A DNA stretch of 64,000 nt from Bacteroidota bacterium (lineage in GTDB: Bacteria; Bacteroidota; Bacteroidia; B-17B0; Aurantibacillaceae). The notes below the pieces were generated by a model that did no database searches, had not been told where the DNA came from, and worked only from the letters and a program-made list of their open reading frames with translations. Both the position numbers and the translations under genes were made by a program. The stretch covers positions 124,001 to 188,000 of the forward strand of contig JACCXH010000049.1 of NCBI GenBank assembly GCA_013697245.1, in the 5' to 3' direction. Positions 1-64,000 of this stretch are shown here, one piece after another (within the stretch, counting starts at the first letter, position 1; the number at the start of each line of letters is the position of its first letter).

Positions 1-57
1 AAGAAAGATCTTCTGTTTATAGAGTCCATTTTAATGCAATTTTAAATATTAATCATT

Positions 58-88
58 TAAAGATACAAATGCTTCGCTATTTCGCAAA
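58..88 (-). promoter_or_regulatory. Bacteroidota-type promoter reading leftward out of the window
   Basis: On the minus strand this reads TTTG (88-85), a 19-base spacer, then TATCTTTA (65-58), matching the Bacteroidota primary-sigma pattern TTTG-N19-TAnnTTTG except for the last base. The target gene would begin left of the window. The spacer ends in GCATTTG, as in the promoters at 2946-2976 and 4124-4154. Nothing else is recognisable in bases 1-163. Confidence 0.55.
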
Positions 89-163
89 GAAATGTAGTTA
101 AAAGACAAGTTTATAATTTAAATCGCTACAGTGTGTAATAGAAAACTGTGTATAAAATGCAAA

Positions 164-1132
164 TTATTCCTTAATAAATTTCGAAGAAAAGATCCGGTTA
201 GATGATCGCATCTTTAGAAAATAAATTCCGGGTGCCAAATTTTGAACGTTTACTGATCCATTAATTTCTTCCTGCTCCATTACAATTTTTCCAAATACAT
301 CGTAAATTGAAAGAGAGCTTACATCAATATTTTCGAAGATGATGGAGCTACTTACCGGGTTTGGATAAACAGAAAAAACAGTTGGCTTTAATTCCGGGAT
401 AGCATCTATGGTGCCACAGGTAACTGCAGAAGTTGGAACAAAAGTGGTGTAGTTTGTAAGACTTACCACATTCTGGGGTTTAGAAAAACAAGATAATCCT
501 GAACCTGATTCAAAATCTGTAAAAATTGAATTCCATGGACCGAGCGCACTACCCATACCTTCCATCACATAAATAGTTTTTTGAAATTGAAAAATAGAGT
601 TATTTTCTACTCTGAAACGTTTATGGTAGTTTGTTGCAAATTGAAATGAATCAATAGAAAGTATTTTAAAATAAATAGGATTGTTAGAAGACCATGAAAT
701 AGATCTCCAGCTTAAACTATCTCCAACAGTTTTATTATTGAAGTCATAAAATATATTGCTTGTTGTTGGTGTATAATTCGCCGGTAATGTTGGTGTGAAA
801 TAAACTTTCTTATTTAAACTGTCATTCATAACATAACCGCGAAAAGCATTCGTAAAATTTCCGGGCACACTTCCATCCGTACATGGAGTAGAACAAGGCA
901 CACGGCTGTAAATGGCCGATTGGTATAATTTTAACCAGGTATTACCATTATTTGAAACAAAGCCATTAAATTGAAAACTTGCATATTCATTAACGTAACA
1001 ACAATAGACGCTTGAAATTCTCATTGAACTTTGAGTGTTCCAAACCAAAGTTGAATCTACCGGTTGGTATTTTTGAGAGTAAGTCACTCCAAAAAATAAA
1101 AAACCAAAAATGGCAAGTAGTAATTTTTTCAT
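164..1132 (-). CDS. Secreted protein with T9SS type A C-terminal sorting domain
   Basis: A 322-residue exported protein. The N-terminus MKKLLLAIFGFLFFGVTYSQ is a clear Sec signal peptide, so the start is placed at 1132; an in-frame ATG 48 bases upstream would add an implausible extension. The last ~75 residues form a T9SS type A sorting domain: YPNPVSSSIIFENI, then IYDVFGKIV, then LAPGIYFLKM and the basic end KFIKE. By family knowledge it would be exported by Sec, then carried across the outer membrane by T9SS and anchored or released. The central region has several cysteines (CCYV, CSTPC) but no domain I recognise. A TAAATTTA box lies 3 bases before the ATG. Its function beyond secretion is unknown. 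Confidence 0.85.
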   Translation of the reverse strand: MKKLLLAIFGFLFFGVTYSQKYQPVDSTLVWNTQSSMRISSVYCCYVNEYASFQFNGFVSNNGNTWLKLYQSAIYSRVPCSTPCTDGSVPGNFTNAFRGYVMNDSLNKKVYFTPTLPANYTPTTSNIFYDFNNKTVGDSLSWRSISWSSNNPIYFKILSIDSFQFATNYHKRFRVENNSIFQFQKTIYVMEGMGSALGPWNSIFTDFESGSGLSCFSKPQNVVSLTNYTTFVPTSAVTCGTIDAIPELKPTVFSVYPNPVSSSIIFENIDVSSLSIYDVFGKIVMEQEEINGSVNVQNLAPGIYFLKMRSSNRIFSSKFIKE

Positions 1133-1195
1133 ATTTAAATTTACGAATTTTTTTTTAAAATAAAAACTCTTACTCAGCAATCAATTATTTATTTG

Positions 1196-1822
1196 TTAAT
1201 TGTTATATAGTTGCAAATACTCAACTTGTTTTAGAATAAAGTGTTTATTCCAATAATAAGTTGTGGCATCGACTCTTTCTTTAATATATTTATTGTATAT
1301 TTCTTCTTTATCTTTTATAAAATGTTCTATATCTCCATTCTTCTTGCTTTCATGACCTTTTTTTGTAAAAACAAGGTAATAGCCAAAATCATTAACACTT
1401 AAAAAATATTCGGTCATGTAATTTTTTGCATTGTATTTTATCGAATAAAAATTACCACCAGAATAATAAATACAAAATAGTTCTTTATTGCCACCAATGT
1501 AAACGCCATATCTTTTTTCGCCTTTACTAATGGCGTAGATCGGTTCAGTCTTACCTTTTGGATCAAAGATCCTAAAGGCAAATATGGAAGAATCTTTATG
1601 AAGATGGAATTTAATTTTTTTATTGCTTTTTTTATCTGTAAAAGAAACTTTTCCATAATCATAAACAATATCATCTCCTACAAGCGAATCCTTTTTATTA
1701 TTAAAAAAGGCGTCGCTTGTTTTGTAATAATATAGCTTTGTTATCCCGGTTATTTGTATGTTCTGAGATACCGCATTTAAAACTAAAAAACTAAAAAATA
1801 ATAGTATGAGCTGCTTGTTCAT
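1196..1822 (-). CDS. Secreted protein of unknown function
   Basis: This 208-residue protein starts with a signal peptide (MNKQLILLFFSFLVLNAVSQ), giving a mature protein of about 188 residues that is rich in Lys, Tyr and Asp. I recognise no domain. The start codon lies only 4 bases after the stop of the lipoprotein gene at 1827-2357, so the two are probably cotranscribed. Its stop is 63 bases before the start of the T9SS protein at 1132, so that gene could belong to the same unit. It is probably periplasmic or surface-associated. Confidence 0.7.
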   Translation of the reverse strand: MNKQLILLFFSFLVLNAVSQNIQITGITKLYYYKTSDAFFNNKKDSLVGDDIVYDYGKVSFTDKKSNKKIKFHLHKDSSIFAFRIFDPKGKTEPIYAISKGEKRYGVYIGGNKELFCIYYSGGNFYSIKYNAKNYMTEYFLSVNDFGYYLVFTKKGHESKKNGDIEHFIKDKEEIYNKYIKERVDATTYYWNKHFILKQVEYLQLYNN

Positions 1823-1826
1823 TCGC

Positions 1827-2357
1827 TTATCTTGTTTTTATTTCCGTTGTAACTGTTTTACTCGAATTATCTAATGCCATTTGGTAGAGTGCTTTTTTGT
1901 CTTTAGGAGTTGTGTTATTAAATGCAGCAGATACATCCAGGTATTTTGTTTCAGGATAATAAAAAGACACAGTAGCCAGGTCGACAATAGTGCCAATCCC
2001 AAGTGTAATGGGAGCTTCCAGCACAAGGAAAAGAATTCCTTTACCGGCTTTTCCTTTCATATTTAATGTTGTTGTTTTTCCTCCGGCTGTCAGCTCGATC
2101 TTGTTATTATGACGTACTTTTATTAATGCTGCAGGGTGACGAAATTTGGTCTTCTCTCTCATGTTTGCGCTGTGCGTCTGTGTTACAAAATTGGCCATGG
2201 TCTGCTCTTTTACATCAATTTTTTTACCATTGTGTTTTACCTGTATATCGTCCGGCGCTCCTACTAAATAAATTGGGCGTTTGCCAAAATAGCCAGACCA
2301 CATACAGCTGCTTAAACTAAATGATACTATTATTGCTAAGGAGATTACTTTTTTCAT
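1827..2357 (-). CDS. Putative lipoprotein of unknown function
   Basis: A 176-residue protein with a lipoprotein signal peptide: a hydrophobic stretch ends in the lipobox LSSC, placing the lipidated cysteine at about residue 18. A hydrophobic glycine-rich segment (KGILFLVLEAPITLGIGTIV, near residues 106-125) may be membrane-associated. The segment APDDIQVKHNGKKIDV resembles PEGA-like beta repeats in which a polar prefix precedes a ligand loop, but I cannot assign it with confidence. A minus-strand TACTTTTG box about 30-50 bases upstream is a plausible -7 element. It is the first gene of a likely two-gene unit with the secreted protein at 1196-1822. Confidence 0.7.
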   Translation of the reverse strand: MKKVISLAIIVSFSLSSCMWSGYFGKRPIYLVGAPDDIQVKHNGKKIDVKEQTMANFVTQTHSANMREKTKFRHPAALIKVRHNNKIELTAGGKTTTLNMKGKAGKGILFLVLEAPITLGIGTIVDLATVSFYYPETKYLDVSAAFNNTTPKDKKALYQMALDNSSKTVTTEIKTR

Positions 2358-2551
2358 AATTGGATAGATTAATTTAAAAATTAGTGAATTGGCGCCAAAA
2401 GTAGCAAAATAACCTTAGCCATAACTAAATAATACCGGATTAGATCAACTGGCTTTATAAGTGGTTGTATTTTTGAGTGATTGAAAAATATAATTTTATG
2501 AAATGAATGAGGTCTGAACTCAGTCGACTGTTAGCGTGACTACAGAGCGCT

Positions 2552-2923
2552 TTATGACTTTTTCCAAAGAAGAAATTCTGCATTATCCGTACTTCCCATT
2601 GCCCTGATCACTTCTGTGTTATTAAAACCGGACAATTTCTGTAGTGTATTAAGCATTTCTTTTTCTCCTGTTGCACCGCCGGGTACCAAAATTACTTTTC
2701 CATTTCCACGTAAGATCCACCACAGGTCAATGCCAATTGGCCCCGAATCATTAGTGGCTATTAAAACATCTTCCAGTTCAGAGATCAATAATGAATGACT
2801 ACCATTTTTTGGTTCAGTCGTGTTTATTGAAGTATCAGTAACGGTCACTGTCCAGTTACTTTCCGGATCGAGACTAGACTGGCCCGGAAAAAATTTGTCT
2901 TTGAGTTGTGAAAATAGTCCCAT
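2552..2923 (-). CDS. Conserved hypothetical protein, cytoplasmic
   Basis: A 123-residue protein without signal peptide or membrane segment. It starts MGLFSQLKDKFF and contains alternating predicted strands and helices with a glycine-rich loop (LVPGGATGEKEML, near residues 78-90). I do not recognise the family. It is preceded by a good promoter (2946-2976) about 22 bases from the start codon, and appears to be a single-gene unit because neighbouring starts and stops are more than 60 bases away. The downstream gap to 2357 (about 190 bases) shows no strong structure. Confidence 0.65.
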   Translation of the reverse strand: MGLFSQLKDKFFPGQSSLDPESNWTVTVTDTSINTTEPKNGSHSLLISELEDVLIATNDSGPIGIDLWWILRGNGKVILVPGGATGEKEMLNTLQKLSGFNNTEVIRAMGSTDNAEFLLWKKS

Positions 2924-2945
2924 TTGATGTTGTTTTTGACCTATG

Positions 2946-2976
2946 TAAAATTACAAATGCATTGGGGTTTTGCAAA
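2946..2976 (-). promoter_or_regulatory. Promoter of the 2552-2923 gene
   Basis: Minus strand: TTTG (2976-2973), a 19-base spacer, TAATTTTA (2953-2946). The spacer ends in GCATTTG like the promoters at 58-88 and 4124-4154. The transcript would start roughly 15 bases before the ATG at 2923. Confidence 0.55.
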
Positions 2977-2986
2977 TTAAATACTA

Positions 2987-3586
2987 CTATTCATCTTCTC
3001 TATTGATCGATGTAATTTTATTCATGTTTAACATTGTTTTTAAGTCAGATCTTAAGAGTAATAGCTTTCTTTCTTTATTGTAATAGTCGCCGGGTGCTGG
3101 ATTTGATGTAAATTTTTCATATTCCGCATTGCTTTGATAAGCAGAAATAGTATCATCATTGATTTTAACTATTTTAAAAAAGGTGTAAAAACTAGAATTA
3201 AAAGTTTCGTTTCTGATCATGTAAACATCCCCAACTTTTGGATCCGCTGCATACCGAGCTTTTTCATCTTGAGTACTCAAATTTAAATTTACGATCAAGC
3301 TAATTAATATAACCACAAGAATCGGTCCTGAATAAATATAGAAAGGGTTTTTGGTAATCTTTTCATAATGTTCACGTAACGATTGATCTTCTATTACATC
3401 TTGACAATTTCCACAATGTATTTTAACTGTTTTAGTTCCGGTTGGAAAGAAAGGAATGAGATATAAATGGAAATACTCACTGAAAACCTCAATTTCAATG
3501 TTGAAAGTTTTACAATTTTTACAGGATTGTTGACTCTCACTGTATTCTTTTATTAGCATTTTATTTTTTCCGGAAATGAAAAACAT
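2987..3586 (-). CDS. Zinc-ribbon membrane protein
   Basis: A 199-residue protein with an N-terminal zinc ribbon: CKNC near residues 22-25 and CGNC near 58-61, separated by the segment YFHLYLIPFFPTGTKTV. That layout, plus an N-terminus of the MFFIxG type, matches the zinc-ribbon family common in Bacteroidota, so I keep the ATG at 3586 rather than the later one at 3559. A single hydrophobic segment (IYSGPILVVILISLIV, near residues 83-98) anchors the protein, and about 100 residues follow on the other side of the membrane. That C-terminal part has no recognised domain; partner and function are unknown. Confidence 0.7.
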   Translation of the reverse strand: MFFISGKNKMLIKEYSESQQSCKNCKTFNIEIEVFSEYFHLYLIPFFPTGTKTVKIHCGNCQDVIEDQSLREHYEKITKNPFYIYSGPILVVILISLIVNLNLSTQDEKARYAADPKVGDVYMIRNETFNSSFYTFFKIVKINDDTISAYQSNAEYEKFTSNPAPGDYYNKERKLLLLRSDLKTMLNMNKITSINREDE

Positions 3587-3662
3587 ATCACTTTATTATT
3601 TTTTCTTATTAAAACGATAGATTATAAATTCTATGGAACAGGGCAATTACTCACCAGTCATT

Positions 3663-4094
3663 TCATTTTTTGTATGAAAATTCTATTGGTAAATTCCAAT
3701 AAGTTGCAACTGATTTTCCACTCATTTTTGCCGGATTCCATTTGGGCATAACTTTAATAAGATCAATAGCAACCTGATCGCACTCTTGGCAATCATTTAA
3801 TCCTTTGAGAATTTTCAGGACTACAGCGGTTCCATCTTTAAGAATTCCTAATTGTAAATATGTGTAACCTTTTAATTTTTTTTCTTTTACTTTTTGAGGC
3901 ACCTTTAGATTAGCGACAATGAATTTTTTAAGACCTTCTGTATCTCCCTTAAATGATGCAGGGACTTCAACAACTTCAGCGAAAACAGTTTGCTCAATCA
4001 CTTTTTTTACTGAATCTTCTTTTGTTTGACCAAAGAAACGAATTGAATGAACAGAAAATAAAAAGAGTAATAACGGTAATATTTTTTGAGACAT
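3663..4094 (-). CDS. TonB C-terminal domain protein
   Basis: A 143-residue protein with a short signal peptide (LPLLLFLFSVHSIRFFGQ). Residues ~50-143 look like a TonB C-terminal/energy-transducer domain: a segment on iterative YLQLGILKDGTAVVLKIL beta strands, then CQECDQVAIDLIKVMPKWNPA and a final strand LPIEFSYKK. These are the usual landmarks (v.F.V..dG.v.....g......A...v...P.W.Pa). There is no obvious transmembrane anchor besides the cleavable signal and no Pro-rich linker, so it is probably a periplasmic relative and not a canonical TonB. The CxxC in the middle is a small oddity. A strong promoter lies at 4124-4154. Confidence 0.75.
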   Translation of the reverse strand: MSQKILPLLLFLFSVHSIRFFGQTKEDSVKKVIEQTVFAEVVEVPASFKGDTEGLKKFIVANLKVPQKVKEKKLKGYTYLQLGILKDGTAVVLKILKGLNDCQECDQVAIDLIKVMPKWNPAKMSGKSVATYWNLPIEFSYKK

Positions 4095-4123
4095 CAGTTT
4101 AATTTTTATAATATAATCTTAAT

Positions 4124-4154
4124 TAAAGATACAAATGCTTTGTGGTTTTGCAAA
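4124..4154 (-). promoter_or_regulatory. Promoter of the TonB-C domain gene
   Basis: Minus strand: TTTG (4154-4151), 19-base spacer, TATCTTTA (4131-4124), about 30 bases before the ATG at 4094. The spacer is nearly identical to that at 2946-2976, including the GCATTTG end. Confidence 0.6.
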
Positions 4155-4164
4155 GTTAATTATA

Positions 4165-5043
4165 TTAAGCGCAGCCACTTATATCTAAGTCATCAATTAT
4201 ATCAAATGGAATTATTAGCTTTTCAAAATTCACTAGACTTCCGTCAGGGTTTTTCTCAAAATTAGTAAAAATGCATATGTCTGTATTGGCTGCTCTTAAA
4301 TGGTCGGTGTTATTTTTAATAAATTTCGCAGCTTTACAAACATTCTTTGAATTTAAAGTATCGACAGCTTGCCAAAAGCCAATCAAAACACTTGTCATTT
4401 CATCTACTAGCGGGGCAAGTGGAAATTTTCCATTTATTTTTTTTAACTCTGGTTTTAATATTGAACCCCATTCATTATAGTTTTTGAGGAGCTCATTTGA
4501 GTCAAAAGTCATTTCTGATTTCGCAATATATGACCCGTCGGGATTTCGCTTAGTTGAAAGATTGAAGTCTTTCAGCGGCAGTCCGCAATGTTGAGAATAA
4601 TTTCTTAGTTTATAAAAAAATCTGTAACAAAAAAAAGTTTCAAAGTAGTAGTGAGTTATTTCTTTAAACTCATTTGCTTCTGGTGATATTTCCCCAAACT
4701 TTCTTTTAATATGAGTTTCATTATGGTCGATAAAGGACTTAATTGAACTCAAGTAATTTAAAAAAAGTCTATTGAAATTTAAATGATGTTTATAATACTT
4801 CTGCCGATCGCCTACAAGAATCCATGAGCTAGATATCATGTCTTTCACATCTCTGTTGAAAGTGTCAACAAAATCGTTTTTGTTTAAAAATGTTATTTCA
4901 AAAAGTCTTTTATTGCTTTCTAAGTCATGAATCTCTTTGATAGAATCCAAAAATGTTTGATGTTGTTCGTATGACAATTCTTCACCTAGGTCTATAGAAG
5001 GACTTGTCTTTTCATTTTTTATTGTGCCAAGTCTAATTTCCAT
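4165..5043 (-). CDS. Alpha-helical protein with HEPN-like RNYSQH motif
   Basis: A 292-residue protein, soluble, apparently almost entirely alpha-helical, with no signal peptide. Around residues 148-153 it has LRNYSQHCGLPL, an R-N-x3-H pattern of the type that forms the active site of HEPN ribonucleases. The long helices flanking this motif fit a HEPN-like bundle, but I cannot show the fold from sequence alone. No partner nucleotidyltransferase or antitoxin gene is adjacent. The gene sits alone between housekeeping genes, which is compatible with an accessory or defence role. An alternative is an unrelated helical protein with a chance match. Confidence 0.6.
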   Translation of the reverse strand: MEIRLGTIKNEKTSPSIDLGEELSYEQHQTFLDSIKEIHDLESNKRLFEITFLNKNDFVDTFNRDVKDMISSSWILVGDRQKYYKHHLNFNRLFLNYLSSIKSFIDHNETHIKRKFGEISPEANEFKEITHYYFETFFCYRFFYKLRNYSQHCGLPLKDFNLSTKRNPDGSYIAKSEMTFDSNELLKNYNEWGSILKPELKKINGKFPLAPLVDEMTSVLIGFWQAVDTLNSKNVCKAAKFIKNNTDHLRAANTDICIFTNFEKNPDGSLVNFEKLIIPFDIIDDLDISGCA

Positions 5044-5111
5044 ACAGATTGTATCTACTTCTAATTTAGGATGAAAACATCATTCTAATTTAATTTTCAA
5101 TTCACAAGCTC

Positions 5112-6482
5112 TTACCCCATCTTCGCCACAGCCTCAATAATATCGTGCTTGGTAATAATGTGCATGTTGCCGCCAAGGTCGCGTAATAATACGGCGTTGT
5201 TATCTTTGGTAATTAATTTACTTACTTCTTCAATAGGTGCTTTTTCGCCAACAATAGGGAAGGGTGCCTGCATTAACGATTTTACGGTGTAATTTTTCAC
5301 ATCATTATTCTCCATTAATTTTCCAAAAATATAATTGTCGTTCAACGAGCCTACAAATTCGCCTTTATCGGTTACAGGTATTTGCGAGATAAAGAACTTG
5401 CTTAAGGTCTCTAACGCTTCCTGCACTGTTGCATTTACATCTACCGTTAATAATTTTTGGTTCTTATGGTTGGCAACTAGATCAATTGCTTTTGGTTTGG
5501 TTACTTCTAAAAAGTGACGGTCGCGCATCCAGTCATCATTAAACATTTTACCCATGTAACGGGTGCCATGATCATGAAAAATAACTACAACAACATCACC
5601 TTTTTTAAACATATGCTTCATTTGCAATAAGCCTGCCATAGCAGAACCCGCGCTGTTACCAACAAAAATGCCCTCTTCTTTAGGGATTCGGCGTGTCATC
5701 ACAGCGGCATCTTTATCAGTTACTTTTTCAAAATGATCAATGATGTTCATGTCCACATTGGCGGGTAAAAAATCTTCGCCAATACCTTCGGTGATGTAAG
5801 GGTAAATTTCGTTCTTGTCAAAAATACCGGTCTCTTTAAATTTTTTAAATACAGAGCCGTAAGTGTCAATTCCTAAAATTTTAATGTTCGGATTTTTTTC
5901 TTTTAAATATTTTCCTGTCCCACAAATAGTACCGCCGGTACCAACCCCAACAACCAGGTGTGTGATTTTTCCGTCTGTCTGGTCCCAGATCTCAGGACCT
6001 GTTTGTTCGTAATGCGCTTGTGTGTTGCTTAAGTTATCGTATTGGTTAGGCTTCCAGGCATTAGGAATTTCATTTACCAAACGCGAAGACACTGAATAAT
6101 ACGAGCGCGGATCTTCCGGCTCCACATCGGTAGGACAAACAATAACCTCTGCACCAAAAGCGCGCAGGGCATCTACTTTTTCTTTACTTTGTTTATCGGT
6201 AGTAGTGAAGATACATTTGTAACCTTTAATTACTGCGCCGATAGCTAGGCCCATACCGGTGTTACCGCTGGTGCCTTCAATAATGGTTCCGCCCGGTTTT
6301 AAACGACCATCTTTTTCTGCGTCTTCTATCATTTTAATGGCCATACGGTCTTTAATAGAGTTACCGGGATTGAAGGTCTCTACTTTTGCGTATACATCGC
6401 AAGGCAGGTCTTTAGTGATCTTATTTATTTTTACCATTGGCGTGTTGCCAATTGTCTCTAGTATCGTTTTGCAAACTTTCAT
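5112..6482 (-). CDS. PLP-dependent cystathionine beta-synthase/cysteine synthase with CBS domains
   Basis: A 456-residue enzyme. The N-terminal ~330 residues are a fold-type II PLP domain: TIGNTPMVKI at the start, NSIKDR with the PLP lysine at about residue 44, GTSGNTGMGLA for the substrate loop and GTGGTICGTGKYL for the phosphate loop. The C-terminal ~120 residues are a CBS pair (VDVNATVQEALETLSKF and later FPIVGEKAPIEEVSKLI), the regulatory arrangement of cystathionine beta-synthase. The reaction is expected to be serine plus homocysteine (or O-acetylserine plus sulfide). The start at 6482 (MKVCKTILETIGNTP) fits the family; an ATG 39 bases upstream would add an extra tail. A minus-strand TATCTTTA lies about 20-28 bases upstream. 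Confidence 0.9.
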   Translation of the reverse strand: MKVCKTILETIGNTPMVKINKITKDLPCDVYAKVETFNPGNSIKDRMAIKMIEDAEKDGRLKPGGTIIEGTSGNTGMGLAIGAVIKGYKCIFTTTDKQSKEKVDALRAFGAEVIVCPTDVEPEDPRSYYSVSSRLVNEIPNAWKPNQYDNLSNTQAHYEQTGPEIWDQTDGKITHLVVGVGTGGTICGTGKYLKEKNPNIKILGIDTYGSVFKKFKETGIFDKNEIYPYITEGIGEDFLPANVDMNIIDHFEKVTDKDAAVMTRRIPKEEGIFVGNSAGSAMAGLLQMKHMFKKGDVVVVIFHDHGTRYMGKMFNDDWMRDRHFLEVTKPKAIDLVANHKNQKLLTVDVNATVQEALETLSKFFISQIPVTDKGEFVGSLNDNYIFGKLMENNDVKNYTVKSLMQAPFPIVGEKAPIEEVSKLITKDNNAVLLRDLGGNMHIITKHDIIEAVAKMG

Positions 6483-6702
6483 AATTAAATTTATAAGGCT
6501 TAAAGATAAAAAATTATGCAACCATTGGAATCATAGATTTTTGAGGGGTTATAAACAAATAATGTTGGTGAAATGTTTCCCGTTTCCATATATTTCTTAA
6601 TAATACCACATATTTACAAAAACAGGCAATTTATAGGTTTAGATGTATTATTTTGAGTTTTATGAACTATCTTTAATACCATAAAAGCTTAGTAAACAAC
6701 AC

Positions 6703-8298
6703 ATGAAAAAAATTACTATCGTCGCTTTCTTTTTCCTTACCGCTAATTTTTGTATTGGTCAAAATTGGAATGTTTTTAATGAAAACTACAGGTATAATTA
6801 TAAGTTTGATAATTCTGCATTGGTAAGTAATGTTTTATTTGTAACATCAACTGTACAAGCAGGGCCGGATATTGATTATAATATGAATCTTGTTGCTTTA
6901 CCCTGCCAGACAGGATGTCCCACACTTACTGCTACAGTAAACTCGAGTGTAATAACCGTGCCAAACAGCCAGATCATCATTCCTTTTCAACCACAATTTT
7001 TACAACGCAAAATTAAAAAATACAGCAATGGAAATGTGTTGTTATTTGACACCGCTAATTTTTTGATCCAGCCAAATTGCATCTTAAACCAGACCTGGGT
7101 ATTTGATAATGCAGCTGCTAAAAATGCTACTTGTGTGGCCGTTGGAACAAAAACTATTTTTGCAGTAAGCGACTCTATAAAAACAATAGTTATAGGGTTA
7201 AATGACACGCTGGTGCTATCAAAGAGCTTTGGTATAATTCAGTTTCCAAAACCTTACGGTTTAAATAAATATTATAGATTGGTTGGTATTGAAAATGCTG
7301 CAACATACGATGTAAACGCAGTTTATGGCACAAAAGTTCCTAATTTTTTTGATATGTATAATTATACAATTGGTGATATGTTCTATATGACGGATGAGCA
7401 CTGTGTGTATAATAATCCAAATATATACGGATCGGGTTTTTCCGAAATGTTCAAGGTAACAGGCAAAACAACCTCTTCAACAGGCTATACTTACCAGGCA
7501 ATTGGGTTAGAGAAGTATTACAATACGATCTCCAGCAATTATTGCGCGCAAACTCCAAGCACTGCTATCGCAATCAGCCAGCTTACATTTACCAATGTAG
7601 CCAGCCAGTCGGAAAACATGCTATATCCCGGTGCCCTTATGGTTGTTGGTGCGTTTAATTTAAACCCAACTGCATTAACATCTACAGCTAATCTTGCTAG
7701 TTTTTTTGGTCCATTTAATGTTATCCGTTTTACAATGGATGTAAATAACAGGTTTACTAAACAGGCAGGTTTTTTTGGCTGTGGCCAACAACTTCAATCA
7801 CCAGTTTTAATGGTAGATACTTTTGCAACATTGTATCATGTAGTTGCTAATAATAAGGATTATTTGACGCCGTATTTAATAACTAATGCCGGGCCTATAG
7901 GCTCTACCCGGTATATTTGTACCGAAGGAATTGGCAGAGTTATACAAAGCTCTGATTTTTTTGAGCACTCTAATTTGTATTGTCTTAAAAGCGCAATTAA
8001 AGGCACAGATACAATTTATGGCCCAATGCCTGATTTTGGTACGTTTGCCGGTATCAGATCTTATGATACTGATCTTAATAACAATTCATTTTATCCAAAT
8101 CCCGCCAGTCAAAAAATAAAATTCAGGTCACAAAATGCAGAGATAGAAATTTATGATGCTGCCGGAAAAAAAGTGAGATCGGCATCAATAAAAGAAAATG
8201 ATGAGATCAGTATTTCCGATCTTCCGCAAGGCTTATATTTACTAAGGATCAGAAGTGATCAAAAAACTTCGAATGAGAAGTTGATCATTGAGAAGTAA
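6703..8298 (+). CDS. Secreted protein with T9SS type A sorting domain
   Basis: A 531-residue exported protein with a signal peptide ending SANFCIGQ-like (MKKITIVAFFFLTANFCIGQ). The last ~70 residues form the sorting domain: FYPNPASQKIKF, IEIYDAAGKKV, LPQGLYLLRI and the end NEKLIIEK. The ~440-residue middle section contains several Cys pairs and Asn/Thr-rich beta-like segments but no domain I recognise. The 14 terminal bases overlap the 3' end of the convergent asparaginase gene. The 220 bases upstream, shared with the divergent PLP-enzyme gene, contain a TATCTTTA box about 25 bases before the ATG. It is likely surface-exposed or released. Confidence 0.85.
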   Translation: MKKITIVAFFFLTANFCIGQNWNVFNENYRYNYKFDNSALVSNVLFVTSTVQAGPDIDYNMNLVALPCQTGCPTLTATVNSSVITVPNSQIIIPFQPQFLQRKIKKYSNGNVLLFDTANFLIQPNCILNQTWVFDNAAAKNATCVAVGTKTIFAVSDSIKTIVIGLNDTLVLSKSFGIIQFPKPYGLNKYYRLVGIENAATYDVNAVYGTKVPNFFDMYNYTIGDMFYMTDEHCVYNNPNIYGSGFSEMFKVTGKTTSSTGYTYQAIGLEKYYNTISSNYCAQTPSTAIAISQLTFTNVASQSENMLYPGALMVVGAFNLNPTALTSTANLASFFGPFNVIRFTMDVNNRFTKQAGFFGCGQQLQSPVLMVDTFATLYHVVANNKDYLTPYLITNAGPIGSTRYICTEGIGRVIQSSDFFEHSNLYCLKSAIKGTDTIYGPMPDFGTFAGIRSYDTDLNNNSFYPNPASQKIKFRSQNAEIEIYDAAGKKVRSASIKENDEISISDLPQGLYLLRIRSDQKTSNEKLIIEK

Positions 8299-9328
8299 GT
8301 TCACCTCTTAAATTACTAAGAAGCTGTTTTTTTATTTGTGCTTTCGTTAATTTTTGTCCTAACAAGAACATCAATTTTGTAATTGCGCTTTCAAAGGTCA
8401 TATCGGCACCGCCAATAACACCAATTTTTTTAAGGTGCGAGCTGGTCTCGTACATGCCTTGTATAACAGTACCTTCAAGACACTGCGTAATGTTTAAAAT
8501 AATAATGCCTTTATCAATTGCTTTTTTTAATTCGTTGGTAAACCATTCTTGCGTAGTTGAATTACCTGCGCCAAAGGTCTCCAGTAAAATAGCTTTAATG
8601 CCCGGCGTATTAATAATAGCCGAAGTTATTTTTTTACTGATGCCCGGAAATAATTTTAAAACGGCAATATCATTGTCCATATGCATATGAACCTTTAATG
8701 CCTTTGTAGCGGGCTTTAATAGCGCTCTTTGATCGTAATTAATGGTTACACCGGCTTCTGCAAGAGCAGGGTAGTTAGGCGACCTAAATGCGTCAAAGTG
8801 CGAAGAGTTATATTTAAACGTGCGGTTACCGCGGTAGAGTTTGTATTCAAAATAAATGCATACTTCGTTTACAACGGGTTTACCTTTTACTTTATTTCCT
8901 GCAATTTCAATAGCGGTAATTAAATTCTCTTTTCCATCGGTACGAATGATACCAATTGGCAATTGCGAACCGGTTAAAATAACTGGCTTGTTCAGATTCT
9001 CCAACATAAAACTTAGGGCGCTTGCCGTAAAGCTCATGGTATCGGAGCCATGCAGGATCACAAAACCATCGTACTTCGCATAATTGTCTTTAATAATTTT
9101 CGCTAACTCTATCCACACAATTGGGTGCATGTTAGACGAGTCTATCGGGTTTTGAAACGCGATAGAAGAAAGTTCAATATCAAATTTATTAAGTTCGGGA
9201 ATTTGTTTGGTAAGTGTTTTAAAATCGAAGGGCCTGAGTTCGCCTGTGATAACATCCTGCATCATACCAATTGTGCCACCGGTATAAATTAAAAGTACAG
9301 AAGACCTTTTAGAATTTCCTTTTTTCAT
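8285..9328 (-). CDS. ansA: Type I L-asparaginase
   Basis: A 347-residue enzyme expected to hydrolyse asparagine to aspartate and ammonia. The first catalytic threonine is in LLIYTGGTIGM near residues 13-23, and the second motif is VILHGSDTMSFTASAL near residues 91-106, equivalent to the HGTDT signature with Ser replacing Thr. No signal peptide is visible, so it should be the cytoplasmic type I enzyme. Length fits the family. The 3' end overlaps the convergent T9SS gene by 14 bases. A short inverted repeat lies between its start and the upstream DUF3127 gene. Confidence 0.93.
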   Translation of the reverse strand: MKKGNSKRSSVLLIYTGGTIGMMQDVITGELRPFDFKTLTKQIPELNKFDIELSSIAFQNPIDSSNMHPIVWIELAKIIKDNYAKYDGFVILHGSDTMSFTASALSFMLENLNKPVILTGSQLPIGIIRTDGKENLITAIEIAGNKVKGKPVVNEVCIYFEYKLYRGNRTFKYNSSHFDAFRSPNYPALAEAGVTINYDQRALLKPATKALKVHMHMDNDIAVLKLFPGISKKITSAIINTPGIKAILLETFGAGNSTTQEWFTNELKKAIDKGIIILNITQCLEGTVIQGMYETSSHLKKIGVIGGADMTFESAITKLMFLLGQKLTKAQIKKQLLSNLRGELTSQ

Positions 9329-9333
9329 AATCG

Positions 9334-9378
9334 AGCCTTAAAGTCCCTCTCCATTGGAGAGGGATTTAGGGTGAGGCT
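9334..9378. repeat. Short inverted repeat (TCCCTCTCC stem)
   Basis: A perfect 9-base stem TCCCTCTCC (9344-9352) / GGAGAGGGA (9356-9364) with a 3-base loop sits inside an outer AGCCT/AGGCT pairing. The wording resembles dispersed intergenic repeats of many Bacteroidota genomes. It lies between the DUF3127 stop and the asparaginase start and could terminate or process the upstream transcript. Confidence 0.6.
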
Positions 9379-9379
9379 T

Positions 9380-9778
9380 TTAGAACGGCAGATCATCATT
9401 ATCGCCTACATTACCTGTAAAAACCGGAGTTGTAGATGTGTTAGTGGTATTATTTGATGCCTGGTTGGTATTTTGAGTATTTTGTGAAGTGGTGTTACCG
9501 CCGGTTACTTTTTCAATACGCCATGCTTCCAGTGTATTAAAATACTTAATGCCTTGCGGACCGTTCCACTCGCGACCACGTAAATTGAACTGCACTTTTA
9601 ATTCTTCTCCATCGCTAAATTGATCTAAGATGGTACATTTGTCTTGCGTTACTTGAAAACTAACGTGTTGCGGGTAAGGCGTGTTGGCTTCTGTGGTTAA
9701 GATAAATTCGCGTTTTTGAAAACGATCGCTCACTTTTTGAGTATCGAATTTTGCTTTTAGTGTTCCTACTACTTCCAT
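9380..9778 (-). CDS. DUF3127 family protein
   Basis: A 132-residue cytoplasmic protein. The first ~85 residues (GTLKAKFDTQKVSDRFQKRE, then a segment with NLRGREW) match the DUF3127 domain, an OB-fold-like family nearly confined to Bacteroidota. The last ~45 residues are low-complexity Asn/Thr/Gln and end in DDLPF, an acidic tip resembling the C-terminal tail of single-strand DNA-binding proteins (DDDIPF). From this I infer possible binding to nucleic acid or to replication/repair partners, but that has not been shown. The 210 bases upstream show no strong promoter or hairpin. Confidence 0.85.
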   Translation of the reverse strand: MEVVGTLKAKFDTQKVSDRFQKREFILTTEANTPYPQHVSFQVTQDKCTILDQFSDGEELKVQFNLRGREWNGPQGIKYFNTLEAWRIEKVTGGNTTSQNTQNTNQASNNTTNTSTTPVFTGNVGDNDDLPF

Positions 9779-9989
9779 TATATATTTATTTTATTTGATT
9801 ACGTTTTTAGCGCCTTTCCGGTTATTGAGAGGTGAATTACAAATTACCAAAAATTCTACTAAATTTTAAAATTATTTGCAAGCGTGTTATTGTGTTTTAT
9901 TCAACAAAAAGGCCATAGTTGGTGATAAAAACGGGCTAAAAACAAAAAATATAAGGGGATTGTTTCTCCTGTACCTCAATTTATAGTGT

Positions 9990-11174
9990 TTATTTAACAG
10001 GTACGCCGTATACCGTATATATTTTGGTATAAAACAATTCTTTCCGCCGGTTTTTTTTCGTAGCAAGGTATTTCTTTATAAAAGTGGTCTCGGTCTCTAC
10101 CTTACTACTTAACTCTGTTATTTGTTTATTAAGGCTTTGAATAAATGAAGCGCTATTCTCATTAAAATCTACCGGTATTGTTTTAACTTCCGCTTTTGTG
10201 TTATTTAATATTTCTGTAATTGAGGGCATTATTTTGGCGATCTCCGCATCGGTTCTTTGTGGTGTAAATTGTTTGTTCTTAAAATTGATATAGGCGTTGT
10301 ACTCTTCGGTGGCATGGTTAAATTGAGTGCCGGCAACGTTTAGTTTTTTTGTGTAATATTCTCCTTCTTTTGATTTTAAATAATTGTAATAGTTGGATGT
10401 TACTTCACTACTAGTGCCAAATTCATTCAACCTTCTTGCTACGTTGGTTATTTTGTCAATTTCAGACAGCTTTAAAAAATCATTGATCGAATCCTGATAC
10501 CACCATTGGCTTTTAATCGTTGAAGGTGCGCTTGTGTGAAATTGATATAACGTTATTGGATACATTTGCATTTGCCAGATAGGATCGATTGGAAAATGTG
10601 TGTTAATGATCTTTTCCGGATCTGCGAAAAAATAATCATTATTTAATTTCCGTATAAATCTATTACTCTTTAAATACCCGCTACCCCAGGTGGCATCGAT
10701 AATTTGCCAGGTGTTATTTATTTTTACACCATTCCAGGCGTGGCCAATAACTGCGGGCAAAAAACTTTGTTTTGTGCTTCCTTCAATAACATAGGATGTT
10801 AAATGGCTTAACTTGCAAAGTGTATCGAACAAGGTTGCATACCCAATACAGACAGCGGTTTTATTGTCAAAAACATCTTTTACAAGTTGGTTTCTTTTAT
10901 TGACGGTTTTATACGTGAACATCAACTCCGGCGCGTATGAAATGTTTTTAGTGATCCAATAATATATGGCGCGGCATTTATCTTGCTCTTTTTTGAAAGT
11001 TGTATCAATAAAATTTGCTATTGAAATAAGGCTTGTAAAGGTAGATTCGTTCTTATCTATAATTTTATCGGTTTCAGAATAAGGATTAACCGTTACGGAA
11101 GTTTTTTTCTGAGGGTAAAAAGTAAGCGACAAAAATAATAAGAGAATAAATATGTGAGTTTTATTTTTTATCAC
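9990..11174 (-). CDS. Transglutaminase-like secreted protein
   Basis: A 394-residue protein. Residues ~60-190 form a transglutaminase-like core: CRAIYYWITKNISY, then NKTAVCIGYATLFDTLC with the catalytic cysteine near 112, HAWNGVKINNTWQIIDATWG with the His and Asp of the triad. The N-terminus from a GTG at 11174 gives a signal peptide (IKNKTHIFILLLFLSLTFYPQ); an ATG at 11189 would extend it with a non-signal-like prefix. The GTG overlaps the TGA stop of the flavin reductase gene as GTGA, so translation is probably coupled. The C-terminal ~130 residues are helical. It is probably periplasmic and may act as protease or crosslinker, but the substrate is unknown. Confidence 0.85.
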   Translation of the reverse strand: MIKNKTHIFILLLFLSLTFYPQKKTSVTVNPYSETDKIIDKNESTFTSLISIANFIDTTFKKEQDKCRAIYYWITKNISYAPELMFTYKTVNKRNQLVKDVFDNKTAVCIGYATLFDTLCKLSHLTSYVIEGSTKQSFLPAVIGHAWNGVKINNTWQIIDATWGSGYLKSNRFIRKLNNDYFFADPEKIINTHFPIDPIWQMQMYPITLYQFHTSAPSTIKSQWWYQDSINDFLKLSEIDKITNVARRLNEFGTSSEVTSNYYNYLKSKEGEYYTKKLNVAGTQFNHATEEYNAYINFKNKQFTPQRTDAEIAKIMPSITEILNNTKAEVKTIPVDFNENSASFIQSLNKQITELSSKVETETTFIKKYLATKKNRRKELFYTKIYTVYGVPVK

Positions 11175-12022
11175 AGCAATGCCATCCAAGCCTCTTTAAC
11201 TTTATTTGCTTCTAATAAACTTTTTGCAAAGCGGTGCTGTTCGTCTTTTGATGCAAATGGGTTTATTGTTTTTTTGTACTCTGCAATTTCTTCAGCGGTT
11301 GGTAAATGTTCTACGCTGCCTAAAAGACCGAGGTTGTTACCACTTAAGATGTTTGAGTTTCTTATTTCAGCAGGGATCTGATCGTAGCCAATGCCAATGG
11401 TCATAATTGGTTTTTCTACTTCAAATATCGCGTCGCCCGAAGCCCTGCAATACCAGTTATCGCCCATGCGGGCAACAAGGTCAATCTTATTAATGTCTAT
11501 TTGCTTGGCTTCATTCAATACAGTTTCTGAAATATGAATTTTAATGATCTCGCAAATAACCAGATTTCCGGCACCACCGGCCTTACCCAATTCTTTTACT
11601 TCAATTACTTTACATTCCATTTGCACCGGGCTTTCTTTTACCCGTGCGGGTTTTACAAGTTCAGACGCAAGCGGTGTAAAACCGGCTTTTATAAACTCGC
11701 TGGTGCCTTTAGGAAAGGGACTGCTGGCTAAACTGGTTTGTTGCACCATATCATAGCTCACCACGTTTATAACACACTCGGGCACCTCTAAAACATTTAT
11801 AAGAGTGTCTTTTGCAGCACCGGTGCGTCCGCTATAAGCAGGTGAAAAAACTGCAATGGGTGGATTGGAAGAAAATATATTAAAGAAACTAAATGGTGCT
11901 AAGTTGGCTTCGCCGTTTTTACTAACTGTACTTGCAAAACAAATTGGGCGAGGCGCAATAGCATTTTGCAGGTATTTTTGTAAAACAGGAATAGTTAATT
12001 CTTTGGGATCTAATGATAACAT
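11171..12022 (-). CDS. Flavin reductase-family FMN-binding protein
   Basis: A 283-residue protein with an FMN-binding split-barrel. Recognisable features are APRPICFASTVSKNGEANLA (residues ~22-41), SFFNIFSSNPPIAVFSPAYS and the later ECKVIEVKELGKAGGAGNLV. Family members bind FMN and often reduce flavins for a partner oxygenase; here the neighbour is a transglutaminase-like gene in a translationally coupled arrangement, so no direct partner is indicated. A minus-strand TAATTTTG box lies 7 bases before the ATG, suggesting a very short leader. Length is typical. Confidence 0.85.
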   Translation of the reverse strand: MLSLDPKELTIPVLQKYLQNAIAPRPICFASTVSKNGEANLAPFSFFNIFSSNPPIAVFSPAYSGRTGAAKDTLINVLEVPECVINVVSYDMVQQTSLASSPFPKGTSEFIKAGFTPLASELVKPARVKESPVQMECKVIEVKELGKAGGAGNLVICEIIKIHISETVLNEAKQIDINKIDLVARMGDNWYCRASGDAIFEVEKPIMTIGIGYDQIPAEIRNSNILSGNNLGLLGSVEHLPTAEEIAEYKKTINPFASKDEQHRFAKSLLEANKVKEAWMALL

Positions 12023-12076
12023 AGGATTTCAAAATTACTAAAATAAGTGGTAAAATACAGGTTATGAAGACAAATT

Positions 12077-12249
12077 TAAGCCACTAATTGCACCAATTTC
12101 ACAAATTTAATTATTAATGATAATAACCAAGTACGTTCGGTTTGGTGAAATTGAATTGTTCAACCGATAAATCGCTTTGAACAATAATTTCACGAAACAA
12201 TTATTAAGTAGTACAAAAGTTTTTTTGTGGAATTTGTGAAATTCGTGGC
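12077..12249. repeat. Palindromic intergenic element, copy A
   Basis: A ~170-base element with inverted arms: left 12077-12108 begins TTAAGCCACTAATTGCACCA; right 12231-12249 is AATTTGTGAAATTCGTGGC. In the centre, 12146-12163 pairs with 12177-12192 as an 18-base imperfect stem (TGAAATTGAATTGTTCAA). The arms match, in inverted orientation, those of the element at 19558-19723. No ORF is present. It looks like a non-autonomous palindromic repeat (MITE or REP-like). Confidence 0.65.
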
Positions 12250-12260
12250 GAAAAAAAGAT

Positions 12261-13019
12261 TTAAGGTTTTATCTTGAATGCCGTATTAATGTACTGTAGC
12301 CCCGTTCTAAAATTAATACGTTTACCTGCAATGCTGCGGTAATGATCGCGGTTAAATTGAATGGAAATATAACCTGTGTTTGTTGCGTTTACTCCCTGCA
12401 GATCGGTTGCGCTAAAATTAATAAGACTGTCAGTTCCGGCAATTAATTTGTTTGGAAATGAAGTGCTGCCGTTTCCTCCTAAAATAAACACACGAATAAG
12501 GCTGCAATCTGTTGTGCCTTTTATATTGATGCTAAAACCACTACTAATTTTAATAGAATCAGGAATGTTTGCACTTGCAGTAAAGGTTGGCGGTGTATTA
12601 GAATTTGAAAAAGAGAACGATGCAATAGCCGGTGTACCACTTACTATCCATTTATAAGGTAAAGTAAATTGTGTACCGGTTGTATCGTTATAATAATGAT
12701 TAGTAATAGCACTTTTACTTTTAAAAAGTATACTGTCTAGGCTTACAATGCCCATGTCCTGAAGGTTTGAAGCGGTATAGATCTCGTTGGTAATTAACTG
12801 ACTTGAATAATAAGCCGCAGTTTGTTTACCAATTGGGGTATAGGTTCCCGAAATTTTTGAGTAAACATTTAAACACGAAAATAACGCCTGGTAATTAGTT
12901 GAGTCGCTTGGTGTAACATTTGCAATGGGCGTTCCGGAAGGGCCCGGATCGGGATCATCTTTTTTCTTACAGGCAAAAAAACTTAAAAAAAGTAAGCATA
13001 TGAAAATTGTTTTTTTCAT
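12261..13019 (-). CDS. Putative lipoprotein of unknown function
   Basis: A 252-residue protein beginning with a lipoprotein signal (MKKTIFICLLFLSFFACKKK, lipidated Cys at ~17, then a Lys-Lys-Lys-Asp spacer). The mature part is low in charge and rich in Ser/Thr/Asn and beta-type sequence; no domain recognised. The start lies 5 bases from a TATATTTA box, consistent with a leaderless or very short-leader transcript. A palindromic element begins just downstream of the stop. It is followed upstream (13160) by the TonB receptor and may be an auxiliary lipoprotein, although the intergenic gap of 140 bases makes cotranscription uncertain. Confidence 0.75.
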   Translation of the reverse strand: MKKTIFICLLFLSFFACKKKDDPDPGPSGTPIANVTPSDSTNYQALFSCLNVYSKISGTYTPIGKQTAAYYSSQLITNEIYTASNLQDMGIVSLDSILFKSKSAITNHYYNDTTGTQFTLPYKWIVSGTPAIASFSFSNSNTPPTFTASANIPDSIKISSGFSINIKGTTDCSLIRVFILGGNGSTSFPNKLIAGTDSLINFSATDLQGVNATNTGYISIQFNRDHYRSIAGKRINFRTGLQYINTAFKIKP

Positions 13020-13054
13020 TTTAATAAATATAGTGATTTTTTTGTACAGTATTA

Positions 13055-13158
13055 ATTCTCCCTTTATTTCAAAGCGGGCAAGGGGGGATTGAACATCTAT
13101 TAATTGCGTGTTTAATAAATCTCCTTAACCCTCTTTTCCAAAGGGGGAATAAAGAGGA
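13055..13158. repeat. Imperfect inverted repeat downstream of the TonB receptor
   Basis: Left half begins TTCTCCCTTTATTTCAAAGC, right half contains CCAAAGGGGGAATAAAGAGG; the two halves are partly complementary, with a GGGGGATTG block also pairing AATCTCC. It ends just at the receptor stop codon. The wording resembles dispersed CCCTTT...AAAGGG repeats. It may stop receptor transcription. Confidence 0.5.
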
Positions 13159-13159
13159 T

Positions 13160-15661
13160 CTAGAACTTGATCTGCAACCTAACATTCACCTGCCGGTTGG
13201 TTAAATAATTTGGAATAGCATAGCGGTTACCAGTCACATCCTGAATCCAGGTGTAAGACACCGTATTTTGTACCTGCAATAAATTAAAGATCTCTAAAAA
13301 GATCCAACTTTCTTTTAAGTGATTAATGACACTCTTGCGTTTTATCTCGCGGTTAAGTTTTAATAAGTTATAGGCAAAACCTGCGTCAACTCTACGGTAT
13401 GGAGGCATACGTAAAATTTGCTGGTAACGTAAATGTGTTGGCGGCCCAAACGGCAAACCACTACCAAATTGCAGATTTAAATTGAATTTAAACGCTGGAT
13501 ATTTTGGTAAATAATCCTGGAAAAATAAGCCGAAGGTCACTAATTGGTCGGTAGGCCGGGGGATGTAGCCAGGATCAACACGCTGGCTATCTGCTTTCAC
13601 CTGGTCGAACGTATAGCCTTTTACAATTTGTTCGCCATCTTTATTAAAATAATCGTAATGTACATTGTCCGGCGATTTTTCGTAAGTCCTTAAAAAACCA
13701 ATAGTAGCCCAGCTTTCAACACCTTTTACAAATTCACCATTTATCCTAAGGTCGGTACCAACTACATAACCCTGCGCGTTATTATTTGCAAAATAACGGA
13801 TGCGCACATTATCAATTTCGTAAGGAATGATACTGTTCAACTGTTTAAAATAACTGGAGATTATAAGCTTGAACGGCCGTTCCCACATCCTGAAAATATA
13901 ATCGCTGGTCAATACAAAATGGATGGAGCGTTGCGCTTTTACATCTTTATGAATAGTACCATCTATGCCTCTTAACTCCCGGTAAAATGGCGGTTGGTAA
14001 TAAACCCCCGAACTAAATTTGAATAACCAATCGCGGCGCCAGTTTGGTTTGTATGAAATAGTTGTGCGCGGCGAAATTAATAATTGCTCATTCACTGTCC
14101 AGTAATTGGCCCTTACACCGGCGGTAATTGTAAAGATGGAAGAATCCTTTAACATCTTTGTATAATTGTATTGCATGTAAGCCTGCGAACGGTAACTTGG
14201 CAAAGAGATCTTTGTTTTATAAACATCAATTAAATTAATATCTGTTGCGCTGTATGGTACTAAAAAGCCTGCAGAGTCAACAGAGCGCCACTCGCTGAGC
14301 TTATCGTTTATTTTTTCGGCTTGCTGGCGCACGCCCCATAAAAATTCGTTATTGCTATTAATATAACGTGTGCCTTTGTGTTCTAAATTAATCACGGTGG
14401 CATCCAAATAATTTCGGCCATTATTTAAAAAAGTACCAATACCGCGGTTGTAAGCCACCTGACCAAAATTAGGTTTACCAAGGTCTGCCTCCAGCTGGTC
14501 AATATAATATTGGCCTTGCACGGTGTAGATCTCTTCTTCTTTAGAATGATAAGCTGATGAAATGAACTTTAATTTTGTTTTGGCATTAGGCCTGTAAGTA
14601 GCAGAGAGGCCGCTCATAAACGTGGTATAATCCATTACTTCTTGTCCGTCGAAATATACGGTAAAGCGCAAAGCGTTATTAACCGTTCCAAAATTAGTTT
14701 GGCGGTTGCTAGGTATAACTAAATATTTGTTGCTGGCAATGTTTCCTAAAAATTCGATCTTTAATTTTGGGTTAACATCAAAAGTTAAAAACGTTTGCAC
14801 ATCCAATGCGCTTGGGCGGTATTCACCTTTCGTATCTAGGCCTTTTAAAAGATAAGAGTTGGTGCGGTAACGTGCGCCAATGCTCCATGCCACCAAACGG
14901 TTATTACTAACGCCTTCTACTTGTATATTACCCCCTAAAAAACTGGCATTGGCGTTGCCACCAAACTTTAAAGGTTTACGGTAAGTGATATCCAACACGC
15001 TACTCATTTTATCGCCATACCTGGCTTCGTATCCACCGGCAGAAAAATTAATACTTTGCACCATGTTAGGGTTGGCAAAACTTAAACCTTCCTGTTGCCC
15101 ACTTCTTACAAGGAACGGACGATACACTTCAATATCGTTCACATAAACAAGGTTCTCGTCAAAATTACCGCCACGCACACTGTAACCGCTGCTTAATTCG
15201 TTGTTACTGCTAACGCCCATTTGTGTTTTAATAATATCTTCAATGTTACCGGTTGGGCTAGGCAATTGATTAAAAAGTAAAGGGTTTAGGCGCACTATCT
15301 CTTCTTTACGCGATTTATTATCAGTCACCTCTACCTCGGTTAAATTGCCTTTAAATTTTAGAACCGGCGAGTAAGTAATGTTTTCGCCCGGTGTGGCTGA
15401 GAGGGTATGATTAATGGTAGCAAAATTAACACTAAAAAAAACAACGGTGATGGGTTTTCCGGCATCAATAACCAGGCTATAAAAACCATTAGCACCTGAA
15501 ATTGCCACCTGGTTGGGGTTTTCTTTAACACCAATGGTAATACCTTCAACAGGGTCGCCATCGTTGCCTTTAACAGTACCCGAAATGGTAGCGGTTTGCG
15601 CGGTTAAAGCCACCGCATAAAAAAGCAAAATTAAAACAATATGGTATTTAAAGAGTTTCAG
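13160..15661 (-). CDS. TonB-dependent receptor (outer membrane), regulatory-like N-terminal domain
   Basis: An ~833-residue outer-membrane receptor. After the signal peptide comes a carboxypeptidase-regulatory-like domain (SGTVKGNDGDPVEGITI), then a TonB plug (NIEDIIKTQMGVSSNNELSS, YSVRGGNFDENLVYVN) and a beta-barrel ending in LTNRQVNVRLQIKF with the usual aromatic C-terminus. No ATG is available: a TTG at 15628 would cut the signal peptide short, while CTG at 15661 or ATT at 15664 restores a Lys-rich start followed by IVLILLFYAVALTAQ. I place the start at 15661 for that reason. An in-frame TAA at 15665-15667 bars anything earlier. The substrate is unknown; no nearby SusD gene. Confidence 0.85.
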   Translation of the reverse strand: MKLFKYHIVLILLFYAVALTAQTATISGTVKGNDGDPVEGITIGVKENPNQVAISGANGFYSLVIDAGKPITVVFFSVNFATINHTLSATPGENITYSPVLKFKGNLTEVEVTDNKSRKEEIVRLNPLLFNQLPSPTGNIEDIIKTQMGVSSNNELSSGYSVRGGNFDENLVYVNDIEVYRPFLVRSGQQEGLSFANPNMVQSINFSAGGYEARYGDKMSSVLDITYRKPLKFGGNANASFLGGNIQVEGVSNNRLVAWSIGARYRTNSYLLKGLDTKGEYRPSALDVQTFLTFDVNPKLKIEFLGNIASNKYLVIPSNRQTNFGTVNNALRFTVYFDGQEVMDYTTFMSGLSATYRPNAKTKLKFISSAYHSKEEEIYTVQGQYYIDQLEADLGKPNFGQVAYNRGIGTFLNNGRNYLDATVINLEHKGTRYINSNNEFLWGVRQQAEKINDKLSEWRSVDSAGFLVPYSATDINLIDVYKTKISLPSYRSQAYMQYNYTKMLKDSSIFTITAGVRANYWTVNEQLLISPRTTISYKPNWRRDWLFKFSSGVYYQPPFYRELRGIDGTIHKDVKAQRSIHFVLTSDYIFRMWERPFKLIISSYFKQLNSIIPYEIDNVRIRYFANNNAQGYVVGTDLRINGEFVKGVESWATIGFLRTYEKSPDNVHYDYFNKDGEQIVKGYTFDQVKADSQRVDPGYIPRPTDQLVTFGLFFQDYLPKYPAFKFNLNLQFGSGLPFGPPTHLRYQQILRMPPYRRVDAGFAYNLLKLNREIKRKSVINHLKESWIFLEIFNLLQVQNTVSYTWIQDVTGNRYAIPNYLTNRQVNVRLQIKF

Positions 15662-15712
15662 AATTTATTTAAGATAACGAATATACAGAGATATTATTAT
15701 TCATAAAATACT

Positions 15713-17608
15713 TTATTTTACAGATCCCGAATTGTGGATCAGCGTTTGATTATAGAGTTGAATAAATACTTTAAAGTCTTCGGTTATTTTAGCATCAATG
15801 GCAGGGTATTTATTTAAGATATTGTTGCCCAAAGTGCTATCGCGCTTGTAATTAAATGCCGATTTAAGGTCGGGTAAAGAAAAAGAATACACCATCGAAT
15901 CGTTATAAAGATAATGAGTACTGTTTGCGTAAAAATAACTTTTATGAGAAGTAGTGTCCATATACGATCTTCCCAAGGCGAAAAAAGGTTTATTATATCC
16001 CAATAAATTTAAAGCGCTTGGTAAAATATCCATTTGCGAAATAACTGTATTGTTCTTTCCCTGTAAAGAATTATCGCCTTTAAAAAATAAGATGGGAATG
16101 CTTTGATTGCCTACAACATTACTAAAAAAAGGGTTTTCGGAGATGCTTGCATGATCGGCGCTTAAAATAAATAAGGTGTTATTGTACCAGGCTTGTTTTT
16201 TGGCCGTATTAAAGAATTGTTTCAGAGCATGATCTGCATAACGCACAGATTCTGAATTTTCAAGCGGACCTTTTTGAAATTTATTTTTGTATTGGGCAGG
16301 TACAAAATATGGATGATGCGAACTTAACGTAAATATTGCCGAGTGAAAAGGCGTTTTTAACTCACCCATTTTTTTAACACAGTATTGTAAGAAAGGCTCA
16401 TCCCAAATACCCCAAAAGCCATCAAAATCATCGTTATTGCCATATTCATTTTTCCCAAAATAGTTTCTGTAACCGGCAGATGGCGCCCAATCGTCAAAAT
16501 TCATCGTGCCATTTATACCGCCATGAAAAAACGCGGTGCTATAACCTTCTTTTCCTAATACTGAAGCAAATGAAGTTTGAACATTATTGGCATAAATGGA
16601 ATTGATGAATGGATTTTCCATTAAAGATGGAAGCCCTGAAAGTATGGCTGGAATTCCCTCAATAGATTTGGAACCGTTTGAATACGCATTTGTAAATACT
16701 AATGATTGGTCCATCAAACTATCTAAAAAAGGGGTTAAACTTTTGGTGGATCCTAGTTTGGTATATTCTTTTGAGAAACTTTCTAAGATCAAAACAACAA
16801 CATTTTGTTTTTGAAACGTTGAATTTTTGTAAAGATGAATAATGTTTTGATGTTCTTCTAAAAATAGTTTGTCATAAAATGTATATTCCGGCAATGCTTT
16901 TTGGCTAACGGATTTAATTAAAGTAAAAGGTGTATTTAAAACTAATGGCACCTCTTCAGGAACGGTTACAGCCCCGGCGTTTACAATATCTATGGGTATC
17001 CGCTGAAGGCCGCCCCGAATACCTAACACAATACATCCGCTAAAAAAAGAAAAGATCAAAAAGATCAAAACGCCTTCTTTTAAATTGGTAAAAACATATC
17101 TTTGAACGATTATGGGTTTTAGTCTTTTATACAATTGTACTAAAGCAATTACCAATAAAATATAAAGTAATAACACCCACCAAAAATCTTTTAGGTATTG
17201 CGGTAATAATTTGCTAAGGTCAGTTTGCCCGCCAATTTGCTCAAAAAGATCGGCAGTAGAGCGTTTTTTGGTGAAACGGAAATAGCCAATATCCACACAA
17301 TTAGCCATTATAAAAACAGAATTACAAATAACAAAAAGCCATTTTAAAATACGTTGATAGATTTTTTTATGATAAAAATTAAACGGTAATATTGAGAGAA
17401 AAATAAAAAGAGAATTACTTACAAATATACTAAAAGTGTCAAAACGCAAACCGTAAAAAGAATCCTGTATCAGATCGGTAAAGCTAACCGAAGGAAAAAG
17501 CCCGGCGTTACCAATATAAAATAATACACGGCAAATAAAGTAAAGCAGGTAGCATATGAGCAGGCGCTTTAATAAAAATAATAATTGGTTTATATAATTT
17601 AAGGTCAC
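15713..17608 (-). CDS. LTA synthase-family sulfatase/phosphoglycerol transferase, membrane
   Basis: A membrane protein of ~631 residues. It has about five N-terminal transmembrane segments (for example LLICYLLYFICRVLFYIGN) and a large extracytoplasmic alkaline-phosphatase-fold domain: NVVVLILESFSKEYTKLG, the probable nucleophile region NGSKSIEGIPAIL, HGGINGTMNFDDW and the metal site LSADHASIS. This matches the LTA synthase-like family, which in Bacteroidota is thought to transfer phosphoglycerol or similar head groups. An ATG at 17674 would run 33 bases into divergent recQ, so a GTG at 17608 (TLNYINQLLFLLKR) is preferred. Exact substrate is not deducible. Confidence 0.85.
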   Translation of the reverse strand: MTLNYINQLLFLLKRLLICYLLYFICRVLFYIGNAGLFPSVSFTDLIQDSFYGLRFDTFSIFVSNSLFIFLSILPFNFYHKKIYQRILKWLFVICNSVFIMANCVDIGYFRFTKKRSTADLFEQIGGQTDLSKLLPQYLKDFWWVLLLYILLVIALVQLYKRLKPIIVQRYVFTNLKEGVLIFLIFSFFSGCIVLGIRGGLQRIPIDIVNAGAVTVPEEVPLVLNTPFTLIKSVSQKALPEYTFYDKLFLEEHQNIIHLYKNSTFQKQNVVVLILESFSKEYTKLGSTKSLTPFLDSLMDQSLVFTNAYSNGSKSIEGIPAILSGLPSLMENPFINSIYANNVQTSFASVLGKEGYSTAFFHGGINGTMNFDDWAPSAGYRNYFGKNEYGNNDDFDGFWGIWDEPFLQYCVKKMGELKTPFHSAIFTLSSHHPYFVPAQYKNKFQKGPLENSESVRYADHALKQFFNTAKKQAWYNNTLFILSADHASISENPFFSNVVGNQSIPILFFKGDNSLQGKNNTVISQMDILPSALNLLGYNKPFFALGRSYMDTTSHKSYFYANSTHYLYNDSMVYSFSLPDLKSAFNYKRDSTLGNNILNKYPAIDAKITEDFKVFIQLYNQTLIHNSGSVK

Positions 17609-17641
17609 AGTAAAATCAAAAAAATGTAATTTAGTAAAATA

Positions 17642-19546
17642 TTGAGCACAAATATAAAAGAAGATATTCATCACATTTTAAAAAAGTACTGGGGCTACGA
17701 TAGTTTTAGGCCTTTGCAGGAAGATATTGTCTTATCGGTATTGGATAAGCGGGATACGCTTGCGCTTTTGCCCACCGGCGGCGGCAAATCGCTTTGTTTC
17801 CAGGTTCCGGGTTTGTTAATGGGTGGTACCACTTTGGTTATTTCGCCTTTAATTTCGTTAATGAACGACCAGGTGCAAAACCTTAAGAATAGAGGCATCT
17901 CGGCAGTTGCTATTAGTGCTGCCATGAATTTTAAAGAGATAGATGTAGCGCTTAATAATGCGGCATTAGGGCATGTACAGTTCTTATACTTATCTCCCGA
18001 AAGAATCCAAAACGAAGTTTTCAGACAAAAACTGGCGTATTTACCCATTACATTAATTGCGGTAGACGAGGCCCACTGTATATCGCAGTGGGGTTACGAT
18101 TTTAGGCCAAGTTATTTAAAGGTAGCCGAGATCCGCACCTATTTTACCGATGTGCCAATTATTGCTTTAACTGCAAGTGCTACAAAGCACGTGGTAGAAG
18201 ACATACAAGTGCAATTGGAGTTTAAGAATCAGAATGTGATCCGCCAGTCTTTTGCAAGAAAGAATTTGCGCTACGTAGTGCAACAGGAGGATGATAAAAT
18301 TACCCGTCTGCTTAAAATGATTACTAACATTGGTGGTTCGGGGGTGGTATATGTTCGTAATCGTAAAAAAACAGAAGAATTGGCGCAAATATTAAAATCA
18401 AAAAAGATCTCGGCACTGGCTTACCATGCAGGTTTAAAGTTTGATGACAGGGAAGCTGTGCAGCAACAATGGCTTCAAAATCAGATCCAGGTTATTTGCG
18501 CTACCAATGCTTTTGGAATGGGGATTGATAAAGCAGATGTGCGTTTTGTGGTGCACATGGATCTGCCTGAAAGTCTGGAGGCTTATTTTCAGGAAGCAGG
18601 CAGAGGAGGCCGGGATGGCAAAGTAGCCTACTCAACTATTTTTTTTACAACCGCCGATCAGTTACGTTTAATAGATAATTTCCGTTTTGCTTTTCCGGAG
18701 TTGGATTATATACGGCAAACCTACCAGGCTGTTTGTAACTATTATCAGGTGGCAATTGAGTCGGGGCAAGGCTTAAGTGTGGACTTTGATATTGATAAAA
18801 TTTGTAACAGTTATAATTTATTACCCGTTTTAGTTTACAATAGTATTAAATTTTTAGAGAAAGAAAATTATTTATCTTTTTTGGATACGGGCTTCGAGGC
18901 CTCGAAAGTACTGATGTTGGGCAATAAAGAAGAGCTATATAGTTTCCAGATCAAATTTCCAAAATATGAGCCGGTAATAAAGACTTTATTACGAAGCTAC
19001 GGTGGTTTGTTTGAGAATTACGTCTTTATTAATGAAAAAGATCTGGCTTACCGTGTAAAGACAAATGCTGCAGAGCTTACCGAGCAATTAAAATTTTTGG
19101 ATAAACAAGGGTTATTATCTTACGTACCGCAGACTGCCTTGCCAAAATTAATTTTTTTGCAAGACAGAGTAAATACAAAATACCTGGAGTTTAATCCTGA
19201 AAATTACAAGAAATTAAAACAGCGTTATTTAGAACGTATTAATGCTGTTATTAATTATACCAAAGAAAATAATATTTGCAGGCAGGTGCAATTACTGATG
19301 TATTTTAATGAGTTTAATTACAATGATTGCGGGCACTGCGATGTTTGCATTAGTAAACGCCCAAAAGATTTTGAAAAAGTAAAAGCCAAAATGATAGAGA
19401 TCTTAAAGGCGCAAGCCTCTACCTTAGAAGACCTGAAAGAACAAATGTATTCGGTAAATGATGAAACCTGGATAAAAGCGTTTAATGAATTGGTGGATGA
19501 TGGCAGGGTCTTGCAACACGAGGATATTTTTTACGTGAAGAAATAA
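17642..19546 (+). CDS. recQ: ATP-dependent DNA helicase RecQ
   Basis: A 634-residue RecQ. Helicase motifs: GYDSFRPLQEDI at the start, Walker A LLPTGGGKS near residues 42-50, VDEAHCISQWGYDFRPSY near 139-156, ALTASATKHV, the arginine-finger region QEAGRGGRDG. The RecQ zinc-binding and winged-helix part follows with cysteines in CRQVQLLMYFNEFNYNDCGH and CDVC near 545-570. The HRDC domain seems to be missing; the tail ends FNELVDDGRVLQHEDIFYVK. The start is TTG at 17642, with an in-frame stop 15 bases earlier. Unwinds DNA 3' to 5' in recombination and fork repair. Confidence 0.93.
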   Translation: MSTNIKEDIHHILKKYWGYDSFRPLQEDIVLSVLDKRDTLALLPTGGGKSLCFQVPGLLMGGTTLVISPLISLMNDQVQNLKNRGISAVAISAAMNFKEIDVALNNAALGHVQFLYLSPERIQNEVFRQKLAYLPITLIAVDEAHCISQWGYDFRPSYLKVAEIRTYFTDVPIIALTASATKHVVEDIQVQLEFKNQNVIRQSFARKNLRYVVQQEDDKITRLLKMITNIGGSGVVYVRNRKKTEELAQILKSKKISALAYHAGLKFDDREAVQQQWLQNQIQVICATNAFGMGIDKADVRFVVHMDLPESLEAYFQEAGRGGRDGKVAYSTIFFTTADQLRLIDNFRFAFPELDYIRQTYQAVCNYYQVAIESGQGLSVDFDIDKICNSYNLLPVLVYNSIKFLEKENYLSFLDTGFEASKVLMLGNKEELYSFQIKFPKYEPVIKTLLRSYGGLFENYVFINEKDLAYRVKTNAAELTEQLKFLDKQGLLSYVPQTALPKLIFLQDRVNTKYLEFNPENYKKLKQRYLERINAVINYTKENNICRQVQLLMYFNEFNYNDCGHCDVCISKRPKDFEKVKAKMIEILKAQASTLEDLKEQMYSVNDETWIKAFNELVDDGRVLQHEDIFYVKK

Positions 19547-19557
19547 TTATAAAGTTT

Positions 19558-19723
19558 GCCACGAATTTCACGAATTACTCTAATTATATTTTTAAGAGTT
19601 CAATACACTATTATTTGTGAAATAATTGTTTCTGAAAATATTTTCAGAAACAATTAATACTAATTTGAAGTGAAGTGTTCTTTGTTTTTAAAAGTGATTT
19701 GTGAAATTTTGGCAATTAGTGGC
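19558..19723. repeat. Palindromic intergenic element, copy B, with 34-base perfect palindrome
   Basis: Between convergent recQ and the NlpC gene. Left arm 19558-19577 is GCCACGAATTTCACGAATTA; right arm 19698-19723 carries TTGGCAATTAGTGGC. At the centre 19623-19656 is a perfect 34-base palindrome, TAATTGTTTCTGAAAAT and its reverse complement. The right arm's reverse complement matches the left arm of copy A (12077-12108) over about 30 bases, and the left arm's matches copy A's right arm at 17 of 19 bases. It can fold as a long cruciform or hairpin and may also terminate both genes. Confidence 0.75.
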
Positions 19724-19729
19724 TTAAAA

Positions 19730-20509
19730 TTATAGCATCTTTTTAATAACCCTCAAAGTATGTGAATACTTTTTGGTATCGGAGCTAAAAATGCCGTAAT
19801 GGTCAAATTTATCTATCTTTACACAGCCACTGGCATGTATAATTTGTTCGTTGCTTAACAAGATACCAACGTGTACGATATTTCCTTCTTCATTGTCAAA
19901 AAAGGCCAGGTCGCCGGCTTCAGCCTCTTCCACAAAACTTAAAGCAGTACCTAACTCAACCTGTTGGGCGGCATCGCGGGGTAATTTATAACCATTTAAT
20001 TTATAAACTATTTGTGTAAAACCGCTGCAATCTATACCCAATGGGTTTTTTCCGCCCCAAAGGTAAGGTGCATTAATTAATAAGTAGGCAGTAGAAATAA
20101 TATCCTGTGCACTTTTCTTTTGATTTGCAACGGTGGTTTGACCTTCAAAACCAAAACAAAAAGACTCAAAATTACTGCTTTTATTTTTTAATAGTGGCAA
20201 AGTAGCGCCAATTGAAATGGGAAAATTTGTTTTAGTATTTTTATTTGAGATCACTTGCATTAATTCTGTAGAATAAACTGACGGTTGCTTTTGCAATTGG
20301 TTGAAGGTTGTTTCGGTGATCTTTGTATGTTGTTTTACATTGATCCAGCATTCGTAATTATCATAAGCTATTTTTATTTTTACCCAGCCTTCGCCGGTCT
20401 CAAGAATGGAATAATGGTCGCCAAACAAAAGTTGGGTCACCATTTCGCTGGTATTGCTCGCTTCTTTTCTACAGGGAATTACGCTTAGTAAACAGATGCC
20501 ATATTGCAT
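19730..20509 (-). CDS. NlpC/P60 family C40 peptidase with SH3 domains
   Basis: A 259-residue protein. Two N-terminal SH3-like modules (LLFGDHYSILETGEGWVKIK and the following ECWINV section) precede the NlpC/P60 catalytic domain: YLWGGKNPLGIDCSGFTQIV with the catalytic cysteine near residue 164, then FDNEEGNIVHVGIL with the histidine, and IIHASG. Expected to cleave peptidoglycan stem peptides (gamma-D-Glu-DAP type). There is no signal peptide, a pattern seen in Bacteroidota family members that start MxYGIC. A TACCTTTG box lies only 5 bases from the start codon, so the mRNA may be leaderless. Confidence 0.9.
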   Translation of the reverse strand: MQYGICLLSVIPCRKEASNTSEMVTQLLFGDHYSILETGEGWVKIKIAYDNYECWINVKQHTKITETTFNQLQKQPSVYSTELMQVISNKNTKTNFPISIGATLPLLKNKSSNFESFCFGFEGQTTVANQKKSAQDIISTAYLLINAPYLWGGKNPLGIDCSGFTQIVYKLNGYKLPRDAAQQVELGTALSFVEEAEAGDLAFFDNEEGNIVHVGILLSNEQIIHASGCVKIDKFDHYGIFSSDTKKYSHTLRVIKKML

Positions 20510-20736
20510 AGATACAAAGGTAATTAAATTCCGGCAGTTCTCATAAAACGATTTGACAGATTAATTGTTTAACTTTTGTAAATAAAGTTTGTTTTTTAAA
20601 ACTATGGACTTATGTGGTTAAATTTTTCACGAAGGTTGACGAAATAGCTTTTTTAAAGGATATAATTTCAAAATAAATCGACCTATTTTTTTTATTTGTA
20701 ATAAACTTTTTAAATGTCTAAATTAGAATCGCAGAT

Positions 20737-21207
20737 ATGAGCCAAGAGACAAAAGACGCCGTAAATAAAATTTTAATTGAATACTTAGAAAAACAGCAGC
20801 ACCGTAAAACCGCTGAACGTTTTGCTATTTTAAATGAAATTTATTCGCACGACGGACATTTTGATATTGAGCAATTGTATTTGATGATGAAAAATAAAAA
20901 ATATAGAGTGAGTAGGGCAACTTTATATAATAATATTGAAATACTTTTGGATGCTGGCCTAGTAATTAAACACCAGTTTGGTAAAAATATGGCTCAGTTT
21001 GAAAAGGCCTACAAATACAAACAACATGACCATTTGATATGTAATGATTGCGAACATGTATTTGAGTTTTGTGATCCCAGGATACAACAAATACAAAGAT
21101 CAGCACAGGACATGCTGAATTTTGATATAATTAATCATTCACTTAATTTTTTTGCTAAATGCAGAAATCTTAAGGAAAAAGGCGTTTGTGAACATTTTAA
21201 AAAATAA
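20737..21207 (+). CDS. Fur family transcriptional regulator
   Basis: A 156-residue DNA-binding metalloregulator. The winged helix is in RKTAERFAILNEIYSHDGHF with RVSRATLYNNIEILLDAGLV as recognition helix; the metal-binding half has QHDHLICNDCEHVFEF (His cluster plus CxxC) and a further CRNLKEKGVCEH. Family members (Fur, Zur, PerR) sense iron, zinc or peroxide; the sequence does not decide which. The gap of 5 bases to the STAS gene suggests one transcript. The 227 bases upstream hold no promoter I would trust and are AT-rich. Confidence 0.9.
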   Translation: MSQETKDAVNKILIEYLEKQQHRKTAERFAILNEIYSHDGHFDIEQLYLMMKNKKYRVSRATLYNNIEILLDAGLVIKHQFGKNMAQFEKAYKYKQHDHLICNDCEHVFEFCDPRIQQIQRSAQDMLNFDIINHSLNFFAKCRNLKEKGVCEHFKK

Positions 21208-21212
21208 TAATT

Positions 21213-21560
21213 ATGGTTTTTGATTTTACAGTAGACAAAAAAGAGAATCACGCAATTATTACAATTGGCGGTAATTTAATTGAAAAAGGGCAGGCTACGC
21301 CTTTACTAGAAAAAGCCGAGGAATTAGTTAACGAGGGTTGCACCAAATGGGCAATTGATATGGAAAAACTAATTTATATGAATAGTAGTGGTTTAAATAC
21401 TTTAATTCAATTATTAACCAAGGCCCGCGTGGCCGGTGGCGAGGCTGTTCTGTTCAACATGAATAAAAAAATAAGCGAACTAATCTTAATTACCAAATTA
21501 AATACTTTATTTAAAGTTTCTGAAACTAAAGCAGACGCTTTCAAATCTTTAGATATCTGA
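21213..21560 (+). CDS. STAS domain protein (anti-sigma factor antagonist type)
   Basis: A 115-residue single-domain STAS protein. The landmark YMNSSGLNTLIQLLTKAR (residues ~48-65) is the segment containing the phosphorylatable serine in SpoIIAA/RsbV proteins. Family members bind an anti-sigma or other kinase, and are dephosphorylated by PP2C-type phosphatases; a SpoIIE-type phosphatase is encoded at 24626-26947, a possible but unproven partner. It lies 5 bases after the Fur-like gene. No kinase of the HATPase type is in the window. The 180 bases downstream contain only an AATAATT/AATTATT inverted repeat of doubtful significance. Confidence 0.88.
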   Translation: MVFDFTVDKKENHAIITIGGNLIEKGQATPLLEKAEELVNEGCTKWAIDMEKLIYMNSSGLNTLIQLLTKARVAGGEAVLFNMNKKISELILITKLNTLFKVSETKADAFKSLDI

Positions 21561-21741
21561 TTTAGGGATATCTAATACTAATTTCAAAGTTCAATATTTA
21601 ACTTATTAAATAATTCTTTTGTGATAATTATTATTTTTCCTGCAATTACTTCCTGCAAGCAAAATAATTACACTCATAGAGGAAACATAAACTAGAAAAC
21701 CGGTAGTGTTAATTTGTGGCTATTAATTATACAGAAAGGGC

Positions 21742-22215
21742 TTATTTTCTTTCTACGTCTGCCAATTTTTTTTGTAATTCGGCCAGGTGAATTTTTTTCT
21801 CAATAAAAACCCTGTGTTCTTTATTTTTTATCAACGTGGCTGGAATGGCGCCCGTCCAGCTTTTATCGATCTTATTTATAAAATCATTTCCGTTAATTTC
21901 GTCTAACAAAACACATTCTATTTTTATTTTATTTTTTTGGAGAAAAAAGTTAACTTTTTTCTCCAAATCCTCTTTAAAATCCAAACTCACTAAAAGTATT
22001 TTTACGTTCGAGATCTTTGATAAACTGTCAAACGAGGGTAATTCTGCAACACAAGGCTTGCACCAGGTAGCCCAAAAATTTATAACATAGGTTGTATCAG
22101 GATTTTTGATTCTGTTAAGGAGCTCATCTATCTTATAAACTTTACTAACGGTTTGCGATTTTACAAAAGCTGTATAAAACAAAAAGCTAATTAGCAGTAT
22201 TTTCTTTATGCTCAT
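21742..22215 (-). CDS. TlpA-like thioredoxin-fold protein
   Basis: A 157-residue exported thioredoxin-fold protein: signal peptide (MSIKKILLISFLFYTAFVKS) followed by FWATWCKPCVAELPSF near residues 47-62 with the CxxC redox site, and a cis-Pro region AIPATLIK. It resembles TlpA/ResA-type periplasmic reductases used in cytochrome maturation. Its start overlaps the end of the SCO gene by 29 bases, so translation is likely coupled and the two probably act together in copper/cytochrome-oxidase assembly (inference from context). The length is short for TlpA but complete for the fold. Confidence 0.85.
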   Translation of the reverse strand: MSIKKILLISFLFYTAFVKSQTVSKVYKIDELLNRIKNPDTTYVINFWATWCKPCVAELPSFDSLSKISNVKILLVSLDFKEDLEKKVNFFLQKNKIKIECVLLDEINGNDFINKIDKSWTGAIPATLIKNKEHRVFIEKKIHLAELQKKLADVERK

Positions 22216-22855
22216 ATTCTTTTTTCAATAATTTTATTTCCTGTATCAATCTTGTTATCTCTAAACTATCGGTGCCGTCGTAAAAACCCCTTATATGTTT
22301 GTCTTTATCAATTAAAGCAAAATTCTGTGTATGTATAAAATCATCACCCTCTCCTTTTCCTTCTTCGGTATCCAATAAGTAACCCTTACGAGCCAGACCA
22401 TATAAAGCCGGTTTTGATCCTGTTAAGAAAAGCCATTGTTTATTGGTAACTCCATGTTTTTTTGCATATTCAATCATCACACTTACACTGTCTTCTTCAG
22501 GATCTACAGTATGCGATAAAATTAAAAAAGCAGGATCGCCCTTAAATTCTTTGTAAACACGCTCCAGGTTTTTATTCATTATAGGGCAAATACTCTGGCA
22601 AGTGGTAAAAAAATATTCTGTTACATAGATCTTGTTCTTTACCGTCTCCTGCGTCACTTTCTCGTTAAATTGGTCGGTAAATTCAAAGTCGGGGATGAAA
22701 TGGTAGGTCGTATCATTCAGTTTTAAGGCATGCTTTGGGCCATAATAGGCCAAATAACGCAAAGGCTTGTCTTCTTTTGCTCTTAATAAATACCAGCCAA
22801 TAAAAATGGCAGGAATTAAAATTAACAGCCAATAATAATTAAATTTACCTTTCAT
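22187..22855 (-). CDS. SCO1/SenC family protein
   Basis: A 222-residue membrane-anchored protein. The N-terminal segment YYWLLILIPAIFIGWYLL is a single transmembrane anchor; the thioredoxin-like SCO domain has TTCQSICPIM (the CxxxC copper site) and a later histidine in ILSHTVDPEEDSV and FIHTQNFAL. By family knowledge it delivers copper to cytochrome oxidase or acts as thiol reductase. The promoter at 22860-22890 overlaps the Kir start region. The -7 box ends 4 bases from the ATG, so the transcript should have essentially no leader. The downstream gene overlaps it by 29 bases. Confidence 0.92.
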   Translation of the reverse strand: MKGKFNYYWLLILIPAIFIGWYLLRAKEDKPLRYLAYYGPKHALKLNDTTYHFIPDFEFTDQFNEKVTQETVKNKIYVTEYFFTTCQSICPIMNKNLERVYKEFKGDPAFLILSHTVDPEEDSVSVMIEYAKKHGVTNKQWLFLTGSKPALYGLARKGYLLDTEEGKGEGDDFIHTQNFALIDKDKHIRGFYDGTDSLEITRLIQEIKLLKKEYEHKENTAN

Positions 22856-22859
22856 TTAG

Positions 22860-22890
22860 CAAAGTTACGTAATAAACTATTTATGGCAAT
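22860..22890 (-). promoter_or_regulatory. Promoter of the SCO gene, overlapping the Kir start codon
   Basis: Minus strand: ATTG (22890-22887), 19-base spacer, TAACTTTG (22867-22860), a perfect -7 box. The upstream ATTG falls within codons 2-3 of the divergent Kir channel gene (ATG 22883). Only 4 bases separate the -7 from the SCO start codon. Confidence 0.6.
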
Positions 22891-23821
22891 TTTTAATAAT
22901 AAGAATAAAGAAGAACGCGAGCTTGGTTTTGGTACAAAGAACTATAACAGCCGAGTACGTTTTTTAGATCATGACGGAAAGGTAAATGTGCACCGGGCGG
23001 GCATGGGCGTAAAGAACATTGATGTATATCATTGGCTCATTACTACCTCTATCTTAAGCCTTATTACCGTAATTATTTCGAGTTATATTTTGGTAAACTT
23101 GATTTTTGCATTTGCTTATTACATGATAGGTGCCGAGCATTTTGGCGGACTTGATGCCGAAACGCCTATGCAACAATTTATGAACCTTTTCTTTTTTAGT
23201 GCTCAAACCATTACTACCTTGGGTTACGGACACATTTATCCTGTTGGAAATGGTGCCAGTATTGCCGCAGCGGTTGAATCGTTATTGGGGTTATTAACCT
23301 TTGCCTTGGCAACAGGGGTTTTATATGGACGTTTTTCGAGGCCAAGAGCCCATTTATTATATAGTAACAACATATTGATTTCGCCATACAAAAATGTTAC
23401 CGGCATTATGTTTAGAATTGCTAACATGAAACAATATGAATTGATAGAGTCGGAGGCCAGCGTTACAATTACTTTAAATAATCCTGAAACAAAACGTCGC
23501 GAATTTTTAAATTTGAAATTAGAGATCAACCGCATTAATTTCCTAACATTAAGTTGGACGATAGTTCATCCGGTAGATGAGGAAAGCCCCTTAATTGGCT
23601 TAACAAAAAAAGACCTTGAAGAAAGAGATGCAGAATTTATTATCCTTATAAAAGCAATTAATGATACCTATTCGCAAACGGTTTATTCGCGTAATTCATA
23701 TAAGGCGGAAGAAATAGTTGAGAACGTTAAGTTTAAACCGTTAACACCTGAAGCGGATAAAAGAGGAAGATTAAAACTAATTGTAACCGATATTCACCAT
23801 TACGATGCGGTTAAAAATTAA
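22883..23821 (+). CDS. Inward-rectifier (Kir-type) potassium channel
   Basis: A 312-residue Kir channel. TM1 (HWLITTSILSLITVIISSYI), pore helix with selectivity filter TTLGYGHIYPVG (residues ~112-123) and TM2 (VESLLGLLTFALATGVLYGR) precede a ~165-residue IRK cytoplasmic beta-sandwich domain (FSRPRAHLLYSNNILISPYK onward). The filter reads T-L-G-Y-G instead of the usual T-I/V-G-Y-G. It should pass potassium, although the gating ligand is unknown. Divergently transcribed from the SCO operon with only 27 bases between start codons. A TACCTTTC box at 22846-22853 could serve as its -7 element. Confidence 0.92.
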   Translation: MAIFNNKNKEERELGFGTKNYNSRVRFLDHDGKVNVHRAGMGVKNIDVYHWLITTSILSLITVIISSYILVNLIFAFAYYMIGAEHFGGLDAETPMQQFMNLFFFSAQTITTLGYGHIYPVGNGASIAAAVESLLGLLTFALATGVLYGRFSRPRAHLLYSNNILISPYKNVTGIMFRIANMKQYELIESEASVTITLNNPETKRREFLNLKLEINRINFLTLSWTIVHPVDEESPLIGLTKKDLEERDAEFIILIKAINDTYSQTVYSRNSYKAEEIVENVKFKPLTPEADKRGRLKLIVTDIHHYDAVKN

Positions 23822-23917
23822 TTTTTTAATACTAAATGGTTTTGTAACTACTGTTTATGAAGTTGTTAATTTAAAATAAAGCTTAAATATTTTATATTTG
23901 AAGTGTAAAATAGATCT

Positions 23918-24538
23918 ATGAACCAGGAGCTGAAACAAGAAGAAAGAGAAGTAATAAAATTAGTTGTCTTTTTTAAAAAGAAAGCCGAAACATGGTCGGC
24001 CGAAACTGAGATTCCCCAAGAGTTTAAGCAATTAATGGAGACCTGCGATAAATTGGTAGAACAAATTAATATTCATGCGCAGAGCAGGGAATTAATACTT
24101 TCAGAGAGAGAATTGTTAAAAAAACTTGTTAAAGATAATGCACAATGTCCACGCTGCAATAAGAATGAGAATTTAAAATTAATTGGTACCGAAAAGAATG
24201 AGAAAGACTGGCAGAGCAATAAATACAAATGCCGTAAATGCAATATTACCTTTGTTTGGAATGCGCCAAACAACCCATGGGACATGATCCCTTATGTTGA
24301 AAGTGTTGTAGCCGAAATTGAAAAAAAAGCAGAGGCAAACGATCTGGACGATGCAACTAAACAACATTTTATTGAGTCGATCGCACAGATGAAAAGTAAT
24401 TTAGAAAAATTAAAACCTGTAGTTGAAAATTCGGCAGCTGATATTGCTAACCTTGAATTAAGAGATAAGGAAATGGCAGAGATCGTTCACAAATTCAAAA
24501 AACATTTAATGATAGAGAAGATTAAACTCGAAGACTGA
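23918..24538 (+). CDS. Zinc-ribbon, coiled-coil protein of unknown function
   Basis: A 206-residue soluble protein. Flanking alpha-helical/coiled-coil segments (ELILSERELLKKLVKDNAQ and, C-terminally, FIESIAQMKSNLEKLKPVVE) surround a central four-cysteine zinc ribbon: CPRCNKNENLKL near residues 73-84 and YKCRKCNITFVW near 102-113. The architecture suggests a nucleic-acid or protein-binding role, but I recognise no named family. It follows the Kir gene by 96 bases, with no evident connection. A convergent hairpin (24563-24607) separates it from the SpoIIE-type phosphatase. Confidence 0.7.
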   Translation: MNQELKQEEREVIKLVVFFKKKAETWSAETEIPQEFKQLMETCDKLVEQINIHAQSRELILSERELLKKLVKDNAQCPRCNKNENLKLIGTEKNEKDWQSNKYKCRKCNITFVWNAPNNPWDMIPYVESVVAEIEKKAEANDLDDATKQHFIESIAQMKSNLEKLKPVVENSAADIANLELRDKEMAEIVHKFKKHLMIEKIKLED

Positions 24539-24562
24539 AAAAATTATGAATTAAGAATTGCT

Positions 24563-24607
24563 ACGAATATACTAATCAAAGCGCTTAATACTGATTGGTA
24601 ATTTCGT
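24563..24607. terminator. Imperfect hairpin between convergent genes
   Basis: Arms of 16 bases with three mismatches, ACGAATATACTAATCA (24563-24578) and TGATTGGTAATTTCGT (24592-24607), lie in the 87-base gap between two convergent stops. There is no T-run, so it may act as structural separator rather than a canonical terminator. Confidence 0.45.
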
Positions 24608-24625
24608 AATTTGTAGTATTTGTTT

Positions 24626-26947
24626 TTACACTTTAACGCCAATTACCAAAATGTCATCGATCTGTTCGTTCTGACCTTTCCAGGTTTCAAAAAAGTCGGC
24701 AAGGTGATTTTTTTGATCTTTCAAACTTTTATCATTGATAGAAACCAAAAGATCTTTAAAATTCTTGGTCATTAGTTTTTTAGAGTTATCGCCGCCAAAT
24801 TGATCAGCAAACCCATCGCTGAATAAGAAAAAAATATTTCCTTTTTCTAATTCTATCTCATGATTTTCAAATACCTGTTCATCTGGCGTTAAGCCTCCAA
24901 TCGAGCATTTGGTTGCTTTATACTCTCTTAATATTTTATTATTATCAATGATCCAAAGTGGCCTGTTAGCGCCTGAATATTCAATAGTTGTTTTAGTTTC
25001 ACCATTTTTAATAACAGGAATTGTACACAAGGCAAGATCCATCCCATCACGGGTAGCATTTAAATTATCGCCAGACTGGCGTAGGGCACTTTTTACACCC
25101 AGGTTCAATTCTCTTAATATATCACCGGGTTTATGTGAAAAATCAATGGCGTCTTTTAATTTTTCGGTACCAATCATGCTCATAAAAGCGCCGGGCACAC
25201 CATGGCCGGTACAATCTACAGCGGCAAAAATTATCTTATTAAATTCTTTTACATATTTATCTGAGAAAAAATAAAAATCACCACTCACAATATCTTTTGA
25301 TTTGTAAAGAATAAAATAATCTTTTAAGTAAGGATTGATCTCTTCATCGGGCGGCAAAATAGCATTTTGTATTCTTTTAGCGTAAACAATACTTTGCATC
25401 GTTTCAAGGTTCTTGTGTTCTATCAAACGACTTTTTTCTTCTATTTCACCTTTTTGAAGATTGATCTCAACAGCTTGTTTTGCCAATAAAGCATTGGCTC
25501 TTTTCTTTTGAATGATATTACGAATTAAAAAGAAAGAGAAAAGGGCGATGATTAGGAAACCGCACAGCAGATAATTAAATACTTTTTTACGCTCGGCTAT
25601 TTCTTTTTCTCTTATTTTTTTTTCTTTATTGGCCACATTCAATTCTTTTTGCGACATTTCTGTTAAATATTTTTCTTTAAAGATCTTTTCTTTGGCATCT
25701 TTTAACTGTTTTTCCTGTAGAATACCTTCCATCTGTTGTTGGCGGGTAATTATTTTTAAGCTTTCAATCTCTCGGGCGCGCTTCTCTGCTTCTAACTGTT
25801 TTTGAAGGATCTCTTTTTCTTTTTCAATGAACAATAAACCTTTTATTTTTTTTTCTTGCTCAAATAATGCGAGTTCGCTGGCCTTTTTTTCAGCTTCCAT
25901 TTTTTTTGCAAGCAATTCGTTCTCTTTCTCTTTAATTAAAGCTTGTTGCAGGTCCTGCTCTTTTTTAAGCATTTCTATCTCTTTTAATTTATTTTCAGAC
26001 TGCATCCTTAAATTATCTATCTCCAGTTTTTTATTACTTTCCATAGTAGAAGCAACTAATAACTGTGTGGTAGCACTAATATCATTTAATTGTTTTTTAA
26101 ATAAATGCTCGTAAGAACCGTCTGCATTAAATTCTTTTTTCTTTTTATTAAAATAGATCTTGTTAGATGGTTTGTTAATGATAAAGCTCAATACATCTTT
26201 GGTAGCACCGCCTGCAAAATTATCGCTTAAAGATACTTTCCAGTTATTTAAGGTATAAACAACAGGGTCGGTAACGCTAGTTGTTTTTGTAATTATTAAA
26301 ATAGAATTCTTTAGAAAACCTTTTTTATTGAAATGAATAACGTATTCAGATTGCAAGTTCAATTTTAAATTAAAGTTCCCATCTGCACCCAATACCTGTT
26401 TTGAGAGGGGCAGATCGTAGTTATCAATAATTACCTCAACATCCTCTAAAGGTTTGCCATTTTTGGTTACCTGGCCAGAGAAAATTAAAGTGGAAATTTT
26501 TTCGTCCTCCGCATCTTTTGAGAAAGCTTCCTCTTTATCATTATAAAAAGTGATCTTGCCATCCCACTGATTATCTTTTAAAGTACCTTCCTGCCTTAGC
26601 TTGCCCTTTTCGGTATAGAATTTTGTTTTACCATTGGCAATACCCTCTTTGTAAGTGACTTCGCTTTTAATTTTATTGGTATTGGTATGATAGGTTTTCC
26701 AGAGACCGCTTTTTAAATTGTCTACAAAAAATCCGTCCTCAACAATTTGGTTATGTTTAAGCAATTTATTTTTAAGGCCTTTGCTGTCTTTTCCAAAATG
26801 GATCCATCGTCCTTGTTTGTCGCCATTTTTATCAATTTTGTTAATTGTATCCCCTAAAAACAGCTCAAATTCTGTTTTGTTTTTTTGTGCCTTTATGCAA
26901 GTCATGCACATAAAAAGGGCAAGGAATATGGAGATCTTTAATTTCAA
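24626..26947 (-). CDS. SpoIIE/PP2C-type protein phosphatase with MORN-like N-terminus
   Basis: A 773-residue membrane protein with a TTG start at 26947 and signal peptide ending CMTCIKAQ. Residues ~45-140 are MORN-variant repeats (GRWIHFGK, GFFVDNLKSGLWKTY, GTLKDNQWDGKITFY). A carboxypeptidase-regulatory-like segment (VTKNGKPLEDVEVIIDNYDL) follows, then a ~200-residue coiled coil rich in Glu/Lys/Leu, a transmembrane helix (FNYLLCGFLIIALFSFFLI near residue 465), and a SpoIIE phosphatase domain with AAVDCTGHGVPGAFMSMIG and FLFSDGFADQ, the metal-binding Asp motifs. It probably senses envelope signals and dephosphorylates a STAS protein; the STAS gene at 21213 is a candidate target. The TTG start codon is preceded by a TACATTTA box. 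Confidence 0.88.
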   Translation of the reverse strand: MKLKISIFLALFMCMTCIKAQKNKTEFELFLGDTINKIDKNGDKQGRWIHFGKDSKGLKNKLLKHNQIVEDGFFVDNLKSGLWKTYHTNTNKIKSEVTYKEGIANGKTKFYTEKGKLRQEGTLKDNQWDGKITFYNDKEEAFSKDAEDEKISTLIFSGQVTKNGKPLEDVEVIIDNYDLPLSKQVLGADGNFNLKLNLQSEYVIHFNKKGFLKNSILIITKTTSVTDPVVYTLNNWKVSLSDNFAGGATKDVLSFIINKPSNKIYFNKKKKEFNADGSYEHLFKKQLNDISATTQLLVASTMESNKKLEIDNLRMQSENKLKEIEMLKKEQDLQQALIKEKENELLAKKMEAEKKASELALFEQEKKIKGLLFIEKEKEILQKQLEAEKRAREIESLKIITRQQQMEGILQEKQLKDAKEKIFKEKYLTEMSQKELNVANKEKKIREKEIAERKKVFNYLLCGFLIIALFSFFLIRNIIQKKRANALLAKQAVEINLQKGEIEEKSRLIEHKNLETMQSIVYAKRIQNAILPPDEEINPYLKDYFILYKSKDIVSGDFYFFSDKYVKEFNKIIFAAVDCTGHGVPGAFMSMIGTEKLKDAIDFSHKPGDILRELNLGVKSALRQSGDNLNATRDGMDLALCTIPVIKNGETKTTIEYSGANRPLWIIDNNKILREYKATKCSIGGLTPDEQVFENHEIELEKGNIFFLFSDGFADQFGGDNSKKLMTKNFKDLLVSINDKSLKDQKNHLADFFETWKGQNEQIDDILVIGVKV

Positions 26948-27017
26948 CTAAATTATTTGAACAACTAAATGTAGCTATAAATTAAAAGACAGGCAAACCG
27001 AAAATGGAATTGATAAT

Positions 27018-28166
27018 TTACATAAAAACCGATAGTACCTGCTGCCTTAAATTGTAATGATTGCTCATTACCTCGCCATAAGCCCCGGCAGTTCTTATGG
27101 CAATTAAATTACCGCGTTCGGTTAAAGGCATTTCAACTGCTTTTCCGAAACAATCGCTGCTTTCGCAAATAGGACCAACAATATCGTATTTTATGGTGTT
27201 AACTATGCCTGGTTTAGAGATATTCTCGATCTTATGATAGGCCTGGTAAAGTGCAGGGCGTATCAACTCCGTCATGCCCGCATCTAAAATAGCAAAGTTG
27301 GTATTTATACCGTTTTTAATATAGAGCACGCGCGAGATAAGACTTCCGCATTGGGCAATGATAGAACGGCCTAATTCAAAATGAATTTGTTGTTTGGGAT
27401 CTAACTCTAAGAATTGTTTAAAGATAGAGAAGTAGCTTTCAAAATCAACAATAGCATGCGCTTCGGGCTGATGATAATCAACGCCAAGGCCACCGCCTAA
27501 ATTTATATGCGGTAATAAAAAACCTTTTTGAATGAACCATTTATTTATTTCGTTGGCGCGAATACATAAGTTCTTAAATGGGTTAAGGTCCTGGATCTGC
27601 GAACCAATATGGAAATGCAGTCCTGAAAAATTTAAATTGTTGAGTGTTTTTAAAACATCTAAAACTGCGTCAAACTCGTAAGGGTTAATACCAAATTTAT
27701 TTTCCTCTAAACCAGTGGTAATATATTTATGCGTATAAGCATCTACATTTGGGTTAATTCGTAGGGCAATATTGGCTTTGGTATTTTTATTCTTTGCTAA
27801 TTGATCGATCACTTTTAATTCGTGAATGCTTTCTACATTAAAGCAAAAGATAGAATTATCTAAGGCAAAATTTATTTCTTTGTCGCTTTTACCAACACCT
27901 GCAAAAGCAATATCTGTATTTTTAAAATTACATTCCAGTGCCCGTTTTACTTCGTTACCACTTACACAATCGGCACCTAAACCCGCATTTTTTATAAGTT
28001 CTAAAAGAGTAGGGTGCGCATTGGCTTTTAAGGCATAGTGAATGTGGTATTCGGTTGGAGCTGCTTTTTTTAACTGTTGCAAAGTACTTTTTAATAACTC
28101 CAAGTCGTAGAAATAGAAAGGGGTTTCCAGATCTTTAAAATGATCGGTATGTTTTTGTGTGAACAT
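27018..28166 (-). CDS. lysA: Diaminopimelate decarboxylase
   Basis: A 382-residue PLP enzyme catalysing the last step of lysine synthesis, meso-diaminopimelate to lysine. Recognisable: YHIHYALKANAHPTLLEL with the PLP lysine near residue 48, GADCVSGNEVKRAL, HFHIGSQI, INLGGGLGVDY, and the substrate site GPICESSDCFGKA followed by AGAYGEVMSNHYN. Length is typical. It begins 6 bases after the lysC stop, so lysC-lysA are almost certainly cotranscribed, giving the first and last committed enzymes of the pathway together. Confidence 0.95.
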   Translation of the reverse strand: MFTQKHTDHFKDLETPFYFYDLELLKSTLQQLKKAAPTEYHIHYALKANAHPTLLELIKNAGLGADCVSGNEVKRALECNFKNTDIAFAGVGKSDKEINFALDNSIFCFNVESIHELKVIDQLAKNKNTKANIALRINPNVDAYTHKYITTGLEENKFGINPYEFDAVLDVLKTLNNLNFSGLHFHIGSQIQDLNPFKNLCIRANEINKWFIQKGFLLPHINLGGGLGVDYHQPEAHAIVDFESYFSIFKQFLELDPKQQIHFELGRSIIAQCGSLISRVLYIKNGINTNFAILDAGMTELIRPALYQAYHKIENISKPGIVNTIKYDIVGPICESSDCFGKAVEMPLTERGNLIAIRTAGAYGEVMSNHYNLRQQVLSVFM

Positions 28167-28172
28167 GTTGTG

Positions 28173-29495
28173 CTAATTATAATTGAACAATCCTTTATTT
28201 AATGCTTTAAGAGCATCGTTCTTTAAATTTCCGTTAACCAAAACAGAAATATTGTGCGAGCTTCCGCCATAGGAAACCATGCGTAAAGGAATATCTTTAA
28301 GTGCCTCTAAAATTTTATTGGCATAACCGGGTTTATCTTTTGGTAATTGACCAACAATACAAATAATAGTTTGGTCTTCGTCTAGTTCAACCTGCGCAAT
28401 TTCTTTCAGGTCTTTTAAAATTTCTTTTAAATTCTTTGAGTTATCAATGGTTAATGATACTGCTACTTCCGAAGTAGTGATCATATCTATGGGTGTTTTG
28501 TAACGTTCAAATATTTCAAATACCGCACGTAAAAAACCGTGCGCTAAAAGCATTCGGGCACTTTTTATATTTATAGCGGTAATACCATCCTTTGCAGCAA
28601 CTGCTTTTATGCCTTCGTTGGTAGTAATGTTAGCAATTAAAGTACCCTTGGCATCTGGTTGTAAAGTGTTTTTTAAACGCACAGGAATGTTCCTTTTTTG
28701 TGCCGGTAAGATACAGGTAGGATGCAGTATCTTTGCGCCAAAATAAGCTAACTCGGCGGCTTCGTCAAAACTCAACTCTTCAATTGGGTGTGTTTTATCA
28801 ACAATGCGTGGATCGTTGTTGTGCATGCCATCTATATCGGTCCATATTTGTATTTCCGGACTTCTTATTGCTGCGCCAATAATGGAAGCTGTATAATCAC
28901 TGCCGCCACGTTTTAAGTTATCTATCTCGCCAAATGCATTGCGGCAAATATAACCTTGTGTAATAAATAATTTTTTGCCTTTGTACTTATTCAGCTCTTC
29001 TAAAATGTATTTTTCTATATACTCTAAATTCGGTTCATCGTTCTCGTCAATACGCATAAAATTAAGCGCAGGTAATAGAACCGATTCTATATTAATTTCT
29101 TCAAGATAATAATGGAAGAGGGCTGTGCTTAATAATTCACCTTGTGCTAAAATTGCTTTTTCTTCATTGGCGGTAAACATATCAAGTGTAAAAGCAGTAA
29201 TGTAACTAAAGTGATTTTCGATAAGGTTCTTTGCTTTTTCTAAACTTGTTTCTTTAGCGTAAAGCAATTTTATTTCGGCAAAATATTTTTCTTTTAAAGC
29301 GGTTATTTGTTTGGTTGCATTGTCAATATTTTTGCTGTAAAGCGAATTACAAATTTCAACCAAAGAATTGGTTGTACCACTCATGGCACTTAATACAACA
29401 ATCTTTGGTGTATCGTTAACAGTTAGTTTTACAAGGTCTTTTATTCTTTGGGCAGAACCAACACTTGTGCCGCCAAATTTTAATACTAGTAACAT
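28173..29495 (-). CDS. lysC: Aspartate kinase
   Basis: A 440-residue aspartokinase forming aspartyl phosphate, the entry to lysine/diaminopimelate, threonine and methionine synthesis. The N-terminus LVLKFGGTSVGSAQRIKDL is the family signature; FITQGYICRNAFGEIDNLKR and GSDYTASIIGAAI give the kinase site. Two C-terminal ACT domains (AINIKSARMLLAHGFLRA onward, then IICIVGQL and ALKDIPLRMVSYG) provide allosteric feedback sensing. It is a monofunctional enzyme without homoserine dehydrogenase. A structured leader lies upstream, and lysA follows after 6 bases. Confidence 0.93.
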   Translation of the reverse strand: MLLVLKFGGTSVGSAQRIKDLVKLTVNDTPKIVVLSAMSGTTNSLVEICNSLYSKNIDNATKQITALKEKYFAEIKLLYAKETSLEKAKNLIENHFSYITAFTLDMFTANEEKAILAQGELLSTALFHYYLEEINIESVLLPALNFMRIDENDEPNLEYIEKYILEELNKYKGKKLFITQGYICRNAFGEIDNLKRGGSDYTASIIGAAIRSPEIQIWTDIDGMHNNDPRIVDKTHPIEELSFDEAAELAYFGAKILHPTCILPAQKRNIPVRLKNTLQPDAKGTLIANITTNEGIKAVAAKDGITAINIKSARMLLAHGFLRAVFEIFERYKTPIDMITTSEVAVSLTIDNSKNLKEILKDLKEIAQVELDEDQTIICIVGQLPKDKPGYANKILEALKDIPLRMVSYGGSSHNISVLVNGNLKNDALKALNKGLFNYN

Positions 29496-29545
29496 AGTTG
29501 TTTATTTTTTAATAAGGTGATTGATAAATTTAATTCCTGGTGTAA

Positions 29546-29591
29546 GAGAGACCGTAGCTCTCAAATAATTATTTAATGGCATGGTGCCATT
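29546..29591 (-). other. Two hairpins in the lysC 5' leader
   Basis: Within the 165-base gap upstream of lysC are two short hairpins: AATGGCA (29575-29581) / TGCCATT (29585-29591) with a 3-base loop, and GAGAG (29546-29550) / CTCTC (29558-29562) with a 7-base loop. They do not match the L-box lysine riboswitch, SAM or T-box features I know. They could be a regulatory leader or chance. Confidence 0.4.
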
Positions 29592-29660
29592 TATATTTAT
29601 GCTTTATTTGAAAATAGAATTTCATTTACCGATTAACAAAGAAAAAAAAATCTTTAAGAT

Positions 29661-30494
29661 TTACAAAATTTTTGAGACAGGTGTTTGTAAATAAAAATTG
29701 TAATGTTTGTCAAAATTAAGCATAGGTTCTTTTTTGAAGATCCCAAATACGCTGCTGCCACTGCCACTCATGCAGGCATATATTGCTCCGGAATTATAAA
29801 GATCTTCTTTTAATTTTTTAATTTCCGGATACTTTATAAACACCGTATTCTCAAAATCGTTGGTTAAATAATTCTTCCAATCTTCCACGGCGATATTTTC
29901 TATGATCGATCTTAGGTCTTTAGCCGGTGCTTTTGGCTTACAATTGGTGTATGCTTCTTTGGTATTACTATTTATGCCGGGATATACCACTAGAATGTAA
30001 TATGGCGAAAGATCTATCTTAACCGGAGAGAAGAGATCGCCCCTGCAGGTAGCTAAAACAGGCTTATTTTCTGTAAAAAAGCTGCAATCGCTTCCTAATC
30101 TTGTTGCAATTGCCTTTGTTTGGTTACTTGTAAGCCCAAGTTTGAATTTTTGGTTAAGCAAACTTATTAAAAAAGCGGCATCGGCACTGCCACCACCAAG
30201 CCCCGCACCCATAGGTATGGTTTTATGTAAATGTACTTTTATGGGTGTAATTGCTTTTATTTCGGAGATAAATTGCCAGGCTTTATATATGAGGTTTTCT
30301 TCTTTTTTACCTTGTATTAAAATGCCGCTTTGCGAAAAAGTAAAAGGTTCATGATCAGTCTGACCCTCAATAATCTCAAGGGCGTCGCACCAGTTAACCG
30401 GGTAAAAAACGGTTTCAATATCATGAAAACCATCCGCTCTTTTTTGAACGATATTTAGACCCAGGTTTATTTTACAATTTGGAAATACCAGCAT
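29661..30494 (-). CDS. ispE: 4-(cytidine 5'-diphospho)-2-C-methyl-D-erythritol kinase
   Basis: A 277-residue GHMP-family kinase that phosphorylates CDP-ME in the MEP isoprenoid pathway. It starts MLVFPNCKINLGLNIVQKR with the usual PxxKINLGL, and has PMGAGLGGGSADAAFLISLL, the ATP loop, near residues 88-107, and ACMSGSGSSVFGIF near the C-terminus. Start 30494 is chosen because the 24 residues upstream overlap divergent promoter DNA and are not family-like. dxr, another MEP enzyme, is 15 kb away at 45937. It shares an intergenic promoter region with the divergent lipoprotein gene. Confidence 0.93.
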   Translation of the reverse strand: MLVFPNCKINLGLNIVQKRADGFHDIETVFYPVNWCDALEIIEGQTDHEPFTFSQSGILIQGKKEENLIYKAWQFISEIKAITPIKVHLHKTIPMGAGLGGGSADAAFLISLLNQKFKLGLTSNQTKAIATRLGSDCSFFTENKPVLATCRGDLFSPVKIDLSPYYILVVYPGINSNTKEAYTNCKPKAPAKDLRSIIENIAVEDWKNYLTNDFENTVFIKYPEIKKLKEDLYNSGAIYACMSGSGSSVFGIFKKEPMLNFDKHYNFYLQTPVSKIL

Positions 30495-30507
30495 TTTTTT
30501 AACATAT

Positions 30508-30538
30508 TTTGGTGGTTCAAATATTTTCGCTAAATTGC
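30508..30538 (+). promoter_or_regulatory. Promoter of the 30568 lipoprotein gene
   Basis: TTTG (30508-30511), 19-base spacer, TAAATTGC (30531-30538). The -7 box keeps TA and two T but departs from TAnnTTTG at the last two positions. Its distance to the ATG is 29 bases. Confidence 0.4.
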
Positions 30539-30567
30539 AACAAATTATTTCAAAACTATTTATCAAA

Positions 30568-31554
30568 ATGAAAAAAATTACCTTAGGTTTTTCAGTTTTA
30601 GCCGTTGTGGCTCTTTTCTTAACAAGTTGTAATAAAAAAGAGGCCGAAGCTCCCGTAGCGGATACAGAATTTGATAGCGCTATTGACGCGTCTTACGCCA
30701 ATACAATTGCGACTGATATTGATATGATTGCCGGGTTTTTAGGAGAGAATGCTTATCCTAAGTTTGTTAATGTGGCTCCTGGCCAAGCAACTATTTCACC
30801 TGTTACTATTCCGGGTGTTTCTACATCTATGACATGGCCTGCAAACACTAAATGTGCTGATGGTAAAGTAAGAAGTGGTACAATTGTAGTTACTTATTCA
30901 TTTACAGATATTAATGCAAATTACTACCGTGATTATGGCTTTATTGGTTTTATATCATTAAACAATTATATTGTTGATGGTTGGATGGTTGATGATTCAA
31001 CGACAATGCCTGTAAATAATACAACACCACGTTTCACGATTAAAAATCTTGCCCCTTCAGCTAATCCAAATGCTGCAACTACCAAGTTAAAATGGAATAT
31101 TTCAGGATACCTTAACATGACTAACGTTGCCGATCCATCTAAGAAAATGGTTTGGAACGGAAGTATCAACAAAACAATTTCAAATACATCTGCTTTAGTG
31201 CCACTTCCAACAAATTTAACACCAATTACCTGGACAATGGCCGTAGTTGAGTATGAAGGGTCGTTTAAAGGATTTACTCCCGGTAATGTACCTTATACTT
31301 ATACTGTTGGTGTTGAGAAACCATTGGTAAGAGATTACAAATGTTCGCCTGATAAAGTTTTAGGAATCACAACTAGTCCTACAGTAGCACCTGTTTATTC
31401 TGAATTCCATCCTTTCATTAATGGCGTAGCTTCGTTTACAACTGCTGCAAAAGATCCAAGAAGTATTGATTATGGTTCGGAAAATGTACCTTGCGATAAC
31501 GCTGGAACAATTACTATAAAAGGTATTTCATACAAAGTAGATTTCAAAAAATAA
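30568..31554 (+). CDS. Putative lipoprotein of unknown function
   Basis: A 328-residue protein. The start at 30568 gives a lipoprotein signal (MKKITLGFSVLAVVALFLTS then CNKKE, lipidated Cys about 21). An upstream in-frame ATG at 30535 would add 11 residues and is inferior. The mature protein is rich in Thr/Ser/Pro and beta-type sequence, with lone cysteines near the middle and end (CADGKV, CSPDKV and CDNAGTI); I recognise no domain. The gene is transcribed alone: a strong intrinsic terminator (31571-31605) follows 17 bases after the stop. Confidence 0.8.
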   Translation: MKKITLGFSVLAVVALFLTSCNKKEAEAPVADTEFDSAIDASYANTIATDIDMIAGFLGENAYPKFVNVAPGQATISPVTIPGVSTSMTWPANTKCADGKVRSGTIVVTYSFTDINANYYRDYGFIGFISLNNYIVDGWMVDDSTTMPVNNTTPRFTIKNLAPSANPNAATTKLKWNISGYLNMTNVADPSKKMVWNGSINKTISNTSALVPLPTNLTPITWTMAVVEYEGSFKGFTPGNVPYTYTVGVEKPLVRDYKCSPDKVLGITTSPTVAPVYSEFHPFINGVASFTTAAKDPRSIDYGSENVPCDNAGTITIKGISYKVDFKK

Positions 31555-31570
31555 ATTCAAAAAATAGTAT

Positions 31571-31605
31571 AAAAAAAGCCGCTCGTAAAAAGCGGCTTTT
31601 TTTTT
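31571..31605. terminator. Intrinsic terminator, probably bidirectional
   Basis: Perfect stem AGCCGCT (31577-31583) / AGCGGCT (31591-31597), 7-base loop, flanked by A-run and T-run. It serves the lipoprotein gene (stop 31554) and, on the other strand, the DUF481 gene (stop 31608). Confidence 0.88.
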
Positions 31606-31607
31606 GC

Positions 31608-32354
31608 TTAGAACTTATAACTTAAACCATTCTTTAAGATATATGTCAGGTTAGGGATACCAATGGGTTGACGTGTATCGTAAAGCAAATTAAATCCAAC
31701 TTTAAAATTAAAGTGGCCGGTAATAATTATTTCAAAGGCAGAATCATTTGCGATCCTGTAATCATTAAAATTAGCCAGATTTGGCTGATAAAATGTAGTA
31801 GAGGTAAATTCTATTTTCTTTGAACTTATGCTTACTGTAAGGTAGCTGCTAAGGCGGTTATTGTAACTTTCTATTGAGTCGTTATTTTGACTTTGGTATT
31901 CAAACATATATAAAACAGCTGTATATGCCCTGAAGTTTTTTTGTTTGATAAGTTTGAACCTTGGACCGGTTCCGGCCAGGTAACGCCTATCAAGCAATAA
32001 AATGCGATTGTATTGCGCTTGTATAAAAGCTTCCCAGGTTAATAATTTAGATAGCTTGTAATTATACCTTAAGTGCTGATACCCCGAATTAACAAAATCC
32101 TGTTTGCCGGCCTTAATAAATGCCAGGTCGCCAATGGCCAATATGCGGTGCCTGTTATGTACATATTGACTATGTATGTTAACACCTAATGAAATAACCT
32201 GACTGGTATTTTGGTTGATGTTAAAGTTAAGATCGGCTTTACCAATAAAACCATTCGTATCTTTCAAAAAGCGCTTACTCTCGATATTAATAACCTGAGA
32301 GGTGATTTTTACCTGTAAAAAAAGGAGGCTAAAAAAGAGAATAAGGTATTTCAT
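31608..32354 (-). CDS. DUF481-like outer-membrane beta-barrel protein
   Basis: A 248-residue protein with a signal peptide (MKYLILFFSLLFLQVKITSQ). The mature part consists of alternating beta strands separated by short turns (NTSQVISLGVNIHSQYVHNR, YNYKLSKLLTWEAFIQAQYN, FKVGFNLLYDTR) and ends LTYILKNGLSYKF with a C-terminal Phe, as outer-membrane barrels do. This fits the DUF481 family, small salt-induced-type barrel proteins. Function in this lineage is unknown. It ends against the bidirectional terminator at 31571-31605. Only 110 bases separate its start from the divergent SPOR gene. Confidence 0.75.
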   Translation of the reverse strand: MKYLILFFSLLFLQVKITSQVINIESKRFLKDTNGFIGKADLNFNINQNTSQVISLGVNIHSQYVHNRHRILAIGDLAFIKAGKQDFVNSGYQHLRYNYKLSKLLTWEAFIQAQYNRILLLDRRYLAGTGPRFKLIKQKNFRAYTAVLYMFEYQSQNNDSIESYNNRLSSYLTVSISSKKIEFTSTTFYQPNLANFNDYRIANDSAFEIIITGHFNFKVGFNLLYDTRQPIGIPNLTYILKNGLSYKF

Positions 32355-32467
32355 TTCGGGAGCTCAAATGTATAAAGAGTCTTTTTATATTTTAAATAAA
32401 TTTTAAACAGGTTACAGATAAATCCTATATTTTACGTCCTTTTTATACCTTTGTTTAAAATAACCAC

Positions 32468-33292
32468 ATGAAGAACTTTTATTTTGCTTTATTACTTGTT
32501 ATGGGTTTTGGTATTAACGCGCAAGTTACCATGGTAACAAATATGCCGCCATCCGTTGCGCCCAATGCCAATTTAAATATTGAGGTTAAAATAAATAAAG
32601 GCACTATTGGCAATTTTTCAAAATATGAAATGGAAGTGTCTGAAGGCTTTACCGCAACTGAAGGCGAAACCAGAACAGGTTATTTTACCTTTGAAAAGAA
32701 CCGTATAAAAATTGTTTGGGTAACCATTCCTGCCGAAGCTGAATTTATTGTTTCCTTTAAATTAAAAACCCCCGCTGCTACAGGGCCACATATTTTATAT
32801 CAGAAATTCTTTTACATAGAAAATGGTATTAAAAAAGAAGTAGCAGGTAAGCAAATTGATGTAAAAGTAGAGGATAAAGGTGTAACCAAAACCTTAAGTT
32901 ATTTGCCGGAAAAACCAGAGGAACCGGTTGTAGTTTCAACACCAACTGTTGCTCCTACACCTGTAGTATCTGCTGTTGCCGCTATTCCTATAACAACAAC
33001 TGTTGCAGTTGTTACCAATACCGTTCCTGCTACTCCTGTTACGTCAAGTAATACTTCAGCCACCGCAGGTTTAACTTACCTTGTACAGATAGGTACTTTT
33101 ACTTCCGATCCGGGTAAAGCAAAATATAGCGATCTTGGTAAAGTAACCGTTGAAAAAGATGGTGCCGTTTATAAAGTTTTAATTGGTGAATACCCGAGCA
33201 AAGAAGATGCCTTGAAAAAGCGCGAAGAGCTTGTTACAAAAGGGTATAACGGTTTTTTAGTTAAATACCAAAACGGGCAAAGGGTAAAATAA
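32468..33292 (+). CDS. SPOR-domain exported protein
   Basis: A 274-residue protein. Signal peptide (MKNFYFALLLVMGFGINAQ), then a ~120-residue beta domain (MPPSVAPNANLNIEVKINKG...), a Pro/Thr/Val-rich linker (residues ~155-195, VSTPTVAPTPVV repeats) and a C-terminal SPOR domain, LTYLVQIGTFTSDPGKAKYS to NGFLVKYQNGQ. SPOR domains bind denuded glycan strands of peptidoglycan at the septum. A TACCTTTG box at 32446-32453 ends 14 bases before the ATG, giving a short leader. Possible role in cell-wall-linked processes; partner unknown. Confidence 0.85.
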   Translation: MKNFYFALLLVMGFGINAQVTMVTNMPPSVAPNANLNIEVKINKGTIGNFSKYEMEVSEGFTATEGETRTGYFTFEKNRIKIVWVTIPAEAEFIVSFKLKTPAATGPHILYQKFFYIENGIKKEVAGKQIDVKVEDKGVTKTLSYLPEKPEEPVVVSTPTVAPTPVVSAVAAIPITTTVAVVTNTVPATPVTSSNTSATAGLTYLVQIGTFTSDPGKAKYSDLGKVTVEKDGAVYKVLIGEYPSKEDALKKREELVTKGYNGFLVKYQNGQRVK

Positions 33293-33315
33293 TTTATCGT
33301 TTACAAATGCCACCT

Positions 33316-33410
33316 TGTCACCACTTATGTGCCAAATTTTTATTGTTTTGAACATTTTGACCAAATTCACCTAAAAAATTGGCTTGGTACGGTTTATGCA
33401 ATTACATTTG
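33316..33410 (+). promoter_or_regulatory. groES upstream region with inverted repeat and -7 box
   Basis: An imperfect inverted repeat, TGTCAC (33316-33321) / GTGCCA (33329-33334) with a 7-base spacer, lies 106 bases before groES. A perfect -7 box TACATTTG sits at 33403-33410, with TTGG at 33379-33382 (20-base spacer). No CIRCE element (TTAGCACTC-N9-GAGTGCTAA) is present. Confidence 0.45.
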
Positions 33411-33439
33411 CAAAAAAACACCTTAAACTTCAAAATAAT

Positions 33440-33724
33440 ATGGCAAAATCAAGTGTAAATGTAAAGCCTTTAGCAGATAGAGTTCTTGTAGAACCTGCAC
33501 CGGCAGAAACAAAAACAAGCGGGGGGATCATTATTCCTGATACGGCAAAAGAAAAACCAATGCGTGGCAAAATTGTAGCTGTAGGCAATGGCAAACCGGA
33601 TGAACCGATGACCGTAAAAGTAGGCGATATAGTACTTTATGGCAAATATGCGGGAACTGAATTAACCATTGAAGGTAAAGAATACCTAATTATGAAAGAA
33701 AGCGACATCTACGCAATCATTTAA
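33440..33724 (+). CDS. groES: Co-chaperonin GroES
   Basis: A 94-residue GroES. The sequence [40 protein letters not shown], then [20 protein letters not shown] and MKESDIYAI is the family pattern with a mobile loop. The ATG at 33440 is used; a start 111 bases upstream would include promoter DNA. Heptameric lid of GroEL in protein folding. groEL begins 100 bases downstream; the spacing suggests a common transcript with a short gap. Confidence 0.96.
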
Positions 33725-33791
33725 TTTAACCAAAAAGAAGCAAGACAACAGGAATCAGGACTGTCTTGCGTCTATTAGTCTTGAATCCTGA

Positions 33792-35459
<1,668 letters not shown>

Positions 35460-35505
35460 CAACGCTCCTGACTTTTTCTTTTCGAAAAAGATTAGAGATT
35501 TGTTA

Positions 35506-35595
35506 TCCTGAGCTCGCAGAAGGATCTGCTCTTAATTTTTTCTTTTTTAAAAAATTAAGAAATCACTTTTCCTAAGTAGCTTATCGAAGGATCTC
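35506..35595. repeat. Tandem CCTGAGC...GAAGGATCT-type repeat with hairpin
   Basis: Two related copies, TCCTGAGCTCGCAGAAGGAT (35506-35525) and CCTAAGTAGCTTATCGAAGG (35571-35590), flank an 11-base AT hairpin CTTAATTTTTT (35531-35541) / AAAAAATTAAG (35549-35559). They resemble the CCTTCGACAAGCTCAGG family at 43934-43955 and 63044-63096, here in inverse orientation. A 400-base region without a complete gene (35460-35860) is made of this repeat, the terminator and the fragment below. Confidence 0.55.
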
Positions 35596-35620
35596 TAAAT
35601 CAAAATTCAAAAAATAATTT

Positions 35621-35652
35621 AAAGCCTCTATTTTTAATAGGGGCTTTTTTTT
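35621..35652 (+). terminator. Intrinsic terminator of groESL transcript
   Basis: Stem AAGCCTCTAT / ATAGGGGCTT with one G-T pair and a TTTTTTTT tail, beginning 161 bases after the groEL stop. Confidence 0.82.
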
Positions 35653-35679
35653 ATCTTAAACTTATAGTTAGAGGTACAA

Positions 35680-35823
35680 ATGGAAAACACTATTTTTAAA
35701 CAAGTAAGCACAAGCAATTTTATTTGTAAATTAGAGTTAAAATTGCAGCAAGGCGTTTATTTTGTAATTATCGCTAATGACACTAATAATAAAACAACTA
35801 AAAAATTGGTTATTGCCAACTAA
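35680..35823 (+). pseudogene. Orphan T9SS C-terminal sorting-domain fragment
   Basis: A 47-codon open frame from ATG 35680 to TAA 35823 encodes a truncated T9SS sorting-domain tail: ENTIFKQVSTSN near the N-terminus and QQGVYFVIIANDTNNKTTKK then LVIAN at the end, close in pattern to the GVYFVKI...KLVIEK ends elsewhere in the window. It lacks the PNP motif and any signal peptide, so it cannot be exported alone. It most likely is a relic of a deleted T9SS gene. It overlaps the 5' extension of the next gene in another frame. Confidence 0.6.
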
Positions 35824-35860
35824 TAGTTCTTTAAATTCAAAAAGCAATAGGCATTTTTTA

Positions 35861-37084
35861 ATGCTTGTTGCTTTTTTGTTCTTTTTTTCAGGTAAAGCTC
35901 AAATCGCCAATTATGTGAATAATGGTGGCTTTGAAACACTTTTGACAAGTTCAGTAACAAGCGGTTTTGACGCGGTCAAATATTGGGGTCCCTTGGACAC
36001 CAATCAAACCGCTAGTTTCTTGTTTTCAGAAGTAAGTGGTACTGTTCCATACTGTAGTACCGGCTTTCAATTCCCAAGATCAGGTGGGAATTTTATATTG
36101 ACTCAATTTTTCTGCAACACTTGTGGAAGATTTTATCCAAGAAATCGCTTAAAACAGAATTTACAGGCAGGTAAAACATATTGCGCAAAATATTACGTGG
36201 TCAACACCAATAATAACCGGGTGGCTATTGATAAATTTGGGATGTGTTTTGGGGATAGCAGTATGGATACCATTACAAAATGTATGGGACAACTTACCTA
36301 TTTAAATCCTCAGGTTGAAAATACGACAGGAATTATTACTGATACGTTAAACTGGATACCAATTACAGGAACATTTGTAGCAACCGGCAATGAAAAATAC
36401 ATGGTAATTGGTAATTTTAGAAGTAATGCCGCAACAAACACTTTACAATTAAACACACCCTTATCAACCCAATCTGCCGATATTTATGTTGATGATGTAA
36501 GTGTTATTGATCTAAATCTTCCTGCATACGCCGGGCCTGATATTTATGGCATTCCAACAAATATGGTTTATTTAGGAAGGCCTCAGGATGTGGGTATTGA
36601 TGAAGCTTGTATATGGTATAAATTACCAAATACAACTACGGCTATTGATACGGCTGCAGGCATTACCGTTACGGTAGCAAGCGTTACCAATACGTACATG
36701 GTTAAACAGGACATTTGCGGCCTAATAAAATACGATACCGTTATTGTTTATGCAAGTGGTGTAGGTCTTGTCAATTCGAGCGCAGTCGATAATAGCTTAA
36801 AGATGTATCCAAATCCTGCTACTGATGGTTTAAATATTGAATGCGCAATTTTAAATAACGAAAACATACAATTTGAAATAGTAAATAGTTTGGGTCAGTT
36901 AGTAAGAGTAGAAGAAATTGTTTTTAAAAATAATGTTGTAATCATAAATACAAAAGAATTAAAAAACGGCGTTTACCGTCTAATACTTTCATCCCCGGGT
37001 ACTAGGGTTCTAAATAAAGATTCCTCGTTTGGTTGGAATGACAATTTGCAAAAATATAGCAAGCGTTTTGTTATTGCAAGGTAA
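35861..37084 (+). CDS. Secreted protein with atypical T9SS type A sorting domain
   Basis: A 407-residue exported protein. The start at 35861 gives signal peptide MLVAFLFFFSGKAQ; an upstream ATG at 35777 would include a region overlapping the sorting-domain fragment at 35680-35823 in another frame. The central part begins IANYVNNGGFETL and resembles carbohydrate-binding-like beta domains, unassigned. The sorting domain has MYPNPATDGLNIECAIL, FEIVNSLGQLV and NGVYRLILSS, then about 20 extra residues (SPGTRVLNKDSSFGWNDNLQ) before YSKRFVIAR. The extra stretch is unusual and reads like an in-frame insertion. The function is unknown. Confidence 0.8.
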   Translation: MLVAFLFFFSGKAQIANYVNNGGFETLLTSSVTSGFDAVKYWGPLDTNQTASFLFSEVSGTVPYCSTGFQFPRSGGNFILTQFFCNTCGRFYPRNRLKQNLQAGKTYCAKYYVVNTNNNRVAIDKFGMCFGDSSMDTITKCMGQLTYLNPQVENTTGIITDTLNWIPITGTFVATGNEKYMVIGNFRSNAATNTLQLNTPLSTQSADIYVDDVSVIDLNLPAYAGPDIYGIPTNMVYLGRPQDVGIDEACIWYKLPNTTTAIDTAAGITVTVASVTNTYMVKQDICGLIKYDTVIVYASGVGLVNSSAVDNSLKMYPNPATDGLNIECAILNNENIQFEIVNSLGQLVRVEEIVFKNNVVIINTKELKNGVYRLILSSPGTRVLNKDSSFGWNDNLQKYSKRFVIAR

Positions 37085-37186
37085 AAATTCCTTCACCCCC
37101 CTTCGGGTAATCCGTCCAGAGGCAGACACCATGAGTACTTATGCGAAAGCAAAAACAGGACAGCTTCATAAAATTTTGCGTTTAAA

Positions 37187-37230
37187 AATCTTATCTTTCA
37201 AAAGCGTTGGCTTTGTGTGAAGATAAGATT
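37187..37230. other. Long inverted repeat between convergent genes
   Basis: A perfect 11-base stem AATCTTATCTT (37187-37197) / AAGATAAGATT (37220-37230), with an inner AAAGC/GCTTT pairing in its 22-base loop, lies 100 bases after the T9SS gene stop and 38 bases before the GNAT stop. There is no T-run. It could be a bidirectional terminator or part of a small RNA. Confidence 0.55.
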
Positions 37231-37267
37231 GTAAATGAGTGGCGATTGCGAGGTAGTAAAAACTATT

Positions 37268-37681
37268 TTATGTTAAATATTTCATCACCACGTATTCTTC
37301 CGGAACAGCAAGTTCGCCACGGCAGTATTTTACTTTATCCTTTAACTCTAAAGGATATTCTTTTACAATTTTAAAGCCAAGGGGTTCAAAAAATTGTGGG
37401 ATGATGCAAACCAAATATAAAGGCTGTTGTGAGTTTTTTATAAGATCATTCGATAACAAATGTCCAATGCCTTTTAAACGCTCTTTCTCTACAACGCCCA
37501 GTGAACAAAGCTCATCGCAGCCTTTATGCTTTCTTATTCTCCCAAAAGCCAAAACCTCATTCTTAAGACTCTTTGCAATTAAGAACTGCTCTTCTTGCAG
37601 GTCGCGGTTATCTAATTCAAACTTCGAGATATGATCCTTTATAAAATCAAAATCAGTAGTGTTGGGCTTTGAAATGGTCAT
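37268..37681 (-). CDS. GNAT family N-acetyltransferase-like protein
   Basis: A 137-residue protein. The pattern FLIAKSLKNEVLAFGRIRKH, then CDELCSLGVVEKERLKGIGH and LLSNDLIKNSQQPLYLVCII follows the GNAT fold, with V-x-E-R-L-K-G-I-G-H as acetyl-CoA loop (Q/RxxGxG/A-like). Expected to acetylate an amine from acetyl-CoA; substrate unknown. Length is short but complete for GNAT. Its promoter is at 37694-37723. Confidence 0.78.
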   Translation of the reverse strand: MTISKPNTTDFDFIKDHISKFELDNRDLQEEQFLIAKSLKNEVLAFGRIRKHKGCDELCSLGVVEKERLKGIGHLLSNDLIKNSQQPLYLVCIIPQFFEPLGFKIVKEYPLELKDKVKYCRGELAVPEEYVVMKYLT

Positions 37682-37693
37682 GATTTAATGATA

Positions 37694-37723
37694 TAAAAAT
37701 ACAAATACTGCACAATTAGCAAT
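37694..37723 (-). promoter_or_regulatory. Promoter of the GNAT gene
   Basis: Minus strand: ATTG (37723-37720), 18-base spacer ending GTATTTG, TATTTTTA (37701-37694), 13 bases from the ATG at 37681. A looser relative of the promoter at 4124-4154. Confidence 0.45.
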
Positions 37724-37759
37724 GCTATTTTTTGCTTTTTAGTATATTTAATAAAAATT

Positions 37760-37873
37760 ATGAAGGCCAGTTTATCCTTATGCTTATCCGTTTTGTGCAT
37801 GTGCTTACTTTTTTCCTGTGGAAAGAACGAAGAAGATATGCGTAAGAAAGAACAGAAAAAAATGCAGGAATAA
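37760..37873 (+). CDS. Short lipoprotein, or N-terminus of a stop-split gene
   Basis: A 37-residue open frame with a lipoprotein signal (MKASLSLCLSVLCMCLLFSC, lipidated Cys at about 20) and a charged tail (NEEDMRKKEQKKMQE). It ends with TAA at 37871-37873 and the frame continues open at once into the 37874-39037 gene, whose first codon is TTG. A single C-to-T change (CAA to TAA) would account for the split; a genuine standalone small lipoprotein is the alternative. Confidence 0.5.
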   Translation: MKASLSLCLSVLCMCLLFSCGKNEEDMRKKEQKKMQE

Positions 37874-39037
37874 TTGAATAACCCGAAAATTCAATTGTAC
37901 AAATCCATGAAAATAGCCCTGCGTTCTACTGCAACAGTTGGTAAAAACCCTGAGCTGGATAGCGCCAGGAAAAGTATGTTCCGCCTTGTAGGAAGTGTTT
38001 TAAGTTCGGGTAACCCTTTACTTAATAATACCGGGGCGGTAGAGATCCACCCACTTGAATTGGTTGCCCTTGCAAAAGAAGTGTACGATACCAAAGAAGT
38101 ACTTTTAAAAACAGATGAAGATTCGTTGCCGACACTTTTGGCAAATATCTTTTATGTATTTACCAATTCAACACTAATACATTCCACTTATTTTCCTATG
38201 GCTTACAATAATAATCATGAGCATATATTGCTTTCATTATTATGGCAAACAACTCCCTCAGCACCAAAGGATTTTGCTTTGTATGAAGTTTATAAGTCCG
38301 ACGAAAAAGATATTCAGGATATTAGCCTGCGATTGGTATACCATTTAACCAAATCGTTTGTACTTTTTGAGAACGCGTATTATTACCATTCGTTTGATAA
38401 ATGCAATGAGTACTTAAGTTATATGGAAAAGAATAAAAAATTAATTTCAGAAACCCCGGTCATTAATTTAAAAGATGGTTTTGTTGCCAGCGAACAAAGT
38501 TATTATCAATTACATGGTATGGGTCTTATTATTCGCGCATTGGATGAACAAAAAATGAAAAAAGAAAAAGAAGCGCTGGATGATATGGAACTTTTTTTAG
38601 ATGATGCACAAAAAGGAGGATTAGACAACGAACTTACCTGGCTGGTAAGCGCTTATGTTAACATTAACAAAGAAGAATATGAAAAAGCAATTCCTGCTTT
38701 AATAAAATTAGAGAAAAGCGATAAAATAAGCGGGCCGGAAAAACAAGCTATCACAGAATTGCTGAGTTACATTAAAACAAGAAAAAAAGGCAGTGCGTTA
38801 AACATGTTCAGTGATAAACTGGCCTTTGGAAAAATAACTTTTCATTTAGTGATGGATAGATTAAAAAACGCCAAACAATTAACCGATCTTGAAAAAAGCA
38901 AGGAAGGCAAAAAACTGGTGGAAGTTCAAAAAGAGATGAATGATAAAACGCAATACTTTGACAGCGCTAAAAATAATTTAAATGCAGATAGTTTAAGTAA
39001 CAAAGCAAAGAACTTACTTCAAGATGTTTTTAAATAA
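37874..39037 (+). CDS. Conserved hypothetical, TPR-like helical protein (possibly continuation of 37760)
   Basis: A 387-residue alpha-helical protein. Starts could be TTG 37874 or ATG 37907 (MKIALRSTATVGKNPELDSA). It carries long helices (for example EKAIPALIKLEKSDKISGPE, TPR-like) and no signal peptide of its own. If the TAA at 37871 were suppressed, the lipoprotein signal of 37760 would join it, giving a ~425-residue lipoprotein. The helices of 37760 and this gene read as one continuous amphipathic segment. Function unknown; a Phe-Lys end, near a CACTAAG repeat. Confidence 0.7.
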   Translation: MNNPKIQLYKSMKIALRSTATVGKNPELDSARKSMFRLVGSVLSSGNPLLNNTGAVEIHPLELVALAKEVYDTKEVLLKTDEDSLPTLLANIFYVFTNSTLIHSTYFPMAYNNNHEHILLSLLWQTTPSAPKDFALYEVYKSDEKDIQDISLRLVYHLTKSFVLFENAYYYHSFDKCNEYLSYMEKNKKLISETPVINLKDGFVASEQSYYQLHGMGLIIRALDEQKMKKEKEALDDMELFLDDAQKGGLDNELTWLVSAYVNINKEEYEKAIPALIKLEKSDKISGPEKQAITELLSYIKTRKKGSALNMFSDKLAFGKITFHLVMDRLKNAKQLTDLEKSKEGKKLVEVQKEMNDKTQYFDSAKNNLNADSLSNKAKNLLQDVFK

Positions 39038-39046
39038 AGTTATATT

Positions 39047-39163
39047 TACCACTAAGGCACTAAGAACACAAAGTTTTTATTAATTGTGTTACATGAAAAC
39101 AAATTAAAATTTGAGCGTTCTGTCTTAGTGAATCTCAGTGCCCTTTGTGTCTTAGTGGTTAAA
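39047..39163. repeat. CACTAAGGCACTAAG-type inverted repeat
   Basis: Left arm ACCACTAAGGCACTAAGAAC (39048-39067) with CACAAAG; right arm CCTTTGTGTCTTAGTGGTT (39142-39160) preceded by TCTTAGTGAATCTCAGTGCC (39123-39142). The arms are complementary with internal repetition of CTTAGTG. It lies between convergent stops at 39037 and 39167, and resembles a widespread dispersed bacterial intergenic repeat. Confidence 0.65.
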
Positions 39164-39166
39164 AAT

Positions 39167-40420
39167 TTAAGAGTTTTCATCTTTTTTCGAAGCCATATCT
39201 TTTAAAAGACTTTTTGAGAAGAAAAAGATAACAATAGTTCCAATACCTAAACACAGCCATAAAAATTGCCTGGTTTCAAAGAAGGATTTGTGTTTTTCTT
39301 CTACACCCGTAGTTGATTTTGGTACCTGCTTAATAAAACCAATGCTTGCTTCCGGCAATAATTGTGGAATGCTGGACACAAAATTACTTAGGTCGTACTC
39401 CGGCACTTTTAAAGTTGTATTTCCAAAGCGTAAATGATATTTGTTATTGGCATTAAGGTCGCAAATAATATAGCTGGCTAATTGTTTACAGCTAATACTT
39501 TCAATTTCTAAAGGTGGGTTATCTTTATTTTCAATTTCAATAAAGATCTCTTTTTCATTTAAATGCGGTACATCAAAAAACAAAACCGCATCAGAACTTA
39601 AATTAAATTCAACTAAAAGTTCGCGGTATTTTTCGGTCTTGTTGTGTTTTAATTGTCTTTCGCGATTAGTATAGATTGCTGCCTGGCGCATGTACAAACG
39701 TGGGCTCTTGATCCTGAAATCAATTCGGTCTACTTCCTGGTTGTTTGAGAAAGATAATTGGATAATGGTCTTTTTATTTATCTTATCTTCTGTAATTGCC
39801 TTTGTAAACACTACTTCATTATGCTTACCGGCAATAACCGAGTTTCTGAACCAACCGGCCGAGTTGATTTTTAAAGGTTGCGCATGCCAGTCATCTACCA
39901 ATAATCTAAAATAGCTGTAATTGTTCATTGGAAAATAAATACACTTGTAAGTATTAGTATATGAATCGTTATAAGCCAAACTTAATTCTTGTTGTGCGCT
40001 AACACTGTACCATTGTTTCATGTCTTCGCTACCTTCAATCTCACAATATTTATAAGCGTCAGAATTATTGATGTTAAACGCAATGTTGCTTATTTTATCT
40101 TTATTCGGATTATGAATAATGATTTCTGAATAGGTACTAAAATGTTTTTGCGAAACAATAGTGTATTCAATAAAATCGGATTTTGATTTTAATAAAGGCT
40201 CGCTTAGAACAACATAAGGCACTTCTTGCTTTGCGGAATCGTGAATGCGTGTATCATGCAGGTCGGAGGTCATATATTGTTTTATATCCGGGTTAAGCGG
40301 AATCTTATAAAGCCCGTTTGCTTTCACATTCTGTATTGCAGCCTGGTGAGAATATACCTGCGCATTTATTTTGCAAATGCCGCCGGCAACTAAAATTAAA
40401 ATATAAAATATGTTTTTCAT
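39167..40420 (-). CDS. DUF3999 family exported membrane protein
   Basis: A 417-residue protein. Signal peptide (MKNIFYILILVAGGICKINA), a ~350-residue periplasmic beta-rich region (EIIIHNPNKDKISNIAFNIN, YSYFRLLVDDWHAQPLKINS) and a C-terminal transmembrane helix (FLWLCLGIGTIVIFFFSKSL). This matches DUF3999, a family usually encoded beside DUF2339, as here (40441-42957; gap 20 bases). The two genes are cotranscribed, with DUF2339 first. Known biology is scarce; the pair is taken to act as one envelope module. Confidence 0.85.
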   Translation of the reverse strand: MKNIFYILILVAGGICKINAQVYSHQAAIQNVKANGLYKIPLNPDIKQYMTSDLHDTRIHDSAKQEVPYVVLSEPLLKSKSDFIEYTIVSQKHFSTYSEIIIHNPNKDKISNIAFNINNSDAYKYCEIEGSEDMKQWYSVSAQQELSLAYNDSYTNTYKCIYFPMNNYSYFRLLVDDWHAQPLKINSAGWFRNSVIAGKHNEVVFTKAITEDKINKKTIIQLSFSNNQEVDRIDFRIKSPRLYMRQAAIYTNRERQLKHNKTEKYRELLVEFNLSSDAVLFFDVPHLNEKEIFIEIENKDNPPLEIESISCKQLASYIICDLNANNKYHLRFGNTTLKVPEYDLSNFVSSIPQLLPEASIGFIKQVPKSTTGVEEKHKSFFETRQFLWLCLGIGTIVIFFFSKSLLKDMASKKDENS

Positions 40421-40440
40421 GTTTTTTGTATTAAGAAAAC

Positions 40441-42957
40441 TTACTCTTGTTTGGTTTCAATGTCCGACGCGTCTTTGGCTGGTTCTATAGTTTTATCCTT
40501 ACCATCATCCAGCAACAAAGCTTTTATTTTTTGATACATAAATGATATGATCAATAACACAACACCCAGGATAATAAAAGCGATTATTTTTCCTGCCTCT
40601 GAGGCATCTTTTATATCGTAGGTAAATAATTTTAATAATGTAATCGCAATTAATACAAGCGACATAACCCTGAAGGTTTTGTTATATTTTTTCATGCCTA
40701 TGTACAAGAACACAAAAGCCAACAAACCCCATAGTATTGGGAAACCGATCTTAATAACATGTGTTTCAATATTACCATACTCTGTTATTTTATTGACGTA
40801 TTCATAATCGTTCACATAAAACACGTTGATCAAATTTAATTTTAAAACATGTAGCATTAATTCGGCACAAGATAAATAAACAATAGCCGTTGAAAGTAAA
40901 ATGGTATTTAAAACCTTTGTTTCGCGAATAAACGCATCTTTACGGTGAATAGCATTGTACATTCTTACAAGTATAAATATGACAGAGGCAATTGAAACAT
41001 AATGAAAGATAAAAGCCACCTGGTTTGTTTGGGTTGTAAGCACAGATTCTTCGAATTGTATAATAGGTAGCCACGAAAAGCCAACAAAGAATACCGCAAG
41101 ACTTATGAAGTTTAAGATGTACAAAGTAATTTGCGTAGGTTTATTTTGAAGTTTAATGCCGGCAATATTTAATGCTACCATAAATAATAAATGATAAACC
41201 TGTATTAAGATGGCAACGGTTATGTTATCGTCAAACCACGAATTTACCTGGTATATAACCTCTAACAAGCCGGTTAAATAGAGTAGGGCAACAAAACCTA
41301 TTTTTAATACCCTGGCATAATTTTGCGGATTAAAAGGAATAGTAAGATATCTGAACGTTTCGTTTTCTTTTCTTAATAATAATGCTACTCCTAATAAGGA
41401 TAATGAAGAAACAATACCGGTAATGAATGCTTTGTTCAATAAGATCTTTATAGAATCTTCGTTGTATGTGCCATAAACATTTACCCAATCCATAAATAAA
41501 CTGATACACATTAAAAAAGTAATGATCACAGAAGCAAACCTGAACAGAATAATTTGTGATTTTTGTGCCAGCCAGATCAGCAATACAGCTTCCAGTGCCC
41601 AGAACAAGGTAATGTAATTGCCATGTAATTGTATTGGCGCGGCAATAGTTATAAATGTTAAGGTAAGACCGATCATTAAATACACCAACTTAACATCTGC
41701 TTTAAATTTCTTATAAAGTAAGAACGAACAGATCAAATTAAATCCTGCCAGTAACACCGCAAAAATTCCTTTTAGTTCAGGGTGATAATATCCCAGGATT
41801 TGCATGCCTGCGCCAAAGAACAAGAACGTATTACTTATTAAAATAGAGAGCTCCATGGCCCCGAATTTTCTTTTTTCTTTAATATTATTAATGATGTTCA
41901 TTAATACGAACACGACATAAAATATTGCTGCAAATATTATTGCTCCTTTATAAGGTGCATTTTCCTGGCCAATAACTTTTGACTGTAACCAGCCAAAATA
42001 AAGGATCATGGTAAAGCAATAAGCCATGATGTTGATAAGGTTCCACTTGCGCATGTAGGCGAGTATTAACATGCCTATATCTAAAATTAAAATATAGGTA
42101 AATAACACTTGATAATTGCCTTGCCCTGTGCTTACCATGAACGGTGTTGCAAAACCACCTATAATGGATAATGCGGCTAGTTCTATACGATCGTAAACAA
42201 TAGATATAAAGACACTAAATGCGGTTATTAAAAGCATGATAATAAAAGCAGTAGTCTGATCAAAAATATGGTATTGGTGAAACGCAATGCCAACTGTAAA
42301 GTAAAAAATAGAAATACCGCCGGCAACAAGCACAGAACTAAATGCTTTGAAGTTTTTACGTAAACGGTGCGCAAAACCCAATACAATACCGCCACATAAG
42401 ATGCCAATTCCAACACGGGCAATTTCGTTGATCCATTCTTTATCAATAGCATATTTAACAAAAAAGGCAACACCAATAACTAAAATGGCTATACCAATTT
42501 TACTCACAATATTCTCGCCAATAAATTTCTCAAGATCGGGGTTATTCTTTCTAAATTTAGAATACCAGCTTTCTGTTGGCGCAAGCACTTTTACAGGTTG
42601 TTTTTGAGGTTGGTTAACCTCTACTTTAATTGGTTCGGTTTTATCAACTACTTCTTTTTCAACTTCTTTTATCGGCGGTGGGATCTCGTCTTTTATAATA
42701 ATAACAGGTTCTTCAACAATTTTAGGAGCAACAATTGCAGGTTTAACAGGAGGAACTACTTTTTCAGGATCTTCCTTAACCGTTTCGGTTTGGGTTGTAG
42801 TTTGTGAGATTGTTTTAGGAGCCTGGCTAAATTTAACGGCCTTTAAATAATTCTCAATATTGGAAAGTCTTTCTTCGGTTTTTTTAAGTTTAGAATTTTT
42901 TGTCAGGTGAAAAATAAAAAGCAATACTATTATTACCAACAATAAAGAAATTTCCAT
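40441..42957 (-). CDS. DUF2339 family multi-pass membrane protein
   Basis: An 838-residue membrane protein. Short TM at residues ~4-14, coiled coil (LKKTEERLSNIENYLKAVKF), a Pro/Val/Glu-rich linker (PPVKPAIVAPKIVEEPVII), then the DUF2339 core beginning with FIGENIVSKIGIAILVIGVA and ~20 further hydrophobic segments to the end. Family members carry such a periplasmic linker followed by many TM helices. Partner is DUF3999 next door. The 158 bases upstream hold no clear promoter. Function not established; envelope transport or modification is a guess. Confidence 0.87.
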   Translation of the reverse strand: MEISLLLVIIVLLFIFHLTKNSKLKKTEERLSNIENYLKAVKFSQAPKTISQTTTQTETVKEDPEKVVPPVKPAIVAPKIVEEPVIIIKDEIPPPIKEVEKEVVDKTEPIKVEVNQPQKQPVKVLAPTESWYSKFRKNNPDLEKFIGENIVSKIGIAILVIGVAFFVKYAIDKEWINEIARVGIGILCGGIVLGFAHRLRKNFKAFSSVLVAGGISIFYFTVGIAFHQYHIFDQTTAFIIMLLITAFSVFISIVYDRIELAALSIIGGFATPFMVSTGQGNYQVLFTYILILDIGMLILAYMRKWNLINIMAYCFTMILYFGWLQSKVIGQENAPYKGAIIFAAIFYVVFVLMNIINNIKEKRKFGAMELSILISNTFLFFGAGMQILGYYHPELKGIFAVLLAGFNLICSFLLYKKFKADVKLVYLMIGLTLTFITIAAPIQLHGNYITLFWALEAVLLIWLAQKSQIILFRFASVIITFLMCISLFMDWVNVYGTYNEDSIKILLNKAFITGIVSSLSLLGVALLLRKENETFRYLTIPFNPQNYARVLKIGFVALLYLTGLLEVIYQVNSWFDDNITVAILIQVYHLLFMVALNIAGIKLQNKPTQITLYILNFISLAVFFVGFSWLPIIQFEESVLTTQTNQVAFIFHYVSIASVIFILVRMYNAIHRKDAFIRETKVLNTILLSTAIVYLSCAELMLHVLKLNLINVFYVNDYEYVNKITEYGNIETHVIKIGFPILWGLLAFVFLYIGMKKYNKTFRVMSLVLIAITLLKLFTYDIKDASEAGKIIAFIILGVVLLIISFMYQKIKALLLDDGKDKTIEPAKDASDIETKQE

Positions 42958-43115
42958 AGGATTAAATTTGGGTATGATAAAGATACAATAATCGGTAAAA
43001 TAGCAACTATAAACTTAGCGAAAGCACAATCTTTTAGCACGTAAAAAAAGATAAAACCCTTATTGATAATGGCATTGCATGAATACCGTAAAGAATATTA
43101 AAATAAGTTAATAGG

Positions 43116-43913
43116 CTATTTTACGGGAGTAATAAGGCCTTTATTTACTCTTTGAACAATAGTAGTGGCAATTTTTGAAAAGTGCTTATCAATGATTTTT
43201 TTTGGATTGTTTAAGTTAGCGGCAAACTCTTCTTCGGCAATACCTGAGTTAATTTCTTTTGCATCAAAGGTATAAACGGTATAATGCACAATTATCTTCC
43301 TGTTGCCATTTCCTTCGCCTAATTCTGCAGGACCTTTAGATCCGCTTGCTTTAATATCCAGTTGATTGATAAAAACAAAAAGATCGGTCTTGTATTTACC
43401 ATATAGTATTGGAACAACTTTTGCGTTGGTAATTTTCGCATTCATAAAACGCGCATCCGAATTACTTTCAACATTCAATTGGCCTTTTTCTATTTTCTTT
43501 TGATCCTTTTCTTTTTTTGGTGGCTGATAATTTTCCTGGTCGGGCACCTTTTGAAATTCATAAGTTAGGTATTGGTAAATACCATCAAGGTCTTTTTTAT
43601 ACTTGGCAGTATCTTCCATAAGATCTACCACATTAAATTTATTTGTTTTAAAAGCTTTATATAGTTGCTCGTTCAAACCATCCCTGAATTTGTATTTAAT
43701 TTCTTTGGCTGTTAGTTTTGTTTCGGCATTTATACTTTGGTCTATCTCGCCCATGTATAAACGTGACTCGAAAGGAATAAGCATTACTTTATGAGCAGCA
43801 GCGGTTTCGTGTTCTGTTTTATTTCCACCTTTTACAGTAGAGTTTTGCCCAATAAAATGTAAGGTTGTAAGATTTAAAAATAAAAAGAAGATAATATTTT
43901 TTAACTTCATCAT
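43116..43913 (-). CDS. Conserved exported protein, unknown function
   Basis: A 265-residue protein with signal peptide (MKLKNIIFFLFLNLTTLHFI). The mature part begins HKVMLIPFESRLYMGEIDQS, a pattern seen in some Bacteroidota exported proteins of unknown role, then helical (KYKFRDGLNEQLYKAFKTNK) and beta portions (LYGKYKTDLFVFINQLDIKA). Ends FSKIATTIVQRVNKG. A second ATG one codon later gives an equally good signal. I do not recognise a catalytic motif. It follows rseP (stop 43965) on the same strand with a 51-base gap containing a repeat copy. Confidence 0.7.
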   Translation of the reverse strand: MMKLKNIIFFLFLNLTTLHFIGQNSTVKGGNKTEHETAAAHKVMLIPFESRLYMGEIDQSINAETKLTAKEIKYKFRDGLNEQLYKAFKTNKFNVVDLMEDTAKYKKDLDGIYQYLTYEFQKVPDQENYQPPKKEKDQKKIEKGQLNVESNSDARFMNAKITNAKVVPILYGKYKTDLFVFINQLDIKASGSKGPAELGEGNGNRKIIVHYTVYTFDAKEINSGIAEEEFAANLNNPKKIIDKHFSKIATTIVQRVNKGLITPVK

Positions 43914-43933
43914 ATTATATAAAAGTTATATCG

Positions 43934-43955
43934 CCCTTCGACAAGCTCAGCGTGA
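43934..43955. repeat. CCTTCGACAAGCTCAG repeat copy
   Basis: CCCTTCGACAAGCTCAGCG (43934-43952) is a copy of the short dispersed repeat also seen at 35506-35595 and 63044-63096, between the rseP stop (43965) and the 43116-43913 gene. Confidence 0.55.
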
Positions 43956-43964
43956 AAGTAATTA

Positions 43965-45296
43965 TTAGTTACGTAACCAATCGGTATTTGCATACACCAT
44001 TAAGCCCAACACAATAAATAAACCAACGTTATTGGCATAATAAATTACTTTATCAGATACTTTTTTACCGGTTACCATTTCCCATAGGATGAACATAATG
44101 TATCCACCATCTAACATTGGGATCGGTAAAAAATTCATAAAAGCTAATGCTAAGGATAAAAAGCCGGTGAACATCCAGAAGGCATGCCAATCCCACTCAG
44201 GACTCATTTGCTGTACCATGGTATAAAAGCCGCCCACTTTTTTGTGCGCATCTTTAACGGTGAATATTACCACAAATTGTTTGGCTTGCATAACTATCTG
44301 CTCCATGCCGTCTTTTATACCTTGCACAAATGCCTGCCCAATACCAAATTTTTGTTCTTCTATTTTTGGCTCAGTAACCGCTCCCGGCCAAAAGCCCAAA
44401 GTGCCCATATCACTTACCTGACACATCGTTCTAACTGTATCTTTTCCTCTTAATAAAGTTAATTCAGCTTTGGTGTTCTTATTTGCAACTAATTGCGTTT
44501 TCAACTCATCATAAAATATAACAGGTACATTATTTACAGCAATTATTCGGTCGTCTTTTTTAAGATCCGAGTTGGCTGCAAAACTGGTACTATCAATACC
44601 TGCAACTGTTGGAACAAATCTTGGCTCAACAAAACTTGTTTTTTTCAAACGTCGCAATATTTTCGAACGGTCGTCATCGTTCACAGGTAATGAGAATTTT
44701 TTTCCATTTGCATGCACACCTTCAATGGTTGAAACACCATTCATAATGATCTCTACTGGTATGCGGTTAATTGATTTTACAGGCTTTCCGTCTAATGAGG
44801 TAATATAATCACCATTGCGTAAACCCATTTCATAAGCCGAACTGTCTACCATTAAACCGTGCGGAATATTGGTGATAGGCAATGTATTTTTTCCCCAAAC
44901 AAATAAAGCCATCCAAAAAATAAAAATACCCAAAACAAAATTCACAATAATTCCACCCATCATTACCAATAAACGTTGCCACGCCGGTTTGCTGCGAAGT
45001 TCCCATGGCTCGGCCGGTTTATCAATTAAAGTTTTGTCCATTTGCTCATCTACCATTCCGGCAATTTGCACATAACCGCCAAACGGGAACCAACCCAAAC
45101 CATATTCAGTATCACCGATCTTTTTTTTGATCAGTGCAAAATTCATAATATTAGCAAAGGGGAATAAAAAATCGAAGAATAAATAGAATTTATCTACGCG
45201 GCATTTAAATCTTTTGGCAAACCAAAAGTGACCAAATTCGTGAAGGGTTACAAGTATCGTTAAACTTAAGAAAAGCTGGGCAATTTTTATGAACAT
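43965..45296 (-). CDS. rseP: RIP-type intramembrane metalloprotease RseP
   Basis: A 443-residue site-2 protease. HEFGH (residues 19-23) in LVTLHEFGHFWFAKRF is the zinc-binding motif; the third ligand is in FLPIPMLDGGYIMFILWE near 395-412. Between them are a TM region and two PDZ domains (around residues 120-310, with GDYITSLDGKPVKSINRIP and DDRIIAVNNVPVIFYDEL). It cuts anti-sigma or remnant signal peptides in the membrane. The usual neighbour dxr is 640 bases upstream, but an opposite-strand lipoprotein gene intervenes. Confidence 0.94.
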   Translation of the reverse strand: MFIKIAQLFLSLTILVTLHEFGHFWFAKRFKCRVDKFYLFFDFLFPFANIMNFALIKKKIGDTEYGLGWFPFGGYVQIAGMVDEQMDKTLIDKPAEPWELRSKPAWQRLLVMMGGIIVNFVLGIFIFWMALFVWGKNTLPITNIPHGLMVDSSAYEMGLRNGDYITSLDGKPVKSINRIPVEIIMNGVSTIEGVHANGKKFSLPVNDDDRSKILRRLKKTSFVEPRFVPTVAGIDSTSFAANSDLKKDDRIIAVNNVPVIFYDELKTQLVANKNTKAELTLLRGKDTVRTMCQVSDMGTLGFWPGAVTEPKIEEQKFGIGQAFVQGIKDGMEQIVMQAKQFVVIFTVKDAHKKVGGFYTMVQQMSPEWDWHAFWMFTGFLSLALAFMNFLPIPMLDGGYIMFILWEMVTGKKVSDKVIYYANNVGLFIVLGLMVYANTDWLRN

Positions 45297-45445
45297 AATA
45301 ATTTAAAATATAATGTACGAATATACTAAGAATATTGGGTTTAAAAGGCAGTTTTAGATTATTTGTGAATTGAAAAAACTAAGTAAAATTCAGGTGTTTA
45401 GCCTATTTCAGAATTTTATTTATATTTGAACAACTGATAGCATTT

Positions 45446-45940
45446 GTGAAAAAACTATTACTTCTGGTTTTAATACCCTTTTTATTTTATAATTGCCGCC
45501 CAAGATTGGTCAGAACGGGATATTTTATTCAAACAGATTATAAATACTGCGATAAGATCATCAAATACAAGATGGTAATTACAGATTCATCAATGACAAA
45601 AATGGGCCAGGTACGTTTTCGAAAATTTGGAACTTTTGGTAAATCGTATACAGAAGCAAATGCTTTAGGGCAATTAAAAAGGGAGGCTTGTACGATTAAC
45701 GCTGATGTTATAAATATTATAAAGGAAAAGCGTGTTAGGTTGTTTAGCAATGCTTACCGCTGTACTGCAGAATTTTATAAATTAAATAAACTAGATACTT
45801 TAAAAAGTGATGAAAGGTTCGATATGATAAATGTTGATAATAGGGTAGGAGTGGATGAACGTAAAAATTCGAGAAATATAAAGATAATGACGGCAATATC
45901 ATTAATTTCACTTGTCTCATCAGCAGCATTAGCAAACTAG
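45446..45940 (+). CDS. Putative lipoprotein of unknown function
   Basis: A 164-residue protein with a lipoprotein-like start (MKKLLLLVLIPFLFYNC, Cys at about residue 17) from GTG 45446. It has a cysteine-bearing middle region (YKYCDKIIKYKMVITDSSM, LKREACTINADVINIIK) and a hydrophobic C-terminus (MTAISLISLVSSAALAN). A perfect -7 box TATATTTG lies at 45421-45428. The stop TAG (45938-45940) shares a CTAG with the dxr stop on the other strand. It interrupts the dxr-rseP neighbourhood. I do not recognise the family. Confidence 0.7.
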   Translation: MKKLLLLVLIPFLFYNCRPRLVRTGYFIQTDYKYCDKIIKYKMVITDSSMTKMGQVRFRKFGTFGKSYTEANALGQLKREACTINADVINIIKEKRVRLFSNAYRCTAEFYKLNKLDTLKSDERFDMINVDNRVGVDERKNSRNIKIMTAISLISLVSSAALAN

Positions 45941-47094
45941 TTAATTAACTCTAAAGCAATTGTTCTAGCTTCTTTATCGCAATCTATATATTGACTGTAA
46001 TCCGGAGTTTTAATAAAACTCACTTTTTCTAAAGTATTTCCAACAATTTCACTCATTTGTAAAAAGCCTATTTTGTCCTCTAAAAATGCCTGAACTGCTA
46101 CTTCGTTGGCAGCATTCAATACACAGGGCATATTGCCACCTTTATTTAAAGCACTAAAGGCTAATTTAAGGTTAGTGAAGGTATCAAGATCGGGTTTCTC
46201 GAAAGTTAATTGCGGGTAATTTAAAAAATCAAAGCGGGGGAATTTATTTTTTATTCTTAGTGGAAAACCCATGGCATATTGTATGGGCAGCTTCATATCC
46301 GGCAATCCCATCTGTGCTTTCATGCTGCCATCCTCAAATTGAACAATGCTATGAATGATACTTTGCGGGTGAACGATCACATCAATTTTTTCAACTCCAA
46401 TATTAAATAACCATTTGGCTTCTATAACCTCAAGCCCCTTGTTCATAAGACTTGCAGAATCGATGGTGATCTTTGCGCCCATGGTCCAGTTAGGATGTTT
46501 TAAGGCCTGTGCTTTTGTAACGTTTAAAAGGTCCTGACGGGTTTTACCTCTAAAAGGGCCGCCACTGGCAGTTAAATAGATCTTCTCGATCTTATTATCC
46601 CATTCGCCGGCAAGGCATTGAAAAATAGCAGAGTGCTCGCTATCTACCGGGTAAATGTTGACAGCATTCTCTAGAGCCAGCCTGGTTACGAGTTCGCCCG
46701 CAACAACCAAAGTTTCTTTGTTAGCGAGCGCAATTTGTTTTTTGTGTTTAATGGCATTGATGGTAGAGGCAAGGCCCGCATAACCAACCACAGCGGCCAG
46801 AACAAGGTCGATGGTTTCCATCTCTACAATTTGTTCTACCGCTTTTGCCCCGGCATATACTTTAATATCGGTGGCACTAAGCGCTTCTTTTACTTGTTTG
46901 TATTTAGATTCATCGGCAATAACAACCGCATTGGGATTAAACTCCAGGGCCTGTGCTATTAAAAGCTCGGCATTACAATTGCCAACTAAAACCTCTGCTA
47001 CAAAATTTTCGGGGTTTTCCCTGATAACTTCTAGGGCTTGTGTACCAATGCTTCCGGTGCTCCCAATAATTGCTATGTTTTTCTTTTTCTCCAT
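45937..47094 (-). CDS. dxr: 1-deoxy-D-xylulose-5-phosphate reductoisomerase
   Basis: A 385-residue NADPH-dependent enzyme making MEP in isoprenoid synthesis. NADPH loop IIGSTGSIGTQALEVI near residues 9-24; EHSAIFQCLAGE; ASGGPFRGKT; MGAKITIDSASLMNKGLEVI near 198-217; and the NPQLTFEKPDLDTF region. The length is standard. Together with ispE (29661-30494) it shows the MEP pathway is used. The stop overlaps the convergent lipoprotein stop within CTAG 45937-45940. Confidence 0.95.
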   Translation of the reverse strand: MEKKKNIAIIGSTGSIGTQALEVIRENPENFVAEVLVGNCNAELLIAQALEFNPNAVVIADESKYKQVKEALSATDIKVYAGAKAVEQIVEMETIDLVLAAVVGYAGLASTINAIKHKKQIALANKETLVVAGELVTRLALENAVNIYPVDSEHSAIFQCLAGEWDNKIEKIYLTASGGPFRGKTRQDLLNVTKAQALKHPNWTMGAKITIDSASLMNKGLEVIEAKWLFNIGVEKIDVIVHPQSIIHSIVQFEDGSMKAQMGLPDMKLPIQYAMGFPLRIKNKFPRFDFLNYPQLTFEKPDLDTFTNLKLAFSALNKGGNMPCVLNAANEVAVQAFLEDKIGFLQMSEIVGNTLEKVSFIKTPDYSQYIDCDKEARTIALELIN

Positions 47095-47142
47095 TAATTA
47101 CCTGCAATATTCAACAAAAAATTTTAGCTGTTAAAACTATTT

Positions 47143-47173
47143 TTTGCACAATAAATAATCAATCGTAAATTTG
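47143..47173 (+). promoter_or_regulatory. Promoter of the TPP-riboswitch receptor gene
   Basis: TTTG (47143-47146), 19-base spacer, TAAATTTG (47166-47173): a perfect match to the Bacteroidota consensus. Transcription would start near 47180, just before the aptamer at 47185. Confidence 0.75.
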
Positions 47174-47184
47174 CTCCGTCTTAA

Positions 47185-47349
47185 GGGGTGCTTTTTGCAA
47201 TTCAAAATTCAAAATTTAAAATGAAAAAGAGATCCTTGTTCATTTTAAATTATAAATTAAAAATTCATTAGGCTGAGATTAAACCCGTTAACAGTTTACG
47301 CCAAACGTTGCTGTTAAACACCTGAACAGGATAATGCCTGCGGAGGGAA
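47185..47349 (+). promoter_or_regulatory. TPP (thiamine pyrophosphate) riboswitch with two extra hairpins
   Basis: Conserved aptamer blocks are GGGGTGC (47185-47191), GGCTGAGATT (47271-47280), ACCC (47283-47286), ACCTGA (47320-47325), a CAGG/CCTG stem (47327-47340) enclosing ATAATG, then CGGAGGGA (47341-47348). P3 is greatly extended: 13-base stem AATTTAAAATGAA (47213-47225) / TTCATTTTAAATT (47239-47251) and further AT-rich arms. A second extra hairpin, TTAACAG (47288-47294) / CTGTTAA (47311-47317), sits in the junction J2/4 that is normally a few bases. TPP binding is expected to lower expression of the receptor gene downstream. Confidence 0.88.
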
Positions 47350-47408
47350 ACAATTAAAAATAACACATGCCCCACGTGTTGTTATGTTTAATTATAAAAA
47401 ATAAAAAA

Positions 47409-49838
47409 ATGAACAAAAAATTAGTGGCAAAGATATTCTTTGCGGGCGTTTTTTTTAGCTTGGCTAAGATCAATGCTCAAAGCATTCTTTCGGGCAATGT
47501 AAGATCCGATAAAGGCGAAGCCATACCCTTTGCGGTGATTGGTATTAAGAACACACAGCTTTCTGCAACTACAAATTCAGAAGGCGCCTACAAATTCAAG
47601 AATTTAAAACCGGATACTTATGTTCTTACTACAAGGTGTTTGGGTTATCTTGATAAAACAGATACTATAACAGTTGCCGCTGATCTTGTTTTTGATCCGC
47701 AGCTTTTTGCATCTAACAAACAATTGGATGAAGTGGTTGTGAACGCCACGCGGGTAAATAAAAACAATGGTATGGCTTATAGTAACATTGACGCCGAAAC
47801 TTTAAAAAAACAGAACCTTGGGCAGGATGCGCCTTACATGCTAAACTTATTGCCAAGCGTGGTGGTTAACTCAGATGCCGGTGCCGGTGTAGGTTACACA
47901 GGTTTAAGAATCAGAGGCTCGGATGGAACGCGAATAAACGTAACAATTAATGGTGTACCGGTAAATGATGCAGAATCGCAGGGAACCTATTTTGTAGATA
48001 TGCCCGATCTTGTTTCGAGTACCAACAACATACAGGTGCAACGTGGCGTAGGCGCATCCAGCAATGGTGCCGGGGCTTTTGGAGCAAGTATCAATTTTCA
48101 GACAAACGAATTAAAAGACAAACCTTATGCTAATGCTATTTCAACGGCAGGTTCTTTTAATACTTTTAGAAACACTATAGCAGCAGGCACAGGATTATTA
48201 AATAATAAATTCACGTTAGATGCAAGGGCCTCTAACATCAGCAGCGATGGTTATATCGATCGTGCCAAATCAAACCTGCAATCCTATTATGTTGCGGCGG
48301 GTTATTACGGTAAAAAGTCTGTTTTAAAGTTCATTAATTTTTACGGACAAGAAAAAACGTACCAGGCCTGGTATTATGTATTGGAAGACTCGATCAAAAA
48401 AGGTAATCGTACCGATAATCCTGCGGGGTTATATTATGACACTAATGGTAAGCCACAGTATTACAAGAACGAAACCGATAATTACAAACAAAATAATTTT
48501 CAACTACATTTTATTCACCAGGTTAATTCGCGCTTAAGTTTTAACCTTACCGGGCATTATACCAAAGGTAAAGGCTATTACGAACAATATAAACAGGGCC
48601 AGTCCTTATCTGCTTACAATATAAATGATGTTATTACACCCAAAGGCGATACCATTACAACATCTGATATTATTCGTCGTTTATGGTTGGATAATGATTT
48701 TGCCGGTGGGATCTTTAATTTGAACTATACACCCAACTCGAAACTGGCATTTACATTGGGTGGCGGATATAATACCTATTACGGTAAACATTTTAACCGT
48801 GTGGTGTGGGCGCAGTATGCCTCTAATTCACAGATAGATCATCAGTACCTGTTTAACACCGCCAATAAAAATGATGGTAACGTATATTTAAAAACAAATT
48901 ACAAACCTGTATCTACTTTAAATATGTTTATTGACCTACAGGTAAGAAATGTATCACATCGTTTTTTAGGCTTTAACGATTCATTAGCGGCTAAAATGCA
49001 AAACCAATCTTATACATTTTTTAATCCAAAATTTGGTGTAAGCTGGGATGCCTATTCTCATCTTAATATTTATGCTTCTGTTTCAATGGCTAATAAAGAG
49101 CCTAACAGAGATGACTTTGTACAAAGCAGTCCTAAAAGCAGGCCAAAGCCGGAGCAATTAATGGATATTGAGGCAGGGGTTAAATACACTATTAAGAATT
49201 TTTATTTTGCCACCAATGTATATGATATGGAATACAAGAACCAATTGGTGTTGAACGGCAAGGTAAATAACGTTGGGGCTTATAACCGCGTTAATGTTGC
49301 CAGTAGTTATAGAAGAGGGATAGAGGTAGAGGCAAGCGCCAACCTGAATAAATTTTTTACAATTGGCGGTAACGTTACCATCTCGCAAAATAAAATAAAT
49401 AATTTTGTTGAGTATATCGATAGTAGCGATGCCGCTTATACGATATCAACGCAATACAAAAAGGAATATAAGAACACCGATATTTCTTTTTCACCGAACG
49501 AGATCTCGAGCCTAATGTTTGTTATTAAACCGGTAAAAAATATGGAAATTACCTTTACTAATAAATATGTTGGTCGCCAGTACCTTGATAACACTACAAA
49601 TATTAAGCGCAGTATTTCGCCTTATTATGTAACAGATGCTCGCTTTAATTATACCATCAAAACAAATCTAATCCCGGAGATCAGTTTTATGTTTGCTGTG
49701 TATAATTTACTAAGCACTAAATACGAAACAAATGGTTACACCTATAGTTATTATACCGACGCAACGCTGAATACTTTTAATTACAAGGCTCCGGCGGCAC
49801 CAATTAATTTTTTGGGAGGAATAAGTTTGAAGTTTTGA
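47409..49838 (+). CDS. TonB-dependent receptor, likely thiamine-related
   Basis: An 809-residue outer-membrane receptor. The start at 47409 gives signal peptide (MNKKLVAKIFFAGVFFSLAKINAQ-type), placed after the riboswitch; the earlier ATG at 47367 lies just past the aptamer and would add 14 extra residues. Next come a carboxypeptidase-regulatory-like domain (SGNVRSDKGEAIPFAVIGIK), the plug domain (QLDEVVVNATRVNK, GLRIRGSDGTRINVTINGVP) and a beta-barrel ending NFLGGISLKF. The TPP riboswitch strongly suggests uptake of thiamine or a precursor; comparative studies have predicted such TPP-regulated receptors in Bacteroidota. No ABC or Pnu gene follows. Confidence 0.9.
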   Translation: MNKKLVAKIFFAGVFFSLAKINAQSILSGNVRSDKGEAIPFAVIGIKNTQLSATTNSEGAYKFKNLKPDTYVLTTRCLGYLDKTDTITVAADLVFDPQLFASNKQLDEVVVNATRVNKNNGMAYSNIDAETLKKQNLGQDAPYMLNLLPSVVVNSDAGAGVGYTGLRIRGSDGTRINVTINGVPVNDAESQGTYFVDMPDLVSSTNNIQVQRGVGASSNGAGAFGASINFQTNELKDKPYANAISTAGSFNTFRNTIAAGTGLLNNKFTLDARASNISSDGYIDRAKSNLQSYYVAAGYYGKKSVLKFINFYGQEKTYQAWYYVLEDSIKKGNRTDNPAGLYYDTNGKPQYYKNETDNYKQNNFQLHFIHQVNSRLSFNLTGHYTKGKGYYEQYKQGQSLSAYNINDVITPKGDTITTSDIIRRLWLDNDFAGGIFNLNYTPNSKLAFTLGGGYNTYYGKHFNRVVWAQYASNSQIDHQYLFNTANKNDGNVYLKTNYKPVSTLNMFIDLQVRNVSHRFLGFNDSLAAKMQNQSYTFFNPKFGVSWDAYSHLNIYASVSMANKEPNRDDFVQSSPKSRPKPEQLMDIEAGVKYTIKNFYFATNVYDMEYKNQLVLNGKVNNVGAYNRVNVASSYRRGIEVEASANLNKFFTIGGNVTISQNKINNFVEYIDSSDAAYTISTQYKKEYKNTDISFSPNEISSLMFVIKPVKNMEITFTNKYVGRQYLDNTTNIKRSISPYYVTDARFNYTIKTNLIPEISFMFAVYNLLSTKYETNGYTYSYYTDATLNTFNYKAPAAPINFLGGISLKF

Positions 49839-49850
49839 TCTAAATAAAAA

Positions 49851-49915
49851 AGCCACAGGTTTCGCAGATTGGCACAGAAATTAAAAGAGCTGTGTTATCT
49901 ATGTAATCTGTGGCT
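49851..49915. repeat. CCACAG-type inverted repeat (bidirectional terminator candidate)
   Basis: Arms AGCCACAGGTTTCGCAGATT (49851-49870) and ATGTAATCTGTGGCT (49901-49915) with complementary flanks (GGCACAG / CTGTGTT) form a ~26-base imperfect stem between convergent stops at 49838 and 49930. It also has a run of A/T but no long T-tail. Confidence 0.6.
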
Positions 49916-49929
49916 AAATAAAACGATGT

Positions 49930-52023
49930 TTATTTAATATCGTTAATTACATTAGTGGCTTCGTGAATGTAAATATCTTTAGTTACATTTTTAACCCACC
50001 TGTTCTCGCGGTTCAAACGGGTAGTATCGCTACCAAATTTAGCAACGTCATCGCTCAATAATTGACCTGAGAAGCCTTTAATTTCTTTTCGTAACTCTTC
50101 GTATTTTTTATTTTGTTCTCTTAATTGTTTTTGTTCAGTTCTAAACTTCGTTAAATTAAGGCTGTATTTAGTGTCATCTTTTTTAGATTTTACTTCTTTA
50201 GCCTGCGACTCAATTAAATTAAATTGTGGACTTTTTTTAACGCGAGCCTGACTATTCTTTATAACGGAAGGATAATTAATAGTTTTAAATTCTACATAAT
50301 CTGCTTTCGGGATCTCATCCCAAGGCATTGGATTATCCATTTCTTTTTCGCCAAGATCAATGAATTCGTATGGATCAGGCAACAACACGTCTGGTATAAC
50401 CCCTTTTAATTGCGTAGCGCCACCGTTTATACGGTAAAATTTTTGTTGCGTGATCTTTACTTGTCCAACAGGTTTAATCGTATCAAATTGCGGTAATAAA
50501 AAATTATCAAGGTCAACAAAAGATTGTACGGTTCCTTTTCCAAAACTTGGTGTACCAAGAATTATTCCACGTTTATAATCTTGTATAGCGGCCGCTAAAA
50601 TTTCGCTGGCGCTGGCGCTGTTATGGTTTACCATTATTGTTAATGGGCCATCCCAGGCAACATCGGGCACCCTGTCTTCCATCACATTGCGCATGCTATT
50701 CTTGCCTTGTACCTGCACTACGGGTCCTTTTGGAAAGAACAAACCTGCCATTAATACAACTTCCTGTAAAGATCCACCGCCGTTATCGCGAAGGTCAATG
50801 ATCAATCCTTTTACATTTTGTTTTTTTAATTTTTCAATTTCTTTACGCATATCTGCAGCGCAACCGCGTGCGCCGGTACGTGTAAAATCTGTATAGAAGG
50901 ATGGTAAATAAATATACCCGATCTTATTTTTATTTTCAAGTACGGCACTCTTTGCAAAGGTTTCTTCTATTTCAATAACATCTCTAATAATTGGAATTAT
51001 TTTAATTGTATTATCCGTTTTTTTAACCGTTAAGCGTACTTCTGTTCCTTTTTTACCTTTAATAAATTCAATCGCCTCATCTATTTCAAGATTGGTAACA
51101 TCAACAGGTTCTGCATTTCCTTGTGCCACTTTTACGATCTGGTCTCCGGCCTTAAGTTCGCCTTGTTTGTAGCTTGGACTGCCAACAATAATTTCGCTTA
51201 CCATTAAAGCGCCGTCTTTTGTTTGTAAACGTGCCCCAATACCTTCAAACTGGCCGCTCATGGCCTGATCAAATTTCTTTTTATCCTTTGGTGCAAAATA
51301 TTCTGTGTGCGGATCGTAAACACCTGTTACCGCGTTTGCGAAAGTTGAAAAACGTTCGCGTGGCGAAATTTTATTTAAACGCTTTAGCCATTCATCATTT
51401 GCCTTTAAAGTTTTACGGCGGGCTTCTACTTCAAGCGTATCAAATGATTTTACTTTCCAGGCAGTATCTTTCTTTTCAATGGCTTTTTCCTGCCTGTCCA
51501 ACATATCATCTAAACGCAACAACACTTGGTACTTAACCATTTTACGCCATTCGTTCTTAAGATCTGCTTCTGTTTTCGCAAAAGTAGTTTTTTCGTAATC
51601 TGTTTCATACTCCTCGTCAACTGTAAAATCAATTGGTTTGGCTAGTAGTTCTTTATTCCAGTTCTCTTTTTCTTTTAAACGTTTTAAATACAGATCAATT
51701 GACTTCGCATAAAAATCATGTCTTTGGTTCAAGAGCTGATCATCAATATCGCGGCGCGATTTTCCAAGTTCATCAATATCACTTTGGAATAAGAATTTTT
51801 TATTGTAGTCGAGGCGTTTGGTATAAAGCTCAAAAACCTTTTCGCTAAAAGCGTCGTCTAATTTTAAAGGCGCGTAATGGTTTTGGTTAAGGCTTCCAAA
51901 AAGTAATTCAAAAATAACATCGTTCTTATCAAATACGTATTTAAATAGCGTAAAGGACGAAAGGATAATAACCCCAACAACAATAATGGTTTTTGCAGTT
52001 ATTTTATTTATTAATTTTTGCAT
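49930..52023 (-). CDS. Tail-specific (C-terminal processing) S41 peptidase
   Basis: A 697-residue periplasmic protease, N-terminal hydrophobic signal/anchor (TIIVVGVIILSSFTLFKYVF). A PDZ domain (around residues 245-330, GELKAGDQIVKVAQGNAEPV) is followed by the S41 catalytic domain: IDLRDNGGGSLQEVVLMAGL, MVNHNSASASEILAAAIQDY with the catalytic Ser, and GTPSFGKGTVQSF with the catalytic Lys. A Lys-rich C-terminal extension (DUF3340-like region) follows. It degrades proteins by recognising C-terminal ends. A TAAATTTG box ends 5 bases before the ATG, so the leader is nearly absent. Confidence 0.92.
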   Translation of the reverse strand: MQKLINKITAKTIIVVGVIILSSFTLFKYVFDKNDVIFELLFGSLNQNHYAPLKLDDAFSEKVFELYTKRLDYNKKFLFQSDIDELGKSRRDIDDQLLNQRHDFYAKSIDLYLKRLKEKENWNKELLAKPIDFTVDEEYETDYEKTTFAKTEADLKNEWRKMVKYQVLLRLDDMLDRQEKAIEKKDTAWKVKSFDTLEVEARRKTLKANDEWLKRLNKISPRERFSTFANAVTGVYDPHTEYFAPKDKKKFDQAMSGQFEGIGARLQTKDGALMVSEIIVGSPSYKQGELKAGDQIVKVAQGNAEPVDVTNLEIDEAIEFIKGKKGTEVRLTVKKTDNTIKIIPIIRDVIEIEETFAKSAVLENKNKIGYIYLPSFYTDFTRTGARGCAADMRKEIEKLKKQNVKGLIIDLRDNGGGSLQEVVLMAGLFFPKGPVVQVQGKNSMRNVMEDRVPDVAWDGPLTIMVNHNSASASEILAAAIQDYKRGIILGTPSFGKGTVQSFVDLDNFLLPQFDTIKPVGQVKITQQKFYRINGGATQLKGVIPDVLLPDPYEFIDLGEKEMDNPMPWDEIPKADYVEFKTINYPSVIKNSQARVKKSPQFNLIESQAKEVKSKKDDTKYSLNLTKFRTEQKQLREQNKKYEELRKEIKGFSGQLLSDDVAKFGSDTTRLNRENRWVKNVTKDIYIHEATNVINDIK

Positions 52024-52162
52024 ATGTACAAATTTAAATTTTTAATACGTAATATCATATTTACACAATCATATATTTTGCCATAATGCTAAAAACTTGT
52101 TTAAATATTGTTAAATGTAAATTGTTGAGGAATGCTATATTTAGCGGGTAATTTAAACAAAT

Positions 52163-53221
52163 ATGATCGATTTTTCACGTGCGGAACTAACACACTTTTG
52201 TGTGCATTATGTTGGTAATAAAGGCTTAGGCGAAGAGTTAACCTTAAGCGACAAGGCTTTTCAGTTTAAGGATGATTTTGTAAAAGATACCGTTTTGCGT
52301 TACTTTTTAAACCCTTTTAAAACCGATATCTATCACCAGTTTAAAGGTAAGTTAGACATTTCTTTGGCCAGCGTAGCTAATGTTTGCGAAGACCTGTTTA
52401 GCAGCGATAAAAAAGACTTCGTTAAACAAAGCAAGAAAATTGCAAGTCATTTATACGATCAAAGCATTCATCCAAAGATAAAAGGCGGTGAGTTTTACGT
52501 TTGTTTCTTTAAAGATGCCGTTGTAGATGGCGAATTATGCGATGCTTTAGGATTTTTTAAGACCGAGAACAAAGAAACCTACCTAAAAGTTTACCAGCAT
52601 GTTGACAATTTTGACATAGACTGCGATAATGGCATAAATATTAATAAGCTTGACAAAGGCTGTCTGGTATTTGATACCGATAAAAAGAAAGGCTACAAAC
52701 TAAGCATTATTGATACCAATAACCGCAATGCAGAATGCGCTATGTATTGGGAGGAGGACTTTTTAAACGCGGTAATAAAACCAAACGGTTATTACCATAC
52801 CAAAAATTTTATTGATACCTCTCGCGGCTTTTGTGAAGAGATCTTAACAGAAGAAAATAATGTAAATAAACAAGACCAAATGATGATGTTGAACCGCAGC
52901 ACCTCTTACTTTAAAGAAAAAGACCATTTTAATTTAAAGGATTTTGAAAAAGATGTGTTGGTAGAACCAAAATTAATTGGCGCTTTTAAAGATTACCGTA
53001 AGGATTTTAATAAAAAAATGGATCTAACAGCCATTGATGAATTTGATGTTTCGCAAACTGCGGTAAAAAAGAACCAAAAATATATGCGCTCTGTAGTTAA
53101 ACTGGATAAGAATTTCCACATATACATTCACGCGCGCCATGATTATGTAGAACGTGGATATGACGAAGAAAAAGGTTTAAAATATTACAAGTTGTTTTAC
53201 GTGAACGAAGAGCAGGGGTAA
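52163..53221 (+). CDS. Nucleoid-associated protein NdpA/YejK-like
   Basis: A 352-residue protein of the 37-kDa nucleoid-associated family: starts MIDFSRAELTHFCVHYVGNK, then LRYFLNPFKTDIYHQFKGK, FYVCFFKDAVVDGELCDALG, and YRKDFNKKMDLTAIDEFDVS. Length and order match YejK/NdpA homologues, which bind the nucleoid. Detailed function is not established. No promoter is obvious; the gene stands alone on the plus strand after the convergent protease region. Confidence 0.86.
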   Translation: MIDFSRAELTHFCVHYVGNKGLGEELTLSDKAFQFKDDFVKDTVLRYFLNPFKTDIYHQFKGKLDISLASVANVCEDLFSSDKKDFVKQSKKIASHLYDQSIHPKIKGGEFYVCFFKDAVVDGELCDALGFFKTENKETYLKVYQHVDNFDIDCDNGININKLDKGCLVFDTDKKKGYKLSIIDTNNRNAECAMYWEEDFLNAVIKPNGYYHTKNFIDTSRGFCEEILTEENNVNKQDQMMMLNRSTSYFKEKDHFNLKDFEKDVLVEPKLIGAFKDYRKDFNKKMDLTAIDEFDVSQTAVKKNQKYMRSVVKLDKNFHIYIHARHDYVERGYDEEKGLKYYKLFYVNEEQG

Positions 53222-53244
53222 TAAAAAAGTTAACATCAGTTATT

Positions 53245-53928
53245 ATGACGGAAAAAATAAAACTCGGGTTGACTGTCCTTATACCTTATGGATTAATCTG
53301 CGCATGTTCTTGGTATATCTCATATTGGTCGACCTTTGACATAAATCCTTTTGATTATTTAGGCATTAATGATCTAATTAAAGGCTTTATTTATCCATTT
53401 GCCATTAGTGCATTAGCTTCAATTTTTGTAAATATAATATCTACACATAGTCTTATTGGTGCATACAATCCAGAGACAAGAACGCCAAGCGGTCTTTTGG
53501 CAAATCCCAAAGTTCAAGAGTGGGGAAAGGTGATTTATGTTCTTCTCATTCTTGTATTGACAATTTTTGTCGATTCTGAAACTAAATGGATGGTTCTTCC
53601 AAATCTTTACTCACTCGGCATAGTTTTATATTTATTAAATAATGATAAAATTAAAGAGTATTTTCCTCGTTATGCTCTTAGGTTTATGATAATCTCCCTT
53701 TGTATAGCGATCCCAACTGCTTCAATTACTTTCGCAAAATCAAATAGCCTCAATGTTAAACACAATCTTAAATATCAATATACATTTCAAAAAGATATTT
53801 CAGGTGATACCCTTAAAGTCATAGGAAAACTTGGTGACTATATATTCCTTTCCACAATAGACAACAAAATAAAATATGCAAAGTCCTTAGATAAAATGAC
53901 CTACTTTGAAATATTTGAAAAAAAATAA
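53245..53928 (+). CDS. Membrane protein of unknown function
   Basis: A 227-residue protein with about five hydrophobic segments: IKLGLTVLIPYGLICACSWY, GFIYPFAISALASIFVNII, VIYVLLILVLTIFVDS, LPNLYSLGIVLYLL and ALRFMIISLCIAIPTASI. A C-terminal ~50-residue extracytoplasmic or cytoplasmic part (YQYTFQKDISGDTLKVIGKL) ends FEKK. No family recognised. It begins 23 bases after the NdpA stop. First of four small plus-strand genes in a lineage-specific cluster; AT-rich and divergent in codon texture from neighbours. Confidence 0.65.
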   Translation: MTEKIKLGLTVLIPYGLICACSWYISYWSTFDINPFDYLGINDLIKGFIYPFAISALASIFVNIISTHSLIGAYNPETRTPSGLLANPKVQEWGKVIYVLLILVLTIFVDSETKWMVLPNLYSLGIVLYLLNNDKIKEYFPRYALRFMIISLCIAIPTASITFAKSNSLNVKHNLKYQYTFQKDISGDTLKVIGKLGDYIFLSTIDNKIKYAKSLDKMTYFEIFEKK

Positions 53929-54047
53929 CTGGTATTAATAATAGCAGATAACCGCCATTTTGTGGGTTAGCGATCAATTGTGTAACTTAGACTTAGCAAA
54001 AAAGTAACAAGTCAAAACGATCCGGACATTCATTTAAGAATGATAGC

Positions 54048-54251
54048 ATGAAAAAATTAACCTTCTTAGGTTTCACCTCAATAGTTTTTCTTTTCATTTC
54101 ATGCAAAAGAGACTATGACTGTACTTGTGGCAAAACATACAGTTCGCATGGCGTCTGGCATATTCACGATACCCATAGAAGTGCCGAAAAAAAATGTGAA
54201 GGAAACAATCAAAACCTTCCTGACTCTACGAAATGTGTTTTGTCATGGTAA
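54048..54251 (+). CDS. Small Cys-rich lipoprotein
   Basis: A 67-residue protein with lipoprotein signal (MKKLTFLGFTSIVFLFISC, Cys at about 19) and a short mature part with further cysteines (DCTCGKTY, KKCEGNNQN, KCVLSW) and a His-rich middle (SHGVWHIHDTH). The His and Cys residues could bind metal. A typical feature of Bacteroidota is such small lipoproteins of unknown role. The reading frame is short, so confidence is moderate; the signal peptide and start context support it. Confidence 0.55.
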   Translation: MKKLTFLGFTSIVFLFISCKRDYDCTCGKTYSSHGVWHIHDTHRSAEKKCEGNNQNLPDSTKCVLSW

Positions 54252-54278
54252 AAGTTAACAAACATCGCATAAAGAAAT

Positions 54279-54689
54279 ATGGACAGATCTGATCTAAATA
54301 GTTTCTCTTTTATTATTGCCTTTATTGTTCTAATATTTCCTTTCGGACTACTTACTAATTGTTCGATGTTTGATCAAAACGATTTTATATCAACAGAAAA
54401 GGTTGGACAAATCGACAATGAAACTTTTCTATATTCAGCTTATAAAACGGGAATAGATAATTACCGAATTGAATTTAAAGTTGTTGTAGATAAAGACACT
54501 TCAAAGATATTCGACTATTATATTAACGATGGTATTTATACGAAAGAACGTTCTTTTGATTTTAGTATTGTACATGATACGCTAATTGTTTCTTGCCACT
54601 ATCAACTCTGCAAAAAATATCACAAGACAAAAAAAGGAACAACAATAGAAGTGACCAAAAACTCTGATACTAAACGGTGTCTTAATTAA
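54279..54689 (+). CDS. Small exported protein of unknown function
   Basis: A 136-residue protein with an N-terminal hydrophobic segment (FSFIIAFIVLIFPFGLLTNC, near residues 9-28) that could be a signal or lipoprotein signal with the cysteine of LLTNCSMF. The rest is beta-type (TFLYSAYKTGIDNYRIEFKV, SFDFSIVHDTLIVSC). No domain recognised. It follows the Cys-rich lipoprotein by 27 bases, and a MORN-like lipoprotein lies 90 bases downstream. Confidence 0.55.
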   Translation: MDRSDLNSFSFIIAFIVLIFPFGLLTNCSMFDQNDFISTEKVGQIDNETFLYSAYKTGIDNYRIEFKVVVDKDTSKIFDYYINDGIYTKERSFDFSIVHDTLIVSCHYQLCKKYHKTKKGTTIEVTKNSDTKRCLN

Positions 54690-54779
54690 CAGAATCAATA
54701 CAATTTTAAAAAATGTTAAATCAAATTGAATTTTGCAATTAAAAATTTATGAGTTTAATTATTAACTATCTTTATTAGT

Positions 54780-55166
54780 ATGAAGCCGATCAAACTATTT
54801 TTATTAGGAATAATTGCACTCTTTTTTATACCGGCTTGCACGATTGAAACTGTTGCAGTCGCAGTTAAAGAAGACCTAAATGCTATTGATACTATAACTA
54901 CAGGTTGCTTGGTCTCTTACGATATAAATCCGTTAGACAATACCGAAAAAATTAACCAGGTAAGAGGAAAAGATAATATTAAGGACGGGCATTGGATAAC
55001 TTTTGGATTTGCTGTTACAAAAACAAACGATAATAAAACTAACCGTATAAAAATAGAAGAAGGTTATTACAGAAAAAATAAAAAAATAGGTTTTTGGAAA
55101 TTCTATAAGGAAGACGGAACATTAAAAGACTCTGTTGAATACAAAAACGATGTCCCCTTAAGCTAA
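54780..55166 (+). CDS. MORN-like lipoprotein
   Basis: A 128-residue protein with a lipoprotein signal (MKPIKLFLLGIIALFFIPAC, Cys at about 20). Residues ~65-125 repeat a MORN-variant pattern: KDGHWITFGFAVTKTNDNKT, EEGYYRKNKKIGFWKFYKED, KDSVEYKNDV. This is close to the N-terminal module (GRWIHFGK, GFFVDNLKSGLWKTY) of the SpoIIE-type phosphatase at 24626. A TATCTTTA box ends 5 bases before the ATG, so the transcript may be leaderless. It is likely an outer-membrane-facing lipoprotein. Confidence 0.7.
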   Translation: MKPIKLFLLGIIALFFIPACTIETVAVAVKEDLNAIDTITTGCLVSYDINPLDNTEKINQVRGKDNIKDGHWITFGFAVTKTNDNKTNRIKIEEGYYRKNKKIGFWKFYKEDGTLKDSVEYKNDVPLS

Positions 55167-55169
55167 GGC

Positions 55170-55610
55170 TTATTTATTGTGCTTATTGTGTTTGTTGCCT
55201 TTTTTCTTTTTGGCGCGTTTTACAAAGGTGAAAATAACATTATCGTCTTTGTTCAAGATCAGGTTATCGTCCACAATTTTATATTCGAGCTGAATAAAAT
55301 TTTTCATAATGTAATCTTCGGCCGTATAATCTTCGGGGTTACTGCAGCCCGCATTTGTAATTGACATGCCGCCAATAAAGTTTATTTTGTTACCGTTAAT
55401 TTTGTATCGCCCCGAAAAGGCATCGCAGCCATAGCCTGCATAGGTGCTATCTTCAAATAAAAGTACCGAATGATCGTGACTGATGGTAAGACAGGTTTTG
55501 GCGGCTTTGTCCTCTATTTTTAATAATACCCAGGTAACGTCTTTTAAAACGGGTTGCGCGTTTGATGAAAGAATAAATGCACTAATAATTATGGTTAAAT
55601 ATTTTTTCAT
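55170..55610 (-). CDS. META-domain exported protein
   Basis: A 146-residue protein with signal peptide (MKKYLTIIISAFILSSNAQ). The remaining part is a META domain: DVTWVLLKIEDKAAKTCL, then YAGYGCDAFSGRYKINGNKI with the NxFxG-like landmark, and NLILNKDDNVIFTFVKR; such domains (heat-shock HslJ-like) are often in motility or stress-related lipoproteins. A Lys/Asn-rich tail KKKGNKHNKHNK ends the protein. Third gene of a compact operon after purK and the zinc-ribbon gene. Confidence 0.82.
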   Translation of the reverse strand: MKKYLTIIISAFILSSNAQPVLKDVTWVLLKIEDKAAKTCLTISHDHSVLLFEDSTYAGYGCDAFSGRYKINGNKINFIGGMSITNAGCSNPEDYTAEDYIMKNFIQLEYKIVDDNLILNKDDNVIFTFVKRAKKKKGNKHNKHNK

Positions 55611-55616
55611 CTTTTT

Positions 55617-55979
55617 TTAATTGTCGGCTTTCTTTCTAACAATCAAAACCATGTTTTGTTCAAATATCAAATAACCAAATTCATAGCAGTACACATAAGC
55701 ATGATTATTTTTTGTTACAAGTTGATGTGTGAAATATTTAAAATTAAAACCTTTATCAATTAATTTTTGTTTTGCAACAGTGGTTTTATCTGAGCCTTTT
55801 AAGCTTTCTTCCAATAGTCTGCGGTTCTTTCGTAAAGCGTTATTAATATTCCTTACATAATTATTGGTATCGCTGTTTACCTTATTATTAAAGGCATTAC
55901 GGCACATATCGCTACAAAATTTTTTATCAATGCGGCCCTTAATAATTTCGCCGCATTCGGGACAACTGCGTTTTTCCAT
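55617..55979 (-). CDS. Zinc-ribbon/DUF2116-like small protein
   Basis: A 120-residue protein with a four-cysteine N-terminal zinc finger, CPECGEIIKGRIDKKFCSDM then C, followed by a helical DNA- or RNA-binding-like segment (NYVRNINNALRKNRRLLEES) and a beta-rich tail (FKYFTHQLVTKNNHAYVYCY). It is tightly packed: 2 bases from the purK stop and 6 bases before the META gene, so it is cotranscribed. The family function is not established; it may have a housekeeping link with purK in some relatives. Confidence 0.8.
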   Translation of the reverse strand: MEKRSCPECGEIIKGRIDKKFCSDMCRNAFNNKVNSDTNNYVRNINNALRKNRRLLEESLKGSDKTTVAKQKLIDKGFNFKYFTHQLVTKNNHAYVYCYEFGYLIFEQNMVLIVRKKADN

Positions 55980-55981
55980 AA

Positions 55982-57121
55982 CTAGGCAATAATTTTTAAA
56001 GTATTCTTAACCAATTTGGCTTTTTGTTTTGCTTTTAAAATGTCGTCATCTACTATCGTGGCATGTCCCATTTTACGAAAAGGTTTTGTAGTTGCCTTAC
56101 CGTATAAATGCACATAAACGCCGCTGAATTTTAAAACATCTTCTAAGCCTTGATAAATGGCAGTTCCTTCATAACCAAAATCCCCTAAAAGATTTACCAT
56201 AACGCCGGCTTTAATAATAGCGGTATCGCCCAAAGGTAAATTTAAAATAGCGCGCCATTGTTGTTCAAATTGCGAGGTAATATTTCCCTCAATGGTATGA
56301 TGTCCGCTATTATGAGTTCTTGGAGCAATTTCGTTCACCAACACTTTACCATCTTTGGTTAAAAATAACTCAACGGCTAAAAGGCCAATAATACCAAGCT
56401 TTTCGGCAATATCAGTTGCTAGTTTAAGCGCTTCTTTTTCGACACTTTTTTTAATATTGGCCGGGCTAAATAAAAACTCCACCAAATTGGCCTCCGGGTT
56501 AAATTCGCATTCCACCACGGGAAAACATTTTATTTCGCCACTTTCGCTGCGGGCCACAATAACTGAAAGTTCTTTATCAAAATCAACCAAACGTTCTAAA
56601 ACAGAAGGTGCTTCAAATGCTTTATCTAAATGATGCGGGTTAACCAATTTTACAACACCTTTTCCATCGTAACCACCTTTACGCAGCTTTTGAAAGAATG
56701 GAAAATAATCGGCGTATTTAGAGATCTGCGATTTTTTTTCTACTAAAAAAAAGTCAGGACTAGGAATGTTGTTGCGTTGGTAGAACATTTTTTGCAAGCC
56801 CTTATCCTGGATCATTTCTATAATGTGGGGTTGTGGATATACTTTTTTACCTTCTTTCTCCAACGCTTTAAGGGCTTCTACATTTACGTTCTCGATCTCG
56901 ATCGTGATTAGGTCTTTATCTTTCCCAAAGTCGTACACAGTGTCGTAATCGTTTAAATTACCCTGCGTGAATTTTTTTACCAAATGCCTGCATGGTGCAT
57001 TCTTATCAGGATCGAGGATGGATATGGTTAAATTAAGGTTTATAGCGTTTTGAATAAGCATTCTGCCCAATTGCCCACCACCTAAAATGCCTATATTTAT
57101 TTGTTGAATGGTTTTAATCAT
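55982..57121 (-). CDS. purK: 5-(carboxyamino)imidazole ribonucleotide synthase
   Basis: A 379-residue ATP-grasp enzyme that carboxylates AIR to N5-CAIR in purine synthesis. NIGILGGGQLGRMLIQNAI (residues ~8-26) is the N-terminal loop; FPFFQKLRKGGYDGKGVVKL and VLVNEIAPRTHNSGHHTIEG are the ATP-grasp landmarks. The purE partner is not in the window. First gene of a three-gene operon (55170-57121). The start codon is shared with a 67-base divergent region before the metalloprotease gene. A TATCTTTA box lies about 20 bases upstream on the minus strand. Confidence 0.94.
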   Translation of the reverse strand: MIKTIQQINIGILGGGQLGRMLIQNAINLNLTISILDPDKNAPCRHLVKKFTQGNLNDYDTVYDFGKDKDLITIEIENVNVEALKALEKEGKKVYPQPHIIEMIQDKGLQKMFYQRNNIPSPDFFLVEKKSQISKYADYFPFFQKLRKGGYDGKGVVKLVNPHHLDKAFEAPSVLERLVDFDKELSVIVARSESGEIKCFPVVECEFNPEANLVEFLFSPANIKKSVEKEALKLATDIAEKLGIIGLLAVELFLTKDGKVLVNEIAPRTHNSGHHTIEGNITSQFEQQWRAILNLPLGDTAIIKAGVMVNLLGDFGYEGTAIYQGLEDVLKFSGVYVHLYGKATTKPFRKMGHATIVDDDILKAKQKAKLVKNTLKIIA

Positions 57122-57188
57122 GTATCAATAATTTGATTGGTAAAGATAATTAAACTAAAATTGATACCTTTAAATAACTTATTAATAC

Positions 57189-59210
57189 ATGAAAAAAATA
57201 TTACTGTTTACCCTTTTATCAATTGGTGGAATTGCTTTGGCGCAGAACGGATTTAAATGTGGTTACCTGGAAGCAAATGAATATTTGTTTAGCCAGGATA
57301 AAACAGCTAAAGCGCGTTTCGAAAAATTAATACAGAACGCTAATAATCAAGCTAATAATGACTCTCAGTTAAAAACGGCTGCAATTACCTATACCATTCC
57401 TGTTGTCTTTCACATACTGCATTTAGGTGGTGCCGAAAACATTAGCGATGCTCAAATTGCAGATGAGATGGTGATATTGAACAGGGATTTTAGCAAAAAA
57501 AATGCCGATACTACCGGTATTATTGCCCAATATAAGCCACTTGCCGCGGATTGCCAGATCGAATTTAAATTAGCCACATTGGATGAAAATGGTGCATGTA
57601 CAAATGGTATTACCCGGCATTATACCACAAATACAGATTGGGTAGCCAGCAATGGTAATTATATATATACATGGGACAGGACAAAGTATATGAATGTTTA
57701 CGTTGTTAGAACGATGCAGGCCGGTGCCGCAGGTTATACCTATTTGCCGGGTCAGGCCAGCGCTAATGCCGATGCTATTGTGGTTTTACATAGCTATATT
57801 GGAAGCATTGGTACATCTAATCCTTTTACTTCAAGAACTTTAACGCATGAAACGGGCCACTGGTTCAATCTTCAGCACACCTGGGGAAGCACCAATAATC
57901 CCGGGGTTGCCTGTGGCGATGATGGTGTAACAGATACACCGGTAACTAAAGGGCATTCAAACTGTAATTTAAATTCTGCCGTTTGTACATCGGGTGTAGT
58001 AGAAAATGTGCAAAATTACATGGAGTATGCCTATTGCTCAAAAATGTTCACACAAGGGCAAAAAAGCAGAATGCTTAATTGTATTATTGGTGGTATTGCC
58101 GGTCGCGATAATTTATCTACCAATGCCAATTTAATTGCAACCGGTGTCATTAATCCAAATACCGCCTGTGCGCCAAAAGCAGAATTTCTTTCTAAAGCGG
58201 TTACCTGTGTTGGCAATAGTTTAACTTTTACCGATTATAGTTATAATGCCCAAATAACAAACTGGTTGTGGAGTAGCCCTGCAGCTTCAAATACTTCTAC
58301 GTTACAAAATGGTGTTTTGACTTTTACAAGCCCCGGTATTACAAGTGTAAAATTAAAAGTGAGTAATACATTCGGTATAGATTCTATCGAAAAACAAACG
58401 CTGGTAGTTTTACCGGGATTAAATAGCGGTACCTTAAATATTACGCAAAGTTTTGAAACACCGTTTCCGGATAATAACTGGATAACTACTGTTCCACAGT
58501 TTGGCAGTGGTTTCCAAACCAATACGGTAACTGCCGCAACAGGCACTAATTGTATTTGGATAAATAATTTTTATGATAATCCAAACGGGGTAGTTAGTTT
58601 TTTTAGTCCGCAATACAATTTGCAGAATATGATCACCGTGCCGCAGGTTTCATTTAAGTACGCTTACGCACAACAAGCTGCAAGTAATAACGATGCCTTA
58701 AAAGTGTTTATAACCACCAACTGTGGAACAGGCTGGACGCAATTATACTCAAAAAGTGGCGCGCAACTGAGCACTACAAATACCTTAATGACCACTGCTT
58801 ATTTGATGCCTCAAGCGACAGAATGGAAGACTGAAGTGCTAAGCCTTGCAGGCTATGAAGGTAATTCGAAAGTTGCTTTTAAATTTGAATTTACGTCCAA
58901 TTCCGGTAATAATATTTTTGTAGATGATATTAATGTAAGCGGCGTGGTAACTGTAAAAGAGAATAATTCATTTTTAAATAACATTTCTGTTTATCCAAAT
59001 CCAAGCACCGGGATGCTGAATTTTAAATTAGGAGTGTTAAATGAAAAGAACATCAAAGTTCAATTTTTAAATTCATTAGGACAGGTTTTAATGAATGAAG
59101 ATCTTGATCAAAATTTATCTTTTAATATTCAACATTTTTCTGAAGGAATATATTTTGTAAAAATTATTTCTTTACAAGGAAGTAAAGTTGTAAAAGTGGT
59201 GAAGGAATAA
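57189..59210 (+). CDS. M43 family zinc metalloprotease with T9SS sorting domain
   Basis: A 673-residue secreted protease. Signal peptide (MKKILLFTLLSIGGIALAQ), a propeptide-like segment, and an M43 (pappalysin) catalytic domain with HETGHWFNLQH (HExxHxxGxxH zinc site, near residue 223) and a Met-turn region NYMEYAYCSKMFTQGQKSR. Cys pairs (CGDDGVTD, CNLNSAVC) fit the domain. It continues with a PKD-like domain (FTDYSYNAQITNWLWSS) and a beta-sandwich section, then the type A sorting domain: VYPNPSTGMLNFKL, FLNSLGQVLMNEDL, EGIYFVKI, ending VVKVVKE. A TACCTTTA box at 57165-57172 lies 16 bases before the ATG. Confidence 0.9.
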   Translation: MKKILLFTLLSIGGIALAQNGFKCGYLEANEYLFSQDKTAKARFEKLIQNANNQANNDSQLKTAAITYTIPVVFHILHLGGAENISDAQIADEMVILNRDFSKKNADTTGIIAQYKPLAADCQIEFKLATLDENGACTNGITRHYTTNTDWVASNGNYIYTWDRTKYMNVYVVRTMQAGAAGYTYLPGQASANADAIVVLHSYIGSIGTSNPFTSRTLTHETGHWFNLQHTWGSTNNPGVACGDDGVTDTPVTKGHSNCNLNSAVCTSGVVENVQNYMEYAYCSKMFTQGQKSRMLNCIIGGIAGRDNLSTNANLIATGVINPNTACAPKAEFLSKAVTCVGNSLTFTDYSYNAQITNWLWSSPAASNTSTLQNGVLTFTSPGITSVKLKVSNTFGIDSIEKQTLVVLPGLNSGTLNITQSFETPFPDNNWITTVPQFGSGFQTNTVTAATGTNCIWINNFYDNPNGVVSFFSPQYNLQNMITVPQVSFKYAYAQQAASNNDALKVFITTNCGTGWTQLYSKSGAQLSTTNTLMTTAYLMPQATEWKTEVLSLAGYEGNSKVAFKFEFTSNSGNNIFVDDINVSGVVTVKENNSFLNNISVYPNPSTGMLNFKLGVLNEKNIKVQFLNSLGQVLMNEDLDQNLSFNIQHFSEGIYFVKIISLQGSKVVKVVKE

Positions 59211-59250
59211 AATTAAAGAAACCTTAATTTATTTCGGTTTCAAATTTTAC

Positions 59251-60852
59251 TTACGAATACTTCACCGCGTTATCAAAGGTCTCTTCGTTACTATGCATCA
59301 CTTGCAGTTCCCAACCTTGAGGGTATGGAGCTTCTAATAAGGATCCTTTTAATAAATAAGGATACATCTCTGCATAGGTTTGTATTTGATTGGCGCTTAC
59401 CCTACGGTAAATATGCGAACGGTGTAGTTTGTCAGGATGATCTAAGCCTGCAGCCGACATTAATTCAACGGCCGCTTTAAGTGTTTCCTGCTGATAATTT
59501 GCAACGCGTACTTTTTTATCATCAACATTTAATCCCTTATATAATTTTGGGTTTTGAGTTGCAACACCAGTAGGGCAGGTATTTGTATTACACTCCAAGG
59601 CCTGTATACAGCCAACGGCAAGCATCATGGCTCTTGCACCATTACACATATCGGCACCCAACGAAATATTTTTTACAAGATCAAAACCTGTATGCACTTT
59701 TCCGGATGCAATAATTTTAATATTTTTCTTTAAACCATACCCATGTAAAGCATCGTACACAAATGCTAAAGCGTCTCTTAATGGCATACCTACCGAATTA
59801 CTGAACTCTAATGGAGCTGCACCGGTTCCACCTTCCCCACCATCTACGGTAATAAAATCGGGCATTATTTGTGTTTTTATCATAGCCTTACAAATAGCAA
59901 TGAACTGGCTTTTTTGTCCGATACACAATTTAAAACCAATGGGTTTGCCGCCGCTTAGGTCGCGCAGCTGTTTAATAAAATATAATAATTCAAGAGGCGT
60001 TTTAAAAGCAGTATGATAAGGTGGAGAAAGAACATCTTTTCCTTTTTCAACCAAACGTATCTTCGCTATTTCATCAGTTACCTTAGCAGCCGGCAAAATT
60101 CCGCCATGTCCGGGTTTTGCGCCCTGCGAAAGTTTTATCTCAATCATTTTTACGGTTGGCTGTTTTGCTCTTTCTTCAAAAGCTTTATAATTAAATGTTC
60201 CGTCAGAATTTCGGCAACTAAAATAGCCTGTGCCAATTTGCCAGATCACATCTCCGCCCGGCTCTAAATGGTAAGGACTTAATCCGCCTTCGCCGGTATT
60301 ATGAGCAAAATTACCTAGTTTGGCGCCACCGTTCAAAGCCATAATTGCATTTTTACTTAACGAACCATAGCTCATTGCCGAAATATTAAAGATGCTGGCA
60401 GAGTAGGGTTGCTTGCAATCAGGCCCACCTACTAATACGCGTGGATCGTGACTAACTTTATCGTGATGTAATGGGCTGATGGAATGATTTAACCATTCGT
60501 AACCGGCTTGGTAAACATCTAATTGTGTTCCAAAAGGTGTAGTATCATTTACTTTTTTTGAACGTTGGTAGATCACGTTCCTACTTAAACGGTTGTAAGG
60601 CGCGCCATCTGTATCCGATTCAATAAAATACTGATAGATCTTTGGACGCATCCATTCGGCCCACCAACGCATACGGCCAATTACCGGGAAGTTATATTTT
60701 AATGTGTGTTTGGTTTGTGTAAGATCTTTTATACCCAATAAAATAATTGGGCCCACCAATACAAATAGCCATAGTGCATTGTGCCAGAAGTAGCTTAATG
60801 TGCCAATAATTGAACAAACAACAATGGAGATGATAGCAAATTTTGTCCTCAT
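59251..60852 (-). CDS. FMN-binding glutamate synthase-family protein (GltB2-like), membrane-anchored
   Basis: A 533-residue protein. It starts MRTKFAIISIVVCSIIGTLS, two N-terminal TM segments (residues ~3-45), then the glutamate synthase central/FMN barrel: NISAMSYGSLSKNAIMALNG, NTGEGGLSPYHL, DFITVDGGEGGTGAAPLEFS and GARAMMLAVGCIQALECNTN with CPTGVATQNP as Fe-S-type landmark. The glutaminase domain of a full GltB is absent, as in GltB2-like proteins of Bacteroidota. The start at 60852 is preferred over the first ATG 57 bases earlier, since that extension is not family-like. Electron partner and exact substrate unknown. Confidence 0.88.
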   Translation of the reverse strand: MRTKFAIISIVVCSIIGTLSYFWHNALWLFVLVGPIILLGIKDLTQTKHTLKYNFPVIGRMRWWAEWMRPKIYQYFIESDTDGAPYNRLSRNVIYQRSKKVNDTTPFGTQLDVYQAGYEWLNHSISPLHHDKVSHDPRVLVGGPDCKQPYSASIFNISAMSYGSLSKNAIMALNGGAKLGNFAHNTGEGGLSPYHLEPGGDVIWQIGTGYFSCRNSDGTFNYKAFEERAKQPTVKMIEIKLSQGAKPGHGGILPAAKVTDEIAKIRLVEKGKDVLSPPYHTAFKTPLELLYFIKQLRDLSGGKPIGFKLCIGQKSQFIAICKAMIKTQIMPDFITVDGGEGGTGAAPLEFSNSVGMPLRDALAFVYDALHGYGLKKNIKIIASGKVHTGFDLVKNISLGADMCNGARAMMLAVGCIQALECNTNTCPTGVATQNPKLYKGLNVDDKKVRVANYQQETLKAAVELMSAAGLDHPDKLHRSHIYRRVSANQIQTYAEMYPYLLKGSLLEAPYPQGWELQVMHSNEETFDNAVKYS

Positions 60853-60960
60853 AATAGATAATAACCGATAAAAGTGAAACGTAAATTGAACATAAATATA
60901 ATAAAACAATTTTTGTACCGGATGAAAGAGGCAGTTTAAATTTTATCTAATTATTTTGTT

Positions 60961-61173
60961 ATGGGTCTTTTTGGCTGCAACATAGTAAGTTTTTCGCGGA
61001 ATATGTCCGATTTCAAATGCAAAAACTTTAAAAAAATCTTTAGCAAAAACGCTTATTTGATAATTGTCGATATTCCCAACGAAGCCAAGGCCGAGAACTA
61101 TGTAGGTTCGCCTTATATCATGGTGCTTTGGAAGACCAAAAAAGGCTGCAAGATCTTTGGTTTGCCTGAATAA
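60961..61173 (+). CDS. Small hypothetical protein
   Basis: A 70-residue reading frame (or 56 residues from ATG 61003). Its C-terminal half (KNAYLIIVDIPNEAKAENYV, SPYIMVLWKTKKGCKIFGL) has a mixed hydrophobic/beta pattern that looks more protein-like than random. There is no recognised family and no ribosome-binding site typical of Gram-positives, which Bacteroidota lack anyway. It lies between the divergent GltB2-like gene and the DEAD-box gene on the same strand as the latter, 73 bases before it. Treat as probable but unproven. Confidence 0.4.
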   Translation: MGLFGCNIVSFSRNMSDFKCKNFKKIFSKNAYLIIVDIPNEAKAENYVGSPYIMVLWKTKKGCKIFGLPE

Positions 61174-61246
61174 TTCACCACAGTAATTAAATGCCTTTAT
61201 ATGGCCTCAAAAGCGTATCTTCGCACAATAATTAACAAGAAATACT

Positions 61247-62470
61247 TTGACATTCGACGATTTTAATTTTGAAAGTTCTTTATTGGAAGGACTTTATAGC
61301 ATGGGTTATAAGACCCCTACACCAATACAACAGCAGGCTATACCGGTAATTACAGATAATAAGGACCTTATAGCCTGCGCGCAAACAGGTACCGGTAAAA
61401 CCGCGGCCTACCTTTTGCCCATCATAAACCACATTTTGCACGCACCTACACGCCATTTAAATACATTGATAATTGCGCCAACGCGCGAATTAGTTGTTCA
61501 AATAGATCAACAAATTGACGGTATGGGATATTTTTGTTCGGTTGGCTCTATGTCTATTTATGGTGGAAGTGATGGTATGACCTGGGAAAAACAGAAACAC
61601 GCTTTAAAAGAGGGTGTGGATATTGTTGTTGCTACCCCCGGCCGATTGATTTCTTTATTACAAGCCGGTGATATTAATTTTGAACATTTACAACATTTGG
61701 TTTTAGATGAAGCCGACAGGATGTTGGACATGGGATTTTTTGATGACATTAAAGCCATTATAAGTTATTTACCTAAAAAGCGCCAGACCATTTTATTTTC
61801 GGCTACCATGCCACCTAAAATGCGTTTGTTGGCAAAAGAGATCTCTAACGATCCTGAACAAATAAATATTGCCATTAGTAAACCTGCAGCTGGTATCGTT
61901 CAGCAGGCGTATTTGGTTTTTGATAATCAAAAAGAAGCTTTGGTAAAAAGTATTTTAAAGAACGATGATTATCAATCTGTAATTATATTTTCTTCAACCA
62001 AAGAGAATGTGAAGCTGCTTGAAAAAACATTAAGAAGTGTTGATGGGCCAATTAAAGCATTTCACTCTGATCTTGAGCAACCGGAAAGAGAAGAGATCAT
62101 GCGCGACTTTAAAGCGAAAAAATTAAGAATATTAATAGGTACCGATATTTTATCGCGTGGTATTGATGTGGATGGAATTAGTTTAGTGATAAATTATGAT
62201 GCTCCCGGCGATCCTGAAGATTATATTCACCGTATTGGACGTACGGCAAGAGCTTCAAAAGCAGGCGTTGCAATTACATTTATAAATCAATATGATCAGC
62301 AAAAATTTGGCCGTATAGAAGCTTTAATGGGTTATGATGTAACAAAGATGCCATTACCTGAAGGTTTAGGTGTTGGCCCGGTTTACGATCCTCATGCTGT
62401 AGTTAAAAAACCATCCAAATTTGGCTCTAAACCAAAAGGACGTTTTAATCAAAAAGACAGGAAGAGATAA
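61247..62470 (+). CDS. DEAD-box RNA helicase, RhlE-like
   Basis: A 407-residue helicase. It starts TTG with TFDDFNFESSLLEGLYSMGY (Q motif region, TPTPIQQQAIPVI near residues 24-36), followed by AQTGTGKTAA (motif I), APTRELVVQI (Ia), LDEADRMLDMGF (II), FSATMPPKM (III) and YIHRIGRTARASKAG (VI). The C-terminal basic tail (KPSKFGSKPKGRFNQKDRKR) is typical of RhlE-type proteins that bind structured RNA. Unwinds RNA using ATP; possible roles in ribosome assembly or cold adaptation. The length is on the short side but complete. Confidence 0.94.
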   Translation: MTFDDFNFESSLLEGLYSMGYKTPTPIQQQAIPVITDNKDLIACAQTGTGKTAAYLLPIINHILHAPTRHLNTLIIAPTRELVVQIDQQIDGMGYFCSVGSMSIYGGSDGMTWEKQKHALKEGVDIVVATPGRLISLLQAGDINFEHLQHLVLDEADRMLDMGFFDDIKAIISYLPKKRQTILFSATMPPKMRLLAKEISNDPEQINIAISKPAAGIVQQAYLVFDNQKEALVKSILKNDDYQSVIIFSSTKENVKLLEKTLRSVDGPIKAFHSDLEQPEREEIMRDFKAKKLRILIGTDILSRGIDVDGISLVINYDAPGDPEDYIHRIGRTARASKAGVAITFINQYDQQKFGRIEALMGYDVTKMPLPEGLGVGPVYDPHAVVKKPSKFGSKPKGRFNQKDRKR

Positions 62471-63025
62471 TTATTTCTTTAAGGCTTCTTTTATTTCAAC
62501 CAGGACGTTTTTTATATCCTTAAGCAATTCTTCATTTAGAGTTGAAACGTTATTTTCACTTACGTTTGTAGTAAACTGGTATTTTTCTTTCATCACTTTT
62601 TCGCGTTGATTTAAGATCTCTACTTTAAATTTTTCAGCGTCGATTATGCCTAACATGCTCATCATATTATTATCATGCTTACCACCGCCGCCACCTGCTG
62701 TTTCAATACGTATCAATGTTAAGCCAAAAGAGCGGAGGATAGGCCCACCGTAAAAAGAAAGATCCTGTATATTCTCTAGTGGAATTGTTTTTTCGATATG
62801 AAAGATCATACCTTTTGAGAAGCGTAGATTTTTTGTGGTCAATTGGCATTCTAACGTGTGAAAGAATTTGTTACTGATCCATTGCCCTAAGCCACATAAC
62901 CAAAATGGTAATAGTAACCAACCAATAATTGAAATGAATAAATAAAATAATACAATTAAAAAAATGTATGTTTTTACCTTTGGATTAAAAACTGCTTTAT
63001 TTAATATTACTTCGTTGTCTATCAT
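62471..63025 (-). CDS. PH-domain-like membrane protein
   Basis: A 184-residue protein. Two hydrophobic segments (TYIFLIVLFYLFISIIGWLL and the adjacent PFWLCGLGQWI) precede a bacterial PH-type domain: LECQLTTKNLRFSKGMIFHI, then IPLENIQDLSFYGGPILRSF and LTLIRIETAG. The pattern resembles YdbS/bPH_2 proteins. A C-terminal coiled-coil (REKVMKEKYQFTTNVSENNV) is helical. Its stop abuts the DEAD-box stop with no spacing (62470/62471), so the convergent genes end back to back. Function unknown. Confidence 0.8.
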   Translation of the reverse strand: MIDNEVILNKAVFNPKVKTYIFLIVLFYLFISIIGWLLLPFWLCGLGQWISNKFFHTLECQLTTKNLRFSKGMIFHIEKTIPLENIQDLSFYGGPILRSFGLTLIRIETAGGGGGKHDNNMMSMLGIIDAEKFKVEILNQREKVMKEKYQFTTNVSENNVSTLNEELLKDIKNVLVEIKEALKK

Positions 63026-63043
63026 AATTATTCGTTATGCCAT

Positions 63044-63096
63044 GGTGAGCTTGTTGAACCATTTTTCGTTTACCCGTCGACGGGCTCAGGGTGACC
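63044..63096. repeat. GACAAGCTCAGGGTGA-type inverted repeat
   Basis: Arms GGTGAGCTTGTTGAACC (63044-63060) and CCCGTCGACGGGCTCAGGG (63073-63091) with TGACC; they are complementary with mismatches and resemble copies at 35506-35595 and 43934-43955. It lies between the PH-domain gene and the PorU-like gene. Confidence 0.55.
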
Positions 63097-63113
63097 AAGT
63101 ATTAGTAAGTAAT

Positions 63114-64000
63114 TTACCGCATCAAAACCATCTTCCCAAAATCCTTCACGAAAAATTTATCGGCATCGTTCGCGGCTTTGTCAATGGTGTTGCCATTTAG
63201 TTTTGTAACAATCTTGTATAAATATACCCCGTTACCCAGTTTATCGCCATAATTGTCTTTACCATCCCAGGCATAATCTGTAATGTTTCTGCCAATATGC
63301 ACATTGCCCAATTCAGATCGCTGGATCTCTCTTACAATTTTACCGGTAATGGTCATAATTTGTATGGTGAATATTTCCGGCACTTCGCTCCCCGTTAGTG
63401 TAAATACAAATTTTGTACTGGTGCTAAATGGGTTAGGGTAGTTTAATATATTCGTAACAGTTGGTTTATTATTGATCTCAAACTGGATCTTATAATCCTG
63501 GCTGCCGGAGTTATTTCGACTTCTGTCTTTTGCCTGTACAATTAACAGGTATTTTCCATCCACAGGAAAGGTGGGATTATAAGTAATGCTGCAACTGTTC
63601 TTTGGCAAGTTGGCCGGTGTAAATTGTAAGCCTTGTGCAAAATAAATACGTTGTTGTAAGCTTTGATTGGGGGCCTGAATAAATACAGAAAAAGAACTTG
63701 TATCGTTCAATGCTAAAAATTTATTTTCATCTTTTAAGGTGACCAAAATAGAAGGTTTTGCAGAAACAATATCTCCGTTTAAAATTCGTATACCGTCAAA
63801 GGTCACATCCAGCAAAGGATTGGTAATGTCTTTTGAAACCTTAAAAGAATACCTGCCAATATTATTGAATTGCGTTTGCTCTTTTTGATATTTTGAATTG
63901 GCCAATGGATTAACATAGATCCATAAAGCATTATTACCAACATACTGGTAACTATTTATTTTTACTGTATCAATAAACACCTGACCTGGCAAAAAAGGTT
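63114..64000 (-). CDS. C-terminal part of a PorU/PorU2-like T9SS sortase (partial)
   Basis: An open frame of 295 codons that runs off the window at 64000; no start is present. Patterns: DVTFDGIRILNGDIVSAKPS, LVTLKDENKFLALNDTSSFS, the FnIII-like YNPTFPVDGKYLLIVQAKDR, and the end LNGNTIDKAANDADKFFVKD then FGKMVLMR. This layout, with a FlgD-like/FnIII C-terminus after a peptidase C25 body, fits the PorU family that processes T9SS sorting signals. The catalytic Cys/His are outside the window, so the call rests on the tail alone. Four T9SS cargo genes in the window fit the context. Confidence 0.6.
   Translation of the reverse strand, partial: PFLPGQVFIDTVKINSYQYVGNNALWIYVNPLANSKYQKEQTQFNNIGRYSFKVSKDITNPLLDVTFDGIRILNGDIVSAKPSILVTLKDENKFLALNDTSSFSVFIQAPNQSLQQRIYFAQGLQFTPANLPKNSCSITYNPTFPVDGKYLLIVQAKDRSRNNSGSQDYKIQFEINNKPTVTNILNYPNPFSTSTKFVFTLTGSEVPEIFTIQIMTITGKIVREIQRSELGNVHIGRNITDYAWDGKDNYGDKLGNGVYLYKIVTKLNGNTIDKAANDADKFFVKDFGKMVLMR

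Follow-up and report, generated by a model that had tools for sequence, protein, structure and literature searches.

TPP riboswitches are built around a three-way junction whose architecture and J2-4 contacts have been described (PMC3764141, PMC4005666, PMC10573300). In the available text of the latter two papers the junction is an elaborated kink-turn (k-junction) in which J2/4 supplies the k-turn loop, nucleotide 1b, the bulge and A2b; position 1b is occupied by G or, in E. coli for instance, by A. Additional or variable elements near this junction are on record. The optional P3a is an additional hairpin near P2, located, as we read the accessible part of its description, between UGAGA and ACCC (PMC2258182). 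Fungal TPP riboswitches show departures in J2-4 length or sequence (PMC8786325, PMC11683625); in one case the departure consists of one extra C, in the other it is an unspecified variation, and neither is presented as a hairpin in the text available from these papers. Long P3 helices are known from fungi (PMC11683625) and from Klebsiella thiC (PMC12632268), according to the portions accessible. As for gene context, THI elements have already been described in front of omr, an outer-membrane receptor gene (PMC2211319, available text), and OMthi (BT2390) of Bacteroides thetaiotaomicron is likewise described as a TonB-dependent outer-membrane thiamine transporter linked to a TPP riboswitch (PMC5613172, available text).

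Here we analysed an element upstream of a TonB-dependent receptor gene in a 64,000-nucleotide stretch of Bacteroidota DNA (the window). It shares with the THI element (RF00059) the core blocks, the P2-P3-P4-P5 order and, probably, the gene context, but adds a 33-nt hairpin in J2/4 and scores below the Rfam cut-off. We consider it likely that the element is a TPP-sensing OFF riboswitch for a probable thiamine-importing receptor, consisting of an ordinary TPP fold and a maintained hairpin in the k-turn loop that would tune the response. The TPP fold, the long P3 and the TonB-receptor context were known already. The maintained J2/4 hairpin, mostly unrecognised by the Rfam model, appears to be new: for bacterial TPP riboswitches, no such hairpin was described in the literature searched, in which most subscription papers were absent.

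Results

Anatomy and gene context of the aptamer

At the level of sequence, the analysis confirmed a TPP aptamer at 47185-47349 (+) that has the complete set of core blocks together with a long, AU-rich P3 and the 33-nt J2/4 hairpin (Table 1). An earlier note on this DNA had proposed a TPP aptamer, and the proposal holds because every core block was found: GGGGnGC, CUGAGA, ACCC, ACCUGA (ACCTGA at 47320-47325), GAUAAUGCC and GCGnAGGGA, with the final GGGA ending at 47348. Both insertions that it had described were also verified. P3 contains a perfect 13-bp AT stem (AATTTAAAATGAA at 47213-47225 with TTCATTTTAAATT at 47239-47251), and the J2/4 hairpin combines a 7-bp stem (TTAACAG at 47288-47294, CTGTTAA at 47311-47317) with a 3-bp inner stem (ACG/CGT) and the loop CCAAA (47301-47305). 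The two hairpins are present in the minimum-energy fold, and the aptamer stretch folds more stably than its shuffles (z -3.5, 0/200). A convincing P1 was not seen in the window sequence. Because the gap between GCTGAGA and ACCC is only 4 nt, the aptamer has no P3a; the J2/4 hairpin follows ACCC and thus does not occupy the known optional P3a site. The enlarged P3 had been regarded as ordinary and the J2/4 insertion as the less familiar part, and both judgements proved right.

Table 1. Features at and around the riboswitch, in window coordinates
Feature	Position	Strand	Basis and remarks
dxr (1-deoxy-D-xylulose-5-phosphate reductoisomerase), divergent	45937-47094	-	NCBIfam PRK12464.1, TIGR00243 above cut-off
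TAAATTTG box	47166-47173	+	sequence; 11 nt before aptamer GGGG
P2 5' strand and P3 start, GGGGTGC	47185-47191	+	sequence
Oversized AU-rich P3, 80 nt	47192-47271	+	sequence, fold; arms with 7-nt period
GCTGAGA (47272-47278; pyrimidine-binding UGAGA) and ACCC (47283-47286; P2 3' strand)	47272-47286	+	sequence, alignment
J2/4 insert hairpin	47287-47319	+	sequence, fold, family alignment
P4/P5 arm and closing strand (ACCTGAACAGGATAATGCCTGCGGAGGGA): A2b, P4, P5, pyrophosphate-side core, G2n, A1n	47320-47348	+	sequence, alignment
Predicted expression-platform hairpin, CCCC (47370-47373) in loop	47352-47393	+	fold; pairing-energy and alignment analysis
TonB-dependent receptor, 809 aa, plug and beta-barrel	47409-49838	+	Pfam PF00593, PF07715
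Terminator-like hairpin and T-run in first receptor codons	47427-47456 (site 47427-47443)	+	terminator scan, sequence

The receptor gene starts 60 nt after the aptamer, and the riboswitch makes its product a probable thiamine receptor; dxr is outside the control of the riboswitch. The consensus of the Bacteroidota -7 promoter element is TAnnTTTG. We take the upstream TAAATTTG box to resemble this element, and therefore the transcript may begin just a few bases 5' of the aptamer; TAnnTTTG occurs no more than 40 nt before the GGGG in 37 of the 48 hairpin aptamers described below. The genome to which the window belongs (4.44 Mb, estimated to be 100% complete) gave no match for ThiC in a search that was positive in 13 of 14 control genomes, so uptake should matter. 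We infer that the organism depends on thiamine or HMP and that its sole recognised TPP switch controls uptake; the next-best TPP match in the genome reaches 18.4 bits (E 0.8), and no other credible one was seen.

The J2/4 hairpin across the GTDB family

All listed sub-cut-off RF00059 matches with E < 0.01, plus some weaker ones, were fetched for reading from genomes of the same GTDB family, and a parsing pattern yielded 71 distinct aptamers. GGGGTG is found in all 71 only because the pattern demanded it. The pattern missed L040, L050, L062, L084, L086 and L088 among others; L084 carries a hairpin-size J2/4 insert, L062 and L086 do not. J2/4 is 33-36 nt long in 48 of the 71 parsed aptamers (window included) and 4-16 nt in the other 23, where it measures 4-5 nt in 22 and 16 nt, foldable as a mini-hairpin, in L044. 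Downstream of 47 of the 48 hairpin aptamers, tblastn (E up to 1e-3) detected a homologue of the window receptor, with less than 280 nt available for the match at L029 and L030; L045, the remaining one, has only 178 nt downstream. Among the 23 aptamers with a shorter J2/4, L044 alone directly precedes a receptor homologue; profile searches at six more of the 23 identified the gene that follows as ThiC or PnuC-like. Every parsed receptor aptamer of the family therefore has a hairpin, of 33-36 nt in 48 cases and of 16 nt in L044. L029/L056, L064 and L065 have two TPP riboswitches separated by about 1.2 kb: the standard form precedes a gene for a PnuC-like transporter, and the hairpin form precedes the TonB receptor.

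Judging from the aligned relatives, the J2/4 insertion is a maintained hairpin of the whole clade, neither a one-off nor the optional P3a. The alignment comprised 48 J2/4-P5 stretches (44 distinct), in which all 13 helix pairs of J2/4 have changes on both sides and 83.9% of helix cells pair. The whole-structure covariation score was 0.419, compared with 0.133 +/- 0.012 in shuffles (0/500), and fell to 0.058-0.099 when the partners were slid; RNAalifold, run unguided, recovered seven of the 13 pairs. Because relatedness inflates covariation counts, changes were counted on the receptor protein tree (44 rows). Pair-type changes numbered at least 12 at positions 20-46 and at least 9 at both 21-45 and 22-44, positions that are paired in 44, 44 and 43 of the 44 rows, respectively. 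A predominates at the final two positions of the loop (40/44 and 38/44 rows). Complementarity of the loop to the 5' flank or the platform was not in excess (8 of 48 aptamers, 8.1 expected). The bases flanking the hairpin (alignment columns 16 and 50; window 47287 and 47318) read A.G or G.A in 40 of the 44 rows, where shuffles gave 21.3; we do not claim co-change of these columns, because it rests on just 2 changes on the receptor tree.

Placement within the k-junction

Since the ends of the insert fit 1b, the bulge and A2b, the hairpin can be placed in the k-turn loop with the signature bases kept. By comparison of positions, with the k-junction numbering of PMC4005666, A47318 of the window corresponds to 1b and C47319 to the bulge. 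In the 48 hairpin aptamers the insert ends in a purine (48/48) and then, mostly, C (44/48); A comes next, and A2b and C3b are present in 44/44 distinct rows. Positions 2n-1n read G-A in 45 and A-A in 3 of the 48, as known for k-junctions (PMC4005666, available text). By its letters alone, then, the k-junction base signature (1b-1n as G-A or A-A, A2b with 2n, C3b) is in place; the short unpaired loop that k-junctions have on the bulged strand is not, its position being taken in the 48 aptamers by the 33-36 nt hairpin. In comparison with the TPP k-junctions of Arabidopsis and E. coli, as given in the accessible text of PMC4005666 and PMC10573300, purine 1b, the bulge, A2b, C3b, 2n and A1n are kept. 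The k-junctions described there have their extra helix on the non-bulged strand, whereas in the hairpin aptamers a helix would also emerge from the k-turn loop, on the bulged strand. These features fit a J2/4 hairpin that sits inside the k-turn loop of the TPP k-junction.

Detection by the Rfam model

An Rfam scan of the window at curated cut-offs returned no match. At a relaxed threshold RF00059 reached 32.8 bits, against a cut-off of 54.3, with a match that begins at 47280 and misplaces the first helices into the J2/4 insert. The earlier note had described the two insertions as not typical, and the covariance alignment did not assign both of them to standard optional loops: the model was unable to place the J2/4 insert, which does not lie at the P3a site either. 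Among 87 genomes of the same GTDB family, RF00059 matched at E up to 10 in 80 and above the cut-off in 31, but none of the 48 hairpin aptamers of the family reached the cut-off, the best (in genome G032) scoring 51.1 bits. Even without a J2/4 insert, a long P3 reduces the score, as in L060 (genome G025; standard J2/4, P3 of 86 nt, 38.1 bits). P3 length is not the whole cause, however, because the hairpin aptamer L046 (genome G038) has a P3 of 13 nt and attains only 42.2 bits. We read the low score as a limit of the model because hairpin aptamers with short P3 fail as well, and the filing of the window element as a putative TPP riboswitch rests on its core blocks and gene context. Outside recognised family contigs, the cut-off was reached by 1 of 30 tested insert loci (L093, Pantoea, 65.4); the 30 were taken from 80 listed by a wider pattern scan (18 + 12). 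All eight standard loci used as positive controls passed, which tests the tool and not the rate, because they were picked from loci known to pass.

Occurrence outside the family

A pattern scan of species genomes found at least 119 insert stretches, a number that gives no frequency. Pedobacter, Sphingobacterium, Algoriphagus, Olivibacter, Treponema, Pantoea and a few Clostridia or Bacillota MAGs are represented among the 80 listed matches, and nearly all the inserts printed for them form a hairpin by predicted fold. Insert length and sequence differ widely between genera, and no loop shared among the inserts of these other genera was seen by eye. In a sample of 395 genomes from the phylum, 7 contained the strict hairpin pattern, one of them being the genome of the window, and 108 contained the standard pattern, making the hairpin variant a minority. 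The insertion is not confined to this locus, being present in 48 family aptamers and in other genera.

Judged by best match to a reference set, 62 of 70 hairpin loci outside recognised family contigs precede uptake genes; the rest comprise one ThiC, one ThiM, two LuxE-like genes, one locus without assignment and three without an ORF in reach. This count leaves out nine loci (eight matched to family contigs, plus L148, taken as a relative). In a separate parse with a stricter pattern, L125 was lost. For comparison, 40 standard riboswitches (of 117 listed) are followed by uptake genes in 32 cases, ThiC in 4 and unassigned genes in 4, with 31 of the 40 preceding TonB receptors. We therefore rejected the hairpin as a mark of uptake genes: outside the family the link is not specific, since 32 of the 40 standard riboswitches share it, and only within the GTDB family does the hairpin go together with the receptor. 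Two Pantoea loci, L093 and L129, have a TPP riboswitch with a J2/4 insert before a LuxE-like acyl-protein synthetase frame.

Sequence of the P3 arms

The P3 arms have a marked 7-nt period: across 35 P3s of at least 50 nt, from hairpin and standard aptamers, identity at lag 7 was 0.515 compared with 0.336 +/- 0.010 in shuffles (z 18.5), and lag 14 gave z 15.2. The P3 sequences differ between species, and long (at least 50 nt) and short P3 switched at least 10 times on the 44-row receptor tree. P3 is an appendage with fast-changing arms that has been rebuilt repeatedly.

The earlier note had suggested that the arms could be a dispersed repeat captured by the riboswitch. This is borne out in two relatives, G026 and G019, which contain several other copies of P3 arms. 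These align with 67-72 of the 90 query bases at identities of 74-82%, two examples being 81% (69 bases) and 82% (70 bases). Many of the 16 copy places viewed are palindromic by eye; 13 overlap a frame of 80 codons and 3 overlap none. It finds no such support in the window genome, where no second full-length copy was found among the 40 of 94 candidates that were scored. Elsewhere in this genome the longest match to the arms spans 44 of the 73 query bases, at 73% identity and E 0.28; the lowest E value, 0.003, belongs to a match of 32 bases. A scan of 464 kb of the window genome for 7-nt-periodic stretches gave 6 clusters, with no excess over other lags (4-41), and the riboswitch P3 is the strongest palindrome among the 6. 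Species-specific palindromes with a 7-nt period fill TPP P3 (window 47192-47271; L074, L075, L261-L283) and are dispersed in two relatives. Heptamer repeats of other sequence (TAACTGA) are described, in the available text of PMC4679880, from Beggiatoaceae, Cyanobacteria and five Bacteroidetes.

Expression platform and mode of control

The CCCC in the loop of the platform hairpin is able to pair with GGGGU of P2, and an A-rich start region comes next after this hairpin. In 43 of the 48 hairpin leaders a CCCC lies no more than 58 nt after the aptamer, mostly in or near a predicted hairpin loop. The CCCC-GGGG duplex has a mean energy of -14.0 kcal/mol over the 48 leaders (mean z against shuffles -1.9, 41 of 48 below -1); in the window this pairing is weak, at z -0.9. 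Such a segment is shared by aptamers without the long hairpin, because the anti-aptamer z is also below -1 in 18 of the 23 with a shorter J2/4. Consensus alignment of the platform supported only 5 pairs, 4 of them with double changes.

From these sequence features we infer that the switch turns translation OFF and that the CCCC segment is a putative anti-aptamer. Transcription termination when TPP is bound, either at the downstream hairpin or at the site in the first receptor codons, is the competing possibility and one that we judge unlikely. The site at 47427-47443 does have a T-run behind it, the 401 bases scanned contained 4 terminator-like sites on both strands where 0.3 were expected, and 7 of the 48 leaders have a five-T run close to the platform hairpin. 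However, the platform hairpin of the window itself showed no terminator-like site on the + strand, and none of the 48 leaders has six T in a row within 75 nt after the aptamer. Moreover, the transcripts of OMthi and pnuT in B. thetaiotaomicron, both linked to TPP riboswitches, barely change with thiamine according to the available text of PMC5613172, which fits control other than at the transcript level.

Discussion

In the translational scheme that we favour, TPP binding would lock P2 (GGGG/ACCC) within the aptamer, allowing the CCCC-loop hairpin to close just before the A-rich start region and translation to fall; without TPP, the CCCC segment would pair with the GGGG strand and leave the start region open. 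The hairpin in the k-turn loop would turn the three-way k-junction into a four-way junction while purine 1b, A2b, A1n and G2n stay put. Its most likely effect would be to stiffen or pre-organise the junction, thereby tuning folding or the ligand response, although stiffening is a guess on our part. Control of a receptor gene as such would not need the hairpin, because 31 of the 40 standard riboswitches in the phylum sample precede TonB receptors.

The chief rival to a stiffening role is that the hairpin is a tolerated, neutral insertion, paired only to spare the aptamer core. This is a real possibility towards which we are somewhat doubtful: the wide variation of the inserts between genera, the many receptor riboswitches elsewhere in the phylum that lack them and the want of a partner for the loop would all follow from neutrality, but the hairpin is found in every parsed receptor aptamer of the family while P3 changed between long and short at least 10 times, and the end of its loop is mostly A. 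The same two adenines and the near-constant length of the hairpin could instead mark a dock for a protein or a second RNA region, so that the switch would read a second input. We hold this to be very improbable, as loop partners in the 5' flank or platform are not above chance and other genera's inserts have no common loop by eye; to our knowledge there is no protein candidate either. That the aptamer has changed its ligand and no longer senses TPP is scarcely credible. Nothing but the low Rfam score speaks for such a change, and the core letters UGAGA, ACCUGA, GAUAAUGCC and GCGnAGGGA are intact; hairpin aptamers of other lineages precede genes for a thiamine ABC binding protein, a ThiC-associated domain, hydroxyethylthiazole kinase and Thia_YuaJ.

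More broadly, and tentatively, it is quite possible that these aptamers represent a recurrent TPP subclass in which a k-turn-loop helix creates a four-way junction that tunes the response to ligand or Mg2+, that the subclass is missing from RF00059-based surveys, probably including the k-junction analysis of 11,056 sequences, and that thiamine-uptake genes of Bacteroidota and spirochaetes have wrongly been seen as unregulated. The k-junction survey in PMC4005666, going by its available text, drew on RF00059 members and for that reason probably missed most hairpin aptamers. The blind spot of the standard model would likewise leave thiamine regulation under-annotated. We note that the aptamers with and without the hairpin, with long and short P3 and with related downstream genes provide a natural set for testing k-junction stability against riboswitch response.

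A further arrangement was seen at L050 (G074:C58:172676-173280), where three near-identical TPP-like aptamers lie in tandem about 250 nt apart, each followed, by eye, by a terminator-like hairpin and a T-run, upstream of a 461-aa frame with a secreted-protein-like start.
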